DNA from: Candidatus Aramenus sp. CH1
GTDB taxonomy: Archaea > Thermoproteota > Thermoprotei_A > Sulfolobales > Sulfolobaceae
DNA length: 64,000 nt
Direction: 5' to 3'
Assembly: GCA_022678445.1 (NCBI GenBank)
Contig: JALBWU010000004.1
Span: forward strand, 1-64,000
Below are positions 1 to 64,000 of the stretch, piece after piece (position 1 is the stretch's first letter; each line of letters opens with the position of its first letter). The position numbers were made by a program, and so were the translations under genes. The notes under the pieces were generated by a model. It did no database searches. It was not told the origin of the DNA and saw only the letters and a list, made by a program, of their open reading frames with translations.

Positions 1-99
1 CACAACTGCGGTTTTGACGCTTCCGGAATTGCGGGAGTAATCGGGGCTCCTCATCTTTAGTTCACCAAAGAAAGCGCCATAAAAGGAAATCGTTTTCAT
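1..99 (-). CDS. possible N-terminus of a gene leaving the window
   Basis: An open frame of 33 codons begins with ATG at 99 and runs off the left edge without a stop. The peptide starts MKTISFYGAFFGELKMRS and I do not recognise it. Just before the ATG are purine-rich bases that could serve as a ribosome binding site, and an imperfect palindrome lies at 112-128. An open run of this length can occur by chance, so this is only a candidate. A start of a transposon protein is one possibility, given the palindrome, but nothing in the visible residues proves it. Confidence 0.2.
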   Translation of the reverse strand, partial: MKTISFYGAFFGELKMRSPDYSRNSGSVKTAVV

Positions 100-111
100 G
101 TTAAAACCTTA

Positions 112-128
112 ACCCCGCCAGGCGAGGT
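112..128. repeat. imperfect palindrome near the left edge
   Basis: The arms ACCCCGC and GCGAGGT flank a 3-base loop and pair over seven positions with one G-T wobble. It lies 13 bp before the possible start codon at 99 on the minus strand. It could be a hairpin at a transposon end, a terminator or a chance palindrome. Confidence 0.3.
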
Positions 129-300
129 TTGTCTTCTTATTTATCACAACACTCTGTTTCTTCCTATCACAGTTTTGCACGACTTTTCAGGTTCCGCTGG
201 CCGTAAGTCGTCGTATTTCCGCGACATAAGTAGACCCCCAATTTTTATACAATTTTCAAAGATTTTAGAATAAAATTTTGCGAAAGTAAGATTTGGGTAA

Positions 301-341
301 AACCTTTTAAAAGCTAGTGCCCCTTCCCGTTTAGACCTAAA
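301..341 (+). promoter_or_regulatory. promoter of the surface glycoprotein gene
   Basis: A TATA-like element CTTTTAAAAG (304-313) lies about 33 bp before the ATG at 342. Transcription would start about 7 bases before the start codon. The rest of 100-300 is AT-rich and holds no convincing gene on either strand. Confidence 0.45.
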
Positions 342-2657
342 ATGGACGTAAAGATAGTAGGTTTCGCGGTAGTGTTCGTCATACTGTTAATAGCTGCACT
401 GGCAGGTTTTTATGAATACTCTACAGTATCGGGCAAGTATACCTCTCTCCAGTCCTCTTACAGCTCCGCTACCAGTCAACTTTCCACGCTGGACACTAGT
501 TTAATGTACGCCAAGAACAATGAGTCGTACTACATGAAGCTAGCAGAAAACAACTACACTGCGTACACGAAGCTGGAGGCTATGTACTCTGCCCTCGAGC
601 ACAACTACAGCATGCTAATGCAGATGTACAAGGAGCTGGAGGCCAACTACTCTCAAGCCGTTGTTTCCCACGTAGGAGCCCAGTACCTTGAAGGAGCTTC
701 GCTTGACACGGTCTACTTGGTCTGGGACGGCATCGCGATAGAGAATCCCAACGACGTCACCCCCTACTTGGCCCCCAACTTCACTGCCAAGATTACGGGA
801 GTGCCGTTCCCCGGTACTTACAACCTCCAAACATTCAACACAACTTGGCTGGCCAACTTCTTCGGTACATATGAGACCGTCTACTTCTACACTACGGCCC
901 TACCAACGGTTACTCAGGAAAATAACAACACGTTCGTTGTCTCCGCTGTAGTACAATACTTCGTAGCTCCAACGCAAGACCCCGTGTACTTGCAAGTGTT
1001 CAACGCGTCCTTTACCGCTACAGTGCAAATAATTAACGGAAGGCCATTAATAACCTCTATAACGTGGAACGGCAACGAGGTACCTCCGTCTGCCGTAATT
1101 GCCGGATATCCATCCCAGCACCAGCTAGAGGGTAACGTAGTACTATCTGAGGTCTTATCCGAGATCAACGCCTTGGGAGCCGAGTTTGCCCCCAACGTGA
1201 TAGCCCAGAACTTCGCGCCCAGCGCCGTACTTAACATAACTGGCCCCTTGCCTCCAGGACTGAAGAACGGTACCTACACGGGGTTGAACAACATAGAGAA
1301 CTTCTTCAGCCAGTGGGACAGCTACTTCATCTTCATGGTTGAGTACTCCCAGAACTTGTTGCCCAACGGCACCGCAGTGCCTCCCTCCATGAGCGTAACC
1401 TTAATGCCTAACGTGACGATGGCCGTAGTCAAGGCAAACGTTACCCCGTTCATAGGGTTTGTGAACCAGGGACAGCCCGGCTTCCCAGGGATATACGACA
1501 TACACGTGGACTTGACAGCGTACTTAGCGTACAACTCAACTACAGCGAGCTGGCAGATAGTTAAGGAGGACTGGCAGACGAGTCTCATACCAATACAGCA
1601 GGACACTGTGTTCTACAACTTGAACACGCCGACCTTCAACGTAGTGGCTGAGAGCACAGTCGCCGTAAACGCAAGCAAGGGCGCAGTGGTGCAGGCAGGG
1701 AACATAGTCACAATAGTCCAGCCAGGGACTTATGCTGAGCTACCAAACGGCTCTCTTCTATCCGTGTACAACTTCTCCTTAGTGATAATGAGCGTACAAG
1801 CAGTGTACTCCCCGCCAGGATACATGAACTTGACCCCCACATACGCGTTTGCCTTCGCCATCAACGGCCACATATCCCCGCTGTACTCGTTGGTAACTGC
1901 AAACAAGGTAGCAAGTCCCGCAATAACCATAGTCTACGCCCCAGACACGTGGACCACCTGGACGTGGTTTGGAGGGACGTTTAACGGTACGACCTATATA
2001 GGAGGTAGCTACAAGTTCGCTGACCACTGGATCTACGGTAATGGAGTCATGGTCAACGTGCAGTTCTTCAAGCCAGTAATATGGATATTCGAGGCCTCCC
2101 AGGCTCCAGTTGCCACTCCTCCAACTCCAGCGACCGTCTCCGTGGGAGAAGCCTATGGCCTAACCCCTGTAAACGCTTACACGTACACCGTTAACGGGAA
2201 GGAGGGCGGAGTAATAGTGGCTGGAAACATCATCGTCGTTATTAAGCCAGGAACGTACGTGGAGACCCCACAGAAGCAGAACTTGACCACCTACAGCTTC
2301 TCCGTAGTGTTCTACGCCACCAGCGGATTGCCCAACGCACCTACCGGACAAACTCCCTTCCTAGCGTTCGCTTACGCATTTAACGGAAACGTGAACTTCA
2401 GCTATTACGCCACCCAGCCTTTCATCACGATAATCACTACGCCGAGCCAGGGAGCTGAGATGTGGACGTGGGGGGCTAAGGGTTACTTGTTCCAAGACCC
2501 AATACTGGTAGGCAACGGGACAGTGATCAACTTGACATTCTTTAGACCAGTTCCGTGGATACTTACCCTCCCAGAGCTGACCACCACTACGTCGATGAGT
2601 ACTCCTTCAACTACGAGTACTACTAGCTCTACTACTACCACTCCCTACTGGGGGTAA
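342..2657 (+). CDS. N-terminally anchored, repeat-containing surface glycoprotein
   Basis: A 771-residue extracytoplasmic protein whose family I do not recognise. Residues 5-25 form a single hydrophobic helix, probably a signal anchor because no C-terminal membrane segment exists. Residues 28-107 are heptad-like and rich in Ser, Tyr and Asn, suggesting a coiled-coil stalk. Two related segments follow (about 110-265 and 265-430) that resemble NTF2/SnoaL-like folds. After them come two clearly homologous beta-rich modules (about 435-595 and 605-745) sharing VQAGNIVTIVQPGTYAE and VIVAGNIIVVIKPGTYVE and a FFKPV/FFRPV-W end. The tail (748-771) is nearly all Ser and Thr. There are many N-X-S/T sequons, as expected for a heavily N-glycosylated Sulfolobales surface protein. 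A poly-T terminator follows and the gene has its own promoter. Function is unknown; a surface or pilus-like stalk or sugar-binding role is inference. Confidence 0.75.
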   Translation: MDVKIVGFAVVFVILLIAALAGFYEYSTVSGKYTSLQSSYSSATSQLSTLDTSLMYAKNNESYYMKLAENNYTAYTKLEAMYSALEHNYSMLMQMYKELEANYSQAVVSHVGAQYLEGASLDTVYLVWDGIAIENPNDVTPYLAPNFTAKITGVPFPGTYNLQTFNTTWLANFFGTYETVYFYTTALPTVTQENNNTFVVSAVVQYFVAPTQDPVYLQVFNASFTATVQIINGRPLITSITWNGNEVPPSAVIAGYPSQHQLEGNVVLSEVLSEINALGAEFAPNVIAQNFAPSAVLNITGPLPPGLKNGTYTGLNNIENFFSQWDSYFIFMVEYSQNLLPNGTAVPPSMSVTLMPNVTMAVVKANVTPFIGFVNQGQPGFPGIYDIHVDLTAYLAYNSTTASWQIVKEDWQTSLIPIQQDTVFYNLNTPTFNVVAESTVAVNASKGAVVQAGNIVTIVQPGTYAELPNGSLLSVYNFSLVIMSVQAVYSPPGYMNLTPTYAFAFAINGHISPLYSLVTANKVASPAITIVYAPDTWTTWTWFGGTFNGTTYIGGSYKFADHWIYGNGVMVNVQFFKPVIWIFEASQAPVATPPTPATVSVGEAYGLTPVNAYTYTVNGKEGGVIVAGNIIVVIKPGTYVETPQKQNLTTYSFSVVFYATSGLPNAPTGQTPFLAFAYAFNGNVNFSYYATQPFITIITTPSQGAEMWTWGAKGYLFQDPILVGNGTVINLTFFRPVPWILTLPELTTTTSMSTPSTTSTTSSTTTTPYWG

Positions 2658-2694
2658 AATCGAAAATCGCCAATCCTCTTCCTATTTACTTCAA

Positions 2695-2731
2695 CTTTTT
2701 TCCCTTTGTTTTAATTTTTCGTATTTTTTTA
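2695..2731 (+). terminator. poly-T transcription terminator
   Basis: Several T-tracts of 5-7 bases lie within 40-75 bp after the surface glycoprotein stop codon, the usual look of an intrinsic archaeal terminator. No hairpin is needed or seen. Confidence 0.55.
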
Positions 2732-2869
2732 AGGAGTGATTGTAAACATTGCTGAGTACCTTCACATACCACAACACTTATTTGAGAGAGAGTAGACACA
2801 ATAAGCGTCTTAGACTTGTATCTAGCAGAAGAGAAAGATTTTTAGACATTATAAAAACTCCTTTTAAAT

Positions 2870-4810
2870 ATGTCACAGCAAGAAAACCTTCCCTTCGAAG
2901 AACGCTACTACCAACCGCCCTATAAGGCACTATACAAGGAGTCCATGGAGTACCCCGAGAAGTTCTGGCACAAAATGGCCCAAGAGCTGGAGTGGTTCAC
3001 CCCATACGAGAAAGTGTTGAACGACTCTAACGCTCCCTTCTTTAGGTGGTTTGATGGAGGCAAAATAAACGTAACCTACAACGCGCTAGACAGGCACTTA
3101 AAGGAAAGGGGGAACAAGGTAGCTCTCATCTGGGAAAACGAGAAGGGAGAGAACAGGTCGGTCTCTTACCTCCAGCTCTACAACGAAGTCAACAAGTTCG
3201 CCTACGCATTACAGCAATTAGGCGTCAAGAAGGGCGACAGGGCGGTCATCTACTTGCCATTAATGCCAGAACTGCCCATAGCAATGTTAGCCCTAGCTAG
3301 GATAGGGGCAATCCACAGTGTAGTTTTCTCCGGCTTCTCCGTGCAGGCACTTGTGGACAGGATAAACGACGCCAAGGCTAAGTTAGTGATCACCACTACC
3401 CACACGCTTAGGAGGGGCAAGAGAGTGGAACTGAAGGGCATAGTTGACCAAGCGGTCGAGCAGACACCCTCCGTAGAAAAGGTCCTGGTGTTAAAGAGAG
3501 ACGAGGAGCCTAAGGTAAACGAGAAGAGGGACGTCATATACCAAGAGCTTACCAGGAGGATGTCCTACAAGAAGGTCGAACCAGAGGAGACCTCAGCCAC
3601 AGACCCGCTCTTCATCTTATACACCTCTGGGACTACGGGAAAGCCAAAGGGGATCTTCCACCTCCACGGAGGTTACGGGCTATGGACTTACCTAACTACC
3701 AAGTGGGTGTTCGACTTGAGGGACAACGACGTCTTCTTCAACACGGCCGACATAGGGTGGATAACCGGCCATTCCTACATAGTGTATGGCCCGTTACAGA
3801 ACGGGGCTACTACGCTCATGTACGAGGGAGTTCCGGACTACCCAGCCCCTGACAGGTGGTGGGAACTAGTTGAGAAGTACGGAGTAACAGTCTTCTACAC
3901 GTCGCCCACGGCAATTAGGACGCTGATGAGGTATGGCGAGGAGTGGGTAAAGAACCACGACCTCTCTAATTTAAGAATCCTCGGTAGCGTCGGAGAGCCG
4001 ATAAACCCAGAGGCCTGGAGATGGTACTTCAAGAACGTTGGTGGGTCGCAGCTCCCCATAGTCGACACCTGGTGGCAGACGGAAACTGGAGGCATCATGA
4101 TATCGGCTACCCCTGGACTAGGCAACTACATGTTGAAGCCTAGCGCCAACGGCCTCCCCTTACCGGGAGTTGACGCAGACGTAATAAATGAGGAGGGACT
4201 GCCCGCAAGGGCCAGGGAGAAGGGATACATCGTCGTGAAGAGGCCGTGGCCAGGGATGTTGGCAGGGGTGTGGAACGACCCAGACAGGTACATAAAGACG
4301 TACTGGTCCAAGTTCCAAGGGCTATACTACCCAGGGGATTACGCGGTGAAGGACGAGGACGGGTTTTTCTACATTCTAGGGAGGGCTGACGAAGTGTTAA
4401 AGATAGCAGGGCACAGGATAGGCACTAGGGAGATAGAGGACATCTTGATATCCCACCCCGCAGTCGCGGAGTCTGCAGTGATAGGCGTACCAGACCCGGT
4501 AAGAGGAGAAGTAGCCGTAGCTGCAGTAGTCCTGAAACAGGGACATTCCCCAAGCGAACAGCTGAAGAAGGAGCTTGAGGACTACGTGAAGAAGAACCTC
4601 GGGGCAATTGTTGTGTTCAAGGGCATATACTTTGTGACGAAGCTTCCCAAGACTAGGTCAGGGAAGATAATGAGGAGGCTAGTTAGGGCAGTGATCTCAG
4701 GGCAGACCTTGGGAGATACGTCAACGTTAGAGGATGAGGCTTCAGTGGAAGAGCTGAAAAAGGCAATAGAGGAGTTCGCCAAGGAGATAAGGGAACAGCA
4801 GAAGCTCTAA
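2870..4810 (+). CDS. acs: acetyl-CoA synthetase (AMP-forming)
   Basis: A 646-residue acyl-adenylate-forming enzyme that activates acetate, and perhaps propionate or 3-hydroxypropionate, with ATP and CoA. Visible motifs are the ATP/AMP loop YTSGTTGKPKG near residues 251-261, TWWQTETGG with the Trp that shapes a small acyl pocket in acetyl-CoA synthetases, the hinge and CoA-binding region YPGDYAVKDEDGFFYILGR, and the C-terminal catalytic lysine K599 in RSGKIMRR. Length matches the family. In Sulfolobales, close relatives act as 3-hydroxypropionyl-CoA synthetase in the 3HP/4HB carbon fixation cycle; the Trp favours acetyl-CoA, but substrate cannot be settled here. It stands alone and its last bases overlap the convergent gene at 4807. 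Confidence 0.93.
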   Translation: MSQQENLPFEERYYQPPYKALYKESMEYPEKFWHKMAQELEWFTPYEKVLNDSNAPFFRWFDGGKINVTYNALDRHLKERGNKVALIWENEKGENRSVSYLQLYNEVNKFAYALQQLGVKKGDRAVIYLPLMPELPIAMLALARIGAIHSVVFSGFSVQALVDRINDAKAKLVITTTHTLRRGKRVELKGIVDQAVEQTPSVEKVLVLKRDEEPKVNEKRDVIYQELTRRMSYKKVEPEETSATDPLFILYTSGTTGKPKGIFHLHGGYGLWTYLTTKWVFDLRDNDVFFNTADIGWITGHSYIVYGPLQNGATTLMYEGVPDYPAPDRWWELVEKYGVTVFYTSPTAIRTLMRYGEEWVKNHDLSNLRILGSVGEPINPEAWRWYFKNVGGSQLPIVDTWWQTETGGIMISATPGLGNYMLKPSANGLPLPGVDADVINEEGLPARAREKGYIVVKRPWPGMLAGVWNDPDRYIKTYWSKFQGLYYPGDYAVKDEDGFFYILGRADEVLKIAGHRIGTREIEDILISHPAVAESAVIGVPDPVRGEVAVAAVVLKQGHSPSEQLKKELEDYVKKNLGAIVVFKGIYFVTKLPKTRSGKIMRRLVRAVISGQTLGDTSTLEDEASVEELKKAIEEFAKEIREQQKL

Positions 4811-5415
4811 GAGTAGCTAATACTTACCTTGTAAGTCCCTTTTTTAACCAAGTAGTTCATGGCATCGTTCCCCTCTAAGTTGCCACAAGCCACTGACTTC
4901 ATTTTTCCCTTCTCGAACACAATTTCACACTCGTCAACTTTCACCTTGACTTCGCCCTTGTACTCCTTGCTCTGTTCTATGCCCTCGTTTATCAGCGATG
5001 GTAGGTCTTGGAAGACGTACATTTGGGAGCTGCCTGCCAGCTTTTCCGCAAAGTGATTTAAGAAGACCTTCATTGGCGTCCTTGCGAGCCTTTCAAGGGG
5101 ACCCGTGTAATCCCCCCTGATGACTACGTCTACCTTGCCCTTTGACGAGTAGACCTCCACAGTAAAGGAAAAGGTGGCTTTGGGCCACCTCATTTCTCCC
5201 CAGTGTCTAACCCCGTTCAAGTACCTCTCCCTCGTCATTAGGAACTTGAACTTCATGAACACGCGGAACTCGGCGTAGTAATGGAGCTCGTCCACTTGCT
5301 CTATCTTCTTCAGGAACATCCACCACTTAATCAAGTTATTAACGTCGAATACCTTGTCGAGTATTTCCTTGGAGTCTACGCCCTCAATTGTTGTAGATAC
5401 ACTCTCGCTAATCAC
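4807..5415 (-). CDS. SRPBCC/DUF3211-like protein
   Basis: A 202-residue soluble protein with the layout of a START/SRPBCC (Bet v 1-like) ligand-binding domain: an N-terminal strand, a short helix pair around NLIKWWMFLKKIEQV, then a long antiparallel sheet and a long helix (PLERLARTPMKVFLNHFAEKL). It resembles the crenarchaeal DUF3211 family, which has no assigned function. The start is GTG at 5415, supported by a TATA box centred about 26 bp upstream, so the mRNA is probably leaderless. Its 3' end overlaps that of acs by 4 bp tail to tail. Binding of a small hydrophobic ligand is inference from the fold. Confidence 0.6.
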   Translation of the reverse strand: MISESVSTTIEGVDSKEILDKVFDVNNLIKWWMFLKKIEQVDELHYYAEFRVFMKFKFLMTRERYLNGVRHWGEMRWPKATFSFTVEVYSSKGKVDVVIRGDYTGPLERLARTPMKVFLNHFAEKLAGSSQMYVFQDLPSLINEGIEQSKEYKGEVKVKVDECEIVFEKGKMKSVACGNLEGNDAMNYLVKKGTYKVSISYS

Positions 5416-5430
5416 ATATAATTCTTTAAA

Positions 5431-5447
5431 TTATAAAATTATAAAAG
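5431..5447 (-). promoter_or_regulatory. TATA region of the SRPBCC-like gene
   Basis: The AT-only stretch TTATAAAATTATAAAA is centred about 26 bp before the GTG at 5415, the spacing expected when transcription starts at the start codon. Confidence 0.45.
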
Positions 5448-5612
5448 TTTTTCTTACTTATCTACATTTCTAGCTTTACGCTATGTTTTAGTTTAAAATG
5501 TACTAATTAGTTTAAGTTTTCTTAATTTTGTCGAAAGTATTTAACTATGTTTGATATAACGAAATAAGCCTATCATGACTAAAAATATAAACGCGAATTG
5601 CAAATGACAGAC

Positions 5613-5987
5613 ATGCTGAGGCCGTTAATAGCAATCGACCTAAACTCTAAGATCGATTACTTGAAACTCTACAAGTTTGTCGAGAAACTGTTGAAGAAGT
5701 TCAAAGTAGTGGACGCTGTGTTCATAATAGATGACAAGAGCATACTCGAGATAGACAGCAATAAGGTGTTTAAGGTCTCGGACTCCTACTCCCTTGTAGA
5801 GGTCGTAAAGGAATTAAGGGGAATATCGGAGCATAAGGGAAACTTGGACTTGAGGAGTCTCGTCACGCTAAAGGAGGAGCTAAAAAGGAGCGTTGTAGTC
5901 CTGGTCAGCGATAGAAAGGCGAAGGCCTCTGACAGTCTTTTCTTCGTATTTGACGGACAGAGAATTAGGACGCTTAGCAGTAATTAG
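5613..5987 (+). CDS. small protein of unknown function
   Basis: A roughly 124-residue protein that I do not recognise. It begins MLRPLIAIDLNSKIDYLKL and shows alternating strands and helices (VVDAVFIIDDKSILEI, SVVVLVSDRKAKASDSLFFVF), a compact alpha/beta fold. The central strands each end in acidic residues, loosely like a vWA or Rossmann-type sheet, but no complete metal or nucleotide motif is present. Starts at TTG 5598 and ATG 5604 are in frame, but the TATA element AAAAATATAA (5581-5590) is centred 26 bp before ATG 5613, which favours that start and a leaderless message. It is monocistronic. Confidence 0.6.
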   Translation: MLRPLIAIDLNSKIDYLKLYKFVEKLLKKFKVVDAVFIIDDKSILEIDSNKVFKVSDSYSLVEVVKELRGISEHKGNLDLRSLVTLKEELKRSVVVLVSDRKAKASDSLFFVFDGQRIRTLSSN

Positions 5988-6072
5988 GAGACTAGAAGAC
6001 CAAAATTATTAATTTTGAGTAATTCCCAATAATTTCTGAGTTTTAACTTCTGTTTCACAACAAATCAAAAAT

Positions 6073-7233
6073 TTAGACTCGCTTTGAAATTATTTCGTCG
6101 TTCCAGAACACGACAAAGAACGTTATTGCAGAGGCTATAACTGGGATTAACAGTACAAGGAAGGACATTCTAAGCCCTATAACCTCCGAGAGAGCTCCTA
6201 CAGCTACGGGCACTACGAAGAATAGGATGTTATTGTACGCCAAGAAGTAGGAATTCACGGCGTTCCTCTCTTCAGTCGTAGTTGCCCTAGCTATCATTAT
6301 TGTAGACATCGGGAAAATGGACCCGTGTGGTATTCCCAGCAGTGCCATGAACGCTATGAATATCATGTAGTTTGGGGAGATCACCATACCAGTGAGACCT
6401 ACGACCGTTATGATAATTGAGACCAGCAAAGGAAGCCTCAGCGACTCAAACTGCCTAATGGTCATGAACAGTCTAGTGAGGAAAGAAGTAGTAAAGAAGG
6501 GTATATAGGAGAAGTAAGCCAAGCTCTTGGGAAGGCCTAGGACCTCTATGCCGTATATTGTGAGGAACGCAGTAAACGCCGCGAATGGAACATTGTAAGT
6601 GGTAATTGAGAGGATAGAGGAGATGAACCCCTTGTTCCTCAAACTTCCAACTCCCTTGACCTCCTTCTTGGTCTCCGGGAACTTGACACTCCACGACAGT
6701 ATGAAGCCTAGGATAGAGAAGGGTACAAAAGCGAGAAATACGTCCTTGTACCCAGCTCTAGAAAGTACGTAGCTCTCAATTGAGGGACCTACTATTAGGC
6801 TAATACTCAAACTAGTCGAGTAAAGGGAGAGCAACCTCTCAGCCTGTTTCCTGTTGTCCACGAGTGAGGCAGAAGTTATGAGATTTGGCATTATGAGGCC
6901 AAAGGCCACTCCTGCCACAGCAGTCACTGCCCAGACTGTGACCGATGTAGAGAAGTAAAATCCTAACAAGAGAACCGTTATCGTGAAGTTAGAGATTATA
7001 AAGGCCTTTCTCCTTGTAGAGGAGGAAAGGCTTGGGTTAATGTACGACGTTGAAATAAGGGTGGTTAGGAAGATGAGGGCATCTATTACTCCCGCCATTA
7101 AGTTACTAAAACCAAATACGTACTTAGAAAGAGGAGATATTGTAGTAGTGACCATGTTATTGGTTGCCCTGTTTGCTATCGTTATCAAGGAGAGCGTCAA
7201 CGCCATGTATACGAAAGACCTTTTGTCGCTCAT
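6073..7233 (-). CDS. major facilitator superfamily transporter
   Basis: A 386-residue integral membrane protein with about 12 hydrophobic segments in two halves joined by a charged loop (FPETKKEVKGVGSLRNKG, near residues 190-207), the standard MFS layout. The substrate cannot be read from sequence. The start codon lies 86 bp after the sulfur oxygenase reductase stop, on the same strand, so readthrough from that gene is possible. An inverted repeat just before the start (7239-7265) suggests separate control. If the pairing with sulfur oxidation is functional, export of a sulfur oxyanion or sulfide would be a reasonable guess, but that is inference. Confidence 0.85.
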   Translation of the reverse strand: MSDKRSFVYMALTLSLITIANRATNNMVTTTISPLSKYVFGFSNLMAGVIDALIFLTTLISTSYINPSLSSSTRRKAFIISNFTITVLLLGFYFSTSVTVWAVTAVAGVAFGLIMPNLITSASLVDNRKQAERLLSLYSTSLSISLIVGPSIESYVLSRAGYKDVFLAFVPFSILGFILSWSVKFPETKKEVKGVGSLRNKGFISSILSITTYNVPFAAFTAFLTIYGIEVLGLPKSLAYFSYIPFFTTSFLTRLFMTIRQFESLRLPLLVSIIITVVGLTGMVISPNYMIFIAFMALLGIPHGSIFPMSTIMIARATTTEERNAVNSYFLAYNNILFFVVPVAVGALSEVIGLRMSFLVLLIPVIASAITFFVVFWNDEIISKRV

Positions 7234-7238
7234 GGTAA

Positions 7239-7265
7239 TTTAAGTAGATAACACTGTTACTTAAA
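7239..7265. promoter_or_regulatory. inverted repeat over the MFS promoter
   Basis: The arms TTTAAGTA (7239-7246) and TACTTAAA (7258-7265) are a perfect 8-bp inverted repeat with an 11-bp spacer. They cover the place where the TATA box of the minus-strand MFS gene would be (about 26 bp before 7233). This looks like an operator or a dyad-symmetric promoter; the binding protein is unknown. Confidence 0.4.
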
Positions 7266-7319
7266 AAACTTCCCCTCAAGTTTAAATGAAATTAAAAAAA
7301 GATAACACGTTGAAAACGC

Positions 7320-8258
7320 TTAGGAGTTGCTGTACTCTTGGAGGTACTCCCTCCAGAAGGTGCCCTCCATTACGGGGCTTATTATTCTGATGTATGGACC
7401 GTAAACTAACGTGTCTACCGCTTCATCGTGAGTCCTCCTAGTCTCTGGTTCTAGCAGAACCCTTCCCATGCCGAACTGTAGAGCGTCAGCGTTGGCCCAC
7501 TCTACGTGAACTACGTACTGCTGTGGAGTAGGTTTAGCCTCGGTAACTTGGTACTGAACGTTGTTGGGGTCTGGCTCAATTGAGCCAGGGCTCTCCAACA
7601 GTTCGTGGAAGCCCTTTGCTCCGAACTGGAAGCTCCCTATTCCTGAGACTCCTATCTCCTTCAGCACCATTGCGCCAAGGAAGCCTGGCGCCTTCTTCAG
7701 TAGCTTTAGAGTCTTCACAACTGCCTCCTCAAACTGCTTCTCCTTTCCAGGGATTACGGAGTGTTCCGCGAATGCGACTACCCTCTTCCCGTAGGGCTGT
7801 GATATGACCGGTATTTCCAATGGTTTGCCCTCAGCGAACTTCTTGCCCACTACAGCCGTGAAGTCGGTCATCTCGGTGTTGATAGGCATATCTGCGTAAA
7901 CGATCTCGTAAATGGGCTCCCAAGGTCCCCATACCATTTGCGAGGCGCACGAGTAACATAGCCTGAACAAGTAGCTCCAGTTCTGCCTATGCATCTCCTC
8001 GTGGTCTTTCCAGTGCCTCCAGAAGGTGTACTGAAGTACCCTAACCGTACTGCTCTCCTTAGTCATGTCGGGCTTCGCGCCACCGTATCTCTGCCCAAAG
8101 GGGAGAACCCCTATCTGGATGTGGTTTTGGAATCCCACGAAGCCCGGATGCCTTGCTGTCACCATACATACCTTAGGACCTACTGAGGCGAACATCTCGA
8201 AGGTCTTTGGTTCGTTCTTGAGGTCTGCCATGTTTATTGCCACATACGGTCTAGCCAT
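7320..8258 (-). CDS. sor: sulfur oxygenase reductase
   Basis: A 312-residue cytoplasmic enzyme that disproportionates elemental sulfur with oxygen to sulfite, thiosulfate and sulfide without cofactors; it forms a 24-subunit hollow sphere. Sequence matches the Acidianus/Sulfurisphaera enzyme almost block for block. The mononuclear iron ligands H86, H90 (HEEMH) and E114 are present, as are the three active-site cysteines C31, C101 and C104 (CYSC). Length fits the family. It appears to start a unit with the MFS gene behind it. The upstream region is very AT-rich. Only some Sulfolobales carry this enzyme, so its presence is informative about the host's sulfur metabolism. No other sulfur-oxidation genes are in the window. 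Confidence 0.97.
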
Positions 8259-8330
8259 TTTTGTTCACATATATATACTCTTGTTTTACAGTTATTTAAT
8301 TTTATTTAGTAAAAAGTATATATAGTATAA
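8259..8330 (-). promoter_or_regulatory. AT-rich sor promoter region
   Basis: Two TATA-like runs occur, at about 8269-8277 (ATATATAT) and 8316-8329 (GTATATATAGTATA). The nearer one is only about 15 bp from the ATG, too close for a leaderless start. The farther one would give a leader of about 33 bases. I cannot choose between these and weaker boxes in between. Confidence 0.35.
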
Positions 8331-8376
8331 ACAAGTAAAAGTAAGGGTTCTTGGGTAAATTATAATTCTGGGGAAA

Positions 8377-10569
8377 CTAGAGATTTACCTTGTCCTCGGT
8401 CTCGGGATAATAGTGGGAAAGGATCTTCGATATGGCTTCCTTTGCCTTCTCCTCCACATCTCTAGGTTTAAGACCTAAGTAGATCCCAGCGTGATACCAG
8501 CTCTTCCCCTGAAAAGACCTCGAGAACAACGAGGCTAGGGAGACCTCGTCTACGTTAATTGGCTTCTCGTAGAAGTACTTCTCCGCTAGCAAGTGGATCG
8601 ACTCCGAGGCCGTATTAAAGGCTATCTCCCCATTGAGGTAAGCTAAGATCTTCGCCTTGTGTATCTCCGCTAAATCCCCTGTACCAAGCGAAGGAGTTGC
8701 CAGAAGGATCTTTATTAAAGCGAGGGGATTAACGTTAAAGTAAACTTGATGTGAAGTCCTCAGAATCTTTTCCTTTAGTAGGATAGATAACGAGGACTCT
8801 AGCCTTTTGCCCTCTTTGGAAACCCCCTTCATTACTATTACGGAGTAGCCTCCTAAGCCTTCGTTTTTCCTCGACGCCAAGTAAACTGGAGTGTAACCGT
8901 TCTTGAGCCAGAACCCCAGAACCTTTACCTCGGCAACGAAAGAGGAGCCAATCCAGTCAATCCCAGCCCTTGCCCCTTCCTTCTCTATTTTCCTCAACAA
9001 CGCAGAACCGTGACCCTGCCCTTGTAACCCAGGGACTACTGCTATCCTCATCACCCTCCAGCCCTTAAGTTTTCCGAAGTTTGCCGCCCTCATGTACTTG
9101 ATTATCCTGTGAGGGATCAAGTTCCCCTCATTTCCTTCTGAGTGCATTATCGCCACAACTTCTTCTTCGTCCAGTCCGCCCTCTTCTACTACTTGTCCTA
9201 TTGCGACGCCCGGGAGCTCCACGAAGACCCTCTGAAAGGCCAGGTCTCCCAGCACCATTAGGTCGTCAGGGGAGTTCCTGTAGTGGGCAGAAACTAGGAC
9301 GCTGTAGACCTGGCGTAAGAACTCGTCGTTTGAGAACATCTCCTCCTGCGTTATTTCCCTCACTCCACCAGAGGCATTCACGTCTTCGGGCTCGGCGTCC
9401 AAAAGGAAAGCGTCGTACATTAGCCTTTCCAAGGGGTCGCCCTTGGCAAACCTTATGGGAAAGCTCAGCTTTACCATCTGGGTGGCGACCTTCAAGTTGT
9501 TCACGTATTTGAGGAAGGACTTGCCCGAACCCTCGTAACCGTGGACAGTAGTCACCAGGACCACTTTCTCCCACCTCCTCATTATGAGGTCTAGATTCTC
9601 TATGCCAAGCGCAGCTGCCTCATCAACCACTATCAGATCCCCGTCCTCATCCTTGGCGAGGTCTGGGGCCAACCACCTAAGTCTCGAGTTCCCTATCCTC
9701 AACGACATTACCTTCCCATCCCTCGATTCGTTGAGCTTCACCTTCACGTTAAACGCCTTGGCTCCTCTCAAAACCGCGTTTATGACCTCTGAAGACGAGT
9801 AGTACGATGGGGAGGTCAGAACAATCGATGCCCCCTCGTCCTGTTTCCTGACCATGAACCACGAGAGGGCTAGCCCAACAGCGAAGCTTTTCCCCCTCCC
9901 CCTCGGCGCAACCACTGAGAAGACCCTCTTGCCACCTTCCTCGACGAAGTTGAACTCCTCCAACACTTTAGCTTGGTCGTCGGTTAGGCACAACTCGTAG
10001 AGCCTCTTAGGTATGCTAAACCCTCCCTTCTTCTTAGGAAGGGACGTCTCAGCAGACGAGAAAGGGTTAACCCTCTCTTCGTTGTCGTCCACGTATATAA
10101 CTCCCCTCCTAGTTTTAGCGAGCCTTATGAACCTCTCCTCAAATAGGTCCTTTACCGCTCCCTTCCTGGTCAAGGACGACTTGTAGAGCTTGTTTGCCTT
10201 AATGTCGTCTGAGTAAAGTAAAACAATCCCGCCCCCTCTGGCCATGTCGCTTAACCTCGCTACATAGTTGGGCCTAAAGTCGTCAACGGCATCGAGCACT
10301 ACTACGTCGAAGGTGCTGCCCAAGTACCTCTCAGAGGAAGAGTAGTCTATGTCGACTAGCTCGCCGTGAAGCTTCTTGAACTCCTTAAGCCTTTCCTTAC
10401 TGCCCTCGACCCAAGGATGAAAGGCATAGGCTACCGTGACGCTTTTGTTGAAGCCTAGGTACTCGTCAAGCACCTCCAGCGCCTTATTGAGGCTCTCCTT
10501 GCCTTGGAGGAAAAAGAAGTACCTATAGAACCCCTTCTTGGCGTCCTTGAACAGCTCAAGGAACTTCAT
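8377..10569 (-). CDS. tmcA: tRNA/rRNA cytidine acetyltransferase TmcA, copy 1
   Basis: A 730-residue enzyme of the TmcA/NAT10/Kre33 family that makes N4-acetylcytidine in RNA using acetyl-CoA and ATP. Domain order is the N-terminal DUF1726-like domain with AYAFHPW and DYSSSERYLG (about 1-120), the RNA helicase-like ATPase with Walker A PRGRGKS (K227) and Walker B VVDEAA (D316-E317), a GNAT acetyltransferase domain with the acetyl-CoA loop VVPGLQGQGHGSALL, and a C-terminal tRNA-binding helical domain. All key motifs look intact. The ATG overlaps the 3' end of the upstream dehydrogenase gene by 14 bp, so translation is probably coupled. A paralogue lies at 17984-20260; a division between tRNA and rRNA targets is possible but unproven. 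Confidence 0.93.
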   Translation of the reverse strand: MKFLELFKDAKKGFYRYFFFLQGKESLNKALEVLDEYLGFNKSVTVAYAFHPWVEGSKERLKEFKKLHGELVDIDYSSSERYLGSTFDVVVLDAVDDFRPNYVARLSDMARGGGIVLLYSDDIKANKLYKSSLTRKGAVKDLFEERFIRLAKTRRGVIYVDDNEERVNPFSSAETSLPKKKGGFSIPKRLYELCLTDDQAKVLEEFNFVEEGGKRVFSVVAPRGRGKSFAVGLALSWFMVRKQDEGASIVLTSPSYYSSSEVINAVLRGAKAFNVKVKLNESRDGKVMSLRIGNSRLRWLAPDLAKDEDGDLIVVDEAAALGIENLDLIMRRWEKVVLVTTVHGYEGSGKSFLKYVNNLKVATQMVKLSFPIRFAKGDPLERLMYDAFLLDAEPEDVNASGGVREITQEEMFSNDEFLRQVYSVLVSAHYRNSPDDLMVLGDLAFQRVFVELPGVAIGQVVEEGGLDEEEVVAIMHSEGNEGNLIPHRIIKYMRAANFGKLKGWRVMRIAVVPGLQGQGHGSALLRKIEKEGARAGIDWIGSSFVAEVKVLGFWLKNGYTPVYLASRKNEGLGGYSVIVMKGVSKEGKRLESSLSILLKEKILRTSHQVYFNVNPLALIKILLATPSLGTGDLAEIHKAKILAYLNGEIAFNTASESIHLLAEKYFYEKPINVDEVSLASLFSRSFQGKSWYHAGIYLGLKPRDVEEKAKEAISKILSHYYPETEDKVNL

Positions 10570-11497
10570 AGATGGGCCTCTCTCCCCTTAAGGCAAACAA
10601 CAAGTTCTTTACCGCCACCTCCGCCATCTTCTCCCTAGTCTCCCACGTGGCGCTGCCGAGGTGGGGCGTCAGTACAACGTTGTCGAGCTTTACTAGTTCG
10701 TTGTCCGCGCCAATAGGTTCCCTCTCAAAGACGTCAAGAGCCGCTCCCCTTATCCACCCCTCCTTGAGGGCCTTGACCAACGCCTTCTCGTCTACCACAG
10801 CGCCCCTTGAGGCGTTAATTAGGAATGAGCTTCTCTTCATCAGCCTTAGCTTTTCCTCGTTGACGAGGTGGTAGGTGGAGGGGTTTAAATCTACTGCGAT
10901 CACCAGATAATCGGACTCCCTAAACAAGGTATCCACGTCTACGAACTCCCACTCTACGTCGTGGGGCCTCCTGCTGTTGTAGATAACCTTCATGTCAAAC
11001 CCCTTTGCCCTCTTCGCCACTGCCATCCCAATCCTCCCCATGCCCAGAATGCCAAGAACCTTTCCGTGAACCTCAGTCCCCAACATGAACGTAGGGTACC
11101 AGGGGGTGTTCCACTTGCTCTCCCTGATCAGCCTATCCCCCTCTACTATTCTCCTGGCCACTGCGATTATGAGGCCGAAGATTAGATCGGCGGTGGCGTC
11201 GGTTAGGACCTCGGGAGTGTACGTCACGGTTATCCCCCTTTTCTTAGCGTACTGTACGTCTATGTGGTCATATCCTACGCTGTAAGTACTGATTACTCTT
11301 AGCCTAGGGGCTAGGTCGATGACCTCCCTGTCAACCCCCTCAGTTAAAGTCACCAGAATTCCGTCCTTATCCCTCACGTGCTCTATGATCCACTCCCTTG
11401 GGGGAGGGTATTCCTTGTCCCATATCTCGACACTGACGTAACTGGATAGATGGTCCAACCACTTGCCCGGGAGTTGCCTAGTTACTAGGACTTTCAT
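10556..11497 (-). CDS. D-2-hydroxyacid dehydrogenase (glyoxylate reductase-like)
   Basis: A 313-residue NAD(P)-dependent oxidoreductase that interconverts 2-oxo acids and D-2-hydroxy acids. The Rossmann loop GILGMGRIG (about 149-157) binds the nucleotide. The catalytic triad is visible as R231 (NASRGAVVDE), E260 (FEREP) and H279 (TPHLGSAT). This pattern fits glyoxylate/hydroxypyruvate reductase and also the catalytic part of phosphoglycerate dehydrogenase; there is no C-terminal ACT domain, so glyoxylate or hydroxypyruvate reductase is preferred. It is first in a two-gene unit with tmcA copy 1. A TATA box centred near 11523 predicts a leaderless start. Confidence 0.85.
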   Translation of the reverse strand: MKVLVTRQLPGKWLDHLSSYVSVEIWDKEYPPPREWIIEHVRDKDGILVTLTEGVDREVIDLAPRLRVISTYSVGYDHIDVQYAKKRGITVTYTPEVLTDATADLIFGLIIAVARRIVEGDRLIRESKWNTPWYPTFMLGTEVHGKVLGILGMGRIGMAVAKRAKGFDMKVIYNSRRPHDVEWEFVDVDTLFRESDYLVIAVDLNPSTYHLVNEEKLRLMKRSSFLINASRGAVVDEKALVKALKEGWIRGAALDVFEREPIGADNELVKLDNVVLTPHLGSATWETREKMAEVAVKNLLFALRGERPIYEVP

Positions 11498-11709
11498 ATG
11501 TGTATTTTCGCGGTATCCTATATATTAATGAGGAAGGCACTGGAACTCGTCTTGAAACGTCATTTTAATTAACTAAAATTTATTTAAACGAAACGCAGTT
11601 GCTGTGAATTACATTTCAGATTTTTAAATATTTCTAGTCGCATAAAAGCTACAATTTTCTGTGATAAAACCTGAAATCCTTATATTTTAATTTAAGAGGA
11701 AGGTCTTCC
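11498..11709. promoter_or_regulatory. divergent promoter region
   Basis: This 212-bp gap separates the minus-strand dehydrogenase from the plus-strand MFS gene. TATA-like CTATATATTAA (about 11518-11530) lies 26 bp before the ATG at 11497, and TATATTTTAA (11681-11690) lies 26 bp before the ATG at 11710. Both transcripts are therefore predicted to be leaderless. No small gene or repeat was seen in the middle. Confidence 0.5.
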
Positions 11710-12897
11710 ATGAGACGGTACGTACACGCCACCATAGCGTCCACGCTGGCGTGGGCAGGAAACATATACGACCTCCTTCTAATCACCTACGTCTACCCCT
11801 ACCTATCCTCAGCGTACTCACTGAACTTCTTCGCACTCTCCGCCCTCTTCGCTTTAGGCCTTATTGGGAGGGTAATAGGCGGACTCGCGTTTGGGAGGTA
11901 CGCTGACGCGATAGGTAGGAAGCCAGTGCTCATCATAGGTACCGGGGGATACGCAGTATTCCAGGGAATAATGGCCTTCTCGCCTAACGTTTTCCTCCTT
12001 TTCGCCTTTAGGTTACTTGAAGGCGTGTTTATGGGGGGCGAGTGGACAGCAGGGACCGTGATAGCTTACGAACAAGCACCGACCTCGATGAAAGGCGTAG
12101 TGACCGGGATAGTTCAAGCAGGGTACGGGATAGGCTACGCCTTGACTGGCGCTACTTACCTCCTTTTCCTCCCAGTCATACACACCGAGTGGAGGTACTT
12201 CCTCCTAGTGGGAGCTTTACCCTTGCTGTTAGTTCCCTATATACAGTTTAAGGTATGTGAGTCCAGGAGCTCAACGTCTAGCGCCTCTGTAAAGTACAAA
12301 GATTACTACCCTGTGCTAGTCAAAGCAACGCTTGGCATATCGGGCATGTTTGTTGCCTACTTTTCGCTCTTCGGGAACTACCCAGTGGTGGAAGAGTACT
12401 ACTCTCACGTAAGCCCGTCAGAAGTGGGCGATATCCTCACAGTGGCTAACTTATTACTCGCGGTGTCCTTCGTGTTGTTTGGCAGGCTGGCGGATTACGT
12501 AAACAAGAAAAAGCTCATATACGCAGGGCTAATTGGCCTCCTAGTCTCCCTGCCTTTTGCTGTGCCGGGCTTAGCACCAGTTAACAACGTCGCCATCTAT
12601 CTGGGTACTGTAGTATTCGCGTTTTCCACTGGATTCTGGCCCCTCATGCCCCTTCTGGTTGCAGAGACCGTACCCCTAGAGGTCAGGGGAACCTTGTCTG
12701 GCTTCGCGTATAACTTCGGGAGTTTTGTCGGAGGAATGGCTAACATCGTCTTGGGATTCATAGGCTCAGCGTTTGGGATGGGGGCCTTGGCAAAGGCCAT
12801 TGACGGCGCGGGCATGCTGGCCATCGCTGTAGTTTTGGTCAGCGTTATAACGTGGCCCAAGAGCGGTAGCACTGCGAACGTAGTGAGTAACGGGTGA
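11710..12897 (+). CDS. MFS transporter of the metabolite:H+ symporter type
   Basis: A 395-residue membrane protein with about 12 hydrophobic segments. The loop between segments 2 and 3 carries the MFS signature GRYADAIGRKPVL, and the second half repeats it as GRLADYVNKKKL. This is the arrangement of the metabolite:proton symporter (sialic acid, shikimate, citrate) branch. Segment 1 contains WAGNIYDLLL, also typical of that branch. A leaderless promoter precedes it. The substrate is unknown, though an organic acid or sugar is most likely from the family. Confidence 0.85.
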   Translation: MRRYVHATIASTLAWAGNIYDLLLITYVYPYLSSAYSLNFFALSALFALGLIGRVIGGLAFGRYADAIGRKPVLIIGTGGYAVFQGIMAFSPNVFLLFAFRLLEGVFMGGEWTAGTVIAYEQAPTSMKGVVTGIVQAGYGIGYALTGATYLLFLPVIHTEWRYFLLVGALPLLLVPYIQFKVCESRSSTSSASVKYKDYYPVLVKATLGISGMFVAYFSLFGNYPVVEEYYSHVSPSEVGDILTVANLLLAVSFVLFGRLADYVNKKKLIYAGLIGLLVSLPFAVPGLAPVNNVAIYLGTVVFAFSTGFWPLMPLLVAETVPLEVRGTLSGFAYNFGSFVGGMANIVLGFIGSAFGMGALAKAIDGAGMLAIAVVLVSVITWPKSGSTANVVSNG

Positions 12898-12957
12898 AAA
12901 AGTTTTATTGAATACGTCAGTAATATTTAAATTCTATTTATAACAATTATTCTCTAT

Positions 12958-13350
12958 ATGAAAATAGTTTTAGCGTACGACGGATCTGAAAACTCTAAAA
13001 AGGCACTAATTTTTATGCTGAGGTTCGTAAAGAAAGAGGACGAGATACACTTCGTCACTGTGGTTAAGGAAGCCCCCAAGTCCCCAGAACAGGTGATAAT
13101 AGAGTCCGAGGAAAAGGCGGAAAAAATGTTCGACGAGATCAAGGAAGAGGTAGTGGGTTATAACGTGAAGACCAAGATCCTCGAGAGCAACGACGTCCCA
13201 GACGCCATTATAGAGTATTGCAAGCAAGTAGGGTGCAACTTGATAGTGACGGGAAGCAGAGGACTTACCGGAATAAAGAAGGCAATACTCGGGAGCGTCT
13301 CCTCTGCCCTTGCCAGCAAATCTCCGTACCCCGTTCTCATCGTCAAATAA
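12958..13350 (+). CDS. universal stress protein (UspA family)
   Basis: A 130-residue single-domain protein with the UspA alpha/beta fold. The N-terminal strand KIVLAYDGSENSKKAL carries the conserved Asp, and the C-terminal ATP-binding loop GSRGLTGIKKAILGSVSSAL fits the G-x2-G-x9-G-S pattern, so it probably binds ATP. It stands between an MFS gene and an ABC exporter, all on the plus strand, but each seems to have its own promoter. Its exact role is not predictable. Confidence 0.92.
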   Translation: MKIVLAYDGSENSKKALIFMLRFVKKEDEIHFVTVVKEAPKSPEQVIIESEEKAEKMFDEIKEEVVGYNVKTKILESNDVPDAIIEYCKQVGCNLIVTGSRGLTGIKKAILGSVSSALASKSPYPVLIVK

Positions 13351-13370
13351 GATATATCTTTTTCACTAGC

Positions 13371-13378
13371 TTTTTTAA
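13371..13378 (+). promoter_or_regulatory. TATA box of the ABC exporter operon
   Basis: TTTTTTAA is centred 26 bp before the ATG at 13400, so the exporter mRNA should be leaderless. The same T-run may terminate the preceding uspA transcript. Confidence 0.45.
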
Positions 13379-13399
13379 CCAGATGACGAATACTATTTT

Positions 13400-14350
13400 A
13401 TGAGTTCTGTTATCGCTAAGGACCTTACAAAGAAGTACGGCGACTTCGTCGCAGTAGATCACATAAACTTCGAGATCGAGAAAGGGGAAATATACGGGCT
13501 GTTAGGCCCAAATGGAGCAGGTAAGACTACGACGATAAAGATGCTCACTGGTCTGACTCCTCCCACGGAGGGAGACGCAATAGTAGCTGGCTACAGCGTG
13601 AGGAAACAGCCCCTAGAAGTGAAGAGGAGGATAGGCTGGATCTCCTCGGAAGTGATACTCGATGACGAGCTCACCGCTTGGGAGAACTTGGAGATCCAAG
13701 CTAAGTTACAAGAAGTAAAGGACTGGAAGGAGAGGGCATTACAGCTCTTGGACTACTTCGGGATAAAGGAGTTCAAGAACAGGAAGGCCGGTAAGTTCTC
13801 CACAGGCATGAGGAAAAAGCTCGAGATCTCCATGGCCCTCCTCAACTCCCCAGAGATAGTCTTCATGGACGAGCCCACCATAGGGCTTGACGTAAACACC
13901 AGGACGTCCATGTGGAACTTGATAAGGCAGATCAACAAGGACTACTCAGTGACGGTCTTGCTGACGACCCACTACATGGAGGAAGCTGACTCCCTGTGCA
14001 ATAGGATAAGTATCATAAACAAGGGGAAGATCATAGCCACGGGATCTCCAGAGTTTCTAAAGGAGAAGTACGGGGGCGACGTAATCGAGATAGAGCTAAG
14101 GAGGGATGTAGACGTGAAGTTGCCCTACGAAGTGACAAAGAAGGACGGAAGACTGAGAATCAAAGTGCCAAGTGCTGAGAACGCCATCTTGGAAGTTGTG
14201 AACGCGGTGGGGAGCCAGAATATAAAGTCGTTGAAGTTCAATAAGTCCAGCCTCGACACAGTGTTCATAACGCTAACTGGAGGTAGCCTTGAGGAAGAGG
14301 AGTTAGACGCCAGGAAGTTCTACGCGATGATAAGGAGGGCTAGAAGGTGA
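13400..14350 (+). CDS. ABC-2 type exporter, ATP-binding subunit
   Basis: A 316-residue nucleotide-binding subunit of the DrrA/CcmA type. Walker A GPNGAGKTTT (about residues 37-46), signature FSTGMRKKLEIS and Walker B IVFMDEPTIGLD are intact, followed by the switch histidine in LTTHYMEEAD. The C-terminal 85 residues form the extra regulatory domain of this branch. The stop codon overlaps the start of the permease gene (GTGA), showing they form one transporter. Drug, lipid or glycolipid export are possible; nothing nearby identifies the substrate. Confidence 0.92.
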   Translation: MSSVIAKDLTKKYGDFVAVDHINFEIEKGEIYGLLGPNGAGKTTTIKMLTGLTPPTEGDAIVAGYSVRKQPLEVKRRIGWISSEVILDDELTAWENLEIQAKLQEVKDWKERALQLLDYFGIKEFKNRKAGKFSTGMRKKLEISMALLNSPEIVFMDEPTIGLDVNTRTSMWNLIRQINKDYSVTVLLTTHYMEEADSLCNRISIINKGKIIATGSPEFLKEKYGGDVIEIELRRDVDVKLPYEVTKKDGRLRIKVPSAENAILEVVNAVGSQNIKSLKFNKSSLDTVFITLTGGSLEEEELDARKFYAMIRRARR

Positions 14351-15123
14351 GGGAAATTATGGAGAAGTTTTCCGCGCTGTACTTGAGGGAGATGAAGAGG
14401 GTCTACAGGAGCGTGTATATGTGGATAATGTTAGTGTCTCAACCAATAATGTGGCTCATATTCTTTGGCAGTAGCTTCTCCCAGGTCCCTTCCCAGTTCT
14501 TGGAGACCTTCTTCCACACCACCAACTACATAGCCTTCATACTCCCAGGGGAGCTATCAGTATCTATGCTGTTCGTGGGGATGTTCAGCTCCATGAGCTT
14601 AATTCAGGACAAGAGGTTCGGTTACCTAAAGAGGGTAATGGTAACTCCTACGCCCAAGTACGACGTGTTCTTGGCAAAGGTCTTCGGTGGGGCAACTAGG
14701 GGCTTAATCCAAGCCCCTATCATGATAGTGGCGAGCCTAGCTTTGGGCGTTTCCCTAAACCTCTCTCCTTTGTCTATAGCCGTACTGTTCCTGAGCTTAT
14801 TCCTAATTGGAATAGGTTTCGCTTCCCTCTACTCAATTTTGACAATTAAGACGAGTGACTGGCAAGCCCCTGGTGTAGTCGCTAACCTCATAAACCTTCC
14901 CCTCATGTTCTCCAGCACTGCGCTCTTTCCCAAGACGTTCTTCCCGGACTGGTTAAAGACAATAAGCGACGTAAACCCAATTAGCTACTCGGCCGAGCTC
15001 GGTAGGGAGGTACTTTTGAACGGAGACCCAAACTGGGCTTACTTGGGCTATTTGGCGATATTTTCGGTAGTAATGATGCTATTGGGAACAGTAATAGCTA
15101 ATAAGGAGCTGCAGCCCGAGTAA
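14347..15123 (+). CDS. ABC-2 type exporter, permease subunit
   Basis: A 258-residue membrane protein of the ABC-2 permease family with six predicted membrane segments. The first cytoplasmic stretch and the coupling-helix region (KRVMVTPTPKYDVFLAKV) look typical. It starts with GTG at 14347, using the GTGA overlap with the ATPase gene, so the two are translationally coupled. It forms the membrane pore of the exporter. Substrate is unknown. Confidence 0.88.
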   Translation: MREIMEKFSALYLREMKRVYRSVYMWIMLVSQPIMWLIFFGSSFSQVPSQFLETFFHTTNYIAFILPGELSVSMLFVGMFSSMSLIQDKRFGYLKRVMVTPTPKYDVFLAKVFGGATRGLIQAPIMIVASLALGVSLNLSPLSIAVLFLSLFLIGIGFASLYSILTIKTSDWQAPGVVANLINLPLMFSSTALFPKTFFPDWLKTISDVNPISYSAELGREVLLNGDPNWAYLGYLAIFSVVMMLLGTVIANKELQPE

Positions 15124-15160
15124 AAAGACAAACTCAAGAAAAGATGGGGGAACTTCTACC

Positions 15161-16549
15161 TTATTTCTTTATCCTTTCGATGTACTCATCTATAATGATT
15201 AGCTCGTTGTTCTCGTCAACCACAAGGCTTCCTGGTCTTCCCTTCCTTCCCAAAATCGAGTACCATAGAACAGCTATTGCCAACACAGTGGCCAAATAAG
15301 AACTCTGCAGTAGGTCAGGGGCTTGAAGCGTGTTTACTATTCCCCACAAGTTAAGGGAAGTAGCCACAATAGGTATTAGCAAAGTGGCTAAGCTCAATTG
15401 CCTAATCCTGTAGTAAAACACTGGAACGCCAAAACCGTCGACCACTCTTCCCGTAAGCCACAGGAGCCCGCTAATCAAGCTGACCTCTTGGAAAGCCTGG
15501 TCTATGCCAACTGCTATGATTGAGCTGACCGTTACTGCCGCTGTAATTCCTCCAACAAAAAGCGTTGCTACTATCGGTTCTCCAGCCCTATTAACTCTCG
15601 AAAAGACCTTAGGTGCAGCGTTCTCCCTGGCCAGGTTAAACAGTATCCTGGCTGCGCCTACGGTAGTTCCAATGTTAGAGGAAAGGAGGCTGTTTATTGA
15701 GAGTATTAGCGCTATGGCCATAGGTATGGAACCGAAGTAGAACATCTCGTAAAGCAGGGGCTGAGGGTTGTTAGCTAGGGCAGTTAAGGAACCATTCCAT
15801 AACGCGACAAGGGCATAAGTGCCCAGTAACATAGTTATTCCTCCAATGGCGAGGGCCATCCACATTCCCGCAGTCACATTCTTCGTGGGTTTCTTGGTCT
15901 CCTCCCCCAAGTAGGTGGCTGCTCCGGCTCCAGATATGCTTACCATAGAGAGGACGAAGGCCTCAGCCAAGTTTTGGGCGGGGGTATTAGAGGGTGTAAA
16001 GTAGTCTGGGTGGAAACCACGTGTCAGAGACAGGCCAAAAAGCACAACTAAAAGGACTGCCTCCAAGGTAGCACTTATTGACACAACGTAACCTAGTAGT
16101 TGTTTAACGTGAGTGAGCGAGATAAGAGTGGGGTATAGTACTCCTACTGCGACAACTAGATAGCCGACCCAAGATGGAACGGAGTAGCCCAGCAACGACA
16201 GGGCTATCGAGAACAGGAGGTATATTGTAATGGAATTTACGGCGTTCAAGAAGGAATAGGCAAAAGCTTCCGTTATTGCCTCAAAGAACGATATCTTCTT
16301 GGATTTCCACGCACTGTACCCATAAGTGTAATAACCACCCGCTGATGCCAGCTTACTTGTGTATCCAGTAAGGGTAAATATCCAGAGAGCGCTTCCCAAC
16401 AATGCAAGCAAAGTCGTGAAGACGACTGAGTGACCTGCGTAAAGTATCGCAGCAGTGGTAGTAGAAACTACACTGCCTAATGGTGCAGTGACTGCCATGG
16501 CTTGGCCATAGGTCTCCTTAAGAGAAATTGATCCCTTTGAGAGCCTCAT
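15161..16549 (-). CDS. APC-family amino acid permease
   Basis: A 462-residue membrane protein with about 12 hydrophobic segments. The first helix contains AVTAPLGSVVSTTTAAILYAG and a later one SISGAGAATYLGEETKKP, the glycine-rich unwound segments that bind substrate in APC transporters. It most likely takes up an amino acid with protons or sodium; the exact substrate cannot be told. The gene is monocistronic. Directly before its ATG is one arm of a long inverted repeat whose other arm lies 52 bp farther out, with the likely TATA box between them, which points to tight repression or activation. Confidence 0.88.
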   Translation of the reverse strand: MRLSKGSISLKETYGQAMAVTAPLGSVVSTTTAAILYAGHSVVFTTLLALLGSALWIFTLTGYTSKLASAGGYYTYGYSAWKSKKISFFEAITEAFAYSFLNAVNSITIYLLFSIALSLLGYSVPSWVGYLVVAVGVLYPTLISLTHVKQLLGYVVSISATLEAVLLVVLFGLSLTRGFHPDYFTPSNTPAQNLAEAFVLSMVSISGAGAATYLGEETKKPTKNVTAGMWMALAIGGITMLLGTYALVALWNGSLTALANNPQPLLYEMFYFGSIPMAIALILSINSLLSSNIGTTVGAARILFNLARENAAPKVFSRVNRAGEPIVATLFVGGITAAVTVSSIIAVGIDQAFQEVSLISGLLWLTGRVVDGFGVPVFYYRIRQLSLATLLIPIVATSLNLWGIVNTLQAPDLLQSSYLATVLAIAVLWYSILGRKGRPGSLVVDENNELIIIDEYIERIKK

Positions 16550-16551
16550 AT

Positions 16552-16635
16552 TCTCCCTTTAAGCTTTTCGTTCCTAAAAGTTTAAAAAATTTCCCTTGAT
16601 TCTTCGCGTTAACTTCAGCAAAGCTTAAAGGGAGA
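16552..16635. promoter_or_regulatory. 16-bp perfect inverted repeat framing the permease promoter
   Basis: TCTCCCTTTAAGCTTT (16552-16567) and AAAGCTTAAAGGGAGA (16620-16635) are perfect inverse copies separated by 52 bp. The near arm sits 2 bp from the permease start codon. An AT-rich element at about 16575-16590 in the spacer is the likely TATA box. A 9-bp direct repeat TTCCCTTGA also occurs at 16591-16599 and 16636-16644. This looks like paired operator sites for one regulator. Confidence 0.5.
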
Positions 16636-16710
16636 TTCCCTTGAAAAGAATAGATTTGGCTTAAATGGAAATAAAAAATTATTTAACCATAAATCTATGT
16701 AAGATAGAAG

Positions 16711-17043
16711 TTATTTGGCAGTGCTTGTTGCCTCTTTTTTACCTTCTGCAACGCAACTTTTTAAGGTGTCCTTAAGTTCCTCAAACCGTATTTTCATCTC
16801 AGGGGGAAAGGGCTTCTTTGGCTTAATCGATTCCAATATCTGGACTGCCTCATTTACTAATTGTAGTGAACGATTTATATCGGATGACTTGTAGGCTTCT
16901 TTTACTTTCTTCACCGCGTTCCTATAGTTGTTGAGGTCTTCCTCTGTGACTTCCCCGTTCTTTACCAAGAACGTCTCCATGTCAGCCGTAACTAAGGGAA
17001 TTAGAAGGTCTATCGCAGTCCACAGTTTCTCGTACACATTCAT
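16711..17043 (-). CDS. helical protein of unknown function
   Basis: A 110-residue protein that I do not recognise. It is almost entirely alpha-helical and charged, with helices around IDLLIPLVTADMETFLV, TEEDLNNYRNAVKKVKEAY and RSLQLVNEAVQILESI, a Pro-rich turn PKKPFPPEM, then a final helix. No catalytic or metal-binding motif is visible apart from one cysteine. It is a single-gene unit divergent from the heme A synthase-like gene (107 bp apart). Confidence 0.6.
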   Translation of the reverse strand: MNVYEKLWTAIDLLIPLVTADMETFLVKNGEVTEEDLNNYRNAVKKVKEAYKSSDINRSLQLVNEAVQILESIKPKKPFPPEMKIRFEELKDTLKSCVAEGKKEATSTAK

Positions 17044-17150
17044 TAAGAGAAGATTTAGATATGCTAATTTTATAAATCTTAGTTGAAATCGGATGTTAGT
17101 TAATTTTTTTCTTCATAAGCTTTTTAACGAACTTTTCGAAGCTTATAGTC

Positions 17151-17927
17151 ATGATATATCAGTTGAGCATTGTCGCTTCGATCCTTGCAGGAATGACAAT
17201 AGTTTTGGGCGGAATAGTGGAGGGCTACGGATACGGCCTATCCCTGGGAACAAACTGGCCATACACCAGGGACATACTAGAATTAGCAGCTAAAAAGGAT
17301 CCGGAAGCCATACATAGGATATCTGCAACTTTAGTAGGGCTTATTTCGTTAGGTTATTTAGTAGTATACCCTTCATTAATAACTGTCTTGGGATTCGTAG
17401 CCGTAGTGGCTACGGCACTCCTAGGGATGGCCACTCTTTACGTCTTGGTCGGAAAACTGCCCGCTATCTTCCAAGGGCTCCACGACATAGCCGCATACAC
17501 GACGTTCGCCATATACCTTCTCCTGTTTCTTCAAGGGATCGGCTACAACGTAAACGTAGTGAACTTCCTACTCGAGGCAATAATTCCACCACACTTTCTA
17601 TACTTCGTGATATTCATGGGAGGAGTGGTGACTGGTACTAGGAGGATGAAGTACGAGATCGGCAATCCCTTTAGGCCTAAGAACAGGATCCAAGTTAGCT
17701 GGCTCATTCACTCCGTGTTAGCTGGCATATTCGTAATAGCCGTTGCGGCATTGCAATACTGGCTTACCCTGCTGTTTACAGTAATAGAGGTAGTAGCAGG
17801 ATTATATGTGCTTGACACCGCTAACAGGAACCCATCAAAGCCTGGGATCTCCGTTGGGCTCCACCAGCTCTTTTCCCTTCTTGTAGTGGTAGCAATAATA
17901 CTTAACAGCTTAGGCATAAACTTGTAA
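17151..17927 (+). CDS. ctaA: heme A synthase-like membrane protein
   Basis: A 258-residue protein with about eight membrane helices in two four-helix halves. Histidines H55 (AIHRI), H111 (GLHDI), H187 (LIHSV) and H238 (GLHQL) fall in the same pattern as the four heme ligands of the CtaA/Cox15 family, two per half. The N-terminal loop GGIVEGYGYGL also fits. The family oxidises the C8 methyl of heme O to give heme A for terminal oxidases. No heme O synthase or oxidase gene is adjacent. It is short compared with bacterial CtaA (about 300 residues), as known for archaeal forms. A TATA-like box about 28 bp upstream supports the start. Confidence 0.7.
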   Translation: MIYQLSIVASILAGMTIVLGGIVEGYGYGLSLGTNWPYTRDILELAAKKDPEAIHRISATLVGLISLGYLVVYPSLITVLGFVAVVATALLGMATLYVLVGKLPAIFQGLHDIAAYTTFAIYLLLFLQGIGYNVNVVNFLLEAIIPPHFLYFVIFMGGVVTGTRRMKYEIGNPFRPKNRIQVSWLIHSVLAGIFVIAVAALQYWLTLLFTVIEVVAGLYVLDTANRNPSKPGISVGLHQLFSLLVVVAIILNSLGINL

Positions 17928-17983
17928 ACTTGAAAATAGATCAGTTGAGGTGCATGAAATCACCTTTCATCCCTTTTTTCTCA

Positions 17984-20260
17984 TCACATTTCGTTTATGC
18001 TAACTCCCACATGGGATTCGACGTCCAAGTTATAATACCTTTTACTCAAGGTCAATATACTACTGTAGATCAGCTCTGTTATCCTTGTCCTATTCATCCC
18101 TAGGGTGGACGACAAGTACCTCCAAGGCTTTCCTTGAAGTACTTTGCCTATGAGTACTATTTCCTCCTCATCGTCAAGCCTCCAGTCCCTTTTAGCGTCC
18201 CAGAAGTACTTTAGCGTTAACATATGAATAGCGTCAGCAGAGGACTCATAAGGGCTTGTCCCCTGGAGGAAAGCGGTCAGCTTCGCGAGGTATATTTTGT
18301 TGAGCTCTATGTCCCTATGTGCCTTTATAGAGTCTAGGAGAATCCTCGCTAACGTTGGGCTCATGTCGTAGTAAACGTCGAAAACGGTGTTTAGCAACCT
18401 CTCCTTAAGCACTTCTTGAGCGATTGCCGTTATCTTCTTGGCTATCTCAGATACTGGCTTAATGACCACTACTGGGTAGTCGCCGAACTTCTCGTTCCTC
18501 TTTGGCGACACATGAACTGGAACAAAGCCGTTCCTAGTCCAGAAGTTTAGCACGTAGGGATCTCCCATGAATGCAGAGCCCACCCAGTCTACACCTTCCT
18601 CTTCGGCCTCCTTGACTACCATTTCCAAGAGCTTGCTCCCTATGCCCTTGTTCTGTAGCTCTGGAATAACGGCGATCCTGACTATCCTCCAACCTTTGAG
18701 CTTTCCAAACTCCCTAACCCTTATGTGCTTTAACATCCTGTCGGGTATCAGATCGCCATCAAAGGTCCCTCCCTTAAGCGCTAACTCTATCATGGGGTCT
18801 GAAAGGTTTCCTTCCTCCGACACTTGAGCTACAGCTATGTAGGAATCCGAGTAAATCGCCTTCACATGATGGTGGACTCCGTCTAACATTATCATGAGGT
18901 CGTCTGGATTGTTCCTGTAGTGGGCGGAGACCAGTATGCCGTACACTTGGGATAGGACATCATCAGAGGAGATAAGAGCCTCCTTTGACAACGTCTCATA
19001 GTACATCTTGGCTAGGTCTTCCGTGGGTTTCTTGGGCTCTGCATTGAGCATGAGCGCGTCGTAGAGCCAGGCCTCAATAGGGTCTCCCTCGGCGTACCTA
19101 AGGGGCTTCTCCATGGTGAGCCACTTGACGTTCTGCTTTCTCTTTTCCAGCATGTTCCTCAGGTACTTGAGGAACGACCTGCCTGAGCCCTCGTAACCGT
19201 AAACCGTAGTAACTAGGACTACTTTTTTCCAGACTTTCGTGGCCATGTCAATGTAGTTTATCCCAAAGGAGGCAGCCTCGTCCACCACGAGTACGTGCCC
19301 TTCGTCGTTCAGAGTGGCGTCTGGCGGTTCGTAATAGACCTTGAAGCCGACCCCCTCAATTGACCTTATGGCACCTATGTCTGATTTCTTTACCTTGTGC
19401 TCTATTCTCAAGGCGTCAAGGCCTAGCTTGAGGAACTCCATTATCTGCGACGACGAGGATATGGAAGGTGCAGTAACGGCCACGTGGGTCTTGAAACCCT
19501 CCTTCATGTTCACGTAGATGACGCCGGCAAGGCCCAGCCCAGTCACCGCGCTTTTACCCCTCCCCCTCGAGGCGGTAAGCGCCAGTACCCTCTTACCTCC
19601 CCTGAGGAGGTACTGGAAGCCCTCTAGCACCCTGTTCTGGTCCTCGCTGAGGGCCATGTTGTGGAGCTCCACGGGCATTACAGCCTTCTTCGGAACCACA
19701 CCGTGGGGCTTCTCCCCGAGCTCCCCATAGAACGGGTTGGCGAAGTACCCAGCCTCGTTAGCGATAAACGTACCCTTATGTTCCATCAACTTCCTCTTGA
19801 ACCTCTCCTCGTAGTAGTCCTCTACTTTATCTTCCTTGATAATGCTGTTCTTGAAGAACTTGTCCCTCTCCAGTCCGTTCGTGTAAAGAACTGCAAGTCC
19901 CCCTCCCCTCACCAAGTCGACTAGCCTGCCCACGTAATTTGGTTGGAAGTTGTCCACTAGGTCTAGGATTACCACGTCGTAGGTCGTCCCCAAGTACCTC
20001 TCGGAGGACGAGTAATCCACGTCCTCTAGGTCCGGGAATACGCTCCTAACTGCCTCTAACCTTTCCTTTGATTGTGATGCCCAAGGGTGGAAGGCGTAGG
20101 CGACTTTGGGGCTCTGGTTTGCCTCCTTGTAAAGCCGTAGGACGTCCAAAAGGTCCTGCATGTAATCCTCTTTCTCTATATAGACAAGGTTCCTGTAGTA
20201 CCTCCTCTTACCGTCCTCCAAAGACTCCCTTAGCTTTTCGAGGAATTCCTTCTTCTCCAC
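17984..20260 (-). CDS. tmcA: tRNA/rRNA cytidine acetyltransferase TmcA, copy 2
   Basis: A 758-residue paralogue of the protein at 8377-10569, with the same order: AYAFHPW and DYSSSERYLG domain, ATPase with Walker A SRGRGKS (K236) and Walker B VVDEAA (D327-E328), GNAT domain with VIPELQNKGIGSKLL, and a C-terminal helical domain. Both copies share blocks such as SAHYRNxPDDLM and WxxxGxxPV in the acetyltransferase part. All active motifs look intact, so both copies are probably active. The two differ most in the N-terminal 60 residues and the C-terminus, the likely RNA-recognition parts. It is transcribed after the 120-residue gene upstream, 34 bp away. Confidence 0.92.
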   Translation of the reverse strand: MEKKEFLEKLRESLEDGKRRYYRNLVYIEKEDYMQDLLDVLRLYKEANQSPKVAYAFHPWASQSKERLEAVRSVFPDLEDVDYSSSERYLGTTYDVVILDLVDNFQPNYVGRLVDLVRGGGLAVLYTNGLERDKFFKNSIIKEDKVEDYYEERFKRKLMEHKGTFIANEAGYFANPFYGELGEKPHGVVPKKAVMPVELHNMALSEDQNRVLEGFQYLLRGGKRVLALTASRGRGKSAVTGLGLAGVIYVNMKEGFKTHVAVTAPSISSSSQIMEFLKLGLDALRIEHKVKKSDIGAIRSIEGVGFKVYYEPPDATLNDEGHVLVVDEAASFGINYIDMATKVWKKVVLVTTVYGYEGSGRSFLKYLRNMLEKRKQNVKWLTMEKPLRYAEGDPIEAWLYDALMLNAEPKKPTEDLAKMYYETLSKEALISSDDVLSQVYGILVSAHYRNNPDDLMIMLDGVHHHVKAIYSDSYIAVAQVSEEGNLSDPMIELALKGGTFDGDLIPDRMLKHIRVREFGKLKGWRIVRIAVIPELQNKGIGSKLLEMVVKEAEEEGVDWVGSAFMGDPYVLNFWTRNGFVPVHVSPKRNEKFGDYPVVVIKPVSEIAKKITAIAQEVLKERLLNTVFDVYYDMSPTLARILLDSIKAHRDIELNKIYLAKLTAFLQGTSPYESSADAIHMLTLKYFWDAKRDWRLDDEEEIVLIGKVLQGKPWRYLSSTLGMNRTRITELIYSSILTLSKRYYNLDVESHVGVSINEM

Positions 20261-20294
20261 TAGTTACAATGCATGGGATGACTTATAGGTTCTG

Positions 20295-20657
20295 CTAAAA
20301 TGAGCCAAGACCTATCTCTCTCCTTATCAAAAGGAGGTCTTCCCTGTTTAACTTGACGTCCAATTTGCCCTCCTCCGAGAAGTCCTTAGCTACGAACACT
20401 ACCCTTATGAACCCACGCTCGCTCACCTTTTGGACGAAGTTCTTGTCTATGTAGTACTCTAGGTAAAGGGGATTGTTAACGTCGTCCTTTACAATGTTCC
20501 TGAGCACGATCTCCTTACCTTCCCTGTCCACCTCTATGTCAACTGGTGGGTTTGGAACCCTCGGGTAGTCCTCGGTCATACACACCACTACGTTTTCACA
20601 ACACACTACGCACCTTCCTTCGTCAAGGCTCTTTTTAACTTCCTCCGGTATTTCCAA
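20295..20657 (-). CDS. Cys-rich N-terminus protein of unknown function
   Basis: A 120-residue protein that I do not recognise. It carries a cluster of cysteines near the start (RCVVCCENVVVCM), which might bind a metal, then a beta-rich acidic middle (VDIEVDREGKEIVLRNIV) and a C-terminal helix. It is upstream of tmcA copy 2 on the same strand with a 34-bp gap, so they may be co-transcribed. A role linked to RNA acetylation is a guess from position only. Confidence 0.6.
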   Translation of the reverse strand: MEIPEEVKKSLDEGRCVVCCENVVVCMTEDYPRVPNPPVDIEVDREGKEIVLRNIVKDDVNNPLYLEYYIDKNFVQKVSERGFIRVVFVAKDFSEEGKLDVKLNREDLLLIRREIGLGSF

Positions 20658-20694
20658 CTCAAAGTATTTATTAGCCGTGGTTTAAAAAACGTAT

Positions 20695-22125
20695 ATGATC
20701 TCGGCTTCCGGCAAAAAGGTCGTAGCCACGCAGAACTACTTAGCCAGCTACGTGGGCGCAAAGGTATTGGAGAACGGAGGGAACGCCTTCGACGCCAGCA
20801 TAGCTGTAAGCGCCGTCCTGTCGGTAGTGATGCCCCACACCAGTGGGCTAGGAGGGGACGGGTTTCTATTGGCGAAGACCTCTGAGGGAATAATAGCCTA
20901 TAACGCGTCGGGGTGGGCCCCCAAGGGACTAAAAGCTGAAAAGATAGGCGTTAGGGACGTTAACTCCATAGTAGTCCCGGGTCTAGTGGACTTGTGGGAC
21001 TTCCTCCAAGAGTACACGACAAAGCCCTACGAGGAACTCCTCTACCCTGCAATAAAGCTGGCAACTGACGGCTTTAACGTGGGCAGAAGCTTACACAACG
21101 CCATCAAGGGTTACTCTGGGAACGCCGAGTGGAACGCCACGTTTGGGGGCAAGTCGTTTTCCGACGTAGTTAAGATCCCAAAACTTGGCAAAATCCTAAA
21201 AGAGGTGGCCAAGGACCCAAGGAGCTTTTACGAGAGCGTGTCCGAGAGGCTAGTAGAAGGACTTAGGAGGGAGGGAAGTCCCATGGAGGTGGAGGACTTC
21301 TCCTCGTTCAGAGGAGAGAAGGTTAAGCCGTTAACCGCAACTTACAGGGGTTACACGCTTTACGAGATTCCGCCCAACTCTCAAGGCGTCACAACCTTGC
21401 AGTTGTTAAAGATGGTGGAGATCTCTGGGATAAACGCGAGGCCCTTTAACGACCGCGAAAGGATAAAGAGGCACGTAGAACTCTCGGCTTTGACTTACGA
21501 GGACAGGAACAAGTACGTGGCGGACCCGAGGTTCTACGACGTACCCAAGTTCCTCCTAGATGAGGACTACTTGAGGAGAAGAATGAGCACCCTGCCTCCC
21601 ATCTCTGAGGTAAAGGATGGTGACACTACATTTTTCGTGGTAGGAGACGGGGAGAACGAAGTGGGCTTTGTGCAGAGCCTTTTCCACTCCTTCGGTTCCG
21701 GGATCATGGTGGAGGGGGTAGTGTTCAATAACAGGGGACACGGCTTTACTACTGGATCAAACAAGCCCGAGGGCAAGAAGAGGCCTATGCACACGCTCTC
21801 AATCCTCCTGGCGGAGAGGGGCGAGGAGACCGTAATAATAGGTTGCGCTGGCGGAGATCTGAGGCCCCAGATACACGCGGAAGTCCTAGAGAACTACGTT
21901 GACTTCGGCATGGAAATAGACGAAGCTGTGTTTGCACCGAGGTTCATGTACTTGGGTGACAAGGTTATTGCTGAGGCCGAAATAAGCGAAGGTCTAGTAA
22001 ACGTGGGACACCTATCCCACCAAGTGGGTATCGTTCAAGCTATGAAGAAGAAAGGGAACAACTACGTTGCCGTAGCTGACCCTAGAAGTGAAGGGGCGGC
22101 TCTTCCGGTTCACTTCCACACTTAG
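20695..22125 (+). CDS. ggt: gamma-glutamyltransferase family protein
   Basis: A 476-residue N-terminal nucleophile hydrolase. Such enzymes are made as a precursor and cut themselves before a threonine, here most likely T311 in DGDTTFF, giving a large and a small subunit. Other family blocks are ENGGNAFDAS, SGLGGDGF, GSGIMVEGVVFNN and GCAGGDLRPQ. No signal peptide is visible, so it is probably cytoplasmic, unlike bacterial periplasmic enzymes. Since glutathione is not expected in Sulfolobales, the substrate may be another gamma-glutamyl compound or a cephalosporin-like amide. Its 3' end overlaps the convergent hexokinase gene by 44 bp. Confidence 0.88.
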   Translation: MISASGKKVVATQNYLASYVGAKVLENGGNAFDASIAVSAVLSVVMPHTSGLGGDGFLLAKTSEGIIAYNASGWAPKGLKAEKIGVRDVNSIVVPGLVDLWDFLQEYTTKPYEELLYPAIKLATDGFNVGRSLHNAIKGYSGNAEWNATFGGKSFSDVVKIPKLGKILKEVAKDPRSFYESVSERLVEGLRREGSPMEVEDFSSFRGEKVKPLTATYRGYTLYEIPPNSQGVTTLQLLKMVEISGINARPFNDRERIKRHVELSALTYEDRNKYVADPRFYDVPKFLLDEDYLRRRMSTLPPISEVKDGDTTFFVVGDGENEVGFVQSLFHSFGSGIMVEGVVFNNRGHGFTTGSNKPEGKKRPMHTLSILLAERGEETVIIGCAGGDLRPQIHAEVLENYVDFGMEIDEAVFAPRFMYLGDKVIAEAEISEGLVNVGHLSHQVGIVQAMKKKGNNYVAVADPRSEGAALPVHFHT

Positions 22126-22990
22126 CCTCCTTAAATGCCAAGAGGACTGCTCCGTATTCCGCAGGTCTCCTGCTTAATTTTCCCTCAATACCAGCCTCAC
22201 TCAAGAAGCCAATGAAGTACTTCAAGTAGAGTTCGGAGGAGAAAAGACCTCCCGAGAGGTAGGCCTTCCTCTCTGATATCTTCCTCGAGGCATAGATGGT
22301 AATAGACGACAGCTCCTTAGCGGCGTTGTATATTATCTCCTTAGCTATCGGGTCTCCCTCTGAGGCCGCCCTATCCACAACCTTTGCTAGGCCAGCAATC
22401 TCGTTAACCTTGTGTCCTTCGTGATAGGCCCACTTAATCAAATCGTCAAGGTCCCTTATTTTCATCTCCTTAAGCAGTATCTCTCCCATTTTAGTCATCT
22501 CAACCCTACCCTCTAGCATCTTAGTTAGCGTCCTCAAGGCCTTCCTACCTATCCAGTAAGAAGAACCGTCGTCCGACAATAGCCAACCCTCTCCCCCGTA
22601 CTTGTACCTTCTCTTACCGTCGTATGCCACCACTACGCTTCCTGTTCCAGCTATGGTTATAACTCCGGGCTTCCCCCTGGTCTCAGCGTAAAGGGCTATG
22701 AAGGAGTCGTGCTCTATGATTATTTTTTTTCCTATGCCGTAGAGTGCCTTTGAGAGAACCTCGTAGTCGTGCCTTGAGTCCAGGCCGGCTAAGCCTATGC
22801 AGACCACGTCTGGGGTCTCATTATTAGTGGCGTGCAGTATGGCCTCCTTTATGTTCTCCAGAGCCCTTTCAAGGCCCACGTTGTGATAGTTCCCTGGACC
22901 GCTAACGTGATATCCTATTAACTTACCTTCACACGTGTACGCTAGGGCTCCTGTAGAGGTACCTCCCGCGTCTACACCCACCAAAATCAT
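22082..22990 (-). CDS. BadF/BadG-family hexokinase / N-acetylglucosamine kinase
   Basis: A 302-residue sugar kinase of the ASKHA fold. The phosphate-1 loop VGVDAGGTSTGALAY at the N-terminus, the adenosine region VITIAGTGSVV (about residues 113-123) and the block GGEGWLLSDDGSSYWIGRKAL match the characterised ATP-dependent hexokinase of Sulfurisphaera tokodaii, which phosphorylates glucose, glucosamine and N-acetylglucosamine. The catalytic aspartate is expected in EHDSF. It is monocistronic and divergent from agl3 (55 bp apart). Exact sugar preference is not readable. Confidence 0.9.
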   Translation of the reverse strand: MILVGVDAGGTSTGALAYTCEGKLIGYHVSGPGNYHNVGLERALENIKEAILHATNNETPDVVCIGLAGLDSRHDYEVLSKALYGIGKKIIIEHDSFIALYAETRGKPGVITIAGTGSVVVAYDGKRRYKYGGEGWLLSDDGSSYWIGRKALRTLTKMLEGRVEMTKMGEILLKEMKIRDLDDLIKWAYHEGHKVNEIAGLAKVVDRAASEGDPIAKEIIYNAAKELSSITIYASRKISERKAYLSGGLFSSELYLKYFIGFLSEAGIEGKLSRRPAEYGAVLLAFKEAKCGSEPEEPPLHF

Positions 22991-23045
22991 AATGTTAGAT
23001 ATTATACTCTATAGATTTTAATATCTGCGTTCTAGAGATAAAGCG

Positions 23046-24203
23046 ATGAAGGTTCTAATACTTGGCGTAGACGGCTACTTGGGCTGGCCCCTAGCGCTTA
23101 GGCTGGGCGCCAGGGGACACGAGGTAATTGGCATTGATAACCTCTCAACTAGGAAGTTCTCAGAAGAGGTAGGGGCAGACTCGGCTTTTCCACTCCCTAA
23201 TCCAGAGGACAGGGTAAAGGAGGCAAAAAGGCACTTAGGGATAGACATTAACTTCTACGTCAGGGACGTTAACGACTACGACTTCCTAAAGGAGGTCCTC
23301 AGAAGGCACAAGCCAGACGTGGTAGTCCACTTCGCGGAGCAGAGGTCTGCCCCATTCTCTATGAGGGACTACAAGCACGCAGTTTACACCTTGGAGAACA
23401 ACTTGAGTAGCACGATTAAGTTAGTTTACGCAATAAAGGAAGTTGACCCGACCATTCACATTCTGAAGATGGGGACGATGGGAGAGTACGGCACTCCAAA
23501 CTTCGACATACCGGAGAGCCCCTTCGTGGAAGTCGAGATAAAGGGAAAGAGGGACAAGATAATATTTCCCAGATGGGGAGGATCAGTGTACCACTGGTCA
23601 AAGATATTTGACACTGACCTCTTGCTTTACTTCAACTCGCTGTTTGGGATCACGGTCACCGATATAATGCAGGGCCCCGTGTATGGCACGAGGACTCAGG
23701 AGATCGTAAACGAGAGCCTTAGGACCAGGTTCGACTTCGACGAGACCTGGGGGACTGTGGTGAACAGGTTTTGCGTGGAGGCTATCCTAGGCCTACCTTT
23801 AACCCCATACGGTAAAGGAGGGCAGACCAGGGGATTTATATCCCTAGAGGACAGCATGGAGGCGCTGAGGCTCTTGATCGAGCACCCGCCAAAACAGGGA
23901 GAGTATAGAGTAGTCCACCAGTTTGCGGAGATATACAGCGTCAGGAAGATAGCTGAGATCGTTAAGGAAGCTGCGGAGAGCCTAGGAATAGAGACAAGGA
24001 TACAGAACGTGGAAAACCCAAGGGTTGAGGCAGAGGAACACTACTACAACCCGGAGATCAAAGTCTTGCCGAGCCTAGGGTTCTACCCAAAGAAGAACTT
24101 GAAAGATGAAGCCAAGGCAATGATAGAGGACTTGTTGCCCTATAAGGAGAGATTAAATAGGTTCAAGCATGTAATAATGCCAAAGACAAAGTGGAGACAA
24201 TAG
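23046..24203 (+). CDS. agl3: UDP-sulfoquinovose synthase (Agl3/SqdB type)
   Basis: A 385-residue short-chain dehydrogenase/reductase that makes UDP-sulfoquinovose from UDP-glucose and sulfite. The NAD loop GVDGYLGWPLALRL is N-terminal, the catalytic region TMGEYG precedes YHWSK (Tyr and Lys), and the SqdB-specific block GPVYGTRTQEI is present. In Sulfolobus acidocaldarius Agl3 supplies the sulfosugar of the S-layer N-glycan. The sulfite could come from sulfur oxygenase reductase activity in this organism, an attractive but unproven link. The downstream glycosyltransferase fits a glycan role. Confidence 0.92.
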   Translation: MKVLILGVDGYLGWPLALRLGARGHEVIGIDNLSTRKFSEEVGADSAFPLPNPEDRVKEAKRHLGIDINFYVRDVNDYDFLKEVLRRHKPDVVVHFAEQRSAPFSMRDYKHAVYTLENNLSSTIKLVYAIKEVDPTIHILKMGTMGEYGTPNFDIPESPFVEVEIKGKRDKIIFPRWGGSVYHWSKIFDTDLLLYFNSLFGITVTDIMQGPVYGTRTQEIVNESLRTRFDFDETWGTVVNRFCVEAILGLPLTPYGKGGQTRGFISLEDSMEALRLLIEHPPKQGEYRVVHQFAEIYSVRKIAEIVKEAAESLGIETRIQNVENPRVEAEEHYYNPEIKVLPSLGFYPKKNLKDEAKAMIEDLLPYKERLNRFKHVIMPKTKWRQ

Positions 24204-24280
24204 AAGATAATACCTCAAACACTTCTTTTGTCTTAGGCGTGAACTAAGCATAAATAAAAAAGTTGTAAAGTAATAGGTTA

Positions 24281-25468
24281 ATGTTGGATTATCTGATAGT
24301 CGCAGTGAGTTTACTGGTTTCGGCGTGGAGCGCTTACAATTCCTTTTTTGCCTTCCTTGGTATTACGTGGAACATCAACGAAAATAAGGTGAGTTCTGGC
24401 CCCTCGTTCTCAATAATAATACCAGCAAAGAACGAGGAGAGGGTAATAGGAAGGCTCTTGGACAGACTGGAAAATCAAGAATACGATAGGTCAAAGGTGG
24501 AGATCATAGTGGTGGAGGACGGTTCAACTGACAACACCCTCGGAGTGTGCAAGAACTACGAGATGACATACGATAACATCAAGTGCGTCCACCTAGAGTT
24601 CTCTCCCGTACCAAACGGGAAGAGCAGGGCTCTGAACTACGCGTTAAGGATTGCTCGAGGAGAGATTATAGGTATTTACGACGCAGATACCGTTCCAAGG
24701 CTAGACGCACTTTCCTATGCAGCCTCGAAGTTCCTCAACGACAGTAACGTAGGAGCACTACAAGGTAGACTCGTCCCAATTAACGTCCGAGAGAGCGTAG
24801 TGGCTAGGTTTGCCTCGTTGGAGGAGCTCTTTTACGAGTACTCCATCTCTGGAAGGGCGAGGCTCAACCTCTTTGTCCCCCTAGAGGGAACTTGTACTTT
24901 CATAAAGAGATCTGTGCTTGAGGACGTGGGCTTGTGGAACGAGTACACGCTGACGGAGGACCTAGACTTGAGCCTAAAGATAACCTCCAGGGGATATAAG
25001 ATAGTCTATTCCCCTAACGTGATTGCTTGGAGGGAAGTGCCTACTAGTTTAAAGGCACTGATAAAGCAGAGGCTAAGGTGGTACAGGGGCCACTTTGAGG
25101 TATCGTTGAAGGTGCACAAGATCAGGCTGGACCCAAAGCTTATAGACGCCATGTTGATTATCGCAAGCCCGGTCTTCATGGTACTGAGTTTAGCTAACTA
25201 CTCCCTGGTAATTCTCTACCCCTCGCAGGTATACCTTTTTGTCACAGCCATAGTCTCGCTTGCCTCCTTTACCTCCCTAGTCCTTGCCATCATGATCTCC
25301 AGAAAACACCTAATAGAGTTCGCCTTCCCCTTCCTGTCTATCGTCTACATGAACTTCGTGGCACTCCTTAACCTTTTCGCCATGTTCATGGAGGTCTCCA
25401 AGTTTCCCAAGACGTGGGTCAAAACTGAGAGGACTGGAGGCGTTACGGTGAGGATAGATGATAGTTGA
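24281..25468 (+). CDS. family 2 glycosyltransferase with membrane segments
   Basis: A 395-residue membrane-bound glycosyltransferase. One N-terminal hydrophobic helix is followed by a GT-A domain with SIIIPAKNEE, VVEDGSTDN, the DxD motif in GIYDADT, an acidic TEDLDLSLK motif and QRLRWYRG (the QxxRW motif of processive enzymes). Three or four hydrophobic segments close the protein. It likely transfers a sugar from a nucleotide donor on the cytoplasmic membrane face. Placement after agl3 suggests a part in the N-glycan or exopolysaccharide. Its stop overlaps the Cas4-like gene by 11 bp. Confidence 0.87.
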   Translation: MLDYLIVAVSLLVSAWSAYNSFFAFLGITWNINENKVSSGPSFSIIIPAKNEERVIGRLLDRLENQEYDRSKVEIIVVEDGSTDNTLGVCKNYEMTYDNIKCVHLEFSPVPNGKSRALNYALRIARGEIIGIYDADTVPRLDALSYAASKFLNDSNVGALQGRLVPINVRESVVARFASLEELFYEYSISGRARLNLFVPLEGTCTFIKRSVLEDVGLWNEYTLTEDLDLSLKITSRGYKIVYSPNVIAWREVPTSLKALIKQRLRWYRGHFEVSLKVHKIRLDPKLIDAMLIIASPVFMVLSLANYSLVILYPSQVYLFVTAIVSLASFTSLVLAIMISRKHLIEFAFPFLSIVYMNFVALLNLFAMFMEVSKFPKTWVKTERTGGVTVRIDDS

Positions 25469-26060
25469 GCTCTTAGCTAAGATGAAATTGCAGGACTTCC
25501 TAGCCCACCAGAGGGAGGATAACACCTTTTACGTCATCGACCTCATAAGGTGCCCACTAAAGACAGAGTACGAACAAAAGTACAGGGAGGTTGCGGTTAG
25601 CCAAGCCCTTACCCCCTCTACTATCTTAGGCGAGCTGGTTCATAGGGGGCTCGAGTCACTCATCCAAATTGAAGGGTATAACGTTAGGAGCGAGGTGGAG
25701 GCGGAGAAGGTAGTCAACGTAGGGAAAGAGGTGAAGATAAAGGGAAGGTGCGACATAATGCTAGAGAAGGACGGCGAGAGGATTATTGTGGAGATAAAGT
25801 CGTCGAGAAGCGACGTAGGAATACCTCACAAGCACCACGTCATGCAACTCAGGATCTACTTGTGGCTGTTTAACGCCAAGAAAGGGGTACTATTCTACGT
25901 AACCCCGGACAGGTTCACGGAGTACGAGGTTAACGAGCCAATGGACGAGGCCTCCATCGTAAACTTGGTACAGCAGACCTTAGATAAGAACCCTTCTCCG
26001 AGATTTCAATGGGAGTGCAAGTACTGTCAGTTTTCCATAATGTGCCCGAACAAGAGATGA
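25458..26060 (+). CDS. cas4: stand-alone Cas4-like [4Fe-4S] exonuclease
   Basis: A 200-residue RecB-type PD-(D/E)xK nuclease. Catalytic residues are H62 (ELVHRG), D99 (GRCDIM), E112 and K114 (VEIKSS), with Q130 in HVMQLRIYLW. Four cysteines C32, C187, C190 and C196 should hold an iron-sulfur cluster. The positions of C32, H62 and D99 agree with the characterised SSO0001 of Saccharolobus solfataricus, a 5'-3' DNA exonuclease, which also supports this start over the ATG at 25482. No cas1, cas2 or CRISPR repeats are nearby, so this is a solo Cas4, probably with a DNA-repair or recombination role. It overlaps the glycosyltransferase gene by 11 bp. Confidence 0.88.
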   Translation: MIVELLAKMKLQDFLAHQREDNTFYVIDLIRCPLKTEYEQKYREVAVSQALTPSTILGELVHRGLESLIQIEGYNVRSEVEAEKVVNVGKEVKIKGRCDIMLEKDGERIIVEIKSSRSDVGIPHKHHVMQLRIYLWLFNAKKGVLFYVTPDRFTEYEVNEPMDEASIVNLVQQTLDKNPSPRFQWECKYCQFSIMCPNKR

Positions 26061-26090
26061 TTTTTATTTTTACACGTCACTAAATAGCCT

Positions 26091-27317
26091 ATGAGAAAGA
26101 GGCCCGTAGTGCTGACCATTGCCGGAAGCGACTCCGGAGGAGGGGCAGGCCTTCAAGCTGACCTAAAGACCTTTACTGCCCTGGGCGTCTTTGGCACGAC
26201 AGTTGTAACTGGGTTGACCGCCCAGAACACCTTGGGGGTAACAAAGATCTTAGAGGTCCCCCTGGACTTCATAGAAGCTCAATTCGACGTCGTGATGAAT
26301 GACCTGGAACCAAAGTTCGCCAAAACGGGAATGCTCGCCTCAAAGGGAGTAATGGGCCTAGTTGCAAGGAAAGTTAGGGAGTATAAGCTGGGCCTAGTTT
26401 ACGATCCCGTAATGGTGGCAAAGTCCGGAGACCCCCTAGTGACGGAGGACGTAATACCCGCAGTAAAGGAGTTAATACATCTGGCCACGGTCGTTACCCC
26501 GAACAAGTACGAGGCCGAAAGGATTTTGGGAAAGAAGATAGAAAGCCTTGAGGACTTGAGGAACTCCGCCAGGGAGTTCTACAAGACCTTCTCAGCTAAC
26601 GTCGTAGTCAAAGGTGGCTCGGCCCTTGGAGGGGTAGATTACGCAGTAATAGACGGAGAGGAAATAGAGCTCAAGGGAGATGAGATAAAGACCAAGAACA
26701 CCCACGGGACTGGCGACATATTCTCCGCATCAATTACCGCCTTCCTGGCCAAGGGTTACGACTTAAAGAGGGCGATTTTAGAGGCCAAGGACTTCGTCAC
26801 TAAGGCAATAAAGTTCTCCTTGTATTTGGGCAAGGGCCACGGCCCAGCAGACCCATTTGCACCCACGGAGATGGAGGTAGAAAGAGAGAGGGCTAGGGAA
26901 GAAGCGGAGAAGCTGGTGGAGTACCTAGAGGAAAACAAGGAGGTAACCAAGAAGCTCATAGACCCGGAGGAAAAGCTCAACCTAGGAGTAATGACTAGCT
27001 ACGGCGAAGTAGCTACATTAGCCGGGGGAATCATAAGGTACATTGATTGGATAAAGGTGGACGGGCCCATTGTGGTGAACTACTACACTAACCTAGTCAC
27101 GGAGGTGCTTAGGGACGTGGGGAAGAGAGTGGGCCTCTCCGTCTCCATGTCAGACAGGATACTCAAACTGGCTGAAAGGGGAGCGATCAGGATCTCGGAA
27201 AGCGGTATAAACGCTGACGTGATAATGAGGAAAGGGAGGGCAGTCATAGTGGCGAACTCCCTTGAAGAGGTAAAGAGGCTCATAGAGGTGATAGTAAACG
27301 ATCCAAGTAGTGGGTAG
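26091..27317 (+). CDS. thiDN: bifunctional HMP(-P) kinase / thiamine-phosphate synthase ThiDN
   Basis: A 408-residue fusion. Residues 1-260 are ThiD, with the start block TIAGSDSGGGAGLQADLKT and the anion hole NTHGTGDIFSASI, which phosphorylates hydroxymethylpyrimidine twice. Residues about 275-408 are ThiN, the archaeal thiamine-phosphate synthase that replaces ThiE, with the block SYGEVATLAGGIIRYI and the end VIMRKGRAVIV. Together they join pyrimidine and thiazole to thiamine phosphate. A T-rich TATA element at about 26061-26072 predicts a leaderless start. The PfkB gene begins within its last codons. Confidence 0.93.
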   Translation: MRKRPVVLTIAGSDSGGGAGLQADLKTFTALGVFGTTVVTGLTAQNTLGVTKILEVPLDFIEAQFDVVMNDLEPKFAKTGMLASKGVMGLVARKVREYKLGLVYDPVMVAKSGDPLVTEDVIPAVKELIHLATVVTPNKYEAERILGKKIESLEDLRNSAREFYKTFSANVVVKGGSALGGVDYAVIDGEEIELKGDEIKTKNTHGTGDIFSASITAFLAKGYDLKRAILEAKDFVTKAIKFSLYLGKGHGPADPFAPTEMEVERERAREEAEKLVEYLEENKEVTKKLIDPEEKLNLGVMTSYGEVATLAGGIIRYIDWIKVDGPIVVNYYTNLVTEVLRDVGKRVGLSVSMSDRILKLAERGAIRISESGINADVIMRKGRAVIVANSLEEVKRLIEVIVNDPSSG

Positions 27318-28161
27318 TTACAACGTTGACTTCTTCATAAGGCTAAAGAGGCTTCCTCAGCCAGGGGAAACGGTGTTCTGCGATGGGATATTAATCAAGC
27401 ACGGAGGCAAGGGGTCAAACCAGGCAGTGTCCGTAGCTAGGCTGGGGGGCAAGGTCTCTTTTACTGGCGCTGTAGGGAACGACGAATACGGGAAGAGGGC
27501 CTTCTCCTTCTGGAAGGAGGAAAACGTTGACGCCAGCAGGGTAAAGGTGAAGGAAGGGAGCACTGGGAACGCCTACATTTTCCTTGACGAAAAGGGGGAA
27601 AGCTCCATTGTCGTCAACAGGGGGGCTAACTACTTGCTAGACGAGGAGGACGTCACAGACCTTGAGGGGGACGTCCTGCTGACCCAGCTCGAAATCAGGG
27701 AAAGGGTGGTGACAAAGGCGTTAAAGGAGTTTCAAGGGCTGAGGATCCTGAATCCGGCCCCCGCCTACCTAGAGGACGTCTCGATCCTGAATTACGTAGA
27801 TATCTTAACCCCAAACGAGATAGAGTTTAAACAGCTTACCTCATCCGACGACCTTGAGTTTGGACTAAACGAGCTCCTGAAAAGGGTTAAGAGAGCAGTT
27901 ATAGTCACACTAGGGGAGAGAGGTGCCGTGATAGCCACAAGGGGGAAAAGAGTCCTTATATCCGCGCCTAAGGTAAAGGTGGTAGACGTTACTGGAGCTG
28001 GGGACGTGTTCAACGCGTCCCTTGCCTTTTTCCTGGAAAATGGTTACGACATAGAGGACGCCGTAGAGTACGCCGTCAAGATAGCTTCCTATTCCGTTAC
28101 TCAGCTGGGCGCTCTTGGACCAAGGTGGGAGGAGGTGAAGGAGTTTGTCCAAGAAAAGTGA
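27310..28161 (+). CDS. PfkB/ribokinase-family sugar kinase
   Basis: A 283-residue kinase of the ribokinase family. The substrate lid block HGGKGSNQAVSVARLGG is near residues 35-51, and the anion hole with catalytic Asp is VDVTGAGDVFNAS near 226-238. The only usable start is GTG at 27310, since an in-frame stop sits at 27295; this leaves the first strand as GSYNVDFF, a few residues shorter than most relatives. It overlaps thiDN by 8 bp. Substrate could be ribose, fructose, 2-keto-3-deoxygluconate or a nucleoside; the N-terminal GSYNVD fits the ribokinase or nucleoside kinase branch. Confidence 0.85.
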   Translation: MGSYNVDFFIRLKRLPQPGETVFCDGILIKHGGKGSNQAVSVARLGGKVSFTGAVGNDEYGKRAFSFWKEENVDASRVKVKEGSTGNAYIFLDEKGESSIVVNRGANYLLDEEDVTDLEGDVLLTQLEIRERVVTKALKEFQGLRILNPAPAYLEDVSILNYVDILTPNEIEFKQLTSSDDLEFGLNELLKRVKRAVIVTLGERGAVIATRGKRVLISAPKVKVVDVTGAGDVFNASLAFFLENGYDIEDAVEYAVKIASYSVTQLGALGPRWEEVKEFVQEK

Positions 28162-28249
28162 GAACAACAAGAAGAAGGAAAAGAAAAAGGAGTACAAATG
28201 CGTAGGCCTTTGCGATATACCCGACGCAGACGAGAGGGACGACGCATGA
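28145..28249 (+). CDS. 34-residue Lys-rich small ORF between pfkB and the hydrolase gene
   Basis: An open frame from TTG at 28145 to TGA at 28249. The first half is almost all Lys, Glu and Asn; then comes YKCVGLCDIPDADERDDA, with two cysteines three residues apart and an acidic end. It overlaps the pfkB end by 17 bp, and its stop codon overlaps the ATG of the next gene in the ATGA arrangement used throughout this genome for coupled genes. That geometry is the main reason to believe it; no family is recognised. Confidence 0.4.
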   Translation: MSKKSENNKKKEKKKEYKCVGLCDIPDADERDDA

Positions 28250-28944
28250 AAATAACGTTTTTAGGGACGGGATCTGGAGCGTCGTTTGGCAGTAGGAGAG
28301 TGAAGTCGTCAATCCTAGTGGAATCTAAAGGTGCTAAGGTCCTTTTTGACCTAGGCACTGGGGCCAACTTCAAGCTGGAGGACATAGGAAAGCTCGACGT
28401 AGACGCCATATTTGTAACCCACTTGCACATAGACCATGTAAACGGGGTGTTTGAGCACTTAGTACAGAGGCAGGTAAATGGTCTGCCTAAGGTAAGAGTG
28501 TTCTCCCCTCCGGGCTTTTCAAGGCTCCTAAGGGACTTTGTAGAACTGGGAAACGACGTAGAGGCTGAGGTTGTGGAGAGCCCTTTGCCCAGAGCAACTA
28601 TAGGAGAGTTACAAATTTACTCGGTGAGGGCGTGCCACAAGATCTACGCGGTCTCATACGCGATAAGGGGTGAGGGTAAAAAGGTGGTGTACTCCGGAGA
28701 CACTTCAGAGCCCTGTAATGAAATCCTAGATGAGGCCAAGGATGCCGATCTGGTAATACACGAGGCTTCCTGCCTTTCTGGGTGCGAGAAGTTCGGCCAC
28801 ACCCCAGTTCCAACCGCAATCTCCCTATTCAGTAACGAGAAACTCATACTAACTCACATACCTGCACAAAAGGAGAAAGAAATTGTAGAATTTGTGAAAG
28901 ATAGAGTTAAATTAGCCAACGACGGAATGGTTATAGATGTGTAG
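28246..28944 (+). CDS. metallo-beta-lactamase-fold hydrolase, RNase Z-like
   Basis: A 232-residue protein beginning MKITFLGTGSGASFGSRR, the standard first strand of the fold, so the ATG at 28246 is preferred over one at 28198 that adds an Arg-rich stretch. The metal motif HLHIDH is near residue 63, later ligands are likely H138 (ACHKIYAVSY region), the Asp of YSGDTS and the final His of LTHIP. The order and spacing resemble ribonuclease Z, but it is shorter and lacks an evident exosite arm. It may process tRNA 3' ends or act as a phosphodiesterase. Its stop overlaps the amidotransferase start by 8 bp. Confidence 0.8.
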   Translation: MKITFLGTGSGASFGSRRVKSSILVESKGAKVLFDLGTGANFKLEDIGKLDVDAIFVTHLHIDHVNGVFEHLVQRQVNGLPKVRVFSPPGFSRLLRDFVELGNDVEAEVVESPLPRATIGELQIYSVRACHKIYAVSYAIRGEGKKVVYSGDTSEPCNEILDEAKDADLVIHEASCLSGCEKFGHTPVPTAISLFSNEKLILTHIPAQKEKEIVEFVKDRVKLANDGMVIDV

Positions 28945-29644
28945 GCTACTTGCCTTTAACACTAAAGGCAAACTCGACGAGAAAGTAGTAGAGACGTTCG
29001 CAGAGGTAGCAAGACATGACGTTCTCTCCTCTTCCCCCCACAGCGACGGATGGGGCATGTCTGTGTTCGTTTACGAGAAGTCATGGAGGAACATTAACTA
29101 CAAAACGGGACTGCCAGCGTTTGAAGATCCCCTATACAAAAGGCTTCCTTCAACCATTGAGGGAGAGAGGTTAGTCGGCATCATTCACGCCCGGAAAGCG
29201 GGGAAAAAGTTCTTAACAGGGCTTTCTCACTCTCACCCCTATCACGCAAAGGCGGGGACATACGAGCTTTTCTTCGCCCATAACGGCTCCATCTCTAGGA
29301 AGTTCTTTGAAAACCCATCGTTGCCCTATACCGACAGCTACTTGTTCTTCCTGGAGATAGTCAAGAGAGTCAATCAAGGCGCAACTCCCCTGGAGGCTTA
29401 CACTGAGGTCTTTGAGAGCGCTAAACCCTTTTCCTCAAGCCTCAACTCCGTTCTGATCTCCTACAGTGAGTCAGAGGGGCCAAAGGTATACGCAGGATAC
29501 TACTACAATAAGGAAAAGTTAAGAGAAAGGGAAGAGTACTACAAGGTCTTCAGATACAAGGACTATGTATTTTCATCTACACTAAAATATTATATAGGTA
29601 ACGATGCAGAAGAACTGATATATGGAGATATAATAAATTTATAG
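28937..29644 (+). CDS. class II glutamine amidotransferase domain protein
   Basis: A 235-residue N-terminal nucleophile amidotransferase. After removal of Met the protein starts with the catalytic Cys (MCRLLAF). Further family marks are SPHSDGWGMS, GIIHARKAG with the conserved Arg, and FAHNGSI with the oxyanion Asn-Gly. It resembles the YafJ-like stand-alone branch with no synthetase domain, so the ammonia acceptor is unknown. It overlaps the upstream hydrolase gene by 8 bp and ends the run of plus-strand genes before a new promoter. Confidence 0.87.
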   Translation: MCRLLAFNTKGKLDEKVVETFAEVARHDVLSSSPHSDGWGMSVFVYEKSWRNINYKTGLPAFEDPLYKRLPSTIEGERLVGIIHARKAGKKFLTGLSHSHPYHAKAGTYELFFAHNGSISRKFFENPSLPYTDSYLFFLEIVKRVNQGATPLEAYTEVFESAKPFSSSLNSVLISYSESEGPKVYAGYYYNKEKLREREEYYKVFRYKDYVFSSTLKYYIGNDAEELIYGDIINL

Positions 29645-29670
29645 TGATGATTTAATCTTTAGAACACAAG

Positions 29671-29680
29671 CTTTATACTC
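29671..29680 (+). promoter_or_regulatory. TATA box of the TnpB-like bicistron
   Basis: CTTTATACTC is centred 26 bp before the ATG at 29701, so the pair of genes that follows has its own leaderless promoter and does not depend on the upstream amidotransferase gene. Confidence 0.5.
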
Positions 29681-29700
29681 TACTACTAAAATATTGGCAT

Positions 29701-29970
29701 ATGGCAAGCAGTGTGTTAGTGGGAAGACAAGTCAAGTACTTAAGTGAGTTTGGGTTTGAGGTATCGGAGAGGCCTGTTAAGGGATACAAGATAGAGTCAT
29801 ACTACCTACCTACTAACTCTGTAAAGGAGGTGGTAGTCACCAAGATTGAAGGAGACGTCGAGAAGGAGATAGCTAGGATATCAAGCCTAGACAACATAAT
29901 GGACCTTGTTAAGGCATTTGAGGGATATCCCCAAAAACTGGTGGAGGCAATACTTCAAATTCTTAAGTGA
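29701..29970 (+). CDS. 89-residue unknown protein coupled to the TnpB-like gene
   Basis: I do not recognise this small protein. It begins MASSVLVGRQVKYLSEFGF, has a beta-rich middle (KEVVVTKIEGDVEKEIARI) and ends in two helices (NIMDLVKAFEGY, KLVEAILQILK). No cysteines or metal motifs occur. Its TGA stop overlaps the GTG start of the TnpB-like gene (GTGA), so both are made together. That makes it a candidate partner, regulator or accessory subunit of the RuvC-type protein; this is inference from gene order only. Confidence 0.65.
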   Translation: MASSVLVGRQVKYLSEFGFEVSERPVKGYKIESYYLPTNSVKEVVVTKIEGDVEKEIARISSLDNIMDLVKAFEGYPQKLVEAILQILK

Positions 29971-30809
29971 GTTTTCAGTTATTATATTTTATGAAAGAGG
30001 AAATAATCGAGGCTAGAGTTCTAGAATATGGAAAACTCAAATCCATATACAACGACATCGTGTTTTTTAAGAAGTATTCAGAAATCCTCGGGAGATCCGG
30101 GGAGAGCGTAGGGTCTCCTCCCCCCTCCCTCAGGGGGCTCCAGTTCGTTCAGAACAGGATAGGTCCCTTGAAAGTAGTAGTCCAAGGAAGAAGCGCTAGG
30201 CTCCCAGAGGTGAACGCTGTAGTGTTGCTGCCAAGGGATGGAGTACCAAAGTTTGCACTGGCAGACTTCAGCAACGGAATAAAGGTGTACTTGAGCTACG
30301 AAAAGGAGAGCCCAATTGTGGGGATTGACATAGGTCTGAGGCATCTGTTTACCGTGGTCGCGATAACTAGGGATAAACTTTACAAGACAAGGTTCTTTGG
30401 GGACAGAGAAGTTATGGAGACCTTCACCAAGTACCTTGGAGAAGAACAGGGAGTTACACACCTCGAGGAGATCAAAGTAAAGGTCAGGAGAATTGTCAAG
30501 GAGGCAACCAGCTTCGTAAAGGAGCTGGAGCCAAAGGTAGTAGCCATAGAGGACCTCAGGGAGTACGAGGGAAAAGTGGGCAAAGGGCTCAGGGTACTTC
30601 AAGACATGCTAGAAAAGGAGTTCTACAGCAACGGAGTGAGGTTTAGGAGAATGGATCCCTATAACACTTCCAAGCTCTGCTCTCACTGTGGATACAAGAA
30701 GGGCGAGGTAATGGGATCCATATTCGTTTGTCCGTCGTGCGGATATAAGGCAGATAGGGACTTCAACGCAGCGTATAACTTAGCGTTGATGTGCTACTAT
30801 GCTTGCTAA
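29967..30809 (+). CDS. compact TnpB-like RuvC/zinc-ribbon protein, probably domesticated
   Basis: A 280-residue protein with the C-terminal core of transposon TnpB nucleases: RuvC-I GIDIGLRHL (D121), RuvC-II AIEDLR (E195), a CxxC-x13-CxxC zinc ribbon (C238, C241, C255, C258) and RuvC-III DRDFNAAYNLA (D263/D265). All three acidic positions of the nuclease appear present. The N-terminal 115 residues are much shorter than the usual 170-190 and unlike the typical TnpB start, and D121 to E195 is also slightly compact. It starts with GTG overlapping the 89-residue gene, or less likely ATG at 29991. Only 34 bp separate its stop from the next gene, so there is no room for a transposon right end or a 3' guide RNA. 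It looks like a retained host gene, with RNA- or DNA-binding function unknown. Confidence 0.8.
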   Translation: MSFQLLYFMKEEIIEARVLEYGKLKSIYNDIVFFKKYSEILGRSGESVGSPPPSLRGLQFVQNRIGPLKVVVQGRSARLPEVNAVVLLPRDGVPKFALADFSNGIKVYLSYEKESPIVGIDIGLRHLFTVVAITRDKLYKTRFFGDREVMETFTKYLGEEQGVTHLEEIKVKVRRIVKEATSFVKELEPKVVAIEDLREYEGKVGKGLRVLQDMLEKEFYSNGVRFRRMDPYNTSKLCSHCGYKKGEVMGSIFVCPSCGYKADRDFNAAYNLALMCYYAC

Positions 30810-30843
30810 GCTATAAATTTCCTCAAAGGGATAGTATATCTTC

Positions 30844-31896
30844 ATGAGAGTTAAGAAACTCCAGAGCGTTCTGGAAAAGGAGAACATAGACTTTGCGATT
30901 TTTGGACCGACCAGCAACATGTTCTACCTCACGGGCTTTAGGGAGGAGCAAATGGAAAGGCCTCTGTTCTTCATAGTTAGTAAAAGGGACTACTTCTTCT
31001 TCGCCCCTAAGATCTACGAGGAACAACTGCAGAAGATGGACTTTGACGTAGTGGTCTACAGCGACGGAGAAGACCCCTACACCAAACTCGACATACCTAA
31101 AGGCGCGTCTTTTGCGGTAGACGACCAGTTATGGTCACTCTTCCTAGTAAACCTAATCAACAAGTTCTCTCCATCAAACCTACTTCCAGCATCAACCGTA
31201 ATCTCTCCTCTCAGGATGGTAAAGGACGAGGAGGAAATAAGGACGCTTAAGGAAGGGCTTAAGATCGCCGAAACGGCTTTCACGAGGTTCCTAGACGAGG
31301 TATCTGAAGGAGGCAGCGAGTGTAGACTCGCCAGGAAGCTCGAGGAGGAGTTTGTAAATCTAGGAGCTGAAGGGGCGTCCTTCGGGACAATCGTAACCTC
31401 CGGTAGCAACACCTCGATGCCCCACCTAAGGTGTACGGAGAAAAAGGTAAGAAGGGGAGACGTGATTGTAGTTGACTTTGGCGTCAGGTACAAGGGCTAC
31501 AGCACCGATACCACTAGGGTAGTGAGCTTAGGCAACCCAGGGGAGGAAGTAAAAAAGGTCTATGAAATAGTAAGGGGAGCACAGGAGGAGGCGGAGAACT
31601 CATTGGAGGGCATGAGTGGCAGTGAGATAGACTCCCTAGCTAGGAACTACATGCGCAAATACTCAGTGGACCAGTTCTTCATACACAGGACTGGGCACGG
31701 GATAGGCATAGACGTCCACGAGGAACCTTACATATCTCAAGGCTACAACAAGAAGATCACGAGGAACATGGTGTTTACCGTGGAGCCCGGCGTATATATC
31801 CCAGGGAAGTTCGGGATAAGGCTGGAGGACATGGTAGTCATGGACGGGAAACCAAGAGTGCTAAACTCACTCAGCAAGGAGATATTCACGCTCTAG
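30844..31896 (+). CDS. pepQ: Xaa-Pro dipeptidase (prolidase)
   Basis: A 350-residue M24-family metallopeptidase that splits dipeptides ending in proline. The creatinase-like N-terminal domain (1-120) is followed by the pita-bread domain. Metal ligands are visible in VVDFGVRYKGYSTDTTR (two Asp), RTGHGIG (His), FTVEPGVY (Glu) and IRLEDMV (Glu). Length matches archaeal prolidases. TATA-like CTATAAATTT (30811-30820) lies 27 bp before the ATG, so it is transcribed on its own. Its stop overlaps the convergent aminotransferase gene by 4 bp. Confidence 0.93.
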   Translation: MRVKKLQSVLEKENIDFAIFGPTSNMFYLTGFREEQMERPLFFIVSKRDYFFFAPKIYEEQLQKMDFDVVVYSDGEDPYTKLDIPKGASFAVDDQLWSLFLVNLINKFSPSNLLPASTVISPLRMVKDEEEIRTLKEGLKIAETAFTRFLDEVSEGGSECRLARKLEEEFVNLGAEGASFGTIVTSGSNTSMPHLRCTEKKVRRGDVIVVDFGVRYKGYSTDTTRVVSLGNPGEEVKKVYEIVRGAQEEAENSLEGMSGSEIDSLARNYMRKYSVDQFFIHRTGHGIGIDVHEEPYISQGYNKKITRNMVFTVEPGVYIPGKFGIRLEDMVVMDGKPRVLNSLSKEIFTL

Positions 31897-33029
31897 ACTT
31901 TATCCACGGCCTTCCTCAGTAACCTTATGCCATCCACTATTTCCTCCTCGCTGGCGACGGAAACGCTGAGCCTCGCCATCGTGTCTCCTCCCTTCAAGAA
32001 GAAGGGCTTAGCAGGGACAAAGCTTAAGCCCATCTTCACTGCCTCTTGAAACACTTTCCAGCTGTCCTTTTCTAGGTCTACTAGTTGGAAGAAACCGCAC
32101 TCGGCCTTGTTGAACTTGTGGAAGCCCTCCTCGCGCAGGACTTTGTTCATTAGCTCCAGCTTCCTCTTGTAGTGGCCTGCAAGGAGGCCCATCCTAGAGG
32201 TCACTACTTGGTTCTTCAAAAGCGTCGCCACCACGTACTGGTTTACCGTTGACGTCGAGAAGTCCAATTGCTCTAAGAGGGAGACCTTCTCGGCTATCTC
32301 CTTTTTAGCTAGCATGAAGCCTATCCTCAACCCTGGAGCGACTATCTTGCTGAAACTACTGACGTAAATTACCCTACCGTACTTGTCGTAGCTCTTAATT
32401 GGAGGAGGCACCTCTCCTGCGATTGGTCTATAGGGGTCGTCCTCGATGACGTAGAAGTCGTATTGCTCTGCTAGTTCCGCTATTTCCCTCCTCCTATCGT
32501 CGCTCATGTTCACTCCTGCTGGGTTGTGACAGTTAGGTATTACGTACAGTAGTTTTACCTTGACTAGCTTAAGTATTTGCCTCAGCTGTTCCGTCACTAT
32601 CCCCTTCTCGTCTAGGCTTATGGGAATAACCGAGGACGACCTCAGCTTGAGCGAGTTAAAGGTCTCAATGAAGGTGGGATTTTCCACTGCGATGACGTCA
32701 CCTTCAAGGAAGTACTTGCCCAGTAATTCTATGGCGTGTTGGGCACCAGAGGTGACCACTACTTCGTCTTCCCCCTTGCTTAGCCCAAGTTTAGGTAAGT
32801 ACTTCTCGATCTCCCTGACCAGCTCCTCCTGGCCCCCTGCCCCTGGATAGGAGAACGCTGACGACCTGTACTTCTCTATGACCTCGTCGTATGCCCTCCT
32901 TATCTCTTCCAGTGGGATTAGCCTAGGGTCTGGAGAACCACTGGCCAGGTTTATCTTGGACTTCCTAGCTAACCTCGAGGCCAACTCCACGGGCGAGATC
33001 TCTATTTCCTCGCCAATTCTAGACGCCAT
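31893..33029 (-). CDS. PLP-dependent aminotransferase (aromatic/2-aminoadipate type)
   Basis: A 378-residue fold-type I aminotransferase. The pyridoxal phosphate lysine is K228 in SSFSKIVAPGLRIG, with N169 (PNCHNPAG), D198 and Y200 (EDDPYR) and R236 in place. The layout is that of the MocR/LysN-like branch without a DNA-binding domain, which includes 2-aminoadipate and aromatic aminotransferases. A role in lysine synthesis (LysN) is possible as the cluster at 56-62 kb lacks that step, but broad-specificity enzymes look the same. Its start lies inside the 3' end of the cyclodeaminase-family gene (28-bp overlap), so they are co-expressed. Confidence 0.85.
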   Translation of the reverse strand: MASRIGEEIEISPVELASRLARKSKINLASGSPDPRLIPLEEIRRAYDEVIEKYRSSAFSYPGAGGQEELVREIEKYLPKLGLSKGEDEVVVTSGAQHAIELLGKYFLEGDVIAVENPTFIETFNSLKLRSSSVIPISLDEKGIVTEQLRQILKLVKVKLLYVIPNCHNPAGVNMSDDRRREIAELAEQYDFYVIEDDPYRPIAGEVPPPIKSYDKYGRVIYVSSFSKIVAPGLRIGFMLAKKEIAEKVSLLEQLDFSTSTVNQYVVATLLKNQVVTSRMGLLAGHYKRKLELMNKVLREEGFHKFNKAECGFFQLVDLEKDSWKVFQEAVKMGLSFVPAKPFFLKGGDTMARLSVSVASEEEIVDGIRLLRKAVDKV

Positions 33030-33973
33030 CTTCCCTTCAGCTCCACCTCAGTACCTAGTCCCCTTCTTTTAGCATCTTCGTAAATAAACTTTAACAGTGC
33101 GACGTCCTCTAGTCCTATCCCTACTGACTTGAAAATGGTAATTCCCTCCCTGTTCACGTTCACCCTGCCCGCAATAATAGAGGAAAGGGGGAACAGCTTG
33201 TTTAGGTCGAGCATCTTCATCTTGTTCGCCAGTATCAGATCCCCTGCCTCCTCCATCGCTTGTTCAAGGTCTTCCACAACTATCATGCTAGACGCCTTAA
33301 TGACGTCAGGGAACGCCTCTACCCTCTCCTCTATGTTTGAACCCATCAAGTTTAGGTGTTGAGACCTTCGCAGGAAATCCAGCTTCAGGAAGGGGTCCTT
33401 TGAAGACGTTATTGTAACTACTACATCTGAGTCCTGGCAGAGGTCCTTGTAAGACCTCTTGGGGTTGACCCCTATACCTTGGTTCTTAAGGACGGAGAGG
33501 GACTTTGTTACCCTCTCCGGGCTCCTGGAGAACACGTTTATGGTAACGGACTTGAGATTGCTGAAAGCCTCAACTTGTGCAATCCCCTGTTTTCCAAGCC
33601 CAATTATTCCCACAGAAGAGTAGTCCCGCTTTATGTAGTCCGAGGCCAACACAGCTAAGGCCCCCGTCCTTATCTGCGTTAGCCTATCGGACTCGGCTAT
33701 GAGAAGTAGCTCACCAGAGTTTGAGAAGAGTAGAGAGATAAAGCTCCCCATTACGAACGTTTTAAAACCGAGGTACTCGCCTATGCCGCCAGCTTGGTAA
33801 CTTAACGTGGCCCCGCTGAGGGAAGTCCTCACCCTTTTGGTGTTAACAGCGACCTTCTTGTCTAACATGAGGAAAGCGTCCCTTAACGAGTTATACGCGT
33901 CGCGATAAGTCAAAAGCTCGTTTACGTCCTCTTCTCTAAGCAAAATCGCCAACCGGGTAGCCCGTATATCCAT
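33002..33973 (-). CDS. ornithine cyclodeaminase/mu-crystallin family protein
   Basis: A 323-residue NAD(P)-binding protein. The Rossmann loop is VGIIGLGKQGIAQVEAF, preceded by RTGALAVLASDYI, the family's substrate-side block with the conserved Arg. Relatives include ornithine cyclodeaminase, archaeal alanine dehydrogenase and ketimine reductases. The pairing with an aminotransferase suggests amino-acid handling. It is the first gene of the minus-strand pair and shares a short AT-rich promoter region (33983-34002) with the divergent regulator gene. Confidence 0.8.
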   Translation of the reverse strand: MDIRATRLAILLREEDVNELLTYRDAYNSLRDAFLMLDKKVAVNTKRVRTSLSGATLSYQAGGIGEYLGFKTFVMGSFISLLFSNSGELLLIAESDRLTQIRTGALAVLASDYIKRDYSSVGIIGLGKQGIAQVEAFSNLKSVTINVFSRSPERVTKSLSVLKNQGIGVNPKRSYKDLCQDSDVVVTITSSKDPFLKLDFLRRSQHLNLMGSNIEERVEAFPDVIKASSMIVVEDLEQAMEEAGDLILANKMKMLDLNKLFPLSSIIAGRVNVNREGITIFKSVGIGLEDVALLKFIYEDAKRRGLGTEVELKGRWRLELARK

Positions 33974-34018
33974 AAGCCCTATGTCTTAAAAACGCTTTTA
34001 TAGAACAACATCTTAATC

Positions 34019-34333
34019 ATGGAACTAACGCCTAGGCAACAGGACATATTGAGGATACTTAAGGCTAAGGGGCAGGTGAACGTAAAGGACATCGCAATTG
34101 AACTTAAGATATCCCAGAAGACTGCAAAAGGGTATATTAGGGACTTAATGAGGCTTGGAATGGTTGAGAGCGACGACGCAGGCAACGTTAAGCTAAAGAC
34201 CGACGCCCAAAACAAGGAGGAGGAGATTTACAAGATCGTCCAAATCCACGAGAGCGAGATAAACTCCTTGAAGAAGGAAATAGAGGAGTTAAAGGAGGAA
34301 ATAATAAGGCTCAAGAAGAGAAGTAAAGCTTGA
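34019..34333 (+). CDS. winged-helix transcription regulator with coiled-coil tail
   Basis: A 104-residue protein. Residues 1-60 form a helix-turn-helix domain (LTPRQQDILRILKAKGQV, IAIELKISQKTAKGYIRDL) like Lrp/ArsR/DeoR N-termini. Residues 65-104 form a highly charged coiled coil (HESEINSLKKEIEELKEE), probably for dimerisation. No ligand-binding domain is present. It is divergent from the cyclodeaminase-family gene with 45 bp between starts, so it may control that gene and itself. Its 3' end overlaps the convergent glycosyltransferase gene by 23 bp. Confidence 0.8.
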   Translation: MELTPRQQDILRILKAKGQVNVKDIAIELKISQKTAKGYIRDLMRLGMVESDDAGNVKLKTDAQNKEEEIYKIVQIHESEINSLKKEIEELKEEIIRLKKRSKA

Positions 34334-35021
34334 GCACGTAGTTGAACCACTTGAGTATCTCCTTGCGTTTCAGCTTACTCTGCCCCTTCTCCCTGTCCCT
34401 AAACACTATGGGGACTTCGGCCACCTTTAAGTGGTTCTTCAGTACTTGGTACACGGCACAGATCTGGAACTCGTAACCGTCAGCCGACTCACACTTCAAG
34501 GCCTTCTCAATGGCCTGCCTCGAGTATACCTTGTAATTGGACGTGTTGTCGTGTATTGGCGATTTCAAAAGTAGCCTCACCATAAAGTTGGCACCCTTGC
34601 TTATGAGCCTCCTACTTAGGGGCCAGTTCTCTATCCTCCCTCCCTTGACGTACCTTGAGCCTATAACGAGGTCGTAGCCCTCAACCGCCTTCTCTATCAA
34701 CGGCTTGAGGTACGCTGGGTCGTGGCTAAAGTCAGCGTCCATTGTCACTACATAAGAGGAACCTAACTCCAATGCTTTTAAAAGACCAAAGCGGAGGGCA
34801 GAACCCAGGCCTCTCTCGTTCTTCCTCACGAAGACCTTAACGTTGGAGAGGTTTAGGGATATAACTGCCTCAGCTGTCTTGTCTTGACTATCGTCGTCTA
34901 CGACGATAATGTTGCCCTGCACCCTACTGACTATCTCCTTGACTAGGCTTACTGCGTTGTCCCTCTCGTTATAGGTGGGGATTACTATTGAAATTACTTT
35001 TGCCCTCTGCAAATTTTCCAT
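34311..35021 (-). CDS. dolichol-phosphate mannosyltransferase-like glycosyltransferase
   Basis: A 236-residue GT2 enzyme without membrane segments. Motifs are VIPTYNERDNA, VVDDDSQDKT, the metal-binding VTMDADFSHDP, and IGSRYVKGG with NWPLSRRLIS. This is the pattern of Dpm1, which moves mannose or glucose from a nucleotide to a polyprenyl phosphate for extracytoplasmic glycosylation. A PMT-type transferase able to use such a donor is encoded at 47456. The gene starts within the end of the PUA-protein gene (28-bp overlap). Confidence 0.88.
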   Translation of the reverse strand: MENLQRAKVISIVIPTYNERDNAVSLVKEIVSRVQGNIIVVDDDSQDKTAEAVISLNLSNVKVFVRKNERGLGSALRFGLLKALELGSSYVVTMDADFSHDPAYLKPLIEKAVEGYDLVIGSRYVKGGRIENWPLSRRLISKGANFMVRLLLKSPIHDNTSNYKVYSRQAIEKALKCESADGYEFQICAVYQVLKNHLKVAEVPIVFRDREKGQSKLKRKEILKWFNYVLKLYFSS

Positions 35022-35461
35022 ATATCGTCACCTATCCAGTGCAGATTTTGGGCAAATTTACCCCTTTTGGTAGTAACTGCCTCCTCTTTGCTAATAAGCA
35101 CTTTCATAACGGCGACGGGCATGCCAGTTGTGATCCTGGCCAAGATTATATCGTTGGGTTTGCACTCGCAGTTGTAAGACACTATCCCTGGGGCAAATAG
35201 GTCAGCCCCCCTCGACAGCGCCTTCACAGCGCCCTCGTCTACTACCACAAAGGGTAGGTTAGCTTTAGCGTCCATTACCCAGCACAAGGTGGGCACAAGC
35301 TCCTCGGAGAAGAAGGACAACTTGCCGTCTATGAAGTAGTATACTTGCTTCTTCTCTCTCCCTACCTCAACGTTGTCACTCTCTATTTCCACGGAGTACT
35401 TTTGCTTGACTAGGCTCTTGAAGCTCTTTAGTTCCTTTTGGGAAAGGAAGTGCCTCTGCAT
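34994..35461 (-). CDS. PUA-domain RNA-binding protein
   Basis: A 155-residue protein with an N-terminal pre-PUA part (1-75) and a C-terminal PUA domain (about 76-150), marked by PFVVVDEGAVKALSRGADLFAPGI and a later GMPVAVMKV strand. It resembles archaeal MCT-1/Tma20-like proteins, which bind tRNA or ribosomes. Start is ATG at 35461, whose first base is shared with the stop of the oxidase gene upstream, and its end overlaps the glycosyltransferase gene, so these genes are read together. Exact role is unknown. Confidence 0.82.
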   Translation of the reverse strand: MQRHFLSQKELKSFKSLVKQKYSVEIESDNVEVGREKKQVYYFIDGKLSFFSEELVPTLCWVMDAKANLPFVVVDEGAVKALSRGADLFAPGIVSYNCECKPNDIILARITTGMPVAVMKVLISKEEAVTTKRGKFAQNLHWIGDDIWKICRGQK

Positions 35462-37593
35462 TATACCAGGTCACCCAAGGACGAGGGCATTGAGGTTATC
35501 CTTTTGCCTAGGCAGTTCTCTACTGCGTTAACTATTACTGGCGTTGCCACCACGGCTCCCGCCTCGCCAATGCCCTTGCTCCTGGTCGGGTGGTTTGAAA
35601 ACCCCCTTTCTACGTACTTCCATTCGATCCTCGGAGACTCGACGGCGGTTGGAAAACCGTAGTCGGATAGGTTTGAAGTTAGGAGAACCCCTTCTTCCGA
35701 GAACCTGGCGCTTTCGTAAATTGCTTGGGCAATCCCCTGCATAACTCCACCATGAATCTGGCCCTCTGCGAGCATTGGATTTATAACAGCTCCTACGTCG
35801 TCAATCCCTATGTACTTAACGACTTTGACTTTTCCAGTTTCCTTGTCCACCTTTACTAGGGCCATGTGCACACCGTAGGGGGAGGTCGGCTTGGAGACGG
35901 GGTAGACGTACGTGACGTCAAGCGGAATTCCCGCCTTGTAGGCGAACTTGATTACGTCAGCTAGACTCACCTCCTTCTTTGTCACCTTATGGACAATTTT
36001 CCCTTCGTTATACTCTAGTTCCTCAACGTCAGCATTAATCATCTTCCCGGCGCTCTCCAATATCCTCCTCTTTAACTCCTTAGAGGCCTCTAGCATTGCC
36101 GAACCGCCCACGGTGACAGTTCTACTCCCCCACGTACCTATGCCGTCCTCTATGATGTCCGTGTCGCCCCATCTTACCTCCACGTCCTCAATTGGCACTT
36201 GGAGGACGTCAGCTACTATTTGGGCAAAGGCAGTGCCATCTCCTTGCCCATGGGGCCCAGACCCCGTTATTGCTATTATTTTCCCGTCAGACTTGGCCAG
36301 CACTCTAGCCACTTCCCAAGGACCGAACCCAGTTATCTCAACGTACATGGCCAACCCGACGCAGTACTTCTCTCCAGCCTCCTTCCTTAACTCCTCGTAA
36401 ACGGGCTTTGCGTCTTCTAGGATCTTGACGTAGTCGCCAGAATCGTACACTATCCCAAAGCCGTTATCGTAAGGCATCTGGTTGGGCCTAACTACGTTCC
36501 TTAGCCTTACCTCTATTGGATCCAGCTTCAACTCGTTTGAGACTATGTTCACTATCCTTTCAATAAAGTAAGTAGCCTCAGGCCTGCCGGCCCCCCTGTA
36601 GGAGGTCGTGGGGGTCTTGTTAGTGTGAACTGCAAAGGCGGTGATGGACGCGTTAGGGATGTCATATGGGCCTAAGATCATCCTGGCGGTGCTCAGCATA
36701 TTCCCCGACTCATCTTCGTTGGCATCTGGGTATGGGGCACCGAGATCTCCTACTATAGTCCCTATGAGCGACACTATTTTTCCCCCCTTAGTGAAGCCCA
36801 CCTTAAACTTGAACCTCTTGTCCCTTCCGTGGCCCGCGCTTATCATCTCTTCGGTCCTAGTGGGCACCCACTTTAGGGGGTAGGGAAGTTTCATGGCCAA
36901 TTTTGCTAACGCGTACTCCTCTGGGTGCGTAATGATCTTACTGCCAAAGGCTCCCCCCACGTCAAGCTGGACGACCCTCACGTTCTGAAAGCCCAGGAAG
37001 TTGACTAGGTTCCTCCTAAGGTAGTGGGCGGACTGCGTAGAAGACCAGAAATTTAACCTCTGACCGTCAAAGTACGCAACTGCCCCCCTAGTCTCTAGAG
37101 GGGACGCGATGAGCCTCTGGTTTACGAGCTCTCCCTCCAGAACGAAGTCAGCTTTATCCATTGCGAGCTCTGGGACTCCCTTCACGAAGTTCTTCTCGAG
37201 ATAGATATTACTACTGAGCCCAGTGTACACTTTGACCTCGTTCTTCATGGCATCGTACGGGTCTAAGACGTATGGCAGGTCTTCGTATTCCACCTCCACG
37301 CTCTCCAGGAGGTCGTAAGCCTCATACCTGTCGTTGGCTAAAACTACAGCTACCGGTTGCCCTACGTATGTGGTCTCCTTGCTCGCTATCGGGAAGTCGG
37401 AGCCCGGGTTTACGTCGTCTCCAGTGAAGACGCCCTGGGTCTTCTTAACCCTCACTTTCGCGTGGGGTCTAGTAGACCTAACAAAGGCAACGAACTTAAT
37501 CCCGGAAAGCTTTATGTCGTCTACGTAACTTCCCCTCCCCGTAATTAGCCTAGGATCCTCGATCCTTTTTACGGGCTTGCCTATATATACCAT
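35461..37593 (-). CDS. molybdenum aldehyde oxidase/dehydrogenase large subunit (orphan)
   Basis: A 710-residue protein of the xanthine oxidase family that carries the molybdopterin cofactor. Family blocks are GRGSYVDD near the N-terminus, GGAFGSK, SYRGAGRPEATYFIER and the C-terminal catalytic Glu in GIGEAGAV. The loop AYRCSFR of true form I CO dehydrogenase is absent, so an aldehyde substrate (for example glyceraldehyde in the non-phosphorylative Entner-Doudoroff route) is more likely than CO. Partner FAD and iron-sulfur subunits are not adjacent, which is unusual. It is first in a run with the PUA and glycosyltransferase genes. Confidence 0.88.
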   Translation of the reverse strand: MVYIGKPVKRIEDPRLITGRGSYVDDIKLSGIKFVAFVRSTRPHAKVRVKKTQGVFTGDDVNPGSDFPIASKETTYVGQPVAVVLANDRYEAYDLLESVEVEYEDLPYVLDPYDAMKNEVKVYTGLSSNIYLEKNFVKGVPELAMDKADFVLEGELVNQRLIASPLETRGAVAYFDGQRLNFWSSTQSAHYLRRNLVNFLGFQNVRVVQLDVGGAFGSKIITHPEEYALAKLAMKLPYPLKWVPTRTEEMISAGHGRDKRFKFKVGFTKGGKIVSLIGTIVGDLGAPYPDANEDESGNMLSTARMILGPYDIPNASITAFAVHTNKTPTTSYRGAGRPEATYFIERIVNIVSNELKLDPIEVRLRNVVRPNQMPYDNGFGIVYDSGDYVKILEDAKPVYEELRKEAGEKYCVGLAMYVEITGFGPWEVARVLAKSDGKIIAITGSGPHGQGDGTAFAQIVADVLQVPIEDVEVRWGDTDIIEDGIGTWGSRTVTVGGSAMLEASKELKRRILESAGKMINADVEELEYNEGKIVHKVTKKEVSLADVIKFAYKAGIPLDVTYVYPVSKPTSPYGVHMALVKVDKETGKVKVVKYIGIDDVGAVINPMLAEGQIHGGVMQGIAQAIYESARFSEEGVLLTSNLSDYGFPTAVESPRIEWKYVERGFSNHPTRSKGIGEAGAVVATPVIVNAVENCLGKRITSMPSSLGDLV

Positions 37594-37607
37594 ATTTTCA
37601 ATTGTTA

Positions 37608-38177
37608 TTATTCAATATAAATTATTTTCTTTATACGGGCGACGGAAGAGGGATGGGTAGAGAGAAAGGAACTTGAAGTCTCACCGTAGTTCATTATCAA
37701 CGTAATGAGGCTGTGCTTGTCTACTAGCCCAGAAGCGAACTTGTCAGCCTCCACTTCAAATTGCCTTGAGAGGTACCTTTGGATCACTATTCCCAGAAGG
37801 CTTACAGCCAAAGCTAGGGGAAGCGACCCTAGGAGGAGGAAGAACGAGAGTACCACTGCACTTATAATGGCCAGGCTCTTCAAGTGATGCCTCATCTTGA
37901 GGTGTCCTACTTCGTGAGCAATCGCGGCGAGGATTTCTTCTTCCTTGAGGTGAAGTAGAGAAGACGTCACAACGATGACGTTATTCACTAACGAAAAAGC
38001 GTTTACCCTTGGGTCTTCCTTTAGTTTTAACTTGAAGTTAACGCCGGACATTCTCCTTATCTCGTCAACGCCCTCCACTCTTACCTCTGGATGCCTCTTG
38101 GAGACTAAAGCAGAAACGGCAAAGTAAACAACGTAAATTAAGGAGAGGGACAGTAAGCCGAAAGTTAAATAGCTCAT
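37608..38177 (-). CDS. short M48-family membrane zinc protease
   Basis: A 189-residue protein with an N-terminal membrane helix and a second hydrophobic stretch (about 103-133). The zinc motif H88-E-V-G-H92 is intact and the third ligand is probably the Glu of FEVEADKFA (about 141-143). It is shorter than HtpX (about 300 residues) and resembles the M56/M48 minimal forms. A longer homologue lies at 43362-44336. A TATA box at about 38194-38207 predicts a leaderless start. Substrates are unknown; membrane protein quality control is the usual role. Confidence 0.8.
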   Translation of the reverse strand: MSYLTFGLLSLSLIYVVYFAVSALVSKRHPEVRVEGVDEIRRMSGVNFKLKLKEDPRVNAFSLVNNVIVVTSSLLHLKEEEILAAIAHEVGHLKMRHHLKSLAIISAVVLSFFLLLGSLPLALAVSLLGIVIQRYLSRQFEVEADKFASGLVDKHSLITLIMNYGETSSSFLSTHPSSVARIKKIIYIE

Positions 38178-38265
38178 AAATGTTATTGCACAATATTACT
38201 ATATAAAAACTACAACTTGAGAAAAAGTTTCACTTTAAATTCTCTGTTCACCTATTTTTCTCGAA

Positions 38266-39282
38266 ATGAAAGCCATCGTCCTAGAGAACGGTAGACCGAT
38301 ACTTAAGGAAATGCCAATTCCGAAACTCCAGGAGGGAGACGTCTTAGTCAAGATGAAGGCTTGCGGGCTCTGCGGTACAGACATAGAAAAGATTTGCGGG
38401 CAATATACGGCTTCCCAGCCCATCCTAGGCCACGAGCCTGCTGGCGTCATCCACGAGTCCACAGTAGATTGGCTTAAACCAGGGGACAGGGTCTTCGCAC
38501 ACCATCATGTTCCCTGCTACGAGTGCTACTACTGCAAAAAGGGAAGCCCTACCATGTGTCCCTATTACAGGAAAACCAACTTAGACCCAGGAGGGTTTGC
38601 GGAGTACTTTAGAGTTCCGGCGTGGAACGTGAAAAGGGGAGGAGTTCTAAAGCTTCCAGACAACGTTAGCTTCGATGAGGGAGCGTTCATAGAGCCCCTT
38701 GCCACCGTAATAAGAGGGCAGAGAAGAGTACACATAGACAAGGACGACTACATGTTGGTAGTTGGAGCTGGACCCATGGGTCTACTTCACGTTATGATGG
38801 CAAAGGCGAACGGAGCCGGTAAGGTCTACACGTCTGACGTTTCCGAGTTCAGGAGGGAGTTCGCCTACAAGGTGGGCGCGGACTACTCGTTCAACCCTAC
38901 CAAGGAAAAGGTGGAAGAGGAAGTAAGGAAACTCACCGACGGGCGTGGAGTTGACGTGGCAATCATAGCCTCAGGAGCCCCACAAGCCATACTGACTGCA
39001 CTTTACTCCGTTAGAAAGGGAGGTAGAGTGCTCCTGTTTGGGGTTCCCTACAAGGGAACCGTGCTCAATTACGACGTAAGCGATCTACTGAACAACGAGA
39101 TCTCAGTTATAAGCAGTAACGCCGCCGTAGAGGAGGACACGAGGGAGGCACTTCAGGTCATTGCGTCAAAGAGGATCGACGTGACAAAGCTAATAACAAG
39201 TAGGTATAGGCTAGAGGACTTCGAGAAGGCCGTAAGGGAAGCCAAGGAGGGAAAGACCATAAAGGCAATAATATACGACTAA
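38266..39282 (+). CDS. zinc-dependent medium-chain alcohol dehydrogenase
   Basis: A 338-residue MDR-family enzyme. The catalytic zinc site is CGLCGTD and GHEPAGVI, the structural zinc site is the four-Cys block CYECYYCKKGSPTMC, and the nucleotide loop is VVGAGPMGLLHVMMAK. It may oxidise an alcohol, polyol or sugar (threonine or sorbitol dehydrogenase-like) with NAD(P). It has its own leaderless promoter. The 3' end runs 72 bp into the convergent cbiB gene, an unusually long tail-to-tail overlap. Confidence 0.88.
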   Translation: MKAIVLENGRPILKEMPIPKLQEGDVLVKMKACGLCGTDIEKICGQYTASQPILGHEPAGVIHESTVDWLKPGDRVFAHHHVPCYECYYCKKGSPTMCPYYRKTNLDPGGFAEYFRVPAWNVKRGGVLKLPDNVSFDEGAFIEPLATVIRGQRRVHIDKDDYMLVVGAGPMGLLHVMMAKANGAGKVYTSDVSEFRREFAYKVGADYSFNPTKEKVEEEVRKLTDGRGVDVAIIASGAPQAILTALYSVRKGGRVLLFGVPYKGTVLNYDVSDLLNNEISVISSNAAVEEDTREALQVIASKRIDVTKLITSRYRLEDFEKAVREAKEGKTIKAIIYD

Positions 39283-40122
39283 TAAGAGTAGCAGGTAGAT
39301 GGCCAAGCTCAGCTTAAACAACTTCAGCGCTTTTTTCATTTCCATTTCCCCAGGCAGTTCACCGGTTCCTACCGTGTAGTAACCCCTCTTCTCCAACTTA
39401 ACGCCTAGAGCGCACGCAGCAGCCGATATCGGGTACTTGGCGTTAACGCTCTCGATCCCGGATTCCCTTAAAATCCTCTTGAAGCCACTCGCGTTGTACC
39501 TCAGGACTAGGGCAGAGAGAAGAATGACGAGGGCGGAGACCCTGGCCGGGATGTAGTTGAGCACAGTGTCAACTTTAGCCGAAAAGAACCCCTCTCTCTT
39601 TAGCTCAGGGGTCTTGTAACCTACTATGCTGTCCATCGTGTTTGCAAGCCTCTGTAACATCGCCCCTGGAAGTCCCAGAAGTAGGAACCAAAACAAGGGT
39701 GAGGAAATCCCGTCAACAAAGCTCTCGAAAAGGGACTCTATTGCGGCGGAGGCGATGTGTCCTTTATCCTCACTAGATAAATCCCTCCTTACGATCTGTT
39801 GCACTAAATACCTTGAACCCTCGTCTAAGTTGACTGACCTCGAGACGATGTCGTATAGCATCTTTATAGAAAAAGTGGTCTTCAAAATAAACGCCAGTAT
39901 CAAGAACTTTAATGGAGAAAAAGGCACTAGGGGGACGAGGCTGGCTGGGACTAGTACTGGTAACACTGAGGCAAACCAGAGGAAGACGCCGTAGACGTAA
40001 CCCCTGTTCGGCTTAATCAACCTCTCCGAGATTTTTCCGGTGACCACTACCGGGTGGACCAAGGTAGGGGGCTCGCCCAAAGCTAAATCCCAAATAAGTG
40101 AAGTGAGCAAAACAAGGAGCAA
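39211..40122 (-). CDS. cbiB: adenosylcobinamide-phosphate synthase (CbiB/CobD)
   Basis: A 303-residue membrane protein that attaches aminopropanol (phosphate) to cobyric acid in cobalamin synthesis. Family blocks are WDLALGEPPTLVHPVV at the N-terminus, the membrane helices after it, ESFVDGISSPLFWFLLLG and ANTMDSIVGYK. Length is normal. The start overlaps the end of cobS by 40 bp. The last 23 codons lie antisense to the alcohol dehydrogenase gene; they encode a hydrophobic tail that may be a late extension. Confidence 0.9.
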   Translation of the reverse strand: MLLVLLTSLIWDLALGEPPTLVHPVVVTGKISERLIKPNRGYVYGVFLWFASVLPVLVPASLVPLVPFSPLKFLILAFILKTTFSIKMLYDIVSRSVNLDEGSRYLVQQIVRRDLSSEDKGHIASAAIESLFESFVDGISSPLFWFLLLGLPGAMLQRLANTMDSIVGYKTPELKREGFFSAKVDTVLNYIPARVSALVILLSALVLRYNASGFKRILRESGIESVNAKYPISAAACALGVKLEKRGYYTVGTGELPGEMEMKKALKLFKLSLAIYLLLLLVVYYCLYGLSLLGFPYGLLEVL

Positions 40123-40835
40123 AACTTCTCATTAGCCATAAGGAGAACGGGGAAAGATAAAGTTATCACAAAACCTGTAAAGTCCCCGGAGGAGCCTCTG
40201 AGCTCCCTCTTAGCTAAATAGTAGAAGAAGAAGTAGAGGGGGAGGTAAACGACCCAGAGGAAGGGCAACAGGAAAGGTATAGCCTCTGCCACCAGCCAAC
40301 CAGTCCTTTTCGTTAAGTGCTTGTGGAATAGGGAGCCAAGGAAGCTGTTCTCCATTGGCTTCAGCGTAGCAAGAACTAGGAGCCCAATTGATCTGCTAGA
40401 AACTTCCGCCGAGACCAAGAGAAATAGGGAGGACAACGAGGGGGAAGGGATGAGAAGTACGGACGCCAGCATCAGTGTAAAGTACAAAATAGCTCCTCCT
40501 ATACCTCCTGAGCCCACTTCTACGTCCTTAAGCGCTTTGAGCCTCCTCTCGTAGTCCCCCTTTACCATTAGCGCGTCGGAGACGTCAAGGAGACCGTCAA
40601 GGTGGTTAAAGCCCCTTATGAGCTCAACTACGGCTATGAGCAGGATTTTCGCTGTCTCTTTGAGCGCGAGCCAGAGGGCAAAGTAAGCCGAGAAGTCCAC
40701 TATCCCCGCAATTACCCCGACCACCAGTGGAGCGGTAAAGCTGTATTCTGCGACAACCTCAAGTTCCTCCACCTTAACGGACGGGATTACAGTGAAGAAG
40801 GAGAGCTGGGCCAGAATGCCTTTTAATGCCCTCAT
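40083..40835 (-). CDS. cobS: adenosylcobinamide-GDP ribazoletransferase (cobalamin synthase)
   Basis: A 250-residue membrane protein that joins adenosylcobinamide-GDP with alpha-ribazole. The key block RGFNHLDGLLDVSDALMV matches the family, which has the acidic HLDGLxD motif, and the start LAQLSFFTVIPSV also fits. About six hydrophobic segments follow. It is co-directional with and overlaps cbiB. Its start is only 14 bp from that of divergent cobQ, and its probable TATA box lies inside the cobQ coding region. Confidence 0.92.
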   Translation of the reverse strand: MRALKGILAQLSFFTVIPSVKVEELEVVAEYSFTAPLVVGVIAGIVDFSAYFALWLALKETAKILLIAVVELIRGFNHLDGLLDVSDALMVKGDYERRLKALKDVEVGSGGIGGAILYFTLMLASVLLIPSPSLSSLFLLVSAEVSSRSIGLLVLATLKPMENSFLGSLFHKHLTKRTGWLVAEAIPFLLPFLWVVYLPLYFFFYYLAKRELRGSSGDFTGFVITLSFPVLLMANEKFCSLFCSLHLFGI

Positions 40836-40864
40836 ACGTGTAACTCACTGTGGCAATTATAATT
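40818..40864. promoter_or_regulatory. interlocked divergent promoters of cobS and cobQ
   Basis: Start codons of the divergent genes are 14 bp apart. The cobQ TATA-like CCTTTTAATG (40819-40828) is about 26 bp before its GTG and lies within cobS codons. The cobS TATA-like ATTATAAT (40856-40863) is about 25 bp before its ATG and lies within the first cobQ codons. Both cannot be occupied easily at once. Confidence 0.45.
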
Positions 40865-42232
40865 TCTTCCCCCATGAGCGACTCGGGCAAGTCCTTCGTA
40901 GTAACTGCTTTGACCAGAGCGCTAAATGGGGTGCCCTTCAAGGCCCAGAACATGTCTCTCAACAGCTACCCTAGCGACGAGGGAGGAGAGATTGCCTTTA
41001 TACAAGCTTTCCAGGCGCTGGGGGCCGGGCTTAGGCCCAAGAACTCCATGAACCCTGTACTTCTGAAGCCCTCTGGAAACGGCATTGAGGTCATAGCGTT
41101 CGGTAGGTCGTTGGGAAACTTTAGGGTAGAGGAGTACTACAAGCTGATCCCAGACCTCTGGAGAAAGGTCAAGAACACCGTCTCAGGCGATATGGTAATT
41201 GAGTCAGCCGGAGGGCTTGCAGAACCAAACTTCATGGAGAGGGACATAAGCGGTTTCCTGATAATGAAGGAGCTTGGAGTACCAGCCATACTAGTCCTCG
41301 ACATAGACAGGGGCGGGGCCTTCGCTTCCGCCTTTGGAGTATACAACATACTACCGCCGTCTGTGAGGGGAATGCTGAGGGGATTCATTATAAACAAGTT
41401 CAGAGGGGAGGAAAAGTTCTTGGAAGAAGGAGTCATGTGGCTGGAGAACAGGACTGGGATGAAGTACCTAGGTTTCGTCCCTTATTTAGAGGAAAGTCCT
41501 ATAATGCCGGAGGACTCGATGAACGTCAGGGAGGTAGGCTACGGCGAAAAAAAGGTCTCGGTAATATCTTATCCTTATATGAGCAACTTCAACGAGTTCT
41601 ATGCCTTTATGAAGTCCAACGCCACGGTGAAGTTCGTGACCAGGCCGTCGCAGTTGGAGGACTCCGACCTAGTGATACTACCCGGGACCAGGAACACGTA
41701 CCAGTCGCTGGTGTGGCTTAAGGAGAGAGGGTTTGTAGAGACTCTGCGGAAGTACCCCTTACTGGGGGTATGTGGTGGGTTCCAGATAATGGGTAAGAAG
41801 CTGATAGACCCCTACGGACTTGAGGCGGGAGAGTCCAGGGAGTACCAGGGTCTGGGGCTACTGAGCATAAACGTCCGTTTCGAGGTAGACAAGGTAGTGT
41901 CCTTAAGCGAAGGTAAAGGGGAGGTAGAGATAAAGGGGTACGAGATAAGGAGGGGCAGGATTGAATACGTGAACGATAAGCCCCTCTACGTGATACGCAA
42001 GAGAAACGGAGAAGACGTTAACGTTGAAGATGGGGCGTTGAGGGAAGGAAAGATAGGTACGAGTATTCACGGTTCCCTTTACTCTGGGTTTAGGAAACTC
42101 CTAGAGGGCTTCGGGATAAAGATATGGGCCAAGTCCATGGAAGAGGAGATAGCGGAGATGGCAAGCAAGGCAACGGAGGCTTTCAGGAAAGGGGTAGATA
42201 TAGACACAATACAAGAAATTTATAAATCCTGA
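40850..42232 (+). CDS. cobQ: cobyric acid synthase
   Basis: A 460-residue glutamine-dependent amidase that adds four amide groups to adenosylcobyrinic acid diamide. The N-terminal dethiobiotin synthetase-like domain has [16 protein letters not shown] (ATP loop) and [11 protein letters not shown]; the C-terminal glutaminase domain has the Cys in [12 protein letters not shown] and the His/Glu of the triad near SIHGSLYSG. The start is GTG at 40850, supported by a TATA box 26 bp upstream. It is divergent from cobS and cbiB, so these three form the late part of a cobalamin locus. Earlier corrin-ring genes are not in the window. Confidence 0.93.
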
Positions 42233-42246
42233 CTTTAAGTAACCGT

Positions 42247-43359
42247 GTGTTTGACCCAGAAAGCTTCGTTAGGGAGATAACGCCCCAAGTGTTAGACGCA
42301 GTCAAGGGAGAAAGGGTGGTGGCAGCGGTAAGCGGTGGAGTTGACAGTACAACAGCCGCCGTCCTCATGTACAAGATTCTCGGGGTTAAGGTAGTTCCAG
42401 TGATGATAGACACCGGGTTCCTCAGGAAGGGTGAAGCGGACAAGGTAAAGTCAATGCTAGAGAGTATCCTCCCCCTCAAAGTCGTCGACAAGTCCAAAGA
42501 ATTCATAGGGGGCTTGGAAGGCCTCTCCGACGCCGAGGAAAAGAGGAAGAAGTTTAGGGAAATGTTTTACGACACGATTTCGCAAGTGGTAAAGGAGAAC
42601 GGAGCTACTTTTCTGGTCCAGGGCACTATTGCTGCAGACTGGGTGGAAACCCGAGGTGGAATAAAGACCCAGCACAACGTCTTAGTCCAGCTAGGCATAG
42701 ACACGCAGAGGAAGTGGGGGTTCAAGCTCATAGAACCGCTGGCTGACCTATATAAGGACGAGGTAAGGGCGTTGGCGAGGTATTTGGGCCTACCAAAGGA
42801 GATTTCTGAGAGGCAGCCATTCCCGGGGCCCGGCCTACTTGTGAGGGTAGTTGGAAAGCTAACCCGAGAGAAACTGGAGATAGAGAGGGAAGCAAACAAC
42901 GAAGTAGAGGAGGAACTGAAGCCCTATGGCTATTCCCAATACTTCTCAGCAATATTTGAAAGCGACGGCAAACTAGACGACGAGATCTCCAGGGAAGTGG
43001 GAAGGAAGGTCTTCGTTTACAACGCCAGGGCTACAGGGGTAAAGGGAGACGTAAGGAGTTACGGCAGGATAGCGTCAATATACGGCAACATGGATTACGA
43101 GGAGATAAGGAAGGCGACTTCACTGATTACTAAATACGACGTTACCCACGTGATGTGGAAAATCGCGGAAAAGGGAAGCGGGCACTACACTGTGGCGATA
43201 AGGGCGGTAGTTACTGAGGACTTCATGACGGCGGACTTCGCCAAGGTGGACAGATCTACTCTAGAAAAAATAGCTAATAAGATTTTAAAAATTGATCAAG
43301 TTAAGGAAGTTGTGTACGACGTTACCAGCAAACCTCCAGCTACAATTGAGCTAGAGTGA
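42247..43359 (+). CDS. guaAB: GMP synthase, ATP pyrophosphatase subunit
   Basis: A 370-residue protein that adenylates XMP and aminates it to GMP, using ammonia from a separate glutaminase subunit, the usual split form in archaea. The PP-loop is [14 protein letters not shown] near residues 28-41, and other blocks are [30 protein letters not shown] and the C-terminal [11 protein letters not shown]. The GTG start at 42247 is supported by TTTATAAA centred 25 bp upstream. The glutaminase gene is not adjacent. Confidence 0.95.
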
Positions 43360-43361
43360 CC

Positions 43362-44336
43362 TCACCCGAATTTTAATTTCTCCAATAGTTGTATTCTCTT
43401 GGGAGTCGCTGGGTGGTCGCTGAAGAAGTCTGCATACCACGGTACCTTCTGGGCCTTCCAGTAGCTGATTAGCTCTTCCACGTCCATATTAGAGACCTCC
43501 TCATTGGGCTGAGTTGGAGCAAAGAACAGCATGTTCATTAAACCGTTTCCTACCTCCCTGTTCCTGTACCTCTCAAGGACCTCGGGGTTGGTTGCCAACG
43601 TTATCTTAGCCAGAGCCCTCTGCAGGTTATGAGCCCCTCCCGGGATCGTTTGGGCCGAGTTTACGTCGGCATAAGCTTCCCTAAGCCTGTTCACGTAGAG
43701 CACTAGGAACTGAAACAGGTAGCTCATTGCCAACAACGCTACCCCAATGAGCCACATTCCGCCGGAGTTGTTGTTCCTCCCTCCGCCCCCCAGCATACCG
43801 CTCCACATAAGGGAGTAGCCAATATAGAATATCAGAGCTGGTATTAGGCCTATTGCCATCAGCAACTGCACGTCCCTGTGCTTCAAGTGGCCCAACTCGT
43901 GCCCTAAAACTGCCTTTATCTCGTCCTTGTTGAGTATCCTTAGCAGTGGAAGGGTTATGGCAACCCTCTTTCCGGCTATTGGACTCCCGTAAGCGAAGGC
44001 GTTGGGGAAAGGCACATCGGCTATGTAAACCTTTGGTGCTTCTATCCCGTTATACATGGCGACTTCGTTGACTAGTGGAACTAACCAACCATACCTTGGG
44101 TCACTTGGAGTAACTTCAACCGCTCTATACATGGCGTTTATGAGATAGGGCCCAAACAACCACTGTAAAACGTTTAGAGCCACGAGGAACGACAGGATCC
44201 CTACAATTACTGCAGGCGCAAAGGTGACTCCAAAAAAGTAAGACACCACTGCAAAGGCAAGAGCAAAACCTAGCAAGAACACTCCAACGCTCGCTAAAAT
44301 CATGTTTGCTTTTAGCTTTAATACTTCAAGGTTCAT
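43362..44336 (-). CDS. htpX: HtpX-type membrane zinc metalloprotease
   Basis: A 324-residue M48B protease with two membrane helices at the N-terminus (about 12-60), the zinc motif H-E-L-G-H in AVLGHELGHLKHRD, two more hydrophobic segments and the third zinc ligand in REAYADVNSA. It degrades damaged membrane proteins. Length and layout are typical. It has a single-gene unit and stops 2 bp from the convergent guaA stop. A second, smaller M48 gene lies at 37608. Confidence 0.92.
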   Translation of the reverse strand: MNLEVLKLKANMILASVGVFLLGFALAFAVVSYFFGVTFAPAVIVGILSFLVALNVLQWLFGPYLINAMYRAVEVTPSDPRYGWLVPLVNEVAMYNGIEAPKVYIADVPFPNAFAYGSPIAGKRVAITLPLLRILNKDEIKAVLGHELGHLKHRDVQLLMAIGLIPALIFYIGYSLMWSGMLGGGGRNNNSGGMWLIGVALLAMSYLFQFLVLYVNRLREAYADVNSAQTIPGGAHNLQRALAKITLATNPEVLERYRNREVGNGLMNMLFFAPTQPNEEVSNMDVEELISYWKAQKVPWYADFFSDHPATPKRIQLLEKLKFG

Positions 44337-44422
44337 ACGCTATCCCAATTATAATGTAAATATCGTTGGTTTAAAAAGGTTATTCGAAACCTTTATTTTT
44401 AGGAGGAATTTAATCTCTTCAC

Positions 44423-44809
44423 ATGGAAGAAAGCGTTAAGGAGTACATGAAAACTAACGTTATGACAGTAGAGAAGAACAAGACACTAAAAGAGGTCGCA
44501 GAAGTAATGGCAAAGAACAAGATAGGATCCGTTATAGTAGTGGAAAACGGCAAGCCCCTAGGGATAATAACTGAGACAGATGTAGTCAGGGCGATAGGAA
44601 ATGGGAAAAGCTTGAGCAGTAAGGCTGAAGAGGTAATGACTGCCCACCTAATTACAATAAAAGCAGACTCCCCAGTGACTGGAGCATTAAGCCTTATGAG
44701 GACGTATAACATTAGGCACCTTCCAGTGGTGGACGATAACGGGAACTTGGTGGGCATAATATCAATAAGGGACATAGCTAGAGCCCTAGACGATATCTAC
44801 GAGGGCTAA
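44423..44809 (+). CDS. tandem CBS-domain protein
   Basis: A 128-residue protein made only of two CBS domains (about 8-62 and 70-126), each with the pattern VMTVEKNKTLKEVAEVM ... IGSVIVVENGKPLGIIT and VMTAHLITIKADSPVTGAL ... IRHLPVVDDNGNLVGIIS. Such proteins bind AMP, ATP or SAM in the cleft and regulate partners. A TATA element CCTTTATTTTTA (44390-44401) is 27 bp upstream, and a 7-bp inverted repeat AAAGGTT/AACCTTT (44375-44394) sits on its upstream side. Confidence 0.92.
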   Translation: MEESVKEYMKTNVMTVEKNKTLKEVAEVMAKNKIGSVIVVENGKPLGIITETDVVRAIGNGKSLSSKAEEVMTAHLITIKADSPVTGALSLMRTYNIRHLPVVDDNGNLVGIISIRDIARALDDIYEG

Positions 44810-44851
44810 TCCGAATAAGTTTTTTACCTTAGCCTACTTTCATGCTTTCGA

Positions 44852-45076
44852 ATGGTAAAAATTACTATTCCTAAAGAGTGGTACGAGATACTGAAAAAAG
44901 TTGCAGACAACAAGAAGGTAAGTTTTAACAACTTATTGGTGAATATCTTACAATCGGACGAGTGTCTGGGGCTACCCAGAGTTAGACAAACGTCTATGAA
45001 GTCCATTTCGTTAAACGTAGATGTGAATGAGGAAGACACGGTGGATAGAATAAGGAAATACCTCTTCTGTGAGTGA
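44852..45076 (+). CDS. small protein coupled to the flippase gene
   Basis: A 74-residue protein that I do not recognise with certainty. The N-terminal half (VKITIPKEWYEILKKVADNK, VSFNNLLVNILQSDECLG) looks like a short strand followed by two helices, as in ribbon-helix-helix regulators. A charged C-terminal half follows. Its TGA overlaps the GTG start of the flippase gene (GTGA), so the two are co-translated. A regulatory role is a guess. Confidence 0.65.
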   Translation: MVKITIPKEWYEILKKVADNKKVSFNNLLVNILQSDECLGLPRVRQTSMKSISLNVDVNEEDTVDRIRKYLFCE

Positions 45077-46596
45077 CCATGAAAGCCCAGCAAGGGAGAT
45101 CTGCCGGGATTGTGAGAATAGGGTTGTTCAACCTCTTACTGAGACTCTTGATATCGCCCCTGGCCTTTGTCTTCTCGCTGTTGATAGCGAAGTACTTGTC
45201 TTCAGTCTCTATCGAGACCTTTGGTGCTTGGCAGTCCATATACGTGCTGATTACGGGGTACTTTTTGGTTCCAGCCGACGTGCTGTCGACCATCGCGAGT
45301 AGGTACGCGGCAGAGGGGAAAAAGATAGGCGGGATAATAGTAATTAACGCTCTGGCGGGAGCTATTGTCCTTTCCGTTTACTTCATGATTGTCCCCTTCA
45401 TCTCCGGCTTCGGAGGTTCTGAGTACGAGGTCTACTTTTACGACGCTGGGATTCTCTTGTTCCTATACTACGTCCTTGACATAGCCAAAGCAGTTTCCTT
45501 AGGTAGGTCACCAAGAGTGAGTGCAATTGGTAACGCGGCTTTCCAGTTGGTCAGACTTATCGCTGCGGTAGTTTTCATCTATGAGTTCAATCTTTCAATC
45601 CTTGCTGTAATATTAGCTTATTCGCTGGGCTACTTATCCCAAATCCTTACGTACGTAAAGTTCACGAAGGCGGATTTTAGCGTAGATCTCAAGGTCGCGA
45701 TAGCGTCCATTAGAAAGTCTGTGGTATTCATAACGTCATATATCCAGGGCGTTATAGAGGCGAGTATGGTATGGATATCTGTCTACTTGTTGCGGTCCTA
45801 TGATCCAGTGTCCTATTTCGAGTCGGCGCTGATAATCAGCAACATAGTAATCTGGTCTTCCTCGGCCTCAGATGGGCTTTTCTTGAAGTTGGCAGAGAGC
45901 AAAGACCCTAAAGTCCTCGAGACGGCGTTAAAGCTGTTTTTTGCCGCAGGCTCCCTATTTCTCCTTTTAGCAATGGTAGACGGGCTTCCCCTACTATATA
46001 TCCTGAGGTCTGACTACATTTCGGCTTTTACCTCACTAATCATCCTATCTGTCTCCAATTTCGTGAGGTCAATCTACGGCATATTTTACAGGGCAATATA
46101 CATGGCCGACGTCACCTTAAACGTGGAAAACACCGAGGAGCTAAGGGGGCCTACTGCTAGGCTAATCAGAAGCAACGTACTAATCTCGGCTATTGGTGTA
46201 GCCCTATCTAGTGGGATTATATACTTCCTTAGTAAAAGCAGTCTTAGTCCTGGCTATGGATACCCCATAGTGGCGACAGTAATTTCTGTGGGCTTGCTTG
46301 TGAACTCCCTAGGGATGGTAATTACTTCGTTTTTGACGGCTAAAAAGCTCTACAACTTTGACTTCCCCGTTAAGGAGACCGTAATACCCCTTCTAGCTAC
46401 GGCAGTAGTCTCCTCGCTCTTCCTAATGTGGTTCTCGATTCACGGAGTGCCGAAACTTAGGACATTAGAGGAGATTAAGGATACGCTCCTAATTTCTCTG
46501 GCCGCAGGCTCCATTTACTTAGCGATTAATTGGACCTTGAACCCGTATGTCAAAGAGCTGGCAAAACGCGCAATCATGAGAATCAAAAATTTATAG
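45073..46596 (+). CDS. polysaccharide/oligosaccharide flippase-like protein
   Basis: A 507-residue membrane protein with 12-14 hydrophobic segments and no soluble domain, fitting the MOP superfamily (Wzx/MATE-like lipid-linked oligosaccharide flippases). It starts NLLLRLLISPLAFVFSLLIA after a short basic N-terminus. It could move the lipid-linked N-glycan or polysaccharide precursor across the membrane; the PMT-type and nucleotidyltransferase genes just downstream fit. Start is GTG at 45073 (or ATG at 45079), overlapping the small upstream gene. Confidence 0.78.
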   Translation: MTMKAQQGRSAGIVRIGLFNLLLRLLISPLAFVFSLLIAKYLSSVSIETFGAWQSIYVLITGYFLVPADVLSTIASRYAAEGKKIGGIIVINALAGAIVLSVYFMIVPFISGFGGSEYEVYFYDAGILLFLYYVLDIAKAVSLGRSPRVSAIGNAAFQLVRLIAAVVFIYEFNLSILAVILAYSLGYLSQILTYVKFTKADFSVDLKVAIASIRKSVVFITSYIQGVIEASMVWISVYLLRSYDPVSYFESALIISNIVIWSSSASDGLFLKLAESKDPKVLETALKLFFAAGSLFLLLAMVDGLPLLYILRSDYISAFTSLIILSVSNFVRSIYGIFYRAIYMADVTLNVENTEELRGPTARLIRSNVLISAIGVALSSGIIYFLSKSSLSPGYGYPIVATVISVGLLVNSLGMVITSFLTAKKLYNFDFPVKETVIPLLATAVVSSLFLMWFSIHGVPKLRTLEEIKDTLLISLAAGSIYLAINWTLNPYVKELAKRAIMRIKNL

Positions 46597-46616
46597 AAAG
46601 CCTTAAAATGTAACAC

Positions 46617-47423
46617 ATGTCGGGTTTAGATATAAGGGTAAAGAGGCTTTTCGAGAGGGGAAACGCGTTTGTAGTGGCTTTAGACCACGGGCTTGTCATG
46701 GGTCCGTTAAAGGGTATAGAGAGGCCTATGGAGATCGTGAGGAAGCTCTCCAACATCCCAGACGCACTCCAGATGACGCCGGCTATGTTAAGAGTTGTGG
46801 AGGAGAACTTCTACTCCAGGTCGTCCCCAATTCTAATCGCCAGGCTCGACACGGCAAACGTGTGGAGAAAGGAGAAAAAGTACGACACGGGGTACTATTC
46901 TGCAGTGTACTCAGTTAGGGACGCGGTTGAGGCAGGGGCAGATGCCGTAGTTACTTACCTTGTAGTAGGTTATGGCACGGACCAAGTGGAAGGATACAAC
47001 GTGGAACAGCTTTCGTTGATGAGGAGGGAGGCTAACGACTACGGCATCCCGTTCATAATTGAACCGCTCTTCGTGTCCCCAGAGAACCCTGATTCAGTAA
47101 AGGACACGAACCTAGTGAAGTACGTAACTAGGCTTGCCTCAGAAATAGGGGCCGACATACTGAAGGTAGACTACACGGGCAAAGACTTCAGGGAAGTTGT
47201 GGACGTGGCGTTCGCGCCCATTCTAATAAGAGGTGGGCCAAAGACCAACTCCAACGCTGAGTTCCTAGCCATGCTCAACGACGCCATAGTCAGCGGTGCA
47301 AAAGGCGTCACTGTGGGCAGGAACCTTTGGCAATCTCAAGACCCAGCTAAAATGGCAAGGGCAATCTCCATGATAGTTCACGAGAGGAAGAGCGTCGAGG
47401 AAGCTCTGAAGGTTATGGGATAA
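46617..47423 (+). CDS. class I aldolase of the DhnA/FbaB family
   Basis: A 268-residue TIM-barrel Schiff-base aldolase. Landmarks are [13 protein letters not shown] near the N-terminus, QMTPAMLR, and the Schiff-base lysine in [10 protein letters not shown] followed by RGGPKTN and TVGRNLWQ. The family includes archaeal fructose-bisphosphate aldolase and the 2-amino-3,7-dideoxyheptulosonate synthase that feeds archaeal shikimate synthesis. Because most Sulfolobales have a bifunctional FBP aldolase/phosphatase, the role here is open. TTTATAG (about 46590-46596), overlapping the upstream stop, gives it its own promoter. Confidence 0.85.
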
Positions 47424-47455
47424 GATATTTTTATTTGATGGCAAAAGTTCTGGTT

Positions 47456-48640
47456 ATGAAGAATATTGCCTACAACTACGTATTTTACGCTATACTTGTG
47501 GCGATCCTCTTAATCTACACCTATGCAACGGTAACGACTTTCGATCCAGCCTTTAACCAAAACGCCGACCACTACATAGGAGATGAGGTATGGTATCCAA
47601 CTGCAGCCTATAACATCCTTAAGCTGATTTTCCACGTCACCCCACCCATGTATTTCCCTTACCCTAATGAGGCTAACATACAGACTTACATAAACCCGGA
47701 ACACCCGCCCTTGGGCAAGTACTTTATGGCCGTCTTCATCTTGGTAATGGGCTATTCTCCCCTATCTTGGAGGATCCCTAGCTGGATGATGGGGGACTTG
47801 ATAATCGTCACTGCTTTCCTCTTGACGAGGAGAATTATGGGTAAAGGGATTGTTGGAAATGTTGCCGCCGTCGTATCCTCTGCGATCATTGCCCTAGACC
47901 CTATGCTTTGGCTAATGCACGGCATAGCCCTCCTAGACATTTACGTTTCCTTTTTCGGATTCCTCTCCCTTTACCTTTTGCTGACAAAAAGGATATTTTG
48001 GGCTTCCGTCGCACTGGGCCTTGCCTTTGCCTCTAAGGAGCCTGCGTTTTTCCTTGTTTTGCCTTTCCTCTTTTATTTGGGAGAACTGACAAAAAGCGTG
48101 AAGGTGCGTGCGCTCTACTCCATAGGGATCCCGATCTTCGTCTACGCCTTAGCCTCCACGCCCATAATACTCTACTTTGGCGGAGTAGACGGATGGATCC
48201 ACAACAGCGTGCTCTTCATGTTGGGCTGGGACGCGAAAAACGGCCACATATCGCTGACCGCCACTTCTCAGATCTCCACTCCCTGGGACTGGTTCCTCAA
48301 CGTTCATCCGTTCTACATGGGTTACAACTTCTACGCAAACGTCAACCCGGCAATAATGTTACTGTGGCTTGCCACAACCCCAATTGCGTTCCTCTTTAGG
48401 GACGCCAGACTAATAACGATGACTATGTGGGCTTGGACAGAGTGGCTCGGCTTTCTCACGGTTTATGCATTGGGGAACCACACCCTCTTCAGCTTCTACG
48501 TAACAGACTTCGCCCCAGTAGTTGACACATACGTGGTAGTCTCCCTGTTCTTCTTAGTTGAAAACTTGAAATCCTTAAATAGGATGTTTGTAAAAGTGGG
48601 AAGAAATGATACGAAAGGCGGTGATAACGGCAGCGGGTAA
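47456..48640 (+). CDS. PMT-type membrane glycosyltransferase
   Basis: A roughly 395-residue protein with about nine membrane helices. The first outer loop has the acidic DE pair (GDEVWYP) and the HPPLGKYF block of the dolichyl-phosphate-mannose protein mannosyltransferase family (GT39). It takes a sugar from a polyprenyl phosphate and transfers it on the outside of the membrane. The start is placed at ATG 47456 because ATATTTTTAT (47426-47434) is centred about 26 bp before it; ATG 47438 would put the TATA box too close. The 3' end overlaps the nucleotidyltransferase gene by 35 bp. Confidence 0.85.
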
Positions 48641-49361
48641 GGGCAGTAGAATGAAGTACATAACCTCTGTCCTCCCCAAGGCGCTATTGCCTTTGATAAG
48701 GAGAGAAGACAGTAAGCTAGTAATGAGACCCATAATAGACCTCATCATGGAATCCCTGGAGGCTGAGGGAGTAGAGAAGTTCTGCATTGTGGTGGGCAAG
48801 CACGGTAAGTTACTCCTAGACTACTTATTTGGGAGGAACGTCACCTTCGTCTTCCAAGAAGAGCCTAGGGGGTTTGGGGACGCTGTAAGCAGGGCGAAGG
48901 ACTTCGCTTCTGAAGAGCCGTTTTTTGTCCACGCAGACGACGGAGTGCTCACTGGAGGATACAGGGAGGCGAGAAGCCTCTTCGAGGAAATAAGGCCAGA
49001 GGCTGTACTCCTCTTGAGGGAGGTCGGAAACCCCAAGAGATACGGTATTGTGGAGGTTCAGGAAAGGGGGGAGTACATGGGACACAAGCTATTCAAAGTC
49101 TTGAGGGCAGAGGAGAAGCCAGAAAGACCTAGGTCTAACATAGCTATATCCGCTGTTTACATCTTCTCGCCGAGGATCTTCGACGCCCTAAAAAAGGTAA
49201 AGGTAGAGGAGGGAAAAGAGTTGGAGTTGACATACGGCATACAAGAGCTGATAAACGCTGGAGGAGAAGTTTACGGAGTACTCCTAAAAGAGGAAAAATG
49301 GCTAAACGTAGGAGACCCTGAGAGCTACTTCAACGCTCTCAGTTACACCATTAACCATTAG
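48606..49361 (+). CDS. UTP-glucose-1-phosphate uridylyltransferase-like protein
   Basis: A 251-residue nucleotidyltransferase. The N-terminal loop [26 protein letters not shown] binds the nucleotide, FVHADDGVL carries the metal Asp, and GIVEV plus the C-terminal [16 protein letters not shown] match GalU. It makes a UDP- or dTDP-sugar for glycan assembly. It begins inside the PMT gene (35-bp overlap), so expression is linked. The two convergent stops at 49358-49361 overlap by 4 bp. Confidence 0.88.
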
Positions 49362-49627
49362 AGCCTAAGGGAGTGTATGTCCAATAGGGCTTCACGCAAT
49401 TGCCTCTTGATCTCCTGAACGTCCATCCTGGCCATCCTGATCCCGTAGTTTGTCCTCCTCTCCATGAGTTTTCCAATACTGTAGATGGCAAAACCGCTAA
49501 CGGTGGTCACGTGAAAAGGGTCATCTAGGCCCATCGCTATGAACTTCCCCACCCCTTGAACAGTAGAGCCCTTCTTCTCGTAGTCCCCTAACAAGTCTTT
49601 AGCTAAGTTCCTTAATCTCGCGTCCAT
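49358..49627 (-). CDS. small protein of unknown function
   Basis: An 89-residue protein that I do not recognise. It starts MDARLRNLAKDLLGDYEKKG and ends in a helix rich in Gln, Arg and Leu ([20 protein letters not shown]). The middle (FHVTTVSGFAIYSIGKLMERR) might be a short strand-helix unit. It is monocistronic on the minus strand and overlaps the convergent nucleotidyltransferase gene by 4 bp. Confidence 0.55.
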   Translation of the reverse strand: MDARLRNLAKDLLGDYEKKGSTVQGVGKFIAMGLDDPFHVTTVSGFAIYSIGKLMERRTNYGIRMARMDVQEIKRQLREALLDIHSLRL

Positions 49628-49712
49628 AAAGTCTTTCTTCCTGGATTGAAAATAAAAGGCGTATTGCTCTAACTGCCTTAGTTTTCCCCTTCTAAGCTAA
49701 CTTGAATAACTC

Positions 49713-49829
49713 TTAGGACTTCTTCTTCCTAGCCCTCTTCAGCACAAACCTCCTACTAAGAAGGAAGGAGTACCTAAAGAAGAAGTTCCTCCTGCTGTAC
49801 AGATGGTAAAGCCGATCTCTATAACCCAT
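49713..49829 (-). CDS. 38-residue very basic small protein
   Basis: An open frame from ATG at 49829 to TAA at 49713. The peptide starts MGYRDRLYHLYSRRNFFF and ends KRARKKKS, with nine Arg, four Lys and many aromatic residues, and most arginines use AGG as in the real genes here. TTATAAAAAT (49851-49860) on the minus strand is centred about 26 bp before the ATG, the normal leaderless promoter position. A nucleic-acid or ribosome-bound protein is a reasonable guess; no family is recognised. The rest of the 364-bp gap (49628-49991) shows nothing else. Confidence 0.5.
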   Translation of the reverse strand: MGYRDRLYHLYSRRNFFFRYSFLLSRRFVLKRARKKKS

Positions 49830-49850
49830 GATGAACTTTATGGGGTAATA

Positions 49851-49860
49851 TTATAAAAAT
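49851..49860 (-). promoter_or_regulatory. TATA box of the 38-residue ORF
   Basis: On the minus strand this reads ATTTTTATAA, preceded by an A-rich BRE-like stretch. Spacing to the ATG at 49829 is about 26 bp. Confidence 0.45.
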
Positions 49861-49991
49861 CTTTTAAAAGCTCGTGAAAACTTGAGAAAACAGGAGCTTT
49901 CTAAGTCCATAGCGTGTTCGGTACTTAAGACCTAGTAGGCCGTCACTAGTTACCCGTTTCTAAGTCACACATACTGTTTAAGGCTAGTTCT

Positions 49992-50600
49992 TTACGCGAC
50001 CTTGGGCAACCTCCAGCTCCTCCTTATTGCCACTAGCCTAAGTACTAGGACAAACAAGAACGTGGAAGACAGCGATACTGGCTCGTACCCTAAGGACGAG
50101 AGGGCGTAGAATAGAAAACCGCCAATAATGGTAGGCGTTGCGTAGAAGTCCCTTTTTAGAACTAGGGGAATCTCCGACACCAACACGTCCCTTATTACGC
50201 CTCCTCCAGTTGCAGTAATGGAAGCTAGTATGGCCACGCCCAAGAAGTTTAGCCCGTGGGAGAAAGCCAGCTGTGCCCCTGACGCCGTGAACGCGCCAAG
50301 GCCTATTGCGTCAAAGTAAAGCAGTGGCCTAGTTATCTTATCGAACTGTTTCCTGACTACTATTGCAATAAAAGTAGATGCTATTGCTGTCAGGGGATAA
50401 GGCAAGTAAACCAAGTTAACTGGTGGGTAGATGCCCAACAGGACGTCTACAAGTATTCCACCTGCCAAAGACGTCACAAAGCCTAGAACTAGAGCCCCCA
50501 ATAGGTCCAGTTCCTTTTCCATGGCCTTTATCACCCCGGAAAAGGCGAAGGCTACTATCCCGATGTAGTTCATCGCTTGGAACACTATTTCCCCTATCAA
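49992..50600 (-). CDS. TRIC-type cation channel (UPF0126)
   Basis: A 202-residue membrane protein with seven predicted helices in two similar halves. Each half has a glycine-rich kink motif: SLAGGILVDVLLG and TATGGGVIRDVLV, the hallmark of the UPF0126/TRIC family, trimeric potassium channels known structurally from Sulfolobus. The start is TTG at 50600 with ATTAATTA about 25 bp upstream, or ATG at 50573. Upstream, 50631-50741 can fold into a multi-helix structure that could be part of a longer leader if a farther promoter is used. Confidence 0.9.
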   Translation of the reverse strand: MIGEIVFQAMNYIGIVAFAFSGVIKAMEKELDLLGALVLGFVTSLAGGILVDVLLGIYPPVNLVYLPYPLTAIASTFIAIVVRKQFDKITRPLLYFDAIGLGAFTASGAQLAFSHGLNFLGVAILASITATGGGVIRDVLVSEIPLVLKRDFYATPTIIGGFLFYALSSLGYEPVSLSSTFLFVLVLRLVAIRRSWRLPKVA

Positions 50601-50630
50601 GACCGTGTCATCAAAATGGATTAATTAGGG

Positions 50631-50741
50631 CGTCTAAATAAAAGCAACTACGTGACTCAAGCGATTTAGCTAGGACTACCGTGACAAAAGGTCTCACGTT
50701 GGAGGTTTGAGAGCACTTCGCTCTCCCTAACGCTTTAGACG
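50631..50741. ncRNA. potentially structured leader or small RNA
   Basis: Three nested helices can form. P1 pairs CGTCTAAA (50631-50638) with TTTAGACG (50734-50741). P2 pairs CAA-bulge-CGTGA (50645-50655) with TCACGTTG (50694-50701). P3 is a hairpin GAGAGC/GCTCTC (50709-50725). On the minus strand an AT-rich element (50762-50775) is about 26 bp before 50741, so a transcript could start exactly at the outer helix and run into the TRIC gene. The same AT-rich element may instead serve the tRNA. No known riboswitch class is recognised. Confidence 0.3.
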
Positions 50742-50799
50742 TTTTGATCCTCGACCTAAAACTTAAATTTTAAAATAGCGCACTCCTCTATCAATTTGT

Positions 50800-50892
<93 letters not shown>

Positions 50893-50897
50893 TATCT

Positions 50898-52019
50898 CTA
50901 CTTTTTTTCCAAGTTTACTACAGTATCGCACAAGCCGATTATGTCCTCGTCGTGAGTGGCTATTATAACAGACCTGCTTTCTTGAACTAGTAAGTCTATC
51001 ATCCTCTGAAAAGAGATTAGTGACTCCCCGTCCATCCCAGTGCTCGGCTCGTCCAGTGCGATCACTTTGCTTCCAGAGGAAAACGCGGAAGCTATTAAGA
51101 CCCTCATTTTCTCCCCATAGCTCAGAGCGTAGGGGCTTTTTTCCGCCTTATCTTTTAAGCAAAAGAGTTCCAATGCCTCATCCTCCTTCACTTCCTCCCT
51201 TACCGTGGCGTGGAAGAACTGTAGGTCTGGGTTCTGGAATATGACGAACGCCTTCCCCACTAGGCCCTTTAAGGTAGTAGTTTTGCCAACGCCGTTTTTT
51301 CCCACTAGGCAGAGAACTTCCCTTTCCCTTAGCTTTAGCGTTATCCCCTTAGCCTGGAATTCTAGGACAACCTCTCCGAGCGTGGCATCCCTCTCTCTCG
51401 TCAGCTTGAAGCCCCTTAGGCCTTTAGACCTCAAAAAGGTCTCGTCGTACAGCTTTTCCCTAGATATCTCTGCCACCTTTCCCTCGTCAATTAAGTACAC
51501 CCTGTTTACGAGGTCCCTTATCTCCTTTGTCCTGTGCTCCGCTATCAAGGAGCCTAATGGCAAGATTTCCTTTACCATTGAGACTGCTTCCCTGTCTAAG
51601 TTTGCAAACGGCTCATCCAATAGGATGTACTTCGGCTTAGAAATTAGGACGCTGGCTATGGCGTACCTCTTCTTGTAACCGTCAGATAGTTGGAGAAACT
51701 TCTTGTCCATGTACTCGCCCATTAGCCTTTTAGCTAAGTTTGCGTCCACCGCATGGAACTTACTTATTAGCCTTAGTTCTTCCTTAAACGTCTCAGCCAA
51801 TACCTGCGAGTAGGGCTCTTGGAGGACGGCCGAGAGTTTTGAGTAGTCCCTAGTTGAGCAGAAATCCTCTCCGTCCACTGAGATCCTAGACGTCCCGTCA
51901 CATAGCACAGACCTAATGATGGTAGTCTTTCCAGCACCGTTTTTGCCAAGTAAGCCCACCCTTTCCTTGTCCCCTACCTCTATTGTCCCAGATATAAGTG
52001 TAGGACTAATGACGAGCAC
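50898..52019 (-). CDS. ECF transporter ATPase with two fused ABC domains
   Basis: A 373-residue protein holding two ABC domains in one chain. Domain 1 has Walker [13 protein letters not shown], signature QLSDGYKKR and Walker [12 protein letters not shown]; domain 2 has [19 protein letters not shown] and [11 protein letters not shown]. Both are unusually short (about 185 residues), so this is a compact EcfA-A' fusion. It powers uptake through the EcfT and S proteins encoded just upstream. It begins 40 bp inside the EcfT gene, so the three are one operon. Confidence 0.9.
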
Positions 52020-52564
52020 AGCGATGCTACCCCCATAATTAATACGATCACGTCATAACGCGAGGGAAACAGGTTTACCTTTCCGGAGTACTTTCCGAAG
52101 AGCTTGACAGTGTAGGCCACATATAGGTTTTCTGCCACTTTAAGCATTTCCACAATAATAGGCCTAGAGATCTTGACTGGGTTGAACTTTTCGTTCCTTG
52201 CTCTTATGTTAAAGAGCACTTGCATTGCAAGATCGTAGAAGTATGGATAATAGGAAAGGGCCACTACTATTAGCACCCCTTTCTCACCAAACAGGTCCAG
52301 AATAGTCGACTTATCTACGATGTCGCTTAGGACTATGAACAAGTTAATGTAAACCAAAGCCCTCAGCGTGAATACGTAGAGGTACTCTCTAGAGGTCACG
52401 TCTAGTATTAAGAACGAGATGGAGGCAATAGCTAGATCTATCAAGATAACGAGCTTCCTGCGCACAAGGGCGGATGTGACAAGGAAGGGGACTAGAGGGT
52501 AGTAAAGCGAGGAAACTACTATTAGGCCGAGGAACAAAAGGGAGTAGAAAAAACTAGACTTCAA
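51980..52564 (-). CDS. ECF transporter transmembrane subunit (EcfT-like)
   Basis: A 194-residue membrane protein with about five helices. It has the EcfT place in the operon and the coupling-region features ([10 protein letters not shown] followed by a helix and [18 protein letters not shown]). The typical Ala-Arg-Gly coupling motifs are only loosely recognisable, so assignment depends partly on gene order. It overlaps the S-component gene by 4 bp and the ATPase gene by 40 bp. Confidence 0.75.
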
Positions 52565-53124
52565 CGCAGAACCCCGGACCTAACTAGGTAAGAACCAATG
52601 TAATAAGATGCTATTCCCATTATACCGCTCTCAACGAAGTAGATCGCTCCGAAGAGTAGCAGGTACTTACCCAAGTCTATTATATGCGGTACCCCTAAAA
52701 ACAGAAAGCCGAAAATGACGCTCAAGAAGCCTATAAGCCCACCGGCTAATGTAGTGTTAACCATAACTGCCTTGAAGCCCCTGTAACCTACACCCCACGA
52801 TACTAGCTCCACAATGGGCCCCACCACGAGGAAAGTTACTGAAAGGAATGGGAGTATTAAATAGAGCACGGCGCTGATCAGGGAAATGAGGAGAATGCCG
52901 TATTTCCTGTTTATCGCTTGGATCCCGACAGATATTATAATCAAGGGTATTGTCAACGTCACTATTGGATCAAGAAAGACGCCAAACACGCCTACAGTAT
53001 AGGCACCAAAACCCAGAGCCATGGCCGCAGCGACCGCATAGGAGGCTACGGAGAATATGGCCGCGTAGATTACAGCCCTTTTGTCTATTGCCACCTTGTT
53101 TTTCTCTGCTTTCTTCTCGGTCAT
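52561..53124 (-). CDS. ECF transporter substrate-binding (S) component candidate
   Basis: A 187-residue membrane protein with a charged N-terminus and five or six helices. It is first in the operon S-T-A, as for a dedicated vitamin transporter. The sequence does not match an S-component I can name (biotin, riboflavin, thiamine and cobalt types were considered), so the substrate is open. Vitamin or metal uptake is the family expectation. Confidence 0.7.
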   Translation of the reverse strand: MTEKKAEKNKVAIDKRAVIYAAIFSVASYAVAAAMALGFGAYTVGVFGVFLDPIVTLTIPLIIISVGIQAINRKYGILLISLISAVLYLILPFLSVTFLVVGPIVELVSWGVGYRGFKAVMVNTTLAGGLIGFLSVIFGFLFLGVPHIIDLGKYLLLFGAIYFVESGIMGIASYYIGSYLVRSGVLR

Positions 53125-53161
53125 ATATGAGCTTTTCGCGTTATATAAGAAAAATTTTTCT

Positions 53162-53383
53162 TCACTCCTTTGTCTGAAATGCCATAATATATCCTACATA
53201 TGCCAGAAAAATAAGGAAAATTAAAATGATAGAGAAATTTATTATTTTGAGCACAAAGGGGGAAATATTTACTCCAGCAAACCTTATGCTTAAGCCTAAG
53301 AAGATTATCTCAAAGGATAAAATAATGAGGAATACGGATAGGAGCATTAACGCAATCCCTAGGAGTCTAACCCTTAATGCCAT
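53162..53383 (-). CDS. small membrane protein
   Basis: A 73-residue protein with two hydrophobic helices (about 8-32 and 44-68) and a short polar end. I do not recognise it. Its ATG lies inside the last codons of the epimerase gene (17-bp overlap), so it is co-translated with it, and the ECF genes follow 37 bp later on the same strand. It may be an accessory membrane subunit of either neighbour. Confidence 0.6.
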
Positions 53384-54281
53384 TTAGTACATCCCTCGTG
53401 GCCAGCCTAATGGCCTCTTCTGAGGAATACATGGGGGACCAGCCAAATCCCCTTAATTTAGAGATGTCCAACAACATAAACCTCACGTCTCCCTTCCACC
53501 CCCTTCCCTCACCTCCATCCACGTATACGTGCTTTGGCCTAAGCCCCATCTCCTTTTCCACTATTCTGGCTATTTCCTCAACCGTGATCCAGTCCTCGTT
53601 ACCCACGTTAAACGTTTCGTACTTGTCCTTTACGAACTTTTCCAAAGTAAATATGGCGTTAATCAGGTCCGAGATGTAAAGGTAGCTTTTCTTTTGCTTT
53701 CCATTGCCGAGGATCTCGAGCTCTTGGGGGTTCTTCATCAGCTTTCTAACGAAGTCCACTACTACGCCGTGTGACATCCTTCCACCAGTTATGTTTGCGA
53801 GCCTTAACGTTATCCCTTGGATGCCGTAATTAATGGCGTGGTACTCTACGATTTCCTCTCCCATTAGCTTAAAGAGGCCGTAATTGGAGATGGGCGTGCC
53901 ATCAAAGTCCTCAGGGGTTGGAATCCTCAACGTCTCTCCGTAGACCGTGGAGGAAGAAGCGAAGATCACCTTTTTAGCGTCGTATTGCCTAGCCATTTCC
54001 ATAACGTTTAAGGTCACTAATACGTCCCTCTCAAAGTGCTCCCTTACATCAAACATGGATGTCCTTACGTCTGGGTTAGCAGCAAAGTGGTAGATAGTGG
54101 AGTCCTTCTCGATTTCAGGGTACTCCCTTCTAAGGTCTACCTTTATTACCCTTGACTTGGGATTAACATAAGAGCCATACGAGAAGTCGTCCAGAACCAA
54201 CACATCTTCCCCTTTAGAGACTAACGCGTCTACCATATGGCCCCCAATGTATCCAGCTCCTCCTGTGACTATCGCGGTCAT
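53367..54281 (-). CDS. galE: NAD-dependent epimerase (GalE-like)
   Basis: A 304-residue extended short-chain dehydrogenase. The NAD loop [16 protein letters not shown] is N-terminal, the serine block is ASSSTVYGE, and the catalytic Tyr/Lys are in SNYGLFKLM. The C-terminal half has [14 protein letters not shown], usual in UDP-sugar epimerases. UDP-glucose/galactose 4-epimerase is the likely reaction, feeding glycan synthesis, though dTDP- or GDP-sugar relatives cannot be excluded. Confidence 0.88.
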
Positions 54282-54527
54282 CGAAGTAGAAATTAGACCG
54301 TCAGATAAATAGTTTAACTATCGCCCTAAGCTTTCAAAAGGGTAAAGCATCTAACGAAGTACTAAGATTGCTGGGAGACGAGTTTTGCAGAACGCCAGTC
54401 CTTACGCTATAGCCATCACATGATCTATACCATTTGCACTTATTAAGCGCAAATAATACAAACTCCCTTTATCATCAAAACAGTCCAACTACTTGTCGGC
54501 TATGTGCTCCAGAAAACTAGGATAAAG

Positions 54528-54624
<97 letters not shown>

Positions 54625-54855
54625 ACGATTTCATTATGACCACATTTAATATATAAAGTAAACGGGAGTAGAGAAGAGACTTGAGGACTCCGTTTTCCAT
54701 GGAGCTGTAGTCATTACTGACGCGAACCTAAACCTCCCCTTAGTCGTCTAAAGACTTATCAGATAAGGTTGGCAGATTTTCCCTTCGCATAATCTCCCTA
54801 GACCAGAAGTTAAAGGGGAATTAGAAATAAGAAAACTTCTCTCTTTACACTAAAC

Positions 54856-55134
54856 TCACTTTTTAGGTTGTGACTGAATATACTCCATGATCTTCTTAAT
54901 TGTCTGACGCTTACTTCCTAGCTTGTCCACAATGACAACTCCTTTGATCTTGCTAGCCGGGTGAACCTTTTCTACGTACTCAGGGTTTAGACCGAGCGCT
55001 CTTGAAGCGTTAATTATATCGGTGACGTTAACCTTTACCTTCTTATTATACCTTCTTCCCTTGCTCCTGCTGCTGGCCACGAAATAAGCTAACCATATAG
55101 ATACCTTTTTCCCTTTGTAATCCCTGTTCGTCAT
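54856..55134 (-). CDS. srp19: signal recognition particle protein SRP19
   Basis: A 92-residue basic protein that binds SRP RNA and helps SRP54 assemble for targeting of membrane and secreted proteins. The pattern IWLAYFVASSRSKGRRYNKK followed by INASRALGLNPEYVEKVHP and KLGSKRQTIKKI matches archaeal SRP19. It is slightly short but complete. Its start overlaps the stop of the S8e gene by 4 bp (ATGA), a common pairing in Sulfolobales. Confidence 0.88.
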   Translation of the reverse strand: MTNRDYKGKKVSIWLAYFVASSRSKGRRYNKKVKVNVTDIINASRALGLNPEYVEKVHPASKIKGVVIVDKLGSKRQTIKKIMEYIQSQPKK

Positions 55135-55517
55135 TGCTGTATCAGCAGGGCGTTCACTACTCCGTCTTGCCCTGGCCTTGAAGTTACAACAGCTACGCCC
55201 AGCTCTGTCCTTATCTTAGATCCCTTAACTATAATTCCCCTTCTCGCGTATTCCTTATTGGCAGGAGTTTCCAAAACAGCTAAAACCTTAACCTTCTTTG
55301 CCGTTTTAGCGTTGGGATCTACCACGTTAGCATAAGTCGCGTACTTAAGCTTCACCTTTAGGTTACCACCAAACCCCCTAATTATTTCCCTCTCTTCCTT
55401 GTCAGACAGCTTAGTCTCAGTGGGGGGACTACCCATTTCGTGCTTTCTCCTCTTCCTGTGGACTCCCTTAAGCCCCCCAGAGATTTTCCTAATGTCGTTA
55501 CCTTGGTAAACTCCCAT
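55131..55517 (-). CDS. rps8e: 30S ribosomal protein S8e
   Basis: A 128-residue basic ribosomal protein, starting MGVYQGNDIRKISGGLKGVHRKRRK and ending in the VTSRPGQDGVVNA block, both diagnostic for archaeal S8e. It is followed, coupled, by srp19. A leaderless promoter with TATA-like CTTATTTAC near 55540-55550 lies between it and the uppS stop. Confidence 0.97.
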   Translation of the reverse strand: MGVYQGNDIRKISGGLKGVHRKRRKHEMGSPPTETKLSDKEEREIIRGFGGNLKVKLKYATYANVVDPNAKTAKKVKVLAVLETPANKEYARRGIIVKGSKIRTELGVAVVTSRPGQDGVVNALLIQQ

Positions 55518-55555
55518 TACTTATCCATGGTAAATAAGAAAATGGGTAAATAAGA

Positions 55556-56329
55556 TTAAGCTCCGAAATTCCTCTTTCTTCTCTGGTAGGACCTTATTGC
55601 CCTCCAGAGGTCTATCTTTCTGAACTCCGGCCAATAGGCCTCGCAGAAGAAGAGCTCGGAATAGGCCATGTGCCAGAGGAGAAAGTTGCTTATCCTCATT
55701 TCCCCAGAAGTCCTGATCACCAGATCTATGTCTTCCAACTCGCTATCGTAAAAGTACTTCTTGAACAGCTCTTCGTTTAGTTCGCCGACGCTTATCAAAC
55801 CGCTCTTGTAATCCCTCAATAGCTTCTGTACGGCGTCCAAGATCTCCTGCCTCCCCCCGTAACATATAGCGAGGGTTAGCCTCCTCTCGCTGTAAACGGA
55901 AGACTTTTCCACAATTTCTGAAACTAAGGATCTTAGGTCGTTGGGGAGCTTCTCTAATTTACCTATTGCCCTTACCCTAACCTTGTACTTAGGGACGAAG
56001 TACTCTGTAAGTAAATCCTCTATACCCTTCTTTATGTAGCTGAGTATCGCGTTAAGCTCCACTTGCGATCTCCTCTCGCAGTTCTCAGTGGAGAGGGCGA
56101 ACACAGTCACGTTCTTTACCCCTAGCTCTAGAAGCCATATTAAGACCTCCCTTAGTTTTCTATAGCCCAGCATATAGGCGTCGGAGATGGAGGAGTTGTT
56201 CTGCCTCGCCCACCTCCTGTTACCGTCAGGGATAATGGCGACGTGAGAAGGGATGGGCCCGTTCTTTATTTGGCTCCAGAGATACCTCTCATATACGGCG
56301 TAAACTGGCTTCAGAATTGCCTTGAGCAT
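55556..56329 (-). CDS. uppS: cis-prenyltransferase (polyprenyl diphosphate synthase)
   Basis: A 257-residue enzyme that extends a prenyl diphosphate with cis units to make the long polyprenol carrier for glycans. The catalytic Asp is in [11 protein letters not shown] (about 30-40), then [11 protein letters not shown], and the C-terminal [18 protein letters not shown] and [10 protein letters not shown] blocks are conserved. The gene begins 19 bp inside the 3' end of lysK, so it is co-expressed with the lysine operon. Product length cannot be read. Confidence 0.94.
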
Positions 56330-57354
56330 AGTTCTTCTATTGCGTTTAGATAAGTTTGAATCCCTATATATATTTCATCGAGAGTTATTTTCTCAAAATC
56401 AGTGTGTTCTAACCTCGAATCGCCAGGGCCGTAATTCACTATGCTCTCCGTAATCGCCTTTAGTATGTTCATGTCGCTTGTTCCCCCCTTTCTTACGAGG
56501 GAGGGCTTTAGACCCTGCTTTAGGAGGCCTCTCATCACCGCCTTGACAGCTGGGGTGCTAGGGGAGACCCTTACGGGCTCCACGTGTTCGGTTACCTCAA
56601 CCTCGCAGTTGGTAAATTCGCCTCTTATTTTCTCTACAATCGAGTCCAGGGAGTAACCGTATGGATACCTCACATCAAAGTGCAGGTATAGTTCTGAGGG
56701 TGTGACGTTCGCCCTGTCCCCTGCCCTTATTATGGTGGGTACTATTGAGGGCTTGTCGTAGCTAGAGGGTAGAGTGCTTATCACCTTTACTTTGTCAGCT
56801 ACCTCTAGAATGAGGTTCTTAGTAGACGAGGAAGAGTGTTGTGCCTCCCCTTTACACACAACGTCTAAGTGTGCTACTCCCCTGTACTCCACTACCACGT
56901 TCTTCGTATTACTTGGCTCCCCCACTATCACGTGCTCGAACTTCATCCCGCTCTTCACTAGTTCCCTCGCGCCTGCGCTCTTGTTTTCCTCGTCTGAGAG
57001 GGCAGCAAAAGTCACTTTTCTCCCTTGCTCGTTTGCCAGCCACGTGGCTAAAAGCATGGTCACCAGTGGGCCCTTGTCGTCAACGGCCCCCCTACCGTAC
57101 ACCGCCTCTCCTTCTGCACTTGGCTCCATGTATCCCGGTACAGTATCCACGTGGGACGCCAAAAGCACCTCATTGCCCTCCCCTAACAAATAGGAGTTAG
57201 TAGTGGTCACCTTGAGGGGGAGGTTTAGATCCCTGGAGACCTTTTCAAAAAAGCTCCTTGCTTTCCCTTCCTCGCCAGAAGGAGTATAAATTGAGAGAAT
57301 CTCAAGAAGAAGAGATTTTGCCCTCTGTTTCAGCGATTCCTTTTCTAAGTGCAT
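56311..57354 (-). CDS. lysK: [LysW]-lysine/ornithine hydrolase LysK
   Basis: A 347-residue M20-family metallopeptidase that releases lysine (and probably ornithine) from the carrier LysW in the last step of the pathway. Zinc ligands are the His/Asp of [10 protein letters not shown], the Asp of [10 protein letters not shown], the Glu pair DEEN and GEPS. The end [13 protein letters not shown] supplies the last His. The start overlaps the lysJ end by 53 bp; it is followed by uppS. Confidence 0.93.
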
Positions 57355-58465
57355 TTAAAGCCCACTCCATATCCTCCCTGTTGATCATAAATGGTGCTAA
57401 GAACCTTATAGTTGTTACTCCAGCTTTTATGGAGAGAACCCCGTTGTCCTGCATCACCTTTATTGCTTTTCCTGGATTTAGCCTTAGGTCTACCCCTATC
57501 ATTAACCCTAGTCCCCTGACCTCTCTTACAGACTTAAACTCGGACAGCGACTCCCTAAGCATCCTCATGAACATCTGGCCCTTTTCCCACGCCTGCTGGG
57601 GTACGTTGTTCTCTAGGAGTACTTTAACTGAGGCCGTGACAGCCGCGGCAGCCATTGGGTTACCGCCATAGGTAGTTCCGTGGTCGCCTTCTTCTAGCTT
57701 CTCCGCTATCCAGTCCGGCATAAAGGTAGCGCTTACAGGGAACCCGCCGCCTATTGCCTTACCCGCGGTCATTATGTCCGGAGTTATGCCGAAGTGTTGA
57801 TGAGCCCACACCTTTCCAGTCCTTCCGAAACCCGCTTGTACCTCGTCTACTATCAAGAGCACACCCTTCTCCTGGGTTACCCTTCTTAGTTCCTTCATAA
57901 ATTCCTCTGTTGCCGGGATTACACCGCCTTCTCCTTGTACTGGCTCCACTATGACAGCCCCAGTACTTTCATCAATCTTCTTTAGTTCCTCAACGTTGTT
58001 AAACTCAAGGAACTCCACGGGACCAGGGAGGGGCTCAAAGGGCTCCCTGTACTTTTTGTTCCACGTTACTGCTAAGGAGCCAAAAGTCCTCCCGTGGAAG
58101 GAGTTCTTGAAAGCCATAACCTTCTTCCTTCCAGTAATTTTCCTAGCCGTCTTTAGCGCTAACTCCACCGCTTCTGTCCCGCTGTTCAGGAGGAACACGT
58201 TATCCAAGTTGCCAGCCTTAACCTTGTGTAACTCCCTTAGCATCTCCTCCCTTATTGGAGTGTCAAATGCCGTGGTTAAGGTCATTATCTGAGACATCTG
58301 CCTCTCTAGGTACTCTACTACTGTCTTATTGTTGTGACCGAGGAAGGCCACGCCGTGACCTGCGTGGAGGTCGAGGTACTTGTTACCCTTGTCGTCCCAC
58401 ACATATTGTCCTTCTCCCTTCACTATCCTGAGGTTCCTGCTGGAGTAGAACTTTATCATTTTCAT
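57302..58465 (-). CDS. lysJ: [LysW]-aminoadipate semialdehyde/glutamate semialdehyde transaminase LysJ
   Basis: A 387-residue class III aminotransferase using pyridoxal phosphate. [17 protein letters not shown] binds the phosphate, [12 protein letters not shown] is typical of acetylornithine-type enzymes, [13 protein letters not shown] holds the conserved Asp, and the Schiff-base lysine is in [11 protein letters not shown]. In Sulfolobales one LysJ serves both lysine and arginine routes. It overlaps lysX by 4 bp (ATGA). Confidence 0.94.
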
Positions 58466-59313
58466 TTCCTAATCCACTCCTCGAGCTTTCTGATCAAGTA
58501 TTCCGATAGGTTAAAATTGTTTACCCTAACTGTGTTTTTATATTCTGGAACTCCATTTACTTCACCCACCAAATAGCCCCTGTCTTTGTCCTCGAAGACG
58601 TCTATGCCCAAGAAGAACCCCCCCATGACTTCCTTAACCTTTAACGCTAACTCCCTTAGTTCTTCGTCTATCTTCAACGGTTCTGCAGTTGCTCCAAGCG
58701 CTGTGTTAGTCCTCCAGTTCCTTGAGTTAACCCTGTATATTCCTACGGGCGCCTCGTCCCCCACGACGAATATCCTTATGTCCCTGTCCGGCTTCTCCAC
58801 GAACTCCTGGACGTAGTAAACGTACTTGTAGGGCATCGTAGTGTACTCCTGGTACTCGAAAAGGCTCCTCAGCGAGTCCTCGTTGTCTGCCTTAGCTACC
58901 ATCCTGCCCCAACTACCTTCCACTGGTTTCACTACCACTGGGTACCCCAGCTTGTTAGCTATCTCAAACGCGTGTTCCCTAGAGAAGGCTATGCCAGTCT
59001 TGGGCACAGGGATGCCGTGTCTAGCTAGGATGGACGTCGTAACAAGCTTGTTTTCGCACCGCATTAACGTGGAGGAGTCGTTGACGACTTTGTAATTCAG
59101 GCTCTCCAAGATCGCCGACGTGGAAAACGCCCTACTGTGGGAGGTATTCCTCTGAATAACCACGTCCATACTCGGAAGATCGTTGTCCTCTGAGAAAAGG
59201 ACGTAAAAATCCTTGGAAAATAAAGGCACTACCTTATGACCTAGCCTCTGGGCCTCGTGGAAGAGATTCTTCTCCTCCCACCTGGCTAGGTCGTACGCTA
59301 TGCCTAAAATCAC
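58462..59313 (-). CDS. lysX: LysW-aminoadipate ligase LysX
   Basis: A 283-residue ATP-grasp enzyme of the RimK family that attaches the alpha-amino group of 2-aminoadipate to the C-terminal Glu of LysW. ATP-grasp blocks are [36 protein letters not shown] and [21 protein letters not shown] with Asp/Glu/Asn metal ligands. The N-terminal start is GTG at 59313, with its TGA-overlap to lysW (GTGA). It could be specific for aminoadipate; a separate ArgX for glutamate would be elsewhere. Confidence 0.93.
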
Positions 59314-59480
59314 TCTCCCCAGTCCTCACCTACTTGCTCCGCTAACCTAAGGGCTAACCTACCTTTGTCGTTATATACCTCAAGTTGGGCTCCACATTCG
59401 TGCTCTACTATTTCCCCTGGCAAAGCGTCGTCTGGGACGTTTACTGTTCCTCCACAAATGGGGCATTTTAAGGATACCAT
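59310..59480 (-). CDS. lysW: amino-group carrier protein LysW
   Basis: A 56-residue carrier on whose C-terminal glutamate lysine and arginine intermediates are built, protecting their alpha-amino group. The zinc site is C6, C9 (CPICGG), H27 and C29 (HECG). The acidic tail ends EDWGE, exactly the carrier motif. The start ATG is at 59480 and the stop overlaps the lysX GTG. It is first in the lysW-lysX-lysJ-lysK unit, after a 67-bp control region. It is too short to be found by usual length cut-offs. Confidence 0.97.
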
Positions 59481-59547
59481 ATTGGGTCAAGTATCAAATA
59501 TACAAGTAAAGTGTTCAAAAGCTTATATGAAAATAAGTAGTTCGAAC
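59481..59547 (-). promoter_or_regulatory. lysW promoter and likely LysM operator
   Basis: The gap between lysM and lysW contains a perfect 10-bp palindrome AGTTCGAACT at 59539-59548, partly overlapping the lysM stop, about 60 bp before the lysW ATG, and AT-rich TATA-like sequence near 59499-59508. In Saccharolobus solfataricus LysM is known to bind upstream of lysW, so this is the expected operator position. The exact box is inferred, not shown. Confidence 0.5.
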
Positions 59548-59973
59548 TTAAAACCACGTACGAAGTATTATAGTACTGTTAGTACCTATCACACCCTGAA
59601 TGCTCCTAATCTCATCTATCGTTTTATTGATTGAGGCTATGTTTATTCCCCTCACTATGACTATGATGTCGTAGTCCCCAGTGGTCTCGTAAACAGTTTC
59701 CACGCCCGAGATCTTAACTATCTTCTTGGATATCTCAGGGGTGGGAATCTGCGGAGTAGACTTGACCATCACAATTGCCTTCACTTCGTTCTCCAGCTCG
59801 TATTCTATGGTAAACCTCTTGATGACGTCCTGCCTTATCAACTTCTCTATTCTTTTCCTAACCGCAGCCTCGCTTATTTTAAGTTCCTTTGCTATGATAG
59901 TATAAGGTGTCCTAGCGTTTTTCTTTAGAAACTCCAATATCTTTAGGTCCTTGTCGTCTACCTTGGAACTCAA
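59548..59973 (-). CDS. lysM: Lrp/AsnC-family regulator LysM
   Basis: A 141-residue regulator with an N-terminal helix-turn-helix (DDKDLKILEFLKKNARTPY, IAKELKISEAAVRKRIEKL) and a C-terminal RAM ligand-binding domain (VKAIVMVKST ... VYETTGDYDIIVIV). Its relative in S. solfataricus activates lysW transcription when lysine is scarce. Position between lysZ and lysW supports this identity. It overlaps lysZ by 4 bp (ATGA). Confidence 0.94.
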   Translation of the reverse strand: MSSKVDDKDLKILEFLKKNARTPYTIIAKELKISEAAVRKRIEKLIRQDVIKRFTIEYELENEVKAIVMVKSTPQIPTPEISKKIVKISGVETVYETTGDYDIIVIVRGINIASINKTIDEIRSIQGVIGTNSTIILRTWF

Positions 59974-60758
59974 ACTATCACCGTTCCGTTTCCTTTTAAC
60001 GCGTTGTTTATTGCGTCTTCTATTTTTCCAGAAGATATTATAACCTTGCCTACTCCTGACTCCACAGCCTCAGCTGCCATGAGTAGTTTCCTGTTCATAC
60101 CTGCCCCAACATTTTTCGACATCTCCTTTGCCTCTGTTACACTCATCTTGGGAACCACCTTGCCTTCAAATAGCACACCCTCTACGTCGGTCAAGAAAAC
60201 TAGGGCCTCGGCCTTGACCGTCTTTGCTATACTAAAGGCCATTTGATCTCCATCAACGTTTAGGAGAGTGTTCTCCTCTAAATCGACAGCTAACGGCGCT
60301 ACAACTACGCTGTCCACACTTGAGAAGAGGGAGACTATGTAGTCTGAGTTAACTGAAGTAATTTTGCCCGTGTAACCCCCTTCAATGATCCTTTTCCTTC
60401 CCCTCTCGTCTATGATGACTATTTTCTTCTTCCTCTGGGCCATAACTGAAGGTCCGTCCGCCCCTGTAATCCCTATAGCCTTCTTCCCCTTGCTGACTAA
60501 GCCTGTAACTATTCTTTTATTAATTAAGTTCATTACCATGATAAAGACTTCCAGTTCCTCCTTGCTCGTGTACCTGCTTCTTATTCCCTCAGGGGAGGTC
60601 ACAAATACTGGCTCTACTCCAATCCTCTTGGAGTACTCGGATACTATGTCCCCGCCCCCGTGGACGAATACGACCTTTTCGTTAAACTTGCTCAGACTGC
60701 TAACTAACTGCTCAAAGTTGTCCCTTATTACCCTTCCACCTGCTTTTACGACTATCAT
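59970..60758 (-). CDS. lysZ: [LysW]-aminoadipate/glutamate kinase LysZ
   Basis: A 262-residue amino-acid kinase family protein that phosphorylates the LysW-bound aminoadipate side chain. It starts IVVKAGGRVI, has FVHGGGDIVSEY and the ATP-region ALVFLTDVEGVL followed by GMNRKLLMAAEAV. The fold is that of acetylglutamate kinase. Probably also used for arginine. Its ATG shares a base with the lysY stop. Confidence 0.94.
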   Translation of the reverse strand: MIVVKAGGRVIRDNFEQLVSSLSKFNEKVVFVHGGGDIVSEYSKRIGVEPVFVTSPEGIRSRYTSKEELEVFIMVMNLINKRIVTGLVSKGKKAIGITGADGPSVMAQRKKKIVIIDERGRKRIIEGGYTGKITSVNSDYIVSLFSSVDSVVVAPLAVDLEENTLLNVDGDQMAFSIAKTVKAEALVFLTDVEGVLFEGKVVPKMSVTEAKEMSKNVGAGMNRKLLMAAEAVESGVGKVIISSGKIEDAINNALKGNGTVIV

Positions 60759-61807
60759 TATGCAGGCCTCAGTGGAGGTAGTCTTAGTCCCTCGTCCTCG
60801 CTTAGACCGTTGGAGATGTTAAAGCTCTGCACTGCTTGTCCAGCAGCGCCCTTCATGAGGTTGTCGATTGCGGCAAACATAGTCAGTCTGTTGATTCTGC
60901 TCTCAACAGCGAAACCTACGTCGGCAAAGTTGCTACCTATTACGTACTTCGGGTCTGGGTACGGATGAACGTTTCCCCTTATTATTCTTATGAACCTCCT
61001 ACCGCGGTAGAACTCGGCTACTCTCTTCCACACGTCCATCTCCTTTAAGGGAGTGTTCGTCCAAACGTGAGCTGAAGCTAAAGCACCTCTTACACTGCTC
61101 ACTGCATGGGGGATTATGCTGACCTTAACTTCTTTTCCAGCTAACCTACTAAGCTCCTGTTCGGCCTCCGCTGCATGTCTGTGCCCCGTAGCCTCGTAAG
61201 GTCTAATCGCGTTCTCCCTCTCTGGGTGGTGCGAACCTTCGTGTGGCTTAGCTCCTCCCTCACTACTTGAGACCTTCACGTCGCTAATGAACCTAAGATC
61301 GCTCGTGATACCGGAGGCCACTATCGGGGCTAGGGCAAGTATCGTAGCTGTGGCGTTACATCCAGGAGACGCTATTAGCTTTGCGCCCTTGAGCTCCTCA
61401 TAATGAAGTTCAGGCAGGCCGTAAACCGCCTTTTTGAGGAGATCTGGATATGGGTGCTCTATGTCGTACCAGACCTTGTATAACTCCGGGTTCTTTAGCC
61501 TGAAGTCTGCGCTGAGGTCTACCACTTGCAACCCCATTTCAAGTAGCTTAGGTACGTAATTCAGCGATATAGTGTGAGGTAATGCTAGGAACACCGTGTC
61601 CGCCTTGTCCCCTATCTTGTCGAGCGAAAAGTCGCTGAAGTTCATGTTGTAGATTCCCCTTAAGTTAGGGTGTACTAAGGAGATGGGCTTGCCTGCGTAC
61701 TCCCTCGATGTTACCATCGTAACTTCGACTTCCCTGTGGACTGCGAGTATTCTTAGGAGCTCGAGCCCCGTGTAACCGGAACCTCCGACAACTGCTACTC
61801 TTATCAT
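60758..61807 (-). CDS. lysY: [LysW]-aminoadipate/glutamate phosphate reductase LysY
   Basis: A 349-residue NADPH-dependent reductase of the ArgC family. The loop VVGGSGYTGLELLRIL is N-terminal, the catalytic cysteine is in ASPGCNATATIL, and a later HPERENAIRPYEATGHRHAAE supplies the His. It reduces LysW-bound acyl phosphate to the semialdehyde. It heads the lysY-lysZ-lysM transcript, with a TATA box about 28 bp upstream shared with the divergent gene. Confidence 0.94.
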   Translation of the reverse strand: MIRVAVVGGSGYTGLELLRILAVHREVEVTMVTSREYAGKPISLVHPNLRGIYNMNFSDFSLDKIGDKADTVFLALPHTISLNYVPKLLEMGLQVVDLSADFRLKNPELYKVWYDIEHPYPDLLKKAVYGLPELHYEELKGAKLIASPGCNATATILALAPIVASGITSDLRFISDVKVSSSEGGAKPHEGSHHPERENAIRPYEATGHRHAAEAEQELSRLAGKEVKVSIIPHAVSSVRGALASAHVWTNTPLKEMDVWKRVAEFYRGRRFIRIIRGNVHPYPDPKYVIGSNFADVGFAVESRINRLTMFAAIDNLMKGAAGQAVQSFNISNGLSEDEGLRLPPLRPA

Positions 61808-61832
61808 TTAATCAACAAAGTCAAAACTCAAC

Positions 61833-61843
61833 TTATAAATAAT
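61833..61843. promoter_or_regulatory. single TATA element between two divergent genes
   Basis: TTATAAATAAT lies about 28 bp before the ATG at 61865 on the plus strand and about 29 bp before the lysY ATG at 61807 on the minus strand. No other good TATA-like sequence exists in the 57-bp gap, so both leaderless transcripts may share it. Confidence 0.4.
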
Positions 61844-61864
61844 AATGAATTCAACTACATTTTA

Positions 61865-62290
61865 ATGATGGAAACCAACACCGACGAGCTTAAGAAGTTT
61901 CTAGAGAGCAAGATAACGTCACTTAAAAAGGAGTTGGAGTACTACGAGTACTTACTGAGCCTAGTGGAGTCCGGTTACGCTCCGGTCAGAGGTAACAAGG
62001 GGAGCATAGACTCTATAAAGAACAGGAGGGGGGAAATCGTCGCTGAGGTCTACTTTACTCCGCCAATAGCTAAGATAGTAATGAGGAAAAAGTTGTCGTT
62101 GCACAGGGCTTATCTCAACGCCCTCAGTAAGATCCTGGATGACTCCAAGGCTACTGACAAGATAGATTATAACATAGTGTTCGACAACGATGCCATTAAG
62201 GAAATAGCCATCAGTAACGTAAAGGAAGACCTTACCCTAAACAAGATCAAGACGGCGATCCAAGTAATACTAGACAGGGCCAGCAGTTAG
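61865..62290 (+). CDS. conserved protein of unknown function next to cedB and lysY
   Basis: A 141-residue protein starting MMETNTDELKKFLES, with an N-terminal coiled coil (ITSLKKELEYYEYLLSLVES) followed by an alpha/beta part containing FTPPIAKIVMRKKLSLHRA. I do not assign a function. As I recall the S. acidocaldarius gene order, a gene of unknown function also lies between cedB and the lysine genes there. Its stop overlaps the convergent cedB gene by 21 bp. Confidence 0.65.
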   Translation: MMETNTDELKKFLESKITSLKKELEYYEYLLSLVESGYAPVRGNKGSIDSIKNRRGEIVAEVYFTPPIAKIVMRKKLSLHRAYLNALSKILDDSKATDKIDYNIVFDNDAIKEIAISNVKEDLTLNKIKTAIQVILDRASS

Positions 62291-64000
62291 CACGTGTAAT
62301 TTAACGATCAATGGCCTGGGGTCTCCCAAGAACCTAACTAGCGCTTCCCCCCTTCCCATGTAGGAGAGCCTAAGCTCAACATCTTGGTCGGTTATACTAG
62401 CGAACCTCTTCACAGTATCGTTCCAGAACTTCTTGTCCCCGTTATTCATCACCACAAGCAGTCCCACGTTGTCTAAGTAGACGTTCACCAGATCCCCAAG
62501 GTCCTCCACGTTCTGCGTTGCCATAAGTAGCGATATTCCGAAGCCTCTTCCCCTCTTTACAATGTCCGACACAATTGGATACTCCTCCCTCTCGTTCCTT
62601 AATATGGTCCAGGCTTCGTCTACCACTAAAACGGCCCTAAGTCCCTCGTCAACAGTGGAGGAATACTTGTTGTAGAAATCCTGTAGCACAGAGAGTATTA
62701 TTAATCTCCTCAAGACCTCTGACTTAATAAGGCTTAGGTCTATTACGTTAACTCCCTGCGAGATCTGATTAAGCAACGGGGGACCTTCGTGATCCGCCAC
62801 CTTAACCATTTCGATGACCTTTGACAAGACGAGGAAGGTGACTTCGTCGAACTGGTCTTTGGCCCTTTCCTCCACCAGGTCCCAGCTCAACTTCTGCATT
62901 TTTCCCGAGGCGTATTCCTCAAATATGGAGTTAAGGAGGTGAAAGATTATTGAACTGTATACCCTGTCCAAAGAAAACGAATTCGTTATAATCCTCTCCA
63001 GCTGTATTGCCCTTAGCGTGTAGTGTACGGAGTTTAGCTCCAACATCGATATACTATACAGGAGAGGGTTCAGCAACTTGAATGGAACCTTCCTCTCCTT
63101 TAATCTCCTCTTTATGTCGCCCTTTACGTCAAAGAACAGTACTGGAATAGATTCTTGCAACGCTATTTTTGAGCCCATGGAAATGAGGAACTCGGTCTTT
63201 CCAGAACCCGAGGGCCCTATGACTAACGTGTGAGGGTTTTCAGCCTTTTCCATGTTCCAGAAGACGGGCATGTTCCTCTCAATGTCGTTACCTAAGTAGA
63301 CTCCCTCCGACCTCACTTCCAGCTCTGGTAGCTTCTCTACTGAAAAGGGCGTAAGAAAAGGGACTTGCAATGAAAGCGCCGTGGAACCGCCCTTGAGCTC
63401 CCTGAGCAACAGGAGGTCTAGTATATCAGCTCTACTAGCCTGTCTAGCCTTAAGGCCTAGTCCTTCTAGTCCTCTGATTATAACCTTGGAAATCTGCAAC
63501 GCCTCTTCCTTGCTCGACGAACGCACTAGGACAAAGATGACGTATTTGAAAGGAATCTCGCCCTCGTTAAGCCTTTCCAAGATGTTGTTTACCAGTTCTA
63601 ACTCACTCCTAGCCCTAGCGTTTGAGGGGTCTGATTCAATAATCACTCTCAAGTTCTGAGCCTTATTAATGAGCTTTTCCTTATATTTTCCTATGTCCAC
63701 ATGTTTTTTCCTAAAGATTATGTCCACTTGCTTGCCAACGTTCACTACCTTGTAAAACGACACGATGAGGTTCTTGAGGCTTAGTTCCGAGACGTCTCTG
63801 TAGCTTACCGGAACGTCGTATACCTCCACGACGCTTATGTACTCGTTCCCGCTAATAACTAGTCCCTCGTCTACCTCAACAGCTAGAGCCGGCCTAGACT
63901 GCCCCAGAAACCAAAGCGAGCCTAAGTCTATGAGTCCTCTTTTGACAAGGAGAATTAAAGATATCGCGGAAAGCAAAAGGAAGAACAGATCCTTATAGAC
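62270..64000 (-). CDS. cedB: CedB-like HerA/VirB4 DNA-import ATPase, 5' end beyond window
   Basis: At least 568 residues of a membrane-anchored ATPase. The frame remains open to the window edge, so the true start lies outside; a hydrophobic stretch (FFLLLSAISLILLVKRG) near the visible end is an N-terminal membrane helix. Walker A is VIGPSGSGKTEFL, Walker B is AVLVVDEAWTIL, and VKRGRGFGISLLMATQNVEDL matches the HerA/VirB4 arginine-sensor region. In S. acidocaldarius CedB is required with CedA to import DNA during UV-induced mating; from memory of that genome cedB also sits beside lysine genes, as here. The partner cedA genes are not in this window. Confidence 0.85.
   Translation of the reverse strand, partial: VYKDLFFLLLSAISLILLVKRGLIDLGSLWFLGQSRPALAVEVDEGLVISGNEYISVVEVYDVPVSYRDVSELSLKNLIVSFYKVVNVGKQVDIIFRKKHVDIGKYKEKLINKAQNLRVIIESDPSNARARSELELVNNILERLNEGEIPFKYVIFVLVRSSSKEEALQISKVIIRGLEGLGLKARQASRADILDLLLLRELKGGSTALSLQVPFLTPFSVEKLPELEVRSEGVYLGNDIERNMPVFWNMEKAENPHTLVIGPSGSGKTEFLISMGSKIALQESIPVLFFDVKGDIKRRLKERKVPFKLLNPLLYSISMLELNSVHYTLRAIQLERIITNSFSLDRVYSSIIFHLLNSIFEEYASGKMQKLSWDLVEERAKDQFDEVTFLVLSKVIEMVKVADHEGPPLLNQISQGVNVIDLSLIKSEVLRRLIILSVLQDFYNKYSSTVDEGLRAVLVVDEAWTILRNEREEYPIVSDIVKRGRGFGISLLMATQNVEDLGDLVNVYLDNVGLLVVMNNGDKKFWNDTVKRFASITDQDVELRLSYMGRGEALVRFLGDPRPLIVKLHVLTAGPV

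What the first reader, a model, noticed from the sequence alone, without database searches (positions are those of the whole stretch)
29701..30809. Two-gene unit with a compact, transposon-free TnpB-like nuclease and an unknown 89-residue partner
The 280-residue protein has the RuvC acidic residues D121, E195 and the DRDFNAA motif plus a four-cysteine zinc ribbon, yet its N-terminal half is about 60-70 residues shorter than in transposon TnpB. It starts in a GTGA overlap with an 89-residue gene, has its own leaderless promoter, and only 34 bp separate it from the next gene, leaving no transposon right end or guide-RNA space. This looks like a domesticated TnpB-derived host system, perhaps with the small protein as partner and with an RNA made elsewhere or not at all.
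Basis: partly seen in the sequence, partly recalled or inferred. Interest (0 to 1): 0.78.

Follow-up and report, generated by a model that had tools for sequence, protein, structure and literature searches.

The report
Domesticated REC-less TnpB-derived nuclease of Sulfolobaceae
A gene descended from the transposon-encoded RNA-guided nuclease TnpB has become a fixed, single-copy chromosomal gene in nearly all sampled members of one archaeal family; it kept its DNA-cutting residues but lost the parts used for guide RNA and target recognition, so it probably now works as an ordinary host nuclease.

Summary
The 29701-30809 gene pair is real, but the two genes are not an obligate unit. The larger gene is a domesticated TnpB derivative. 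Full-length orthologs (40-93% identity) occur once each in 30 of 31 Sulfolobaceae genomes, and none was found in other families of the order or phylum sample, in phages, viral contigs or plasmids. All 30 form one clade, every multi-genome genus groups together, dN/dS is 0.01-0.11, and 26 of 30 keep the same upstream neighbour. The RuvC triad (D113/E187/D257) and four zinc cysteines are invariant. Compared with TnpB, the REC domain is cut from about 104 residues to about 43 (one predicted helix), the C-terminal domain is gone, and net charge falls from about +42 to +9. The codon-level guide-RNA signature at the 3' end of transposon tnpB genes (last-30/remaining-codon pS ratio 0.38) is absent (0.99). 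The true start is probably ATG 29991 (272 aa, leaderless), not the GTG overlap. The 89-aa gene occurs in only 7 of 31 genomes and is unlinked in one, so it is not a required partner. Best explanation: a host nuclease without a cis-encoded guide, probably guide-free, acting on single-stranded or branched nucleic acid. Its substrate is unknown.

The parts
29991..30809 (+).
   Evidence: 30-member alignment A1 with invariant D113/E187/D257 and four zinc Cys; Pfam PF07282 1.5e-18; AF2 model pLDDT 89.8; start by ortholog comparison
29991..30311 (+). N-terminal part: WED/OB-like barrel with the REC insertion reduced to residues 13-55 (one helix, Pro-rich loop)
   Evidence: AF2 secondary structure; ISDra2 TnpB domain limits from PMC10097598; no detectable sequence homology to TnpB before residue ~89
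30327..30329 (+). Catalytic D113 (RuvC-I, GIDIG)
   Evidence: invariant in 30 of 30
30549..30551 (+). Catalytic E187 (RuvC-II, AIEDL)
   Evidence: invariant in 30 of 30
30678..30743 (+). CCCC zinc ribbon (target nucleic acid-binding domain), C230/C233/C247/C250
   Evidence: invariant in 30 of 30; PF07282
30759..30761 (+). Catalytic D257 (RuvC-III, DRDFNAA)
   Evidence: invariant in 30 of 30
30792..30806 (+). C-terminal CxxxC that ends the protein; family-specific, replaces the TnpB C-terminal domain
   Evidence: 29 of 30 members
29962..29967 (+). TATA-like element (cttaag) at -29 from ATG 29991; overlaps the 3' end of the 89-aa gene
   Evidence: TATA-like hexamer at -27 to -31 in 29 of 30 orthologs
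29701..29970 (+). 89-aa ORF (p89), small alpha/beta protein of unknown function; lineage-restricted neighbour, not a required partner
   Evidence: in 7 of 31 family genomes, adjacent in 6, unlinked in G003; AF2 pLDDT 78, no PDB fold match below E 0.001
28937..29644 (+). Class-II glutamine amidotransferase-like gene, conserved upstream neighbour (syntenic anchor)
   Evidence: PF13230; neighbour in 26 of 30 genomes
30844..31896 (+). Xaa-Pro dipeptidase (PepQ-like), downstream syntenic anchor
   Evidence: PF00557/NF040821; within 7 kb in 21 of 30 genomes

Best explanation
The gene is a TnpB captured once in the ancestor of Sulfolobaceae and kept as a chromosomal housekeeping-type gene (shown by distribution, tree, synteny and selection). 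Its RuvC active site is retained under purifying selection, so it almost certainly still hydrolyses phosphodiester bonds (inferred from the invariant triad). It has lost the TAM-reading and heteroduplex-holding REC domain, most of the basic surface that grips omega-RNA in TnpB, the C-terminal domain and the overlapping omega-RNA (shown by comparison). It therefore most likely acts without a guide RNA (inferred). The OB-like WED barrel and zinc ribbon would dock a single-stranded or branched nucleic acid and feed it into the metal-dependent RuvC site, for repair, recombination or clearing of aberrant nucleic acid (the substrate is a guess). It is expressed alone from its own leaderless promoter and does not depend on the 89-aa protein.
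For: Orthologs full-length and single-copy in 30 of 31 family genomes, next hits in the same genomes only C-terminal TnpB matches; none in 398 phylum genomes or 197 order genomes outside the family nor in viral contigs, phages or plasmids. One clade, SH-aLRT 100, all multi-genome genera monophyletic, long stem 1.91. dN/dS 0.014-0.11. Same upstream neighbour in 26 of 30. The own genome's other TnpB remnants are almost all short or broken and its only TnpA-like match carries three stops, while this gene is intact; in G005 it is the only hit above the Pfam TNB cut-off. Triad and zinc Cys invariant. REC 104 residues/4 helices in ISDra2 TnpB against about 43 residues/1 helix here. Net charge per 100 aa 3.2 against 10.6; in the RuvC segment whose helices bind omega-RNA, +1.2 against +12.7. 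3' synonymous constraint: last-30/remaining-codon pS 0.38 in transposon tnpB pairs, 0.99 here; neighbouring genes 0.89.
Against: No biochemical, RNA-binding or knockout data. IscB and IsrB lack REC and still use a large RNA (PMC10097598), so REC loss alone does not exclude RNA guidance. A trans-encoded RNA was not searched for genome-wide. The zinc ribbon, which in TnpB binds target nucleic acid, is highly conserved, so the substrate could still be an RNA-DNA hybrid. The 'housekeeping' role is inferred; essentiality tables could not be opened.
Confidence: 0.6

Rival explanations
1. Domesticated but still RNA-guided: it binds an RNA made elsewhere (trans-encoded, or a large RNA that replaces REC as in IscB) and cuts or silences a fixed target.
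For: WED-like barrel, RuvC and TNB retained and conserved; closest fold matches are Cas12f and TnpB; REC-less IscB uses a bulky RNA.
Against: Basic omega-RNA-binding surface nearly neutralised; no overlapping omega-RNA signature; no Rfam match in 27000-33000; REC-located TAM residues have no counterpart domain.
Confidence: 0.2
2. An RNA-processing nuclease: it kept the TnpB ability to cut single-stranded RNA (TnpB processes its own mRNA) and now matures or degrades host or IS-derived transcripts.
For: TnpB self-processing of omega-RNA is described (Nety et al. 2023, cited in PMC12558985); RuvC triad intact.
Against: No RNA-binding enrichment predicted; low net charge; no partner or target known.
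Confidence: 0.15
3. A two-component system of the nuclease with the 89-aa protein, as the first reader proposed (for example toxin-antitoxin-like or nuclease-regulator).
For: Adjacent in 6 genomes of 3 genera including the deep lineage Acd1.
Against: Absent from 23 of the 30 genomes with the nuclease even by profile search; unlinked in HS-7; the nuclease has its own promoter and start.
Confidence: 0.05

Closest known systems
Transposon TnpB (IS200/IS605, IS1341; ISDra2 TnpB, SisTnpB7)
   Same: RuvC triad, CCCC zinc ribbon, WED-like barrel; residues 89-266 homologous to Sulfolobaceae TnpB (hhalign probability 99.7%)
   Different: 272 aa against about 380-450; REC reduced to one helix, no C-terminal domain, charge lost, no omega-RNA signature, no mobile context, fixed single copy
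TldR (TnpB-derived RNA-guided transcription factors)
   Same: Exapted TnpB, no longer a transposon passenger
   Different: TldR keeps RNA guidance and lacks RuvC catalysis (literature and own knowledge); this family keeps the triad and loses the REC/RNA features, the reverse trajectory; archaeal chromosome, not phage
Cas12f / Cas12m (type V effectors)
   Same: Fold; best PDB matches include AsCas12f and ISFba1 TnpB
   Different: No CRISPR array or cas operon at the locus; much smaller; no REC
RuvC Holliday-junction resolvase
   Same: RNase H-fold nuclease core; Foldseek match to T. thermophilus RuvC, TMt 0.59-0.61
   Different: Zinc ribbon and OB-like N-terminal part; sequence relationship is to TnpB, not RuvC; resolvase function untested
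IscB / IsrB
   Same: REC-less relatives of RNA-guided nucleases
   Different: Different lineage (Cas9 ancestor) with an HNH in IscB and a large upstream RNA; no such RNA seen here

Membership tests
TnpB (RNA-guided transposon nuclease) | RuvC D/E/D triad | tested here: met
   30 of 30
TnpB (RNA-guided transposon nuclease) | CCCC zinc ribbon / TNB domain | tested here: met
   PF07282 1.5e-18, four Cys invariant
TnpB (RNA-guided transposon nuclease) | REC domain of four helices inserted in WED | tested here: not met
   about 43 residues, one predicted helix against 104 residues in ISDra2
TnpB (RNA-guided transposon nuclease) | omega-RNA overlapping the 3' end of the ORF | tested here: not met
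   no 3' synonymous constraint (ratio 0.99 against 0.38 in transposon tnpB); no Rfam match
TnpB (RNA-guided transposon nuclease) | mobile context: IS ends, TnpA or multicopy spread | tested here: not met
   single copy, syntenic in 26 of 30, vertical
TnpB (RNA-guided transposon nuclease) | score above the NCBIfam guided_TnpB cut-off | tested here: not met
   64.6 bits against cut-off 100
TldR | TnpB-derived with a mutated RuvC active site | tested here: not met
   triad intact in 30 of 30
TldR | adjacent guide RNA matching a host promoter | tested here: not met
   no RNA signature and no intergenic room
Cas12 / type V CRISPR effector | linked CRISPR array or adaptation genes | tested here: not met
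   only a solo Cas4-like gene 4 kb upstream, no cas1/cas2 in the syntenic block
RuvC Holliday-junction resolvase | cleavage of Holliday junctions as a dimer | not testable with these tools
   needs biochemistry
Two-gene nuclease/p89 system | both genes co-conserved | tested here: not met
   p89 in 7 of 31 genomes, nuclease in 30 of 31

The most novel reading that the evidence does not exclude
A core-genome nuclease of an entire archaeal family that evolved from an RNA-guided TnpB by losing its guide, REC domain and RNA-binding surface while keeping catalysis: reversion of an RNA-guided enzyme to a guide-free RuvC nuclease with a housekeeping function.
Probability: 0.5. Interest if true: 0.85.

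Novelty: new variant of a known kind. Interest (0 to 1): 0.7.

Why it matters
The exapted TnpBs I know of (Cas12, TldR) keep RNA guidance and change or lose catalysis. Here catalysis is kept while the guide machinery is stripped, across a family that includes genetically tractable species. It would show that TnpB can be domesticated into a guide-independent enzyme, and gives a naturally minimal WED-RuvC-TNB scaffold, below what has been called the minimal domain set of the TnpB/Cas12 lineage. Deletion and pull-down in Sulfolobus would answer the question directly.

Tried and rejected
GTG 29967 start and translational coupling: rejected by ortholog starts and upstream stops. p89 as partner: rejected by distribution. 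A p89 fold clue: AF2 of 7 homologs gave only E 0.3-0.4 matches (AFV1 ORF157 and an engineered protein), not usable. A 5' RNA or regulatory element: synonymous divergence is low in the first 30 codons and the 60 bp upstream is conserved in some genera, but several neighbouring genes show similar 5' drops (others mean 0.90, sd 0.28), so I treat it as ordinary start-region constraint. My first idea that the gene is the only TnpB-like gene in S. acidocaldarius was wrong: the genome I take to be it (G022, by its length, from memory) has at least three longer TnpB genes. The reported omega-RNA of Saci_1941 probably belongs to one of those, judged by gene order. Literature: no description of this family found in the openly licensed library; the survey of S. 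islandicus REY15A TnpBs describes only IS605 and IS1341 groups.

Full report
What is there. The window comes from a Sulfolobaceae genome, genus Candidatus Aramenus: the same-genus genome G002, whose ortholog is 93% identical, matches the record Ca. Aramenus sulfurataquae AZ1. ORFs at 29701-29970 and 29967-30809 are as described. The larger one hits Pfam Cas12f1-like_TNB at 1.5e-18, but only 64.6 bits against a cut-off of 100 for NCBIfam guided_TnpB. The RuvC residues and the CCCC ribbon are present.

Start and promoter. Aligning 30 orthologs shows that nearly all start with M(K/N)E..(V/I)EAK at a position equal to window ATG 29991. Four orthologs have an in-frame stop just upstream, so the ATG is forced there. 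In 29 of 30 a TATA-like hexamer lies 27-31 bp before that ATG (the hexamer list was chosen after looking at the sequences). The gene is therefore probably a leaderless 272-aa gene. The GTGA overlap is a property of the DNA, not of the gene.

Distribution and history. One full-length ortholog per genome occurs in 30 of 31 family genomes over 10 of 11 genera. The exception, G004, is 79% complete. Outside the family, 398 phylum and 197 order genomes give only generic TnpB C-terminal matches. Viral contigs, phages and plasmids give only generic TnpBs, with full-stretch identity of about 30% or less. The 30 sequences are one clade (SH-aLRT 100) on a long stem, and every genus with more than one genome is monophyletic (quick method, and the program warned of long branches at the junction with TnpB). 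dN/dS in close pairs is 0.014-0.11. The gene follows a class-II glutamine amidotransferase gene in 26 of 30 genomes, with an Xaa-Pro dipeptidase or an HDAC-like gene (assigned by eye) downstream in most. In the window's own genome the other TNB matches are almost all short or interrupted and the only TnpA-like match has three stops. In G005 this gene is the only one above the Pfam cut-off. This is domestication by the usual criteria.

Anatomy. D113, E187, D257, the four Cys, R256 and N259 are invariant. AlphaFold2 on the 30-row alignment gives pLDDT 89.8 and pTM 0.72. It shows strand 3-12, a single helix 16-36, a barrel from 56 to 104, an RNase H-fold core, a ribbon and a final helix. Foldseek matches TnpB, Cas12f, Fanzor2 and, for the core, RuvC resolvase; TM-scores are modest (0.35-0.46) with high rmsd, which I read as different relative domain placement. 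In ISDra2 TnpB, WED is 1-12 and 117-176, REC is 13-116 with four helices, and the C-terminal domain is 376-408 (PMC10097598). The REC insertion therefore shrinks from 104 to about 43 residues, and the C-terminal domain is absent: the protein ends 15 residues after D257 in a CxxxC found in 29 of 30 members. Sequence homology to TnpB is detectable only from residue ~89.

Guide RNA. Three tests agree. First, net charge is +6 to +13 (3.2 per 100 aa), against +33 to +59 (10.6 per 100 aa) for transposon TnpBs sampled mostly from the same family. Second, in the RuvC helix segment that grips omega-RNA, charge is +1.2 against +12.7 (residue contacts from PMC10097598). Third, transposon tnpB pairs show the expected footprint of an overlapping omega-RNA, with synonymous divergence falling from about 0.7 to 0.22-0.32 in the last 30 codons. 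The domesticated gene shows none (ratio 0.99 against 0.38, Mann-Whitney p about 1e-5, pairs not independent), like neighbouring genes (0.89). Rfam finds nothing in 27000-33000. A trans-encoded RNA is not excluded.

The 89-aa gene. It is found in 7 of 31 genomes: adjacent upstream in Aramenus, the UBA167 genus and Acd1, and unlinked in HS-7. No family match, and no PDB fold match below E 0.001. It may be an old neighbour lost in most lineages, but it cannot be a required partner.

Mechanism. Shown: domestication, conserved active site, loss of REC and of the cis guide. Inferred: nuclease activity, and no guide. Guessed: the substrate. My preferred reading is a guide-free nuclease on single-stranded or branched nucleic acid. 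RNA guidance in trans and an RNA-processing role are the main rivals.

Known or new. No description of this family was found in the openly licensed literature, which is not proof of absence. It fails several TnpB-defining tests and all TldR tests, so I file it as a TnpB-derived domesticated nuclease, a new variant of exapted TnpB.

Noticed in passing
window 25458-26060 (+): Solo Cas4-like PD-(D/E)XK nuclease, closest solved structure 4ic1 (S. solfataricus SSO0001, E 2.7e-73), in the same syntenic block; present near the domesticated nuclease in 17 of 30 genomes.
   Followed up: partly
G000 contigs C1, C2, C6, C9, C14: The Aramenus genome carries about 20 other TnpB remnants, nearly all short open frames, and one TnpA-like match with three stops: IS200/605 elements seem decayed here.
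   Followed up: partly
window 30792-30806: C-terminal CxxxC (29 of 30 orthologs), not part of the zinc ribbon and absent from the TnpBs read here; possible disulfide or metal site.
   Followed up: no
window 29931-30080: Low synonymous divergence in the first 30 codons and a conserved 60 bp upstream in some genera (pS 0.00-0.11 against ~0.35 in two g6 pairs); mild overall and seen at other genes, left as start-region constraint.
   Followed up: yes
window 28198-28944: MBL-fold gene: longest ORF starts at 28198 but orthologs begin MKITFLGTG at 28246; weak match to anti-Pycsar Apyc1 (30.8 bits, below cut-off 50).
   Followed up: no
PADLOC model PDLC01039: A model labelled 'Csx1' matches this TnpB derivative (E 4e-18) over the RuvC/TNB part; the label looks wrong for that model.
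   Followed up: no
L200, L201, L190, L195, L196, L199, L203: Transposon tnpB genes of Sulfolobaceae, including the TnpA-less ones (L190/L195/L196), show a strong 3' synonymous constraint, suggesting they too encode overlapping omega-RNAs.
   Followed up: partly
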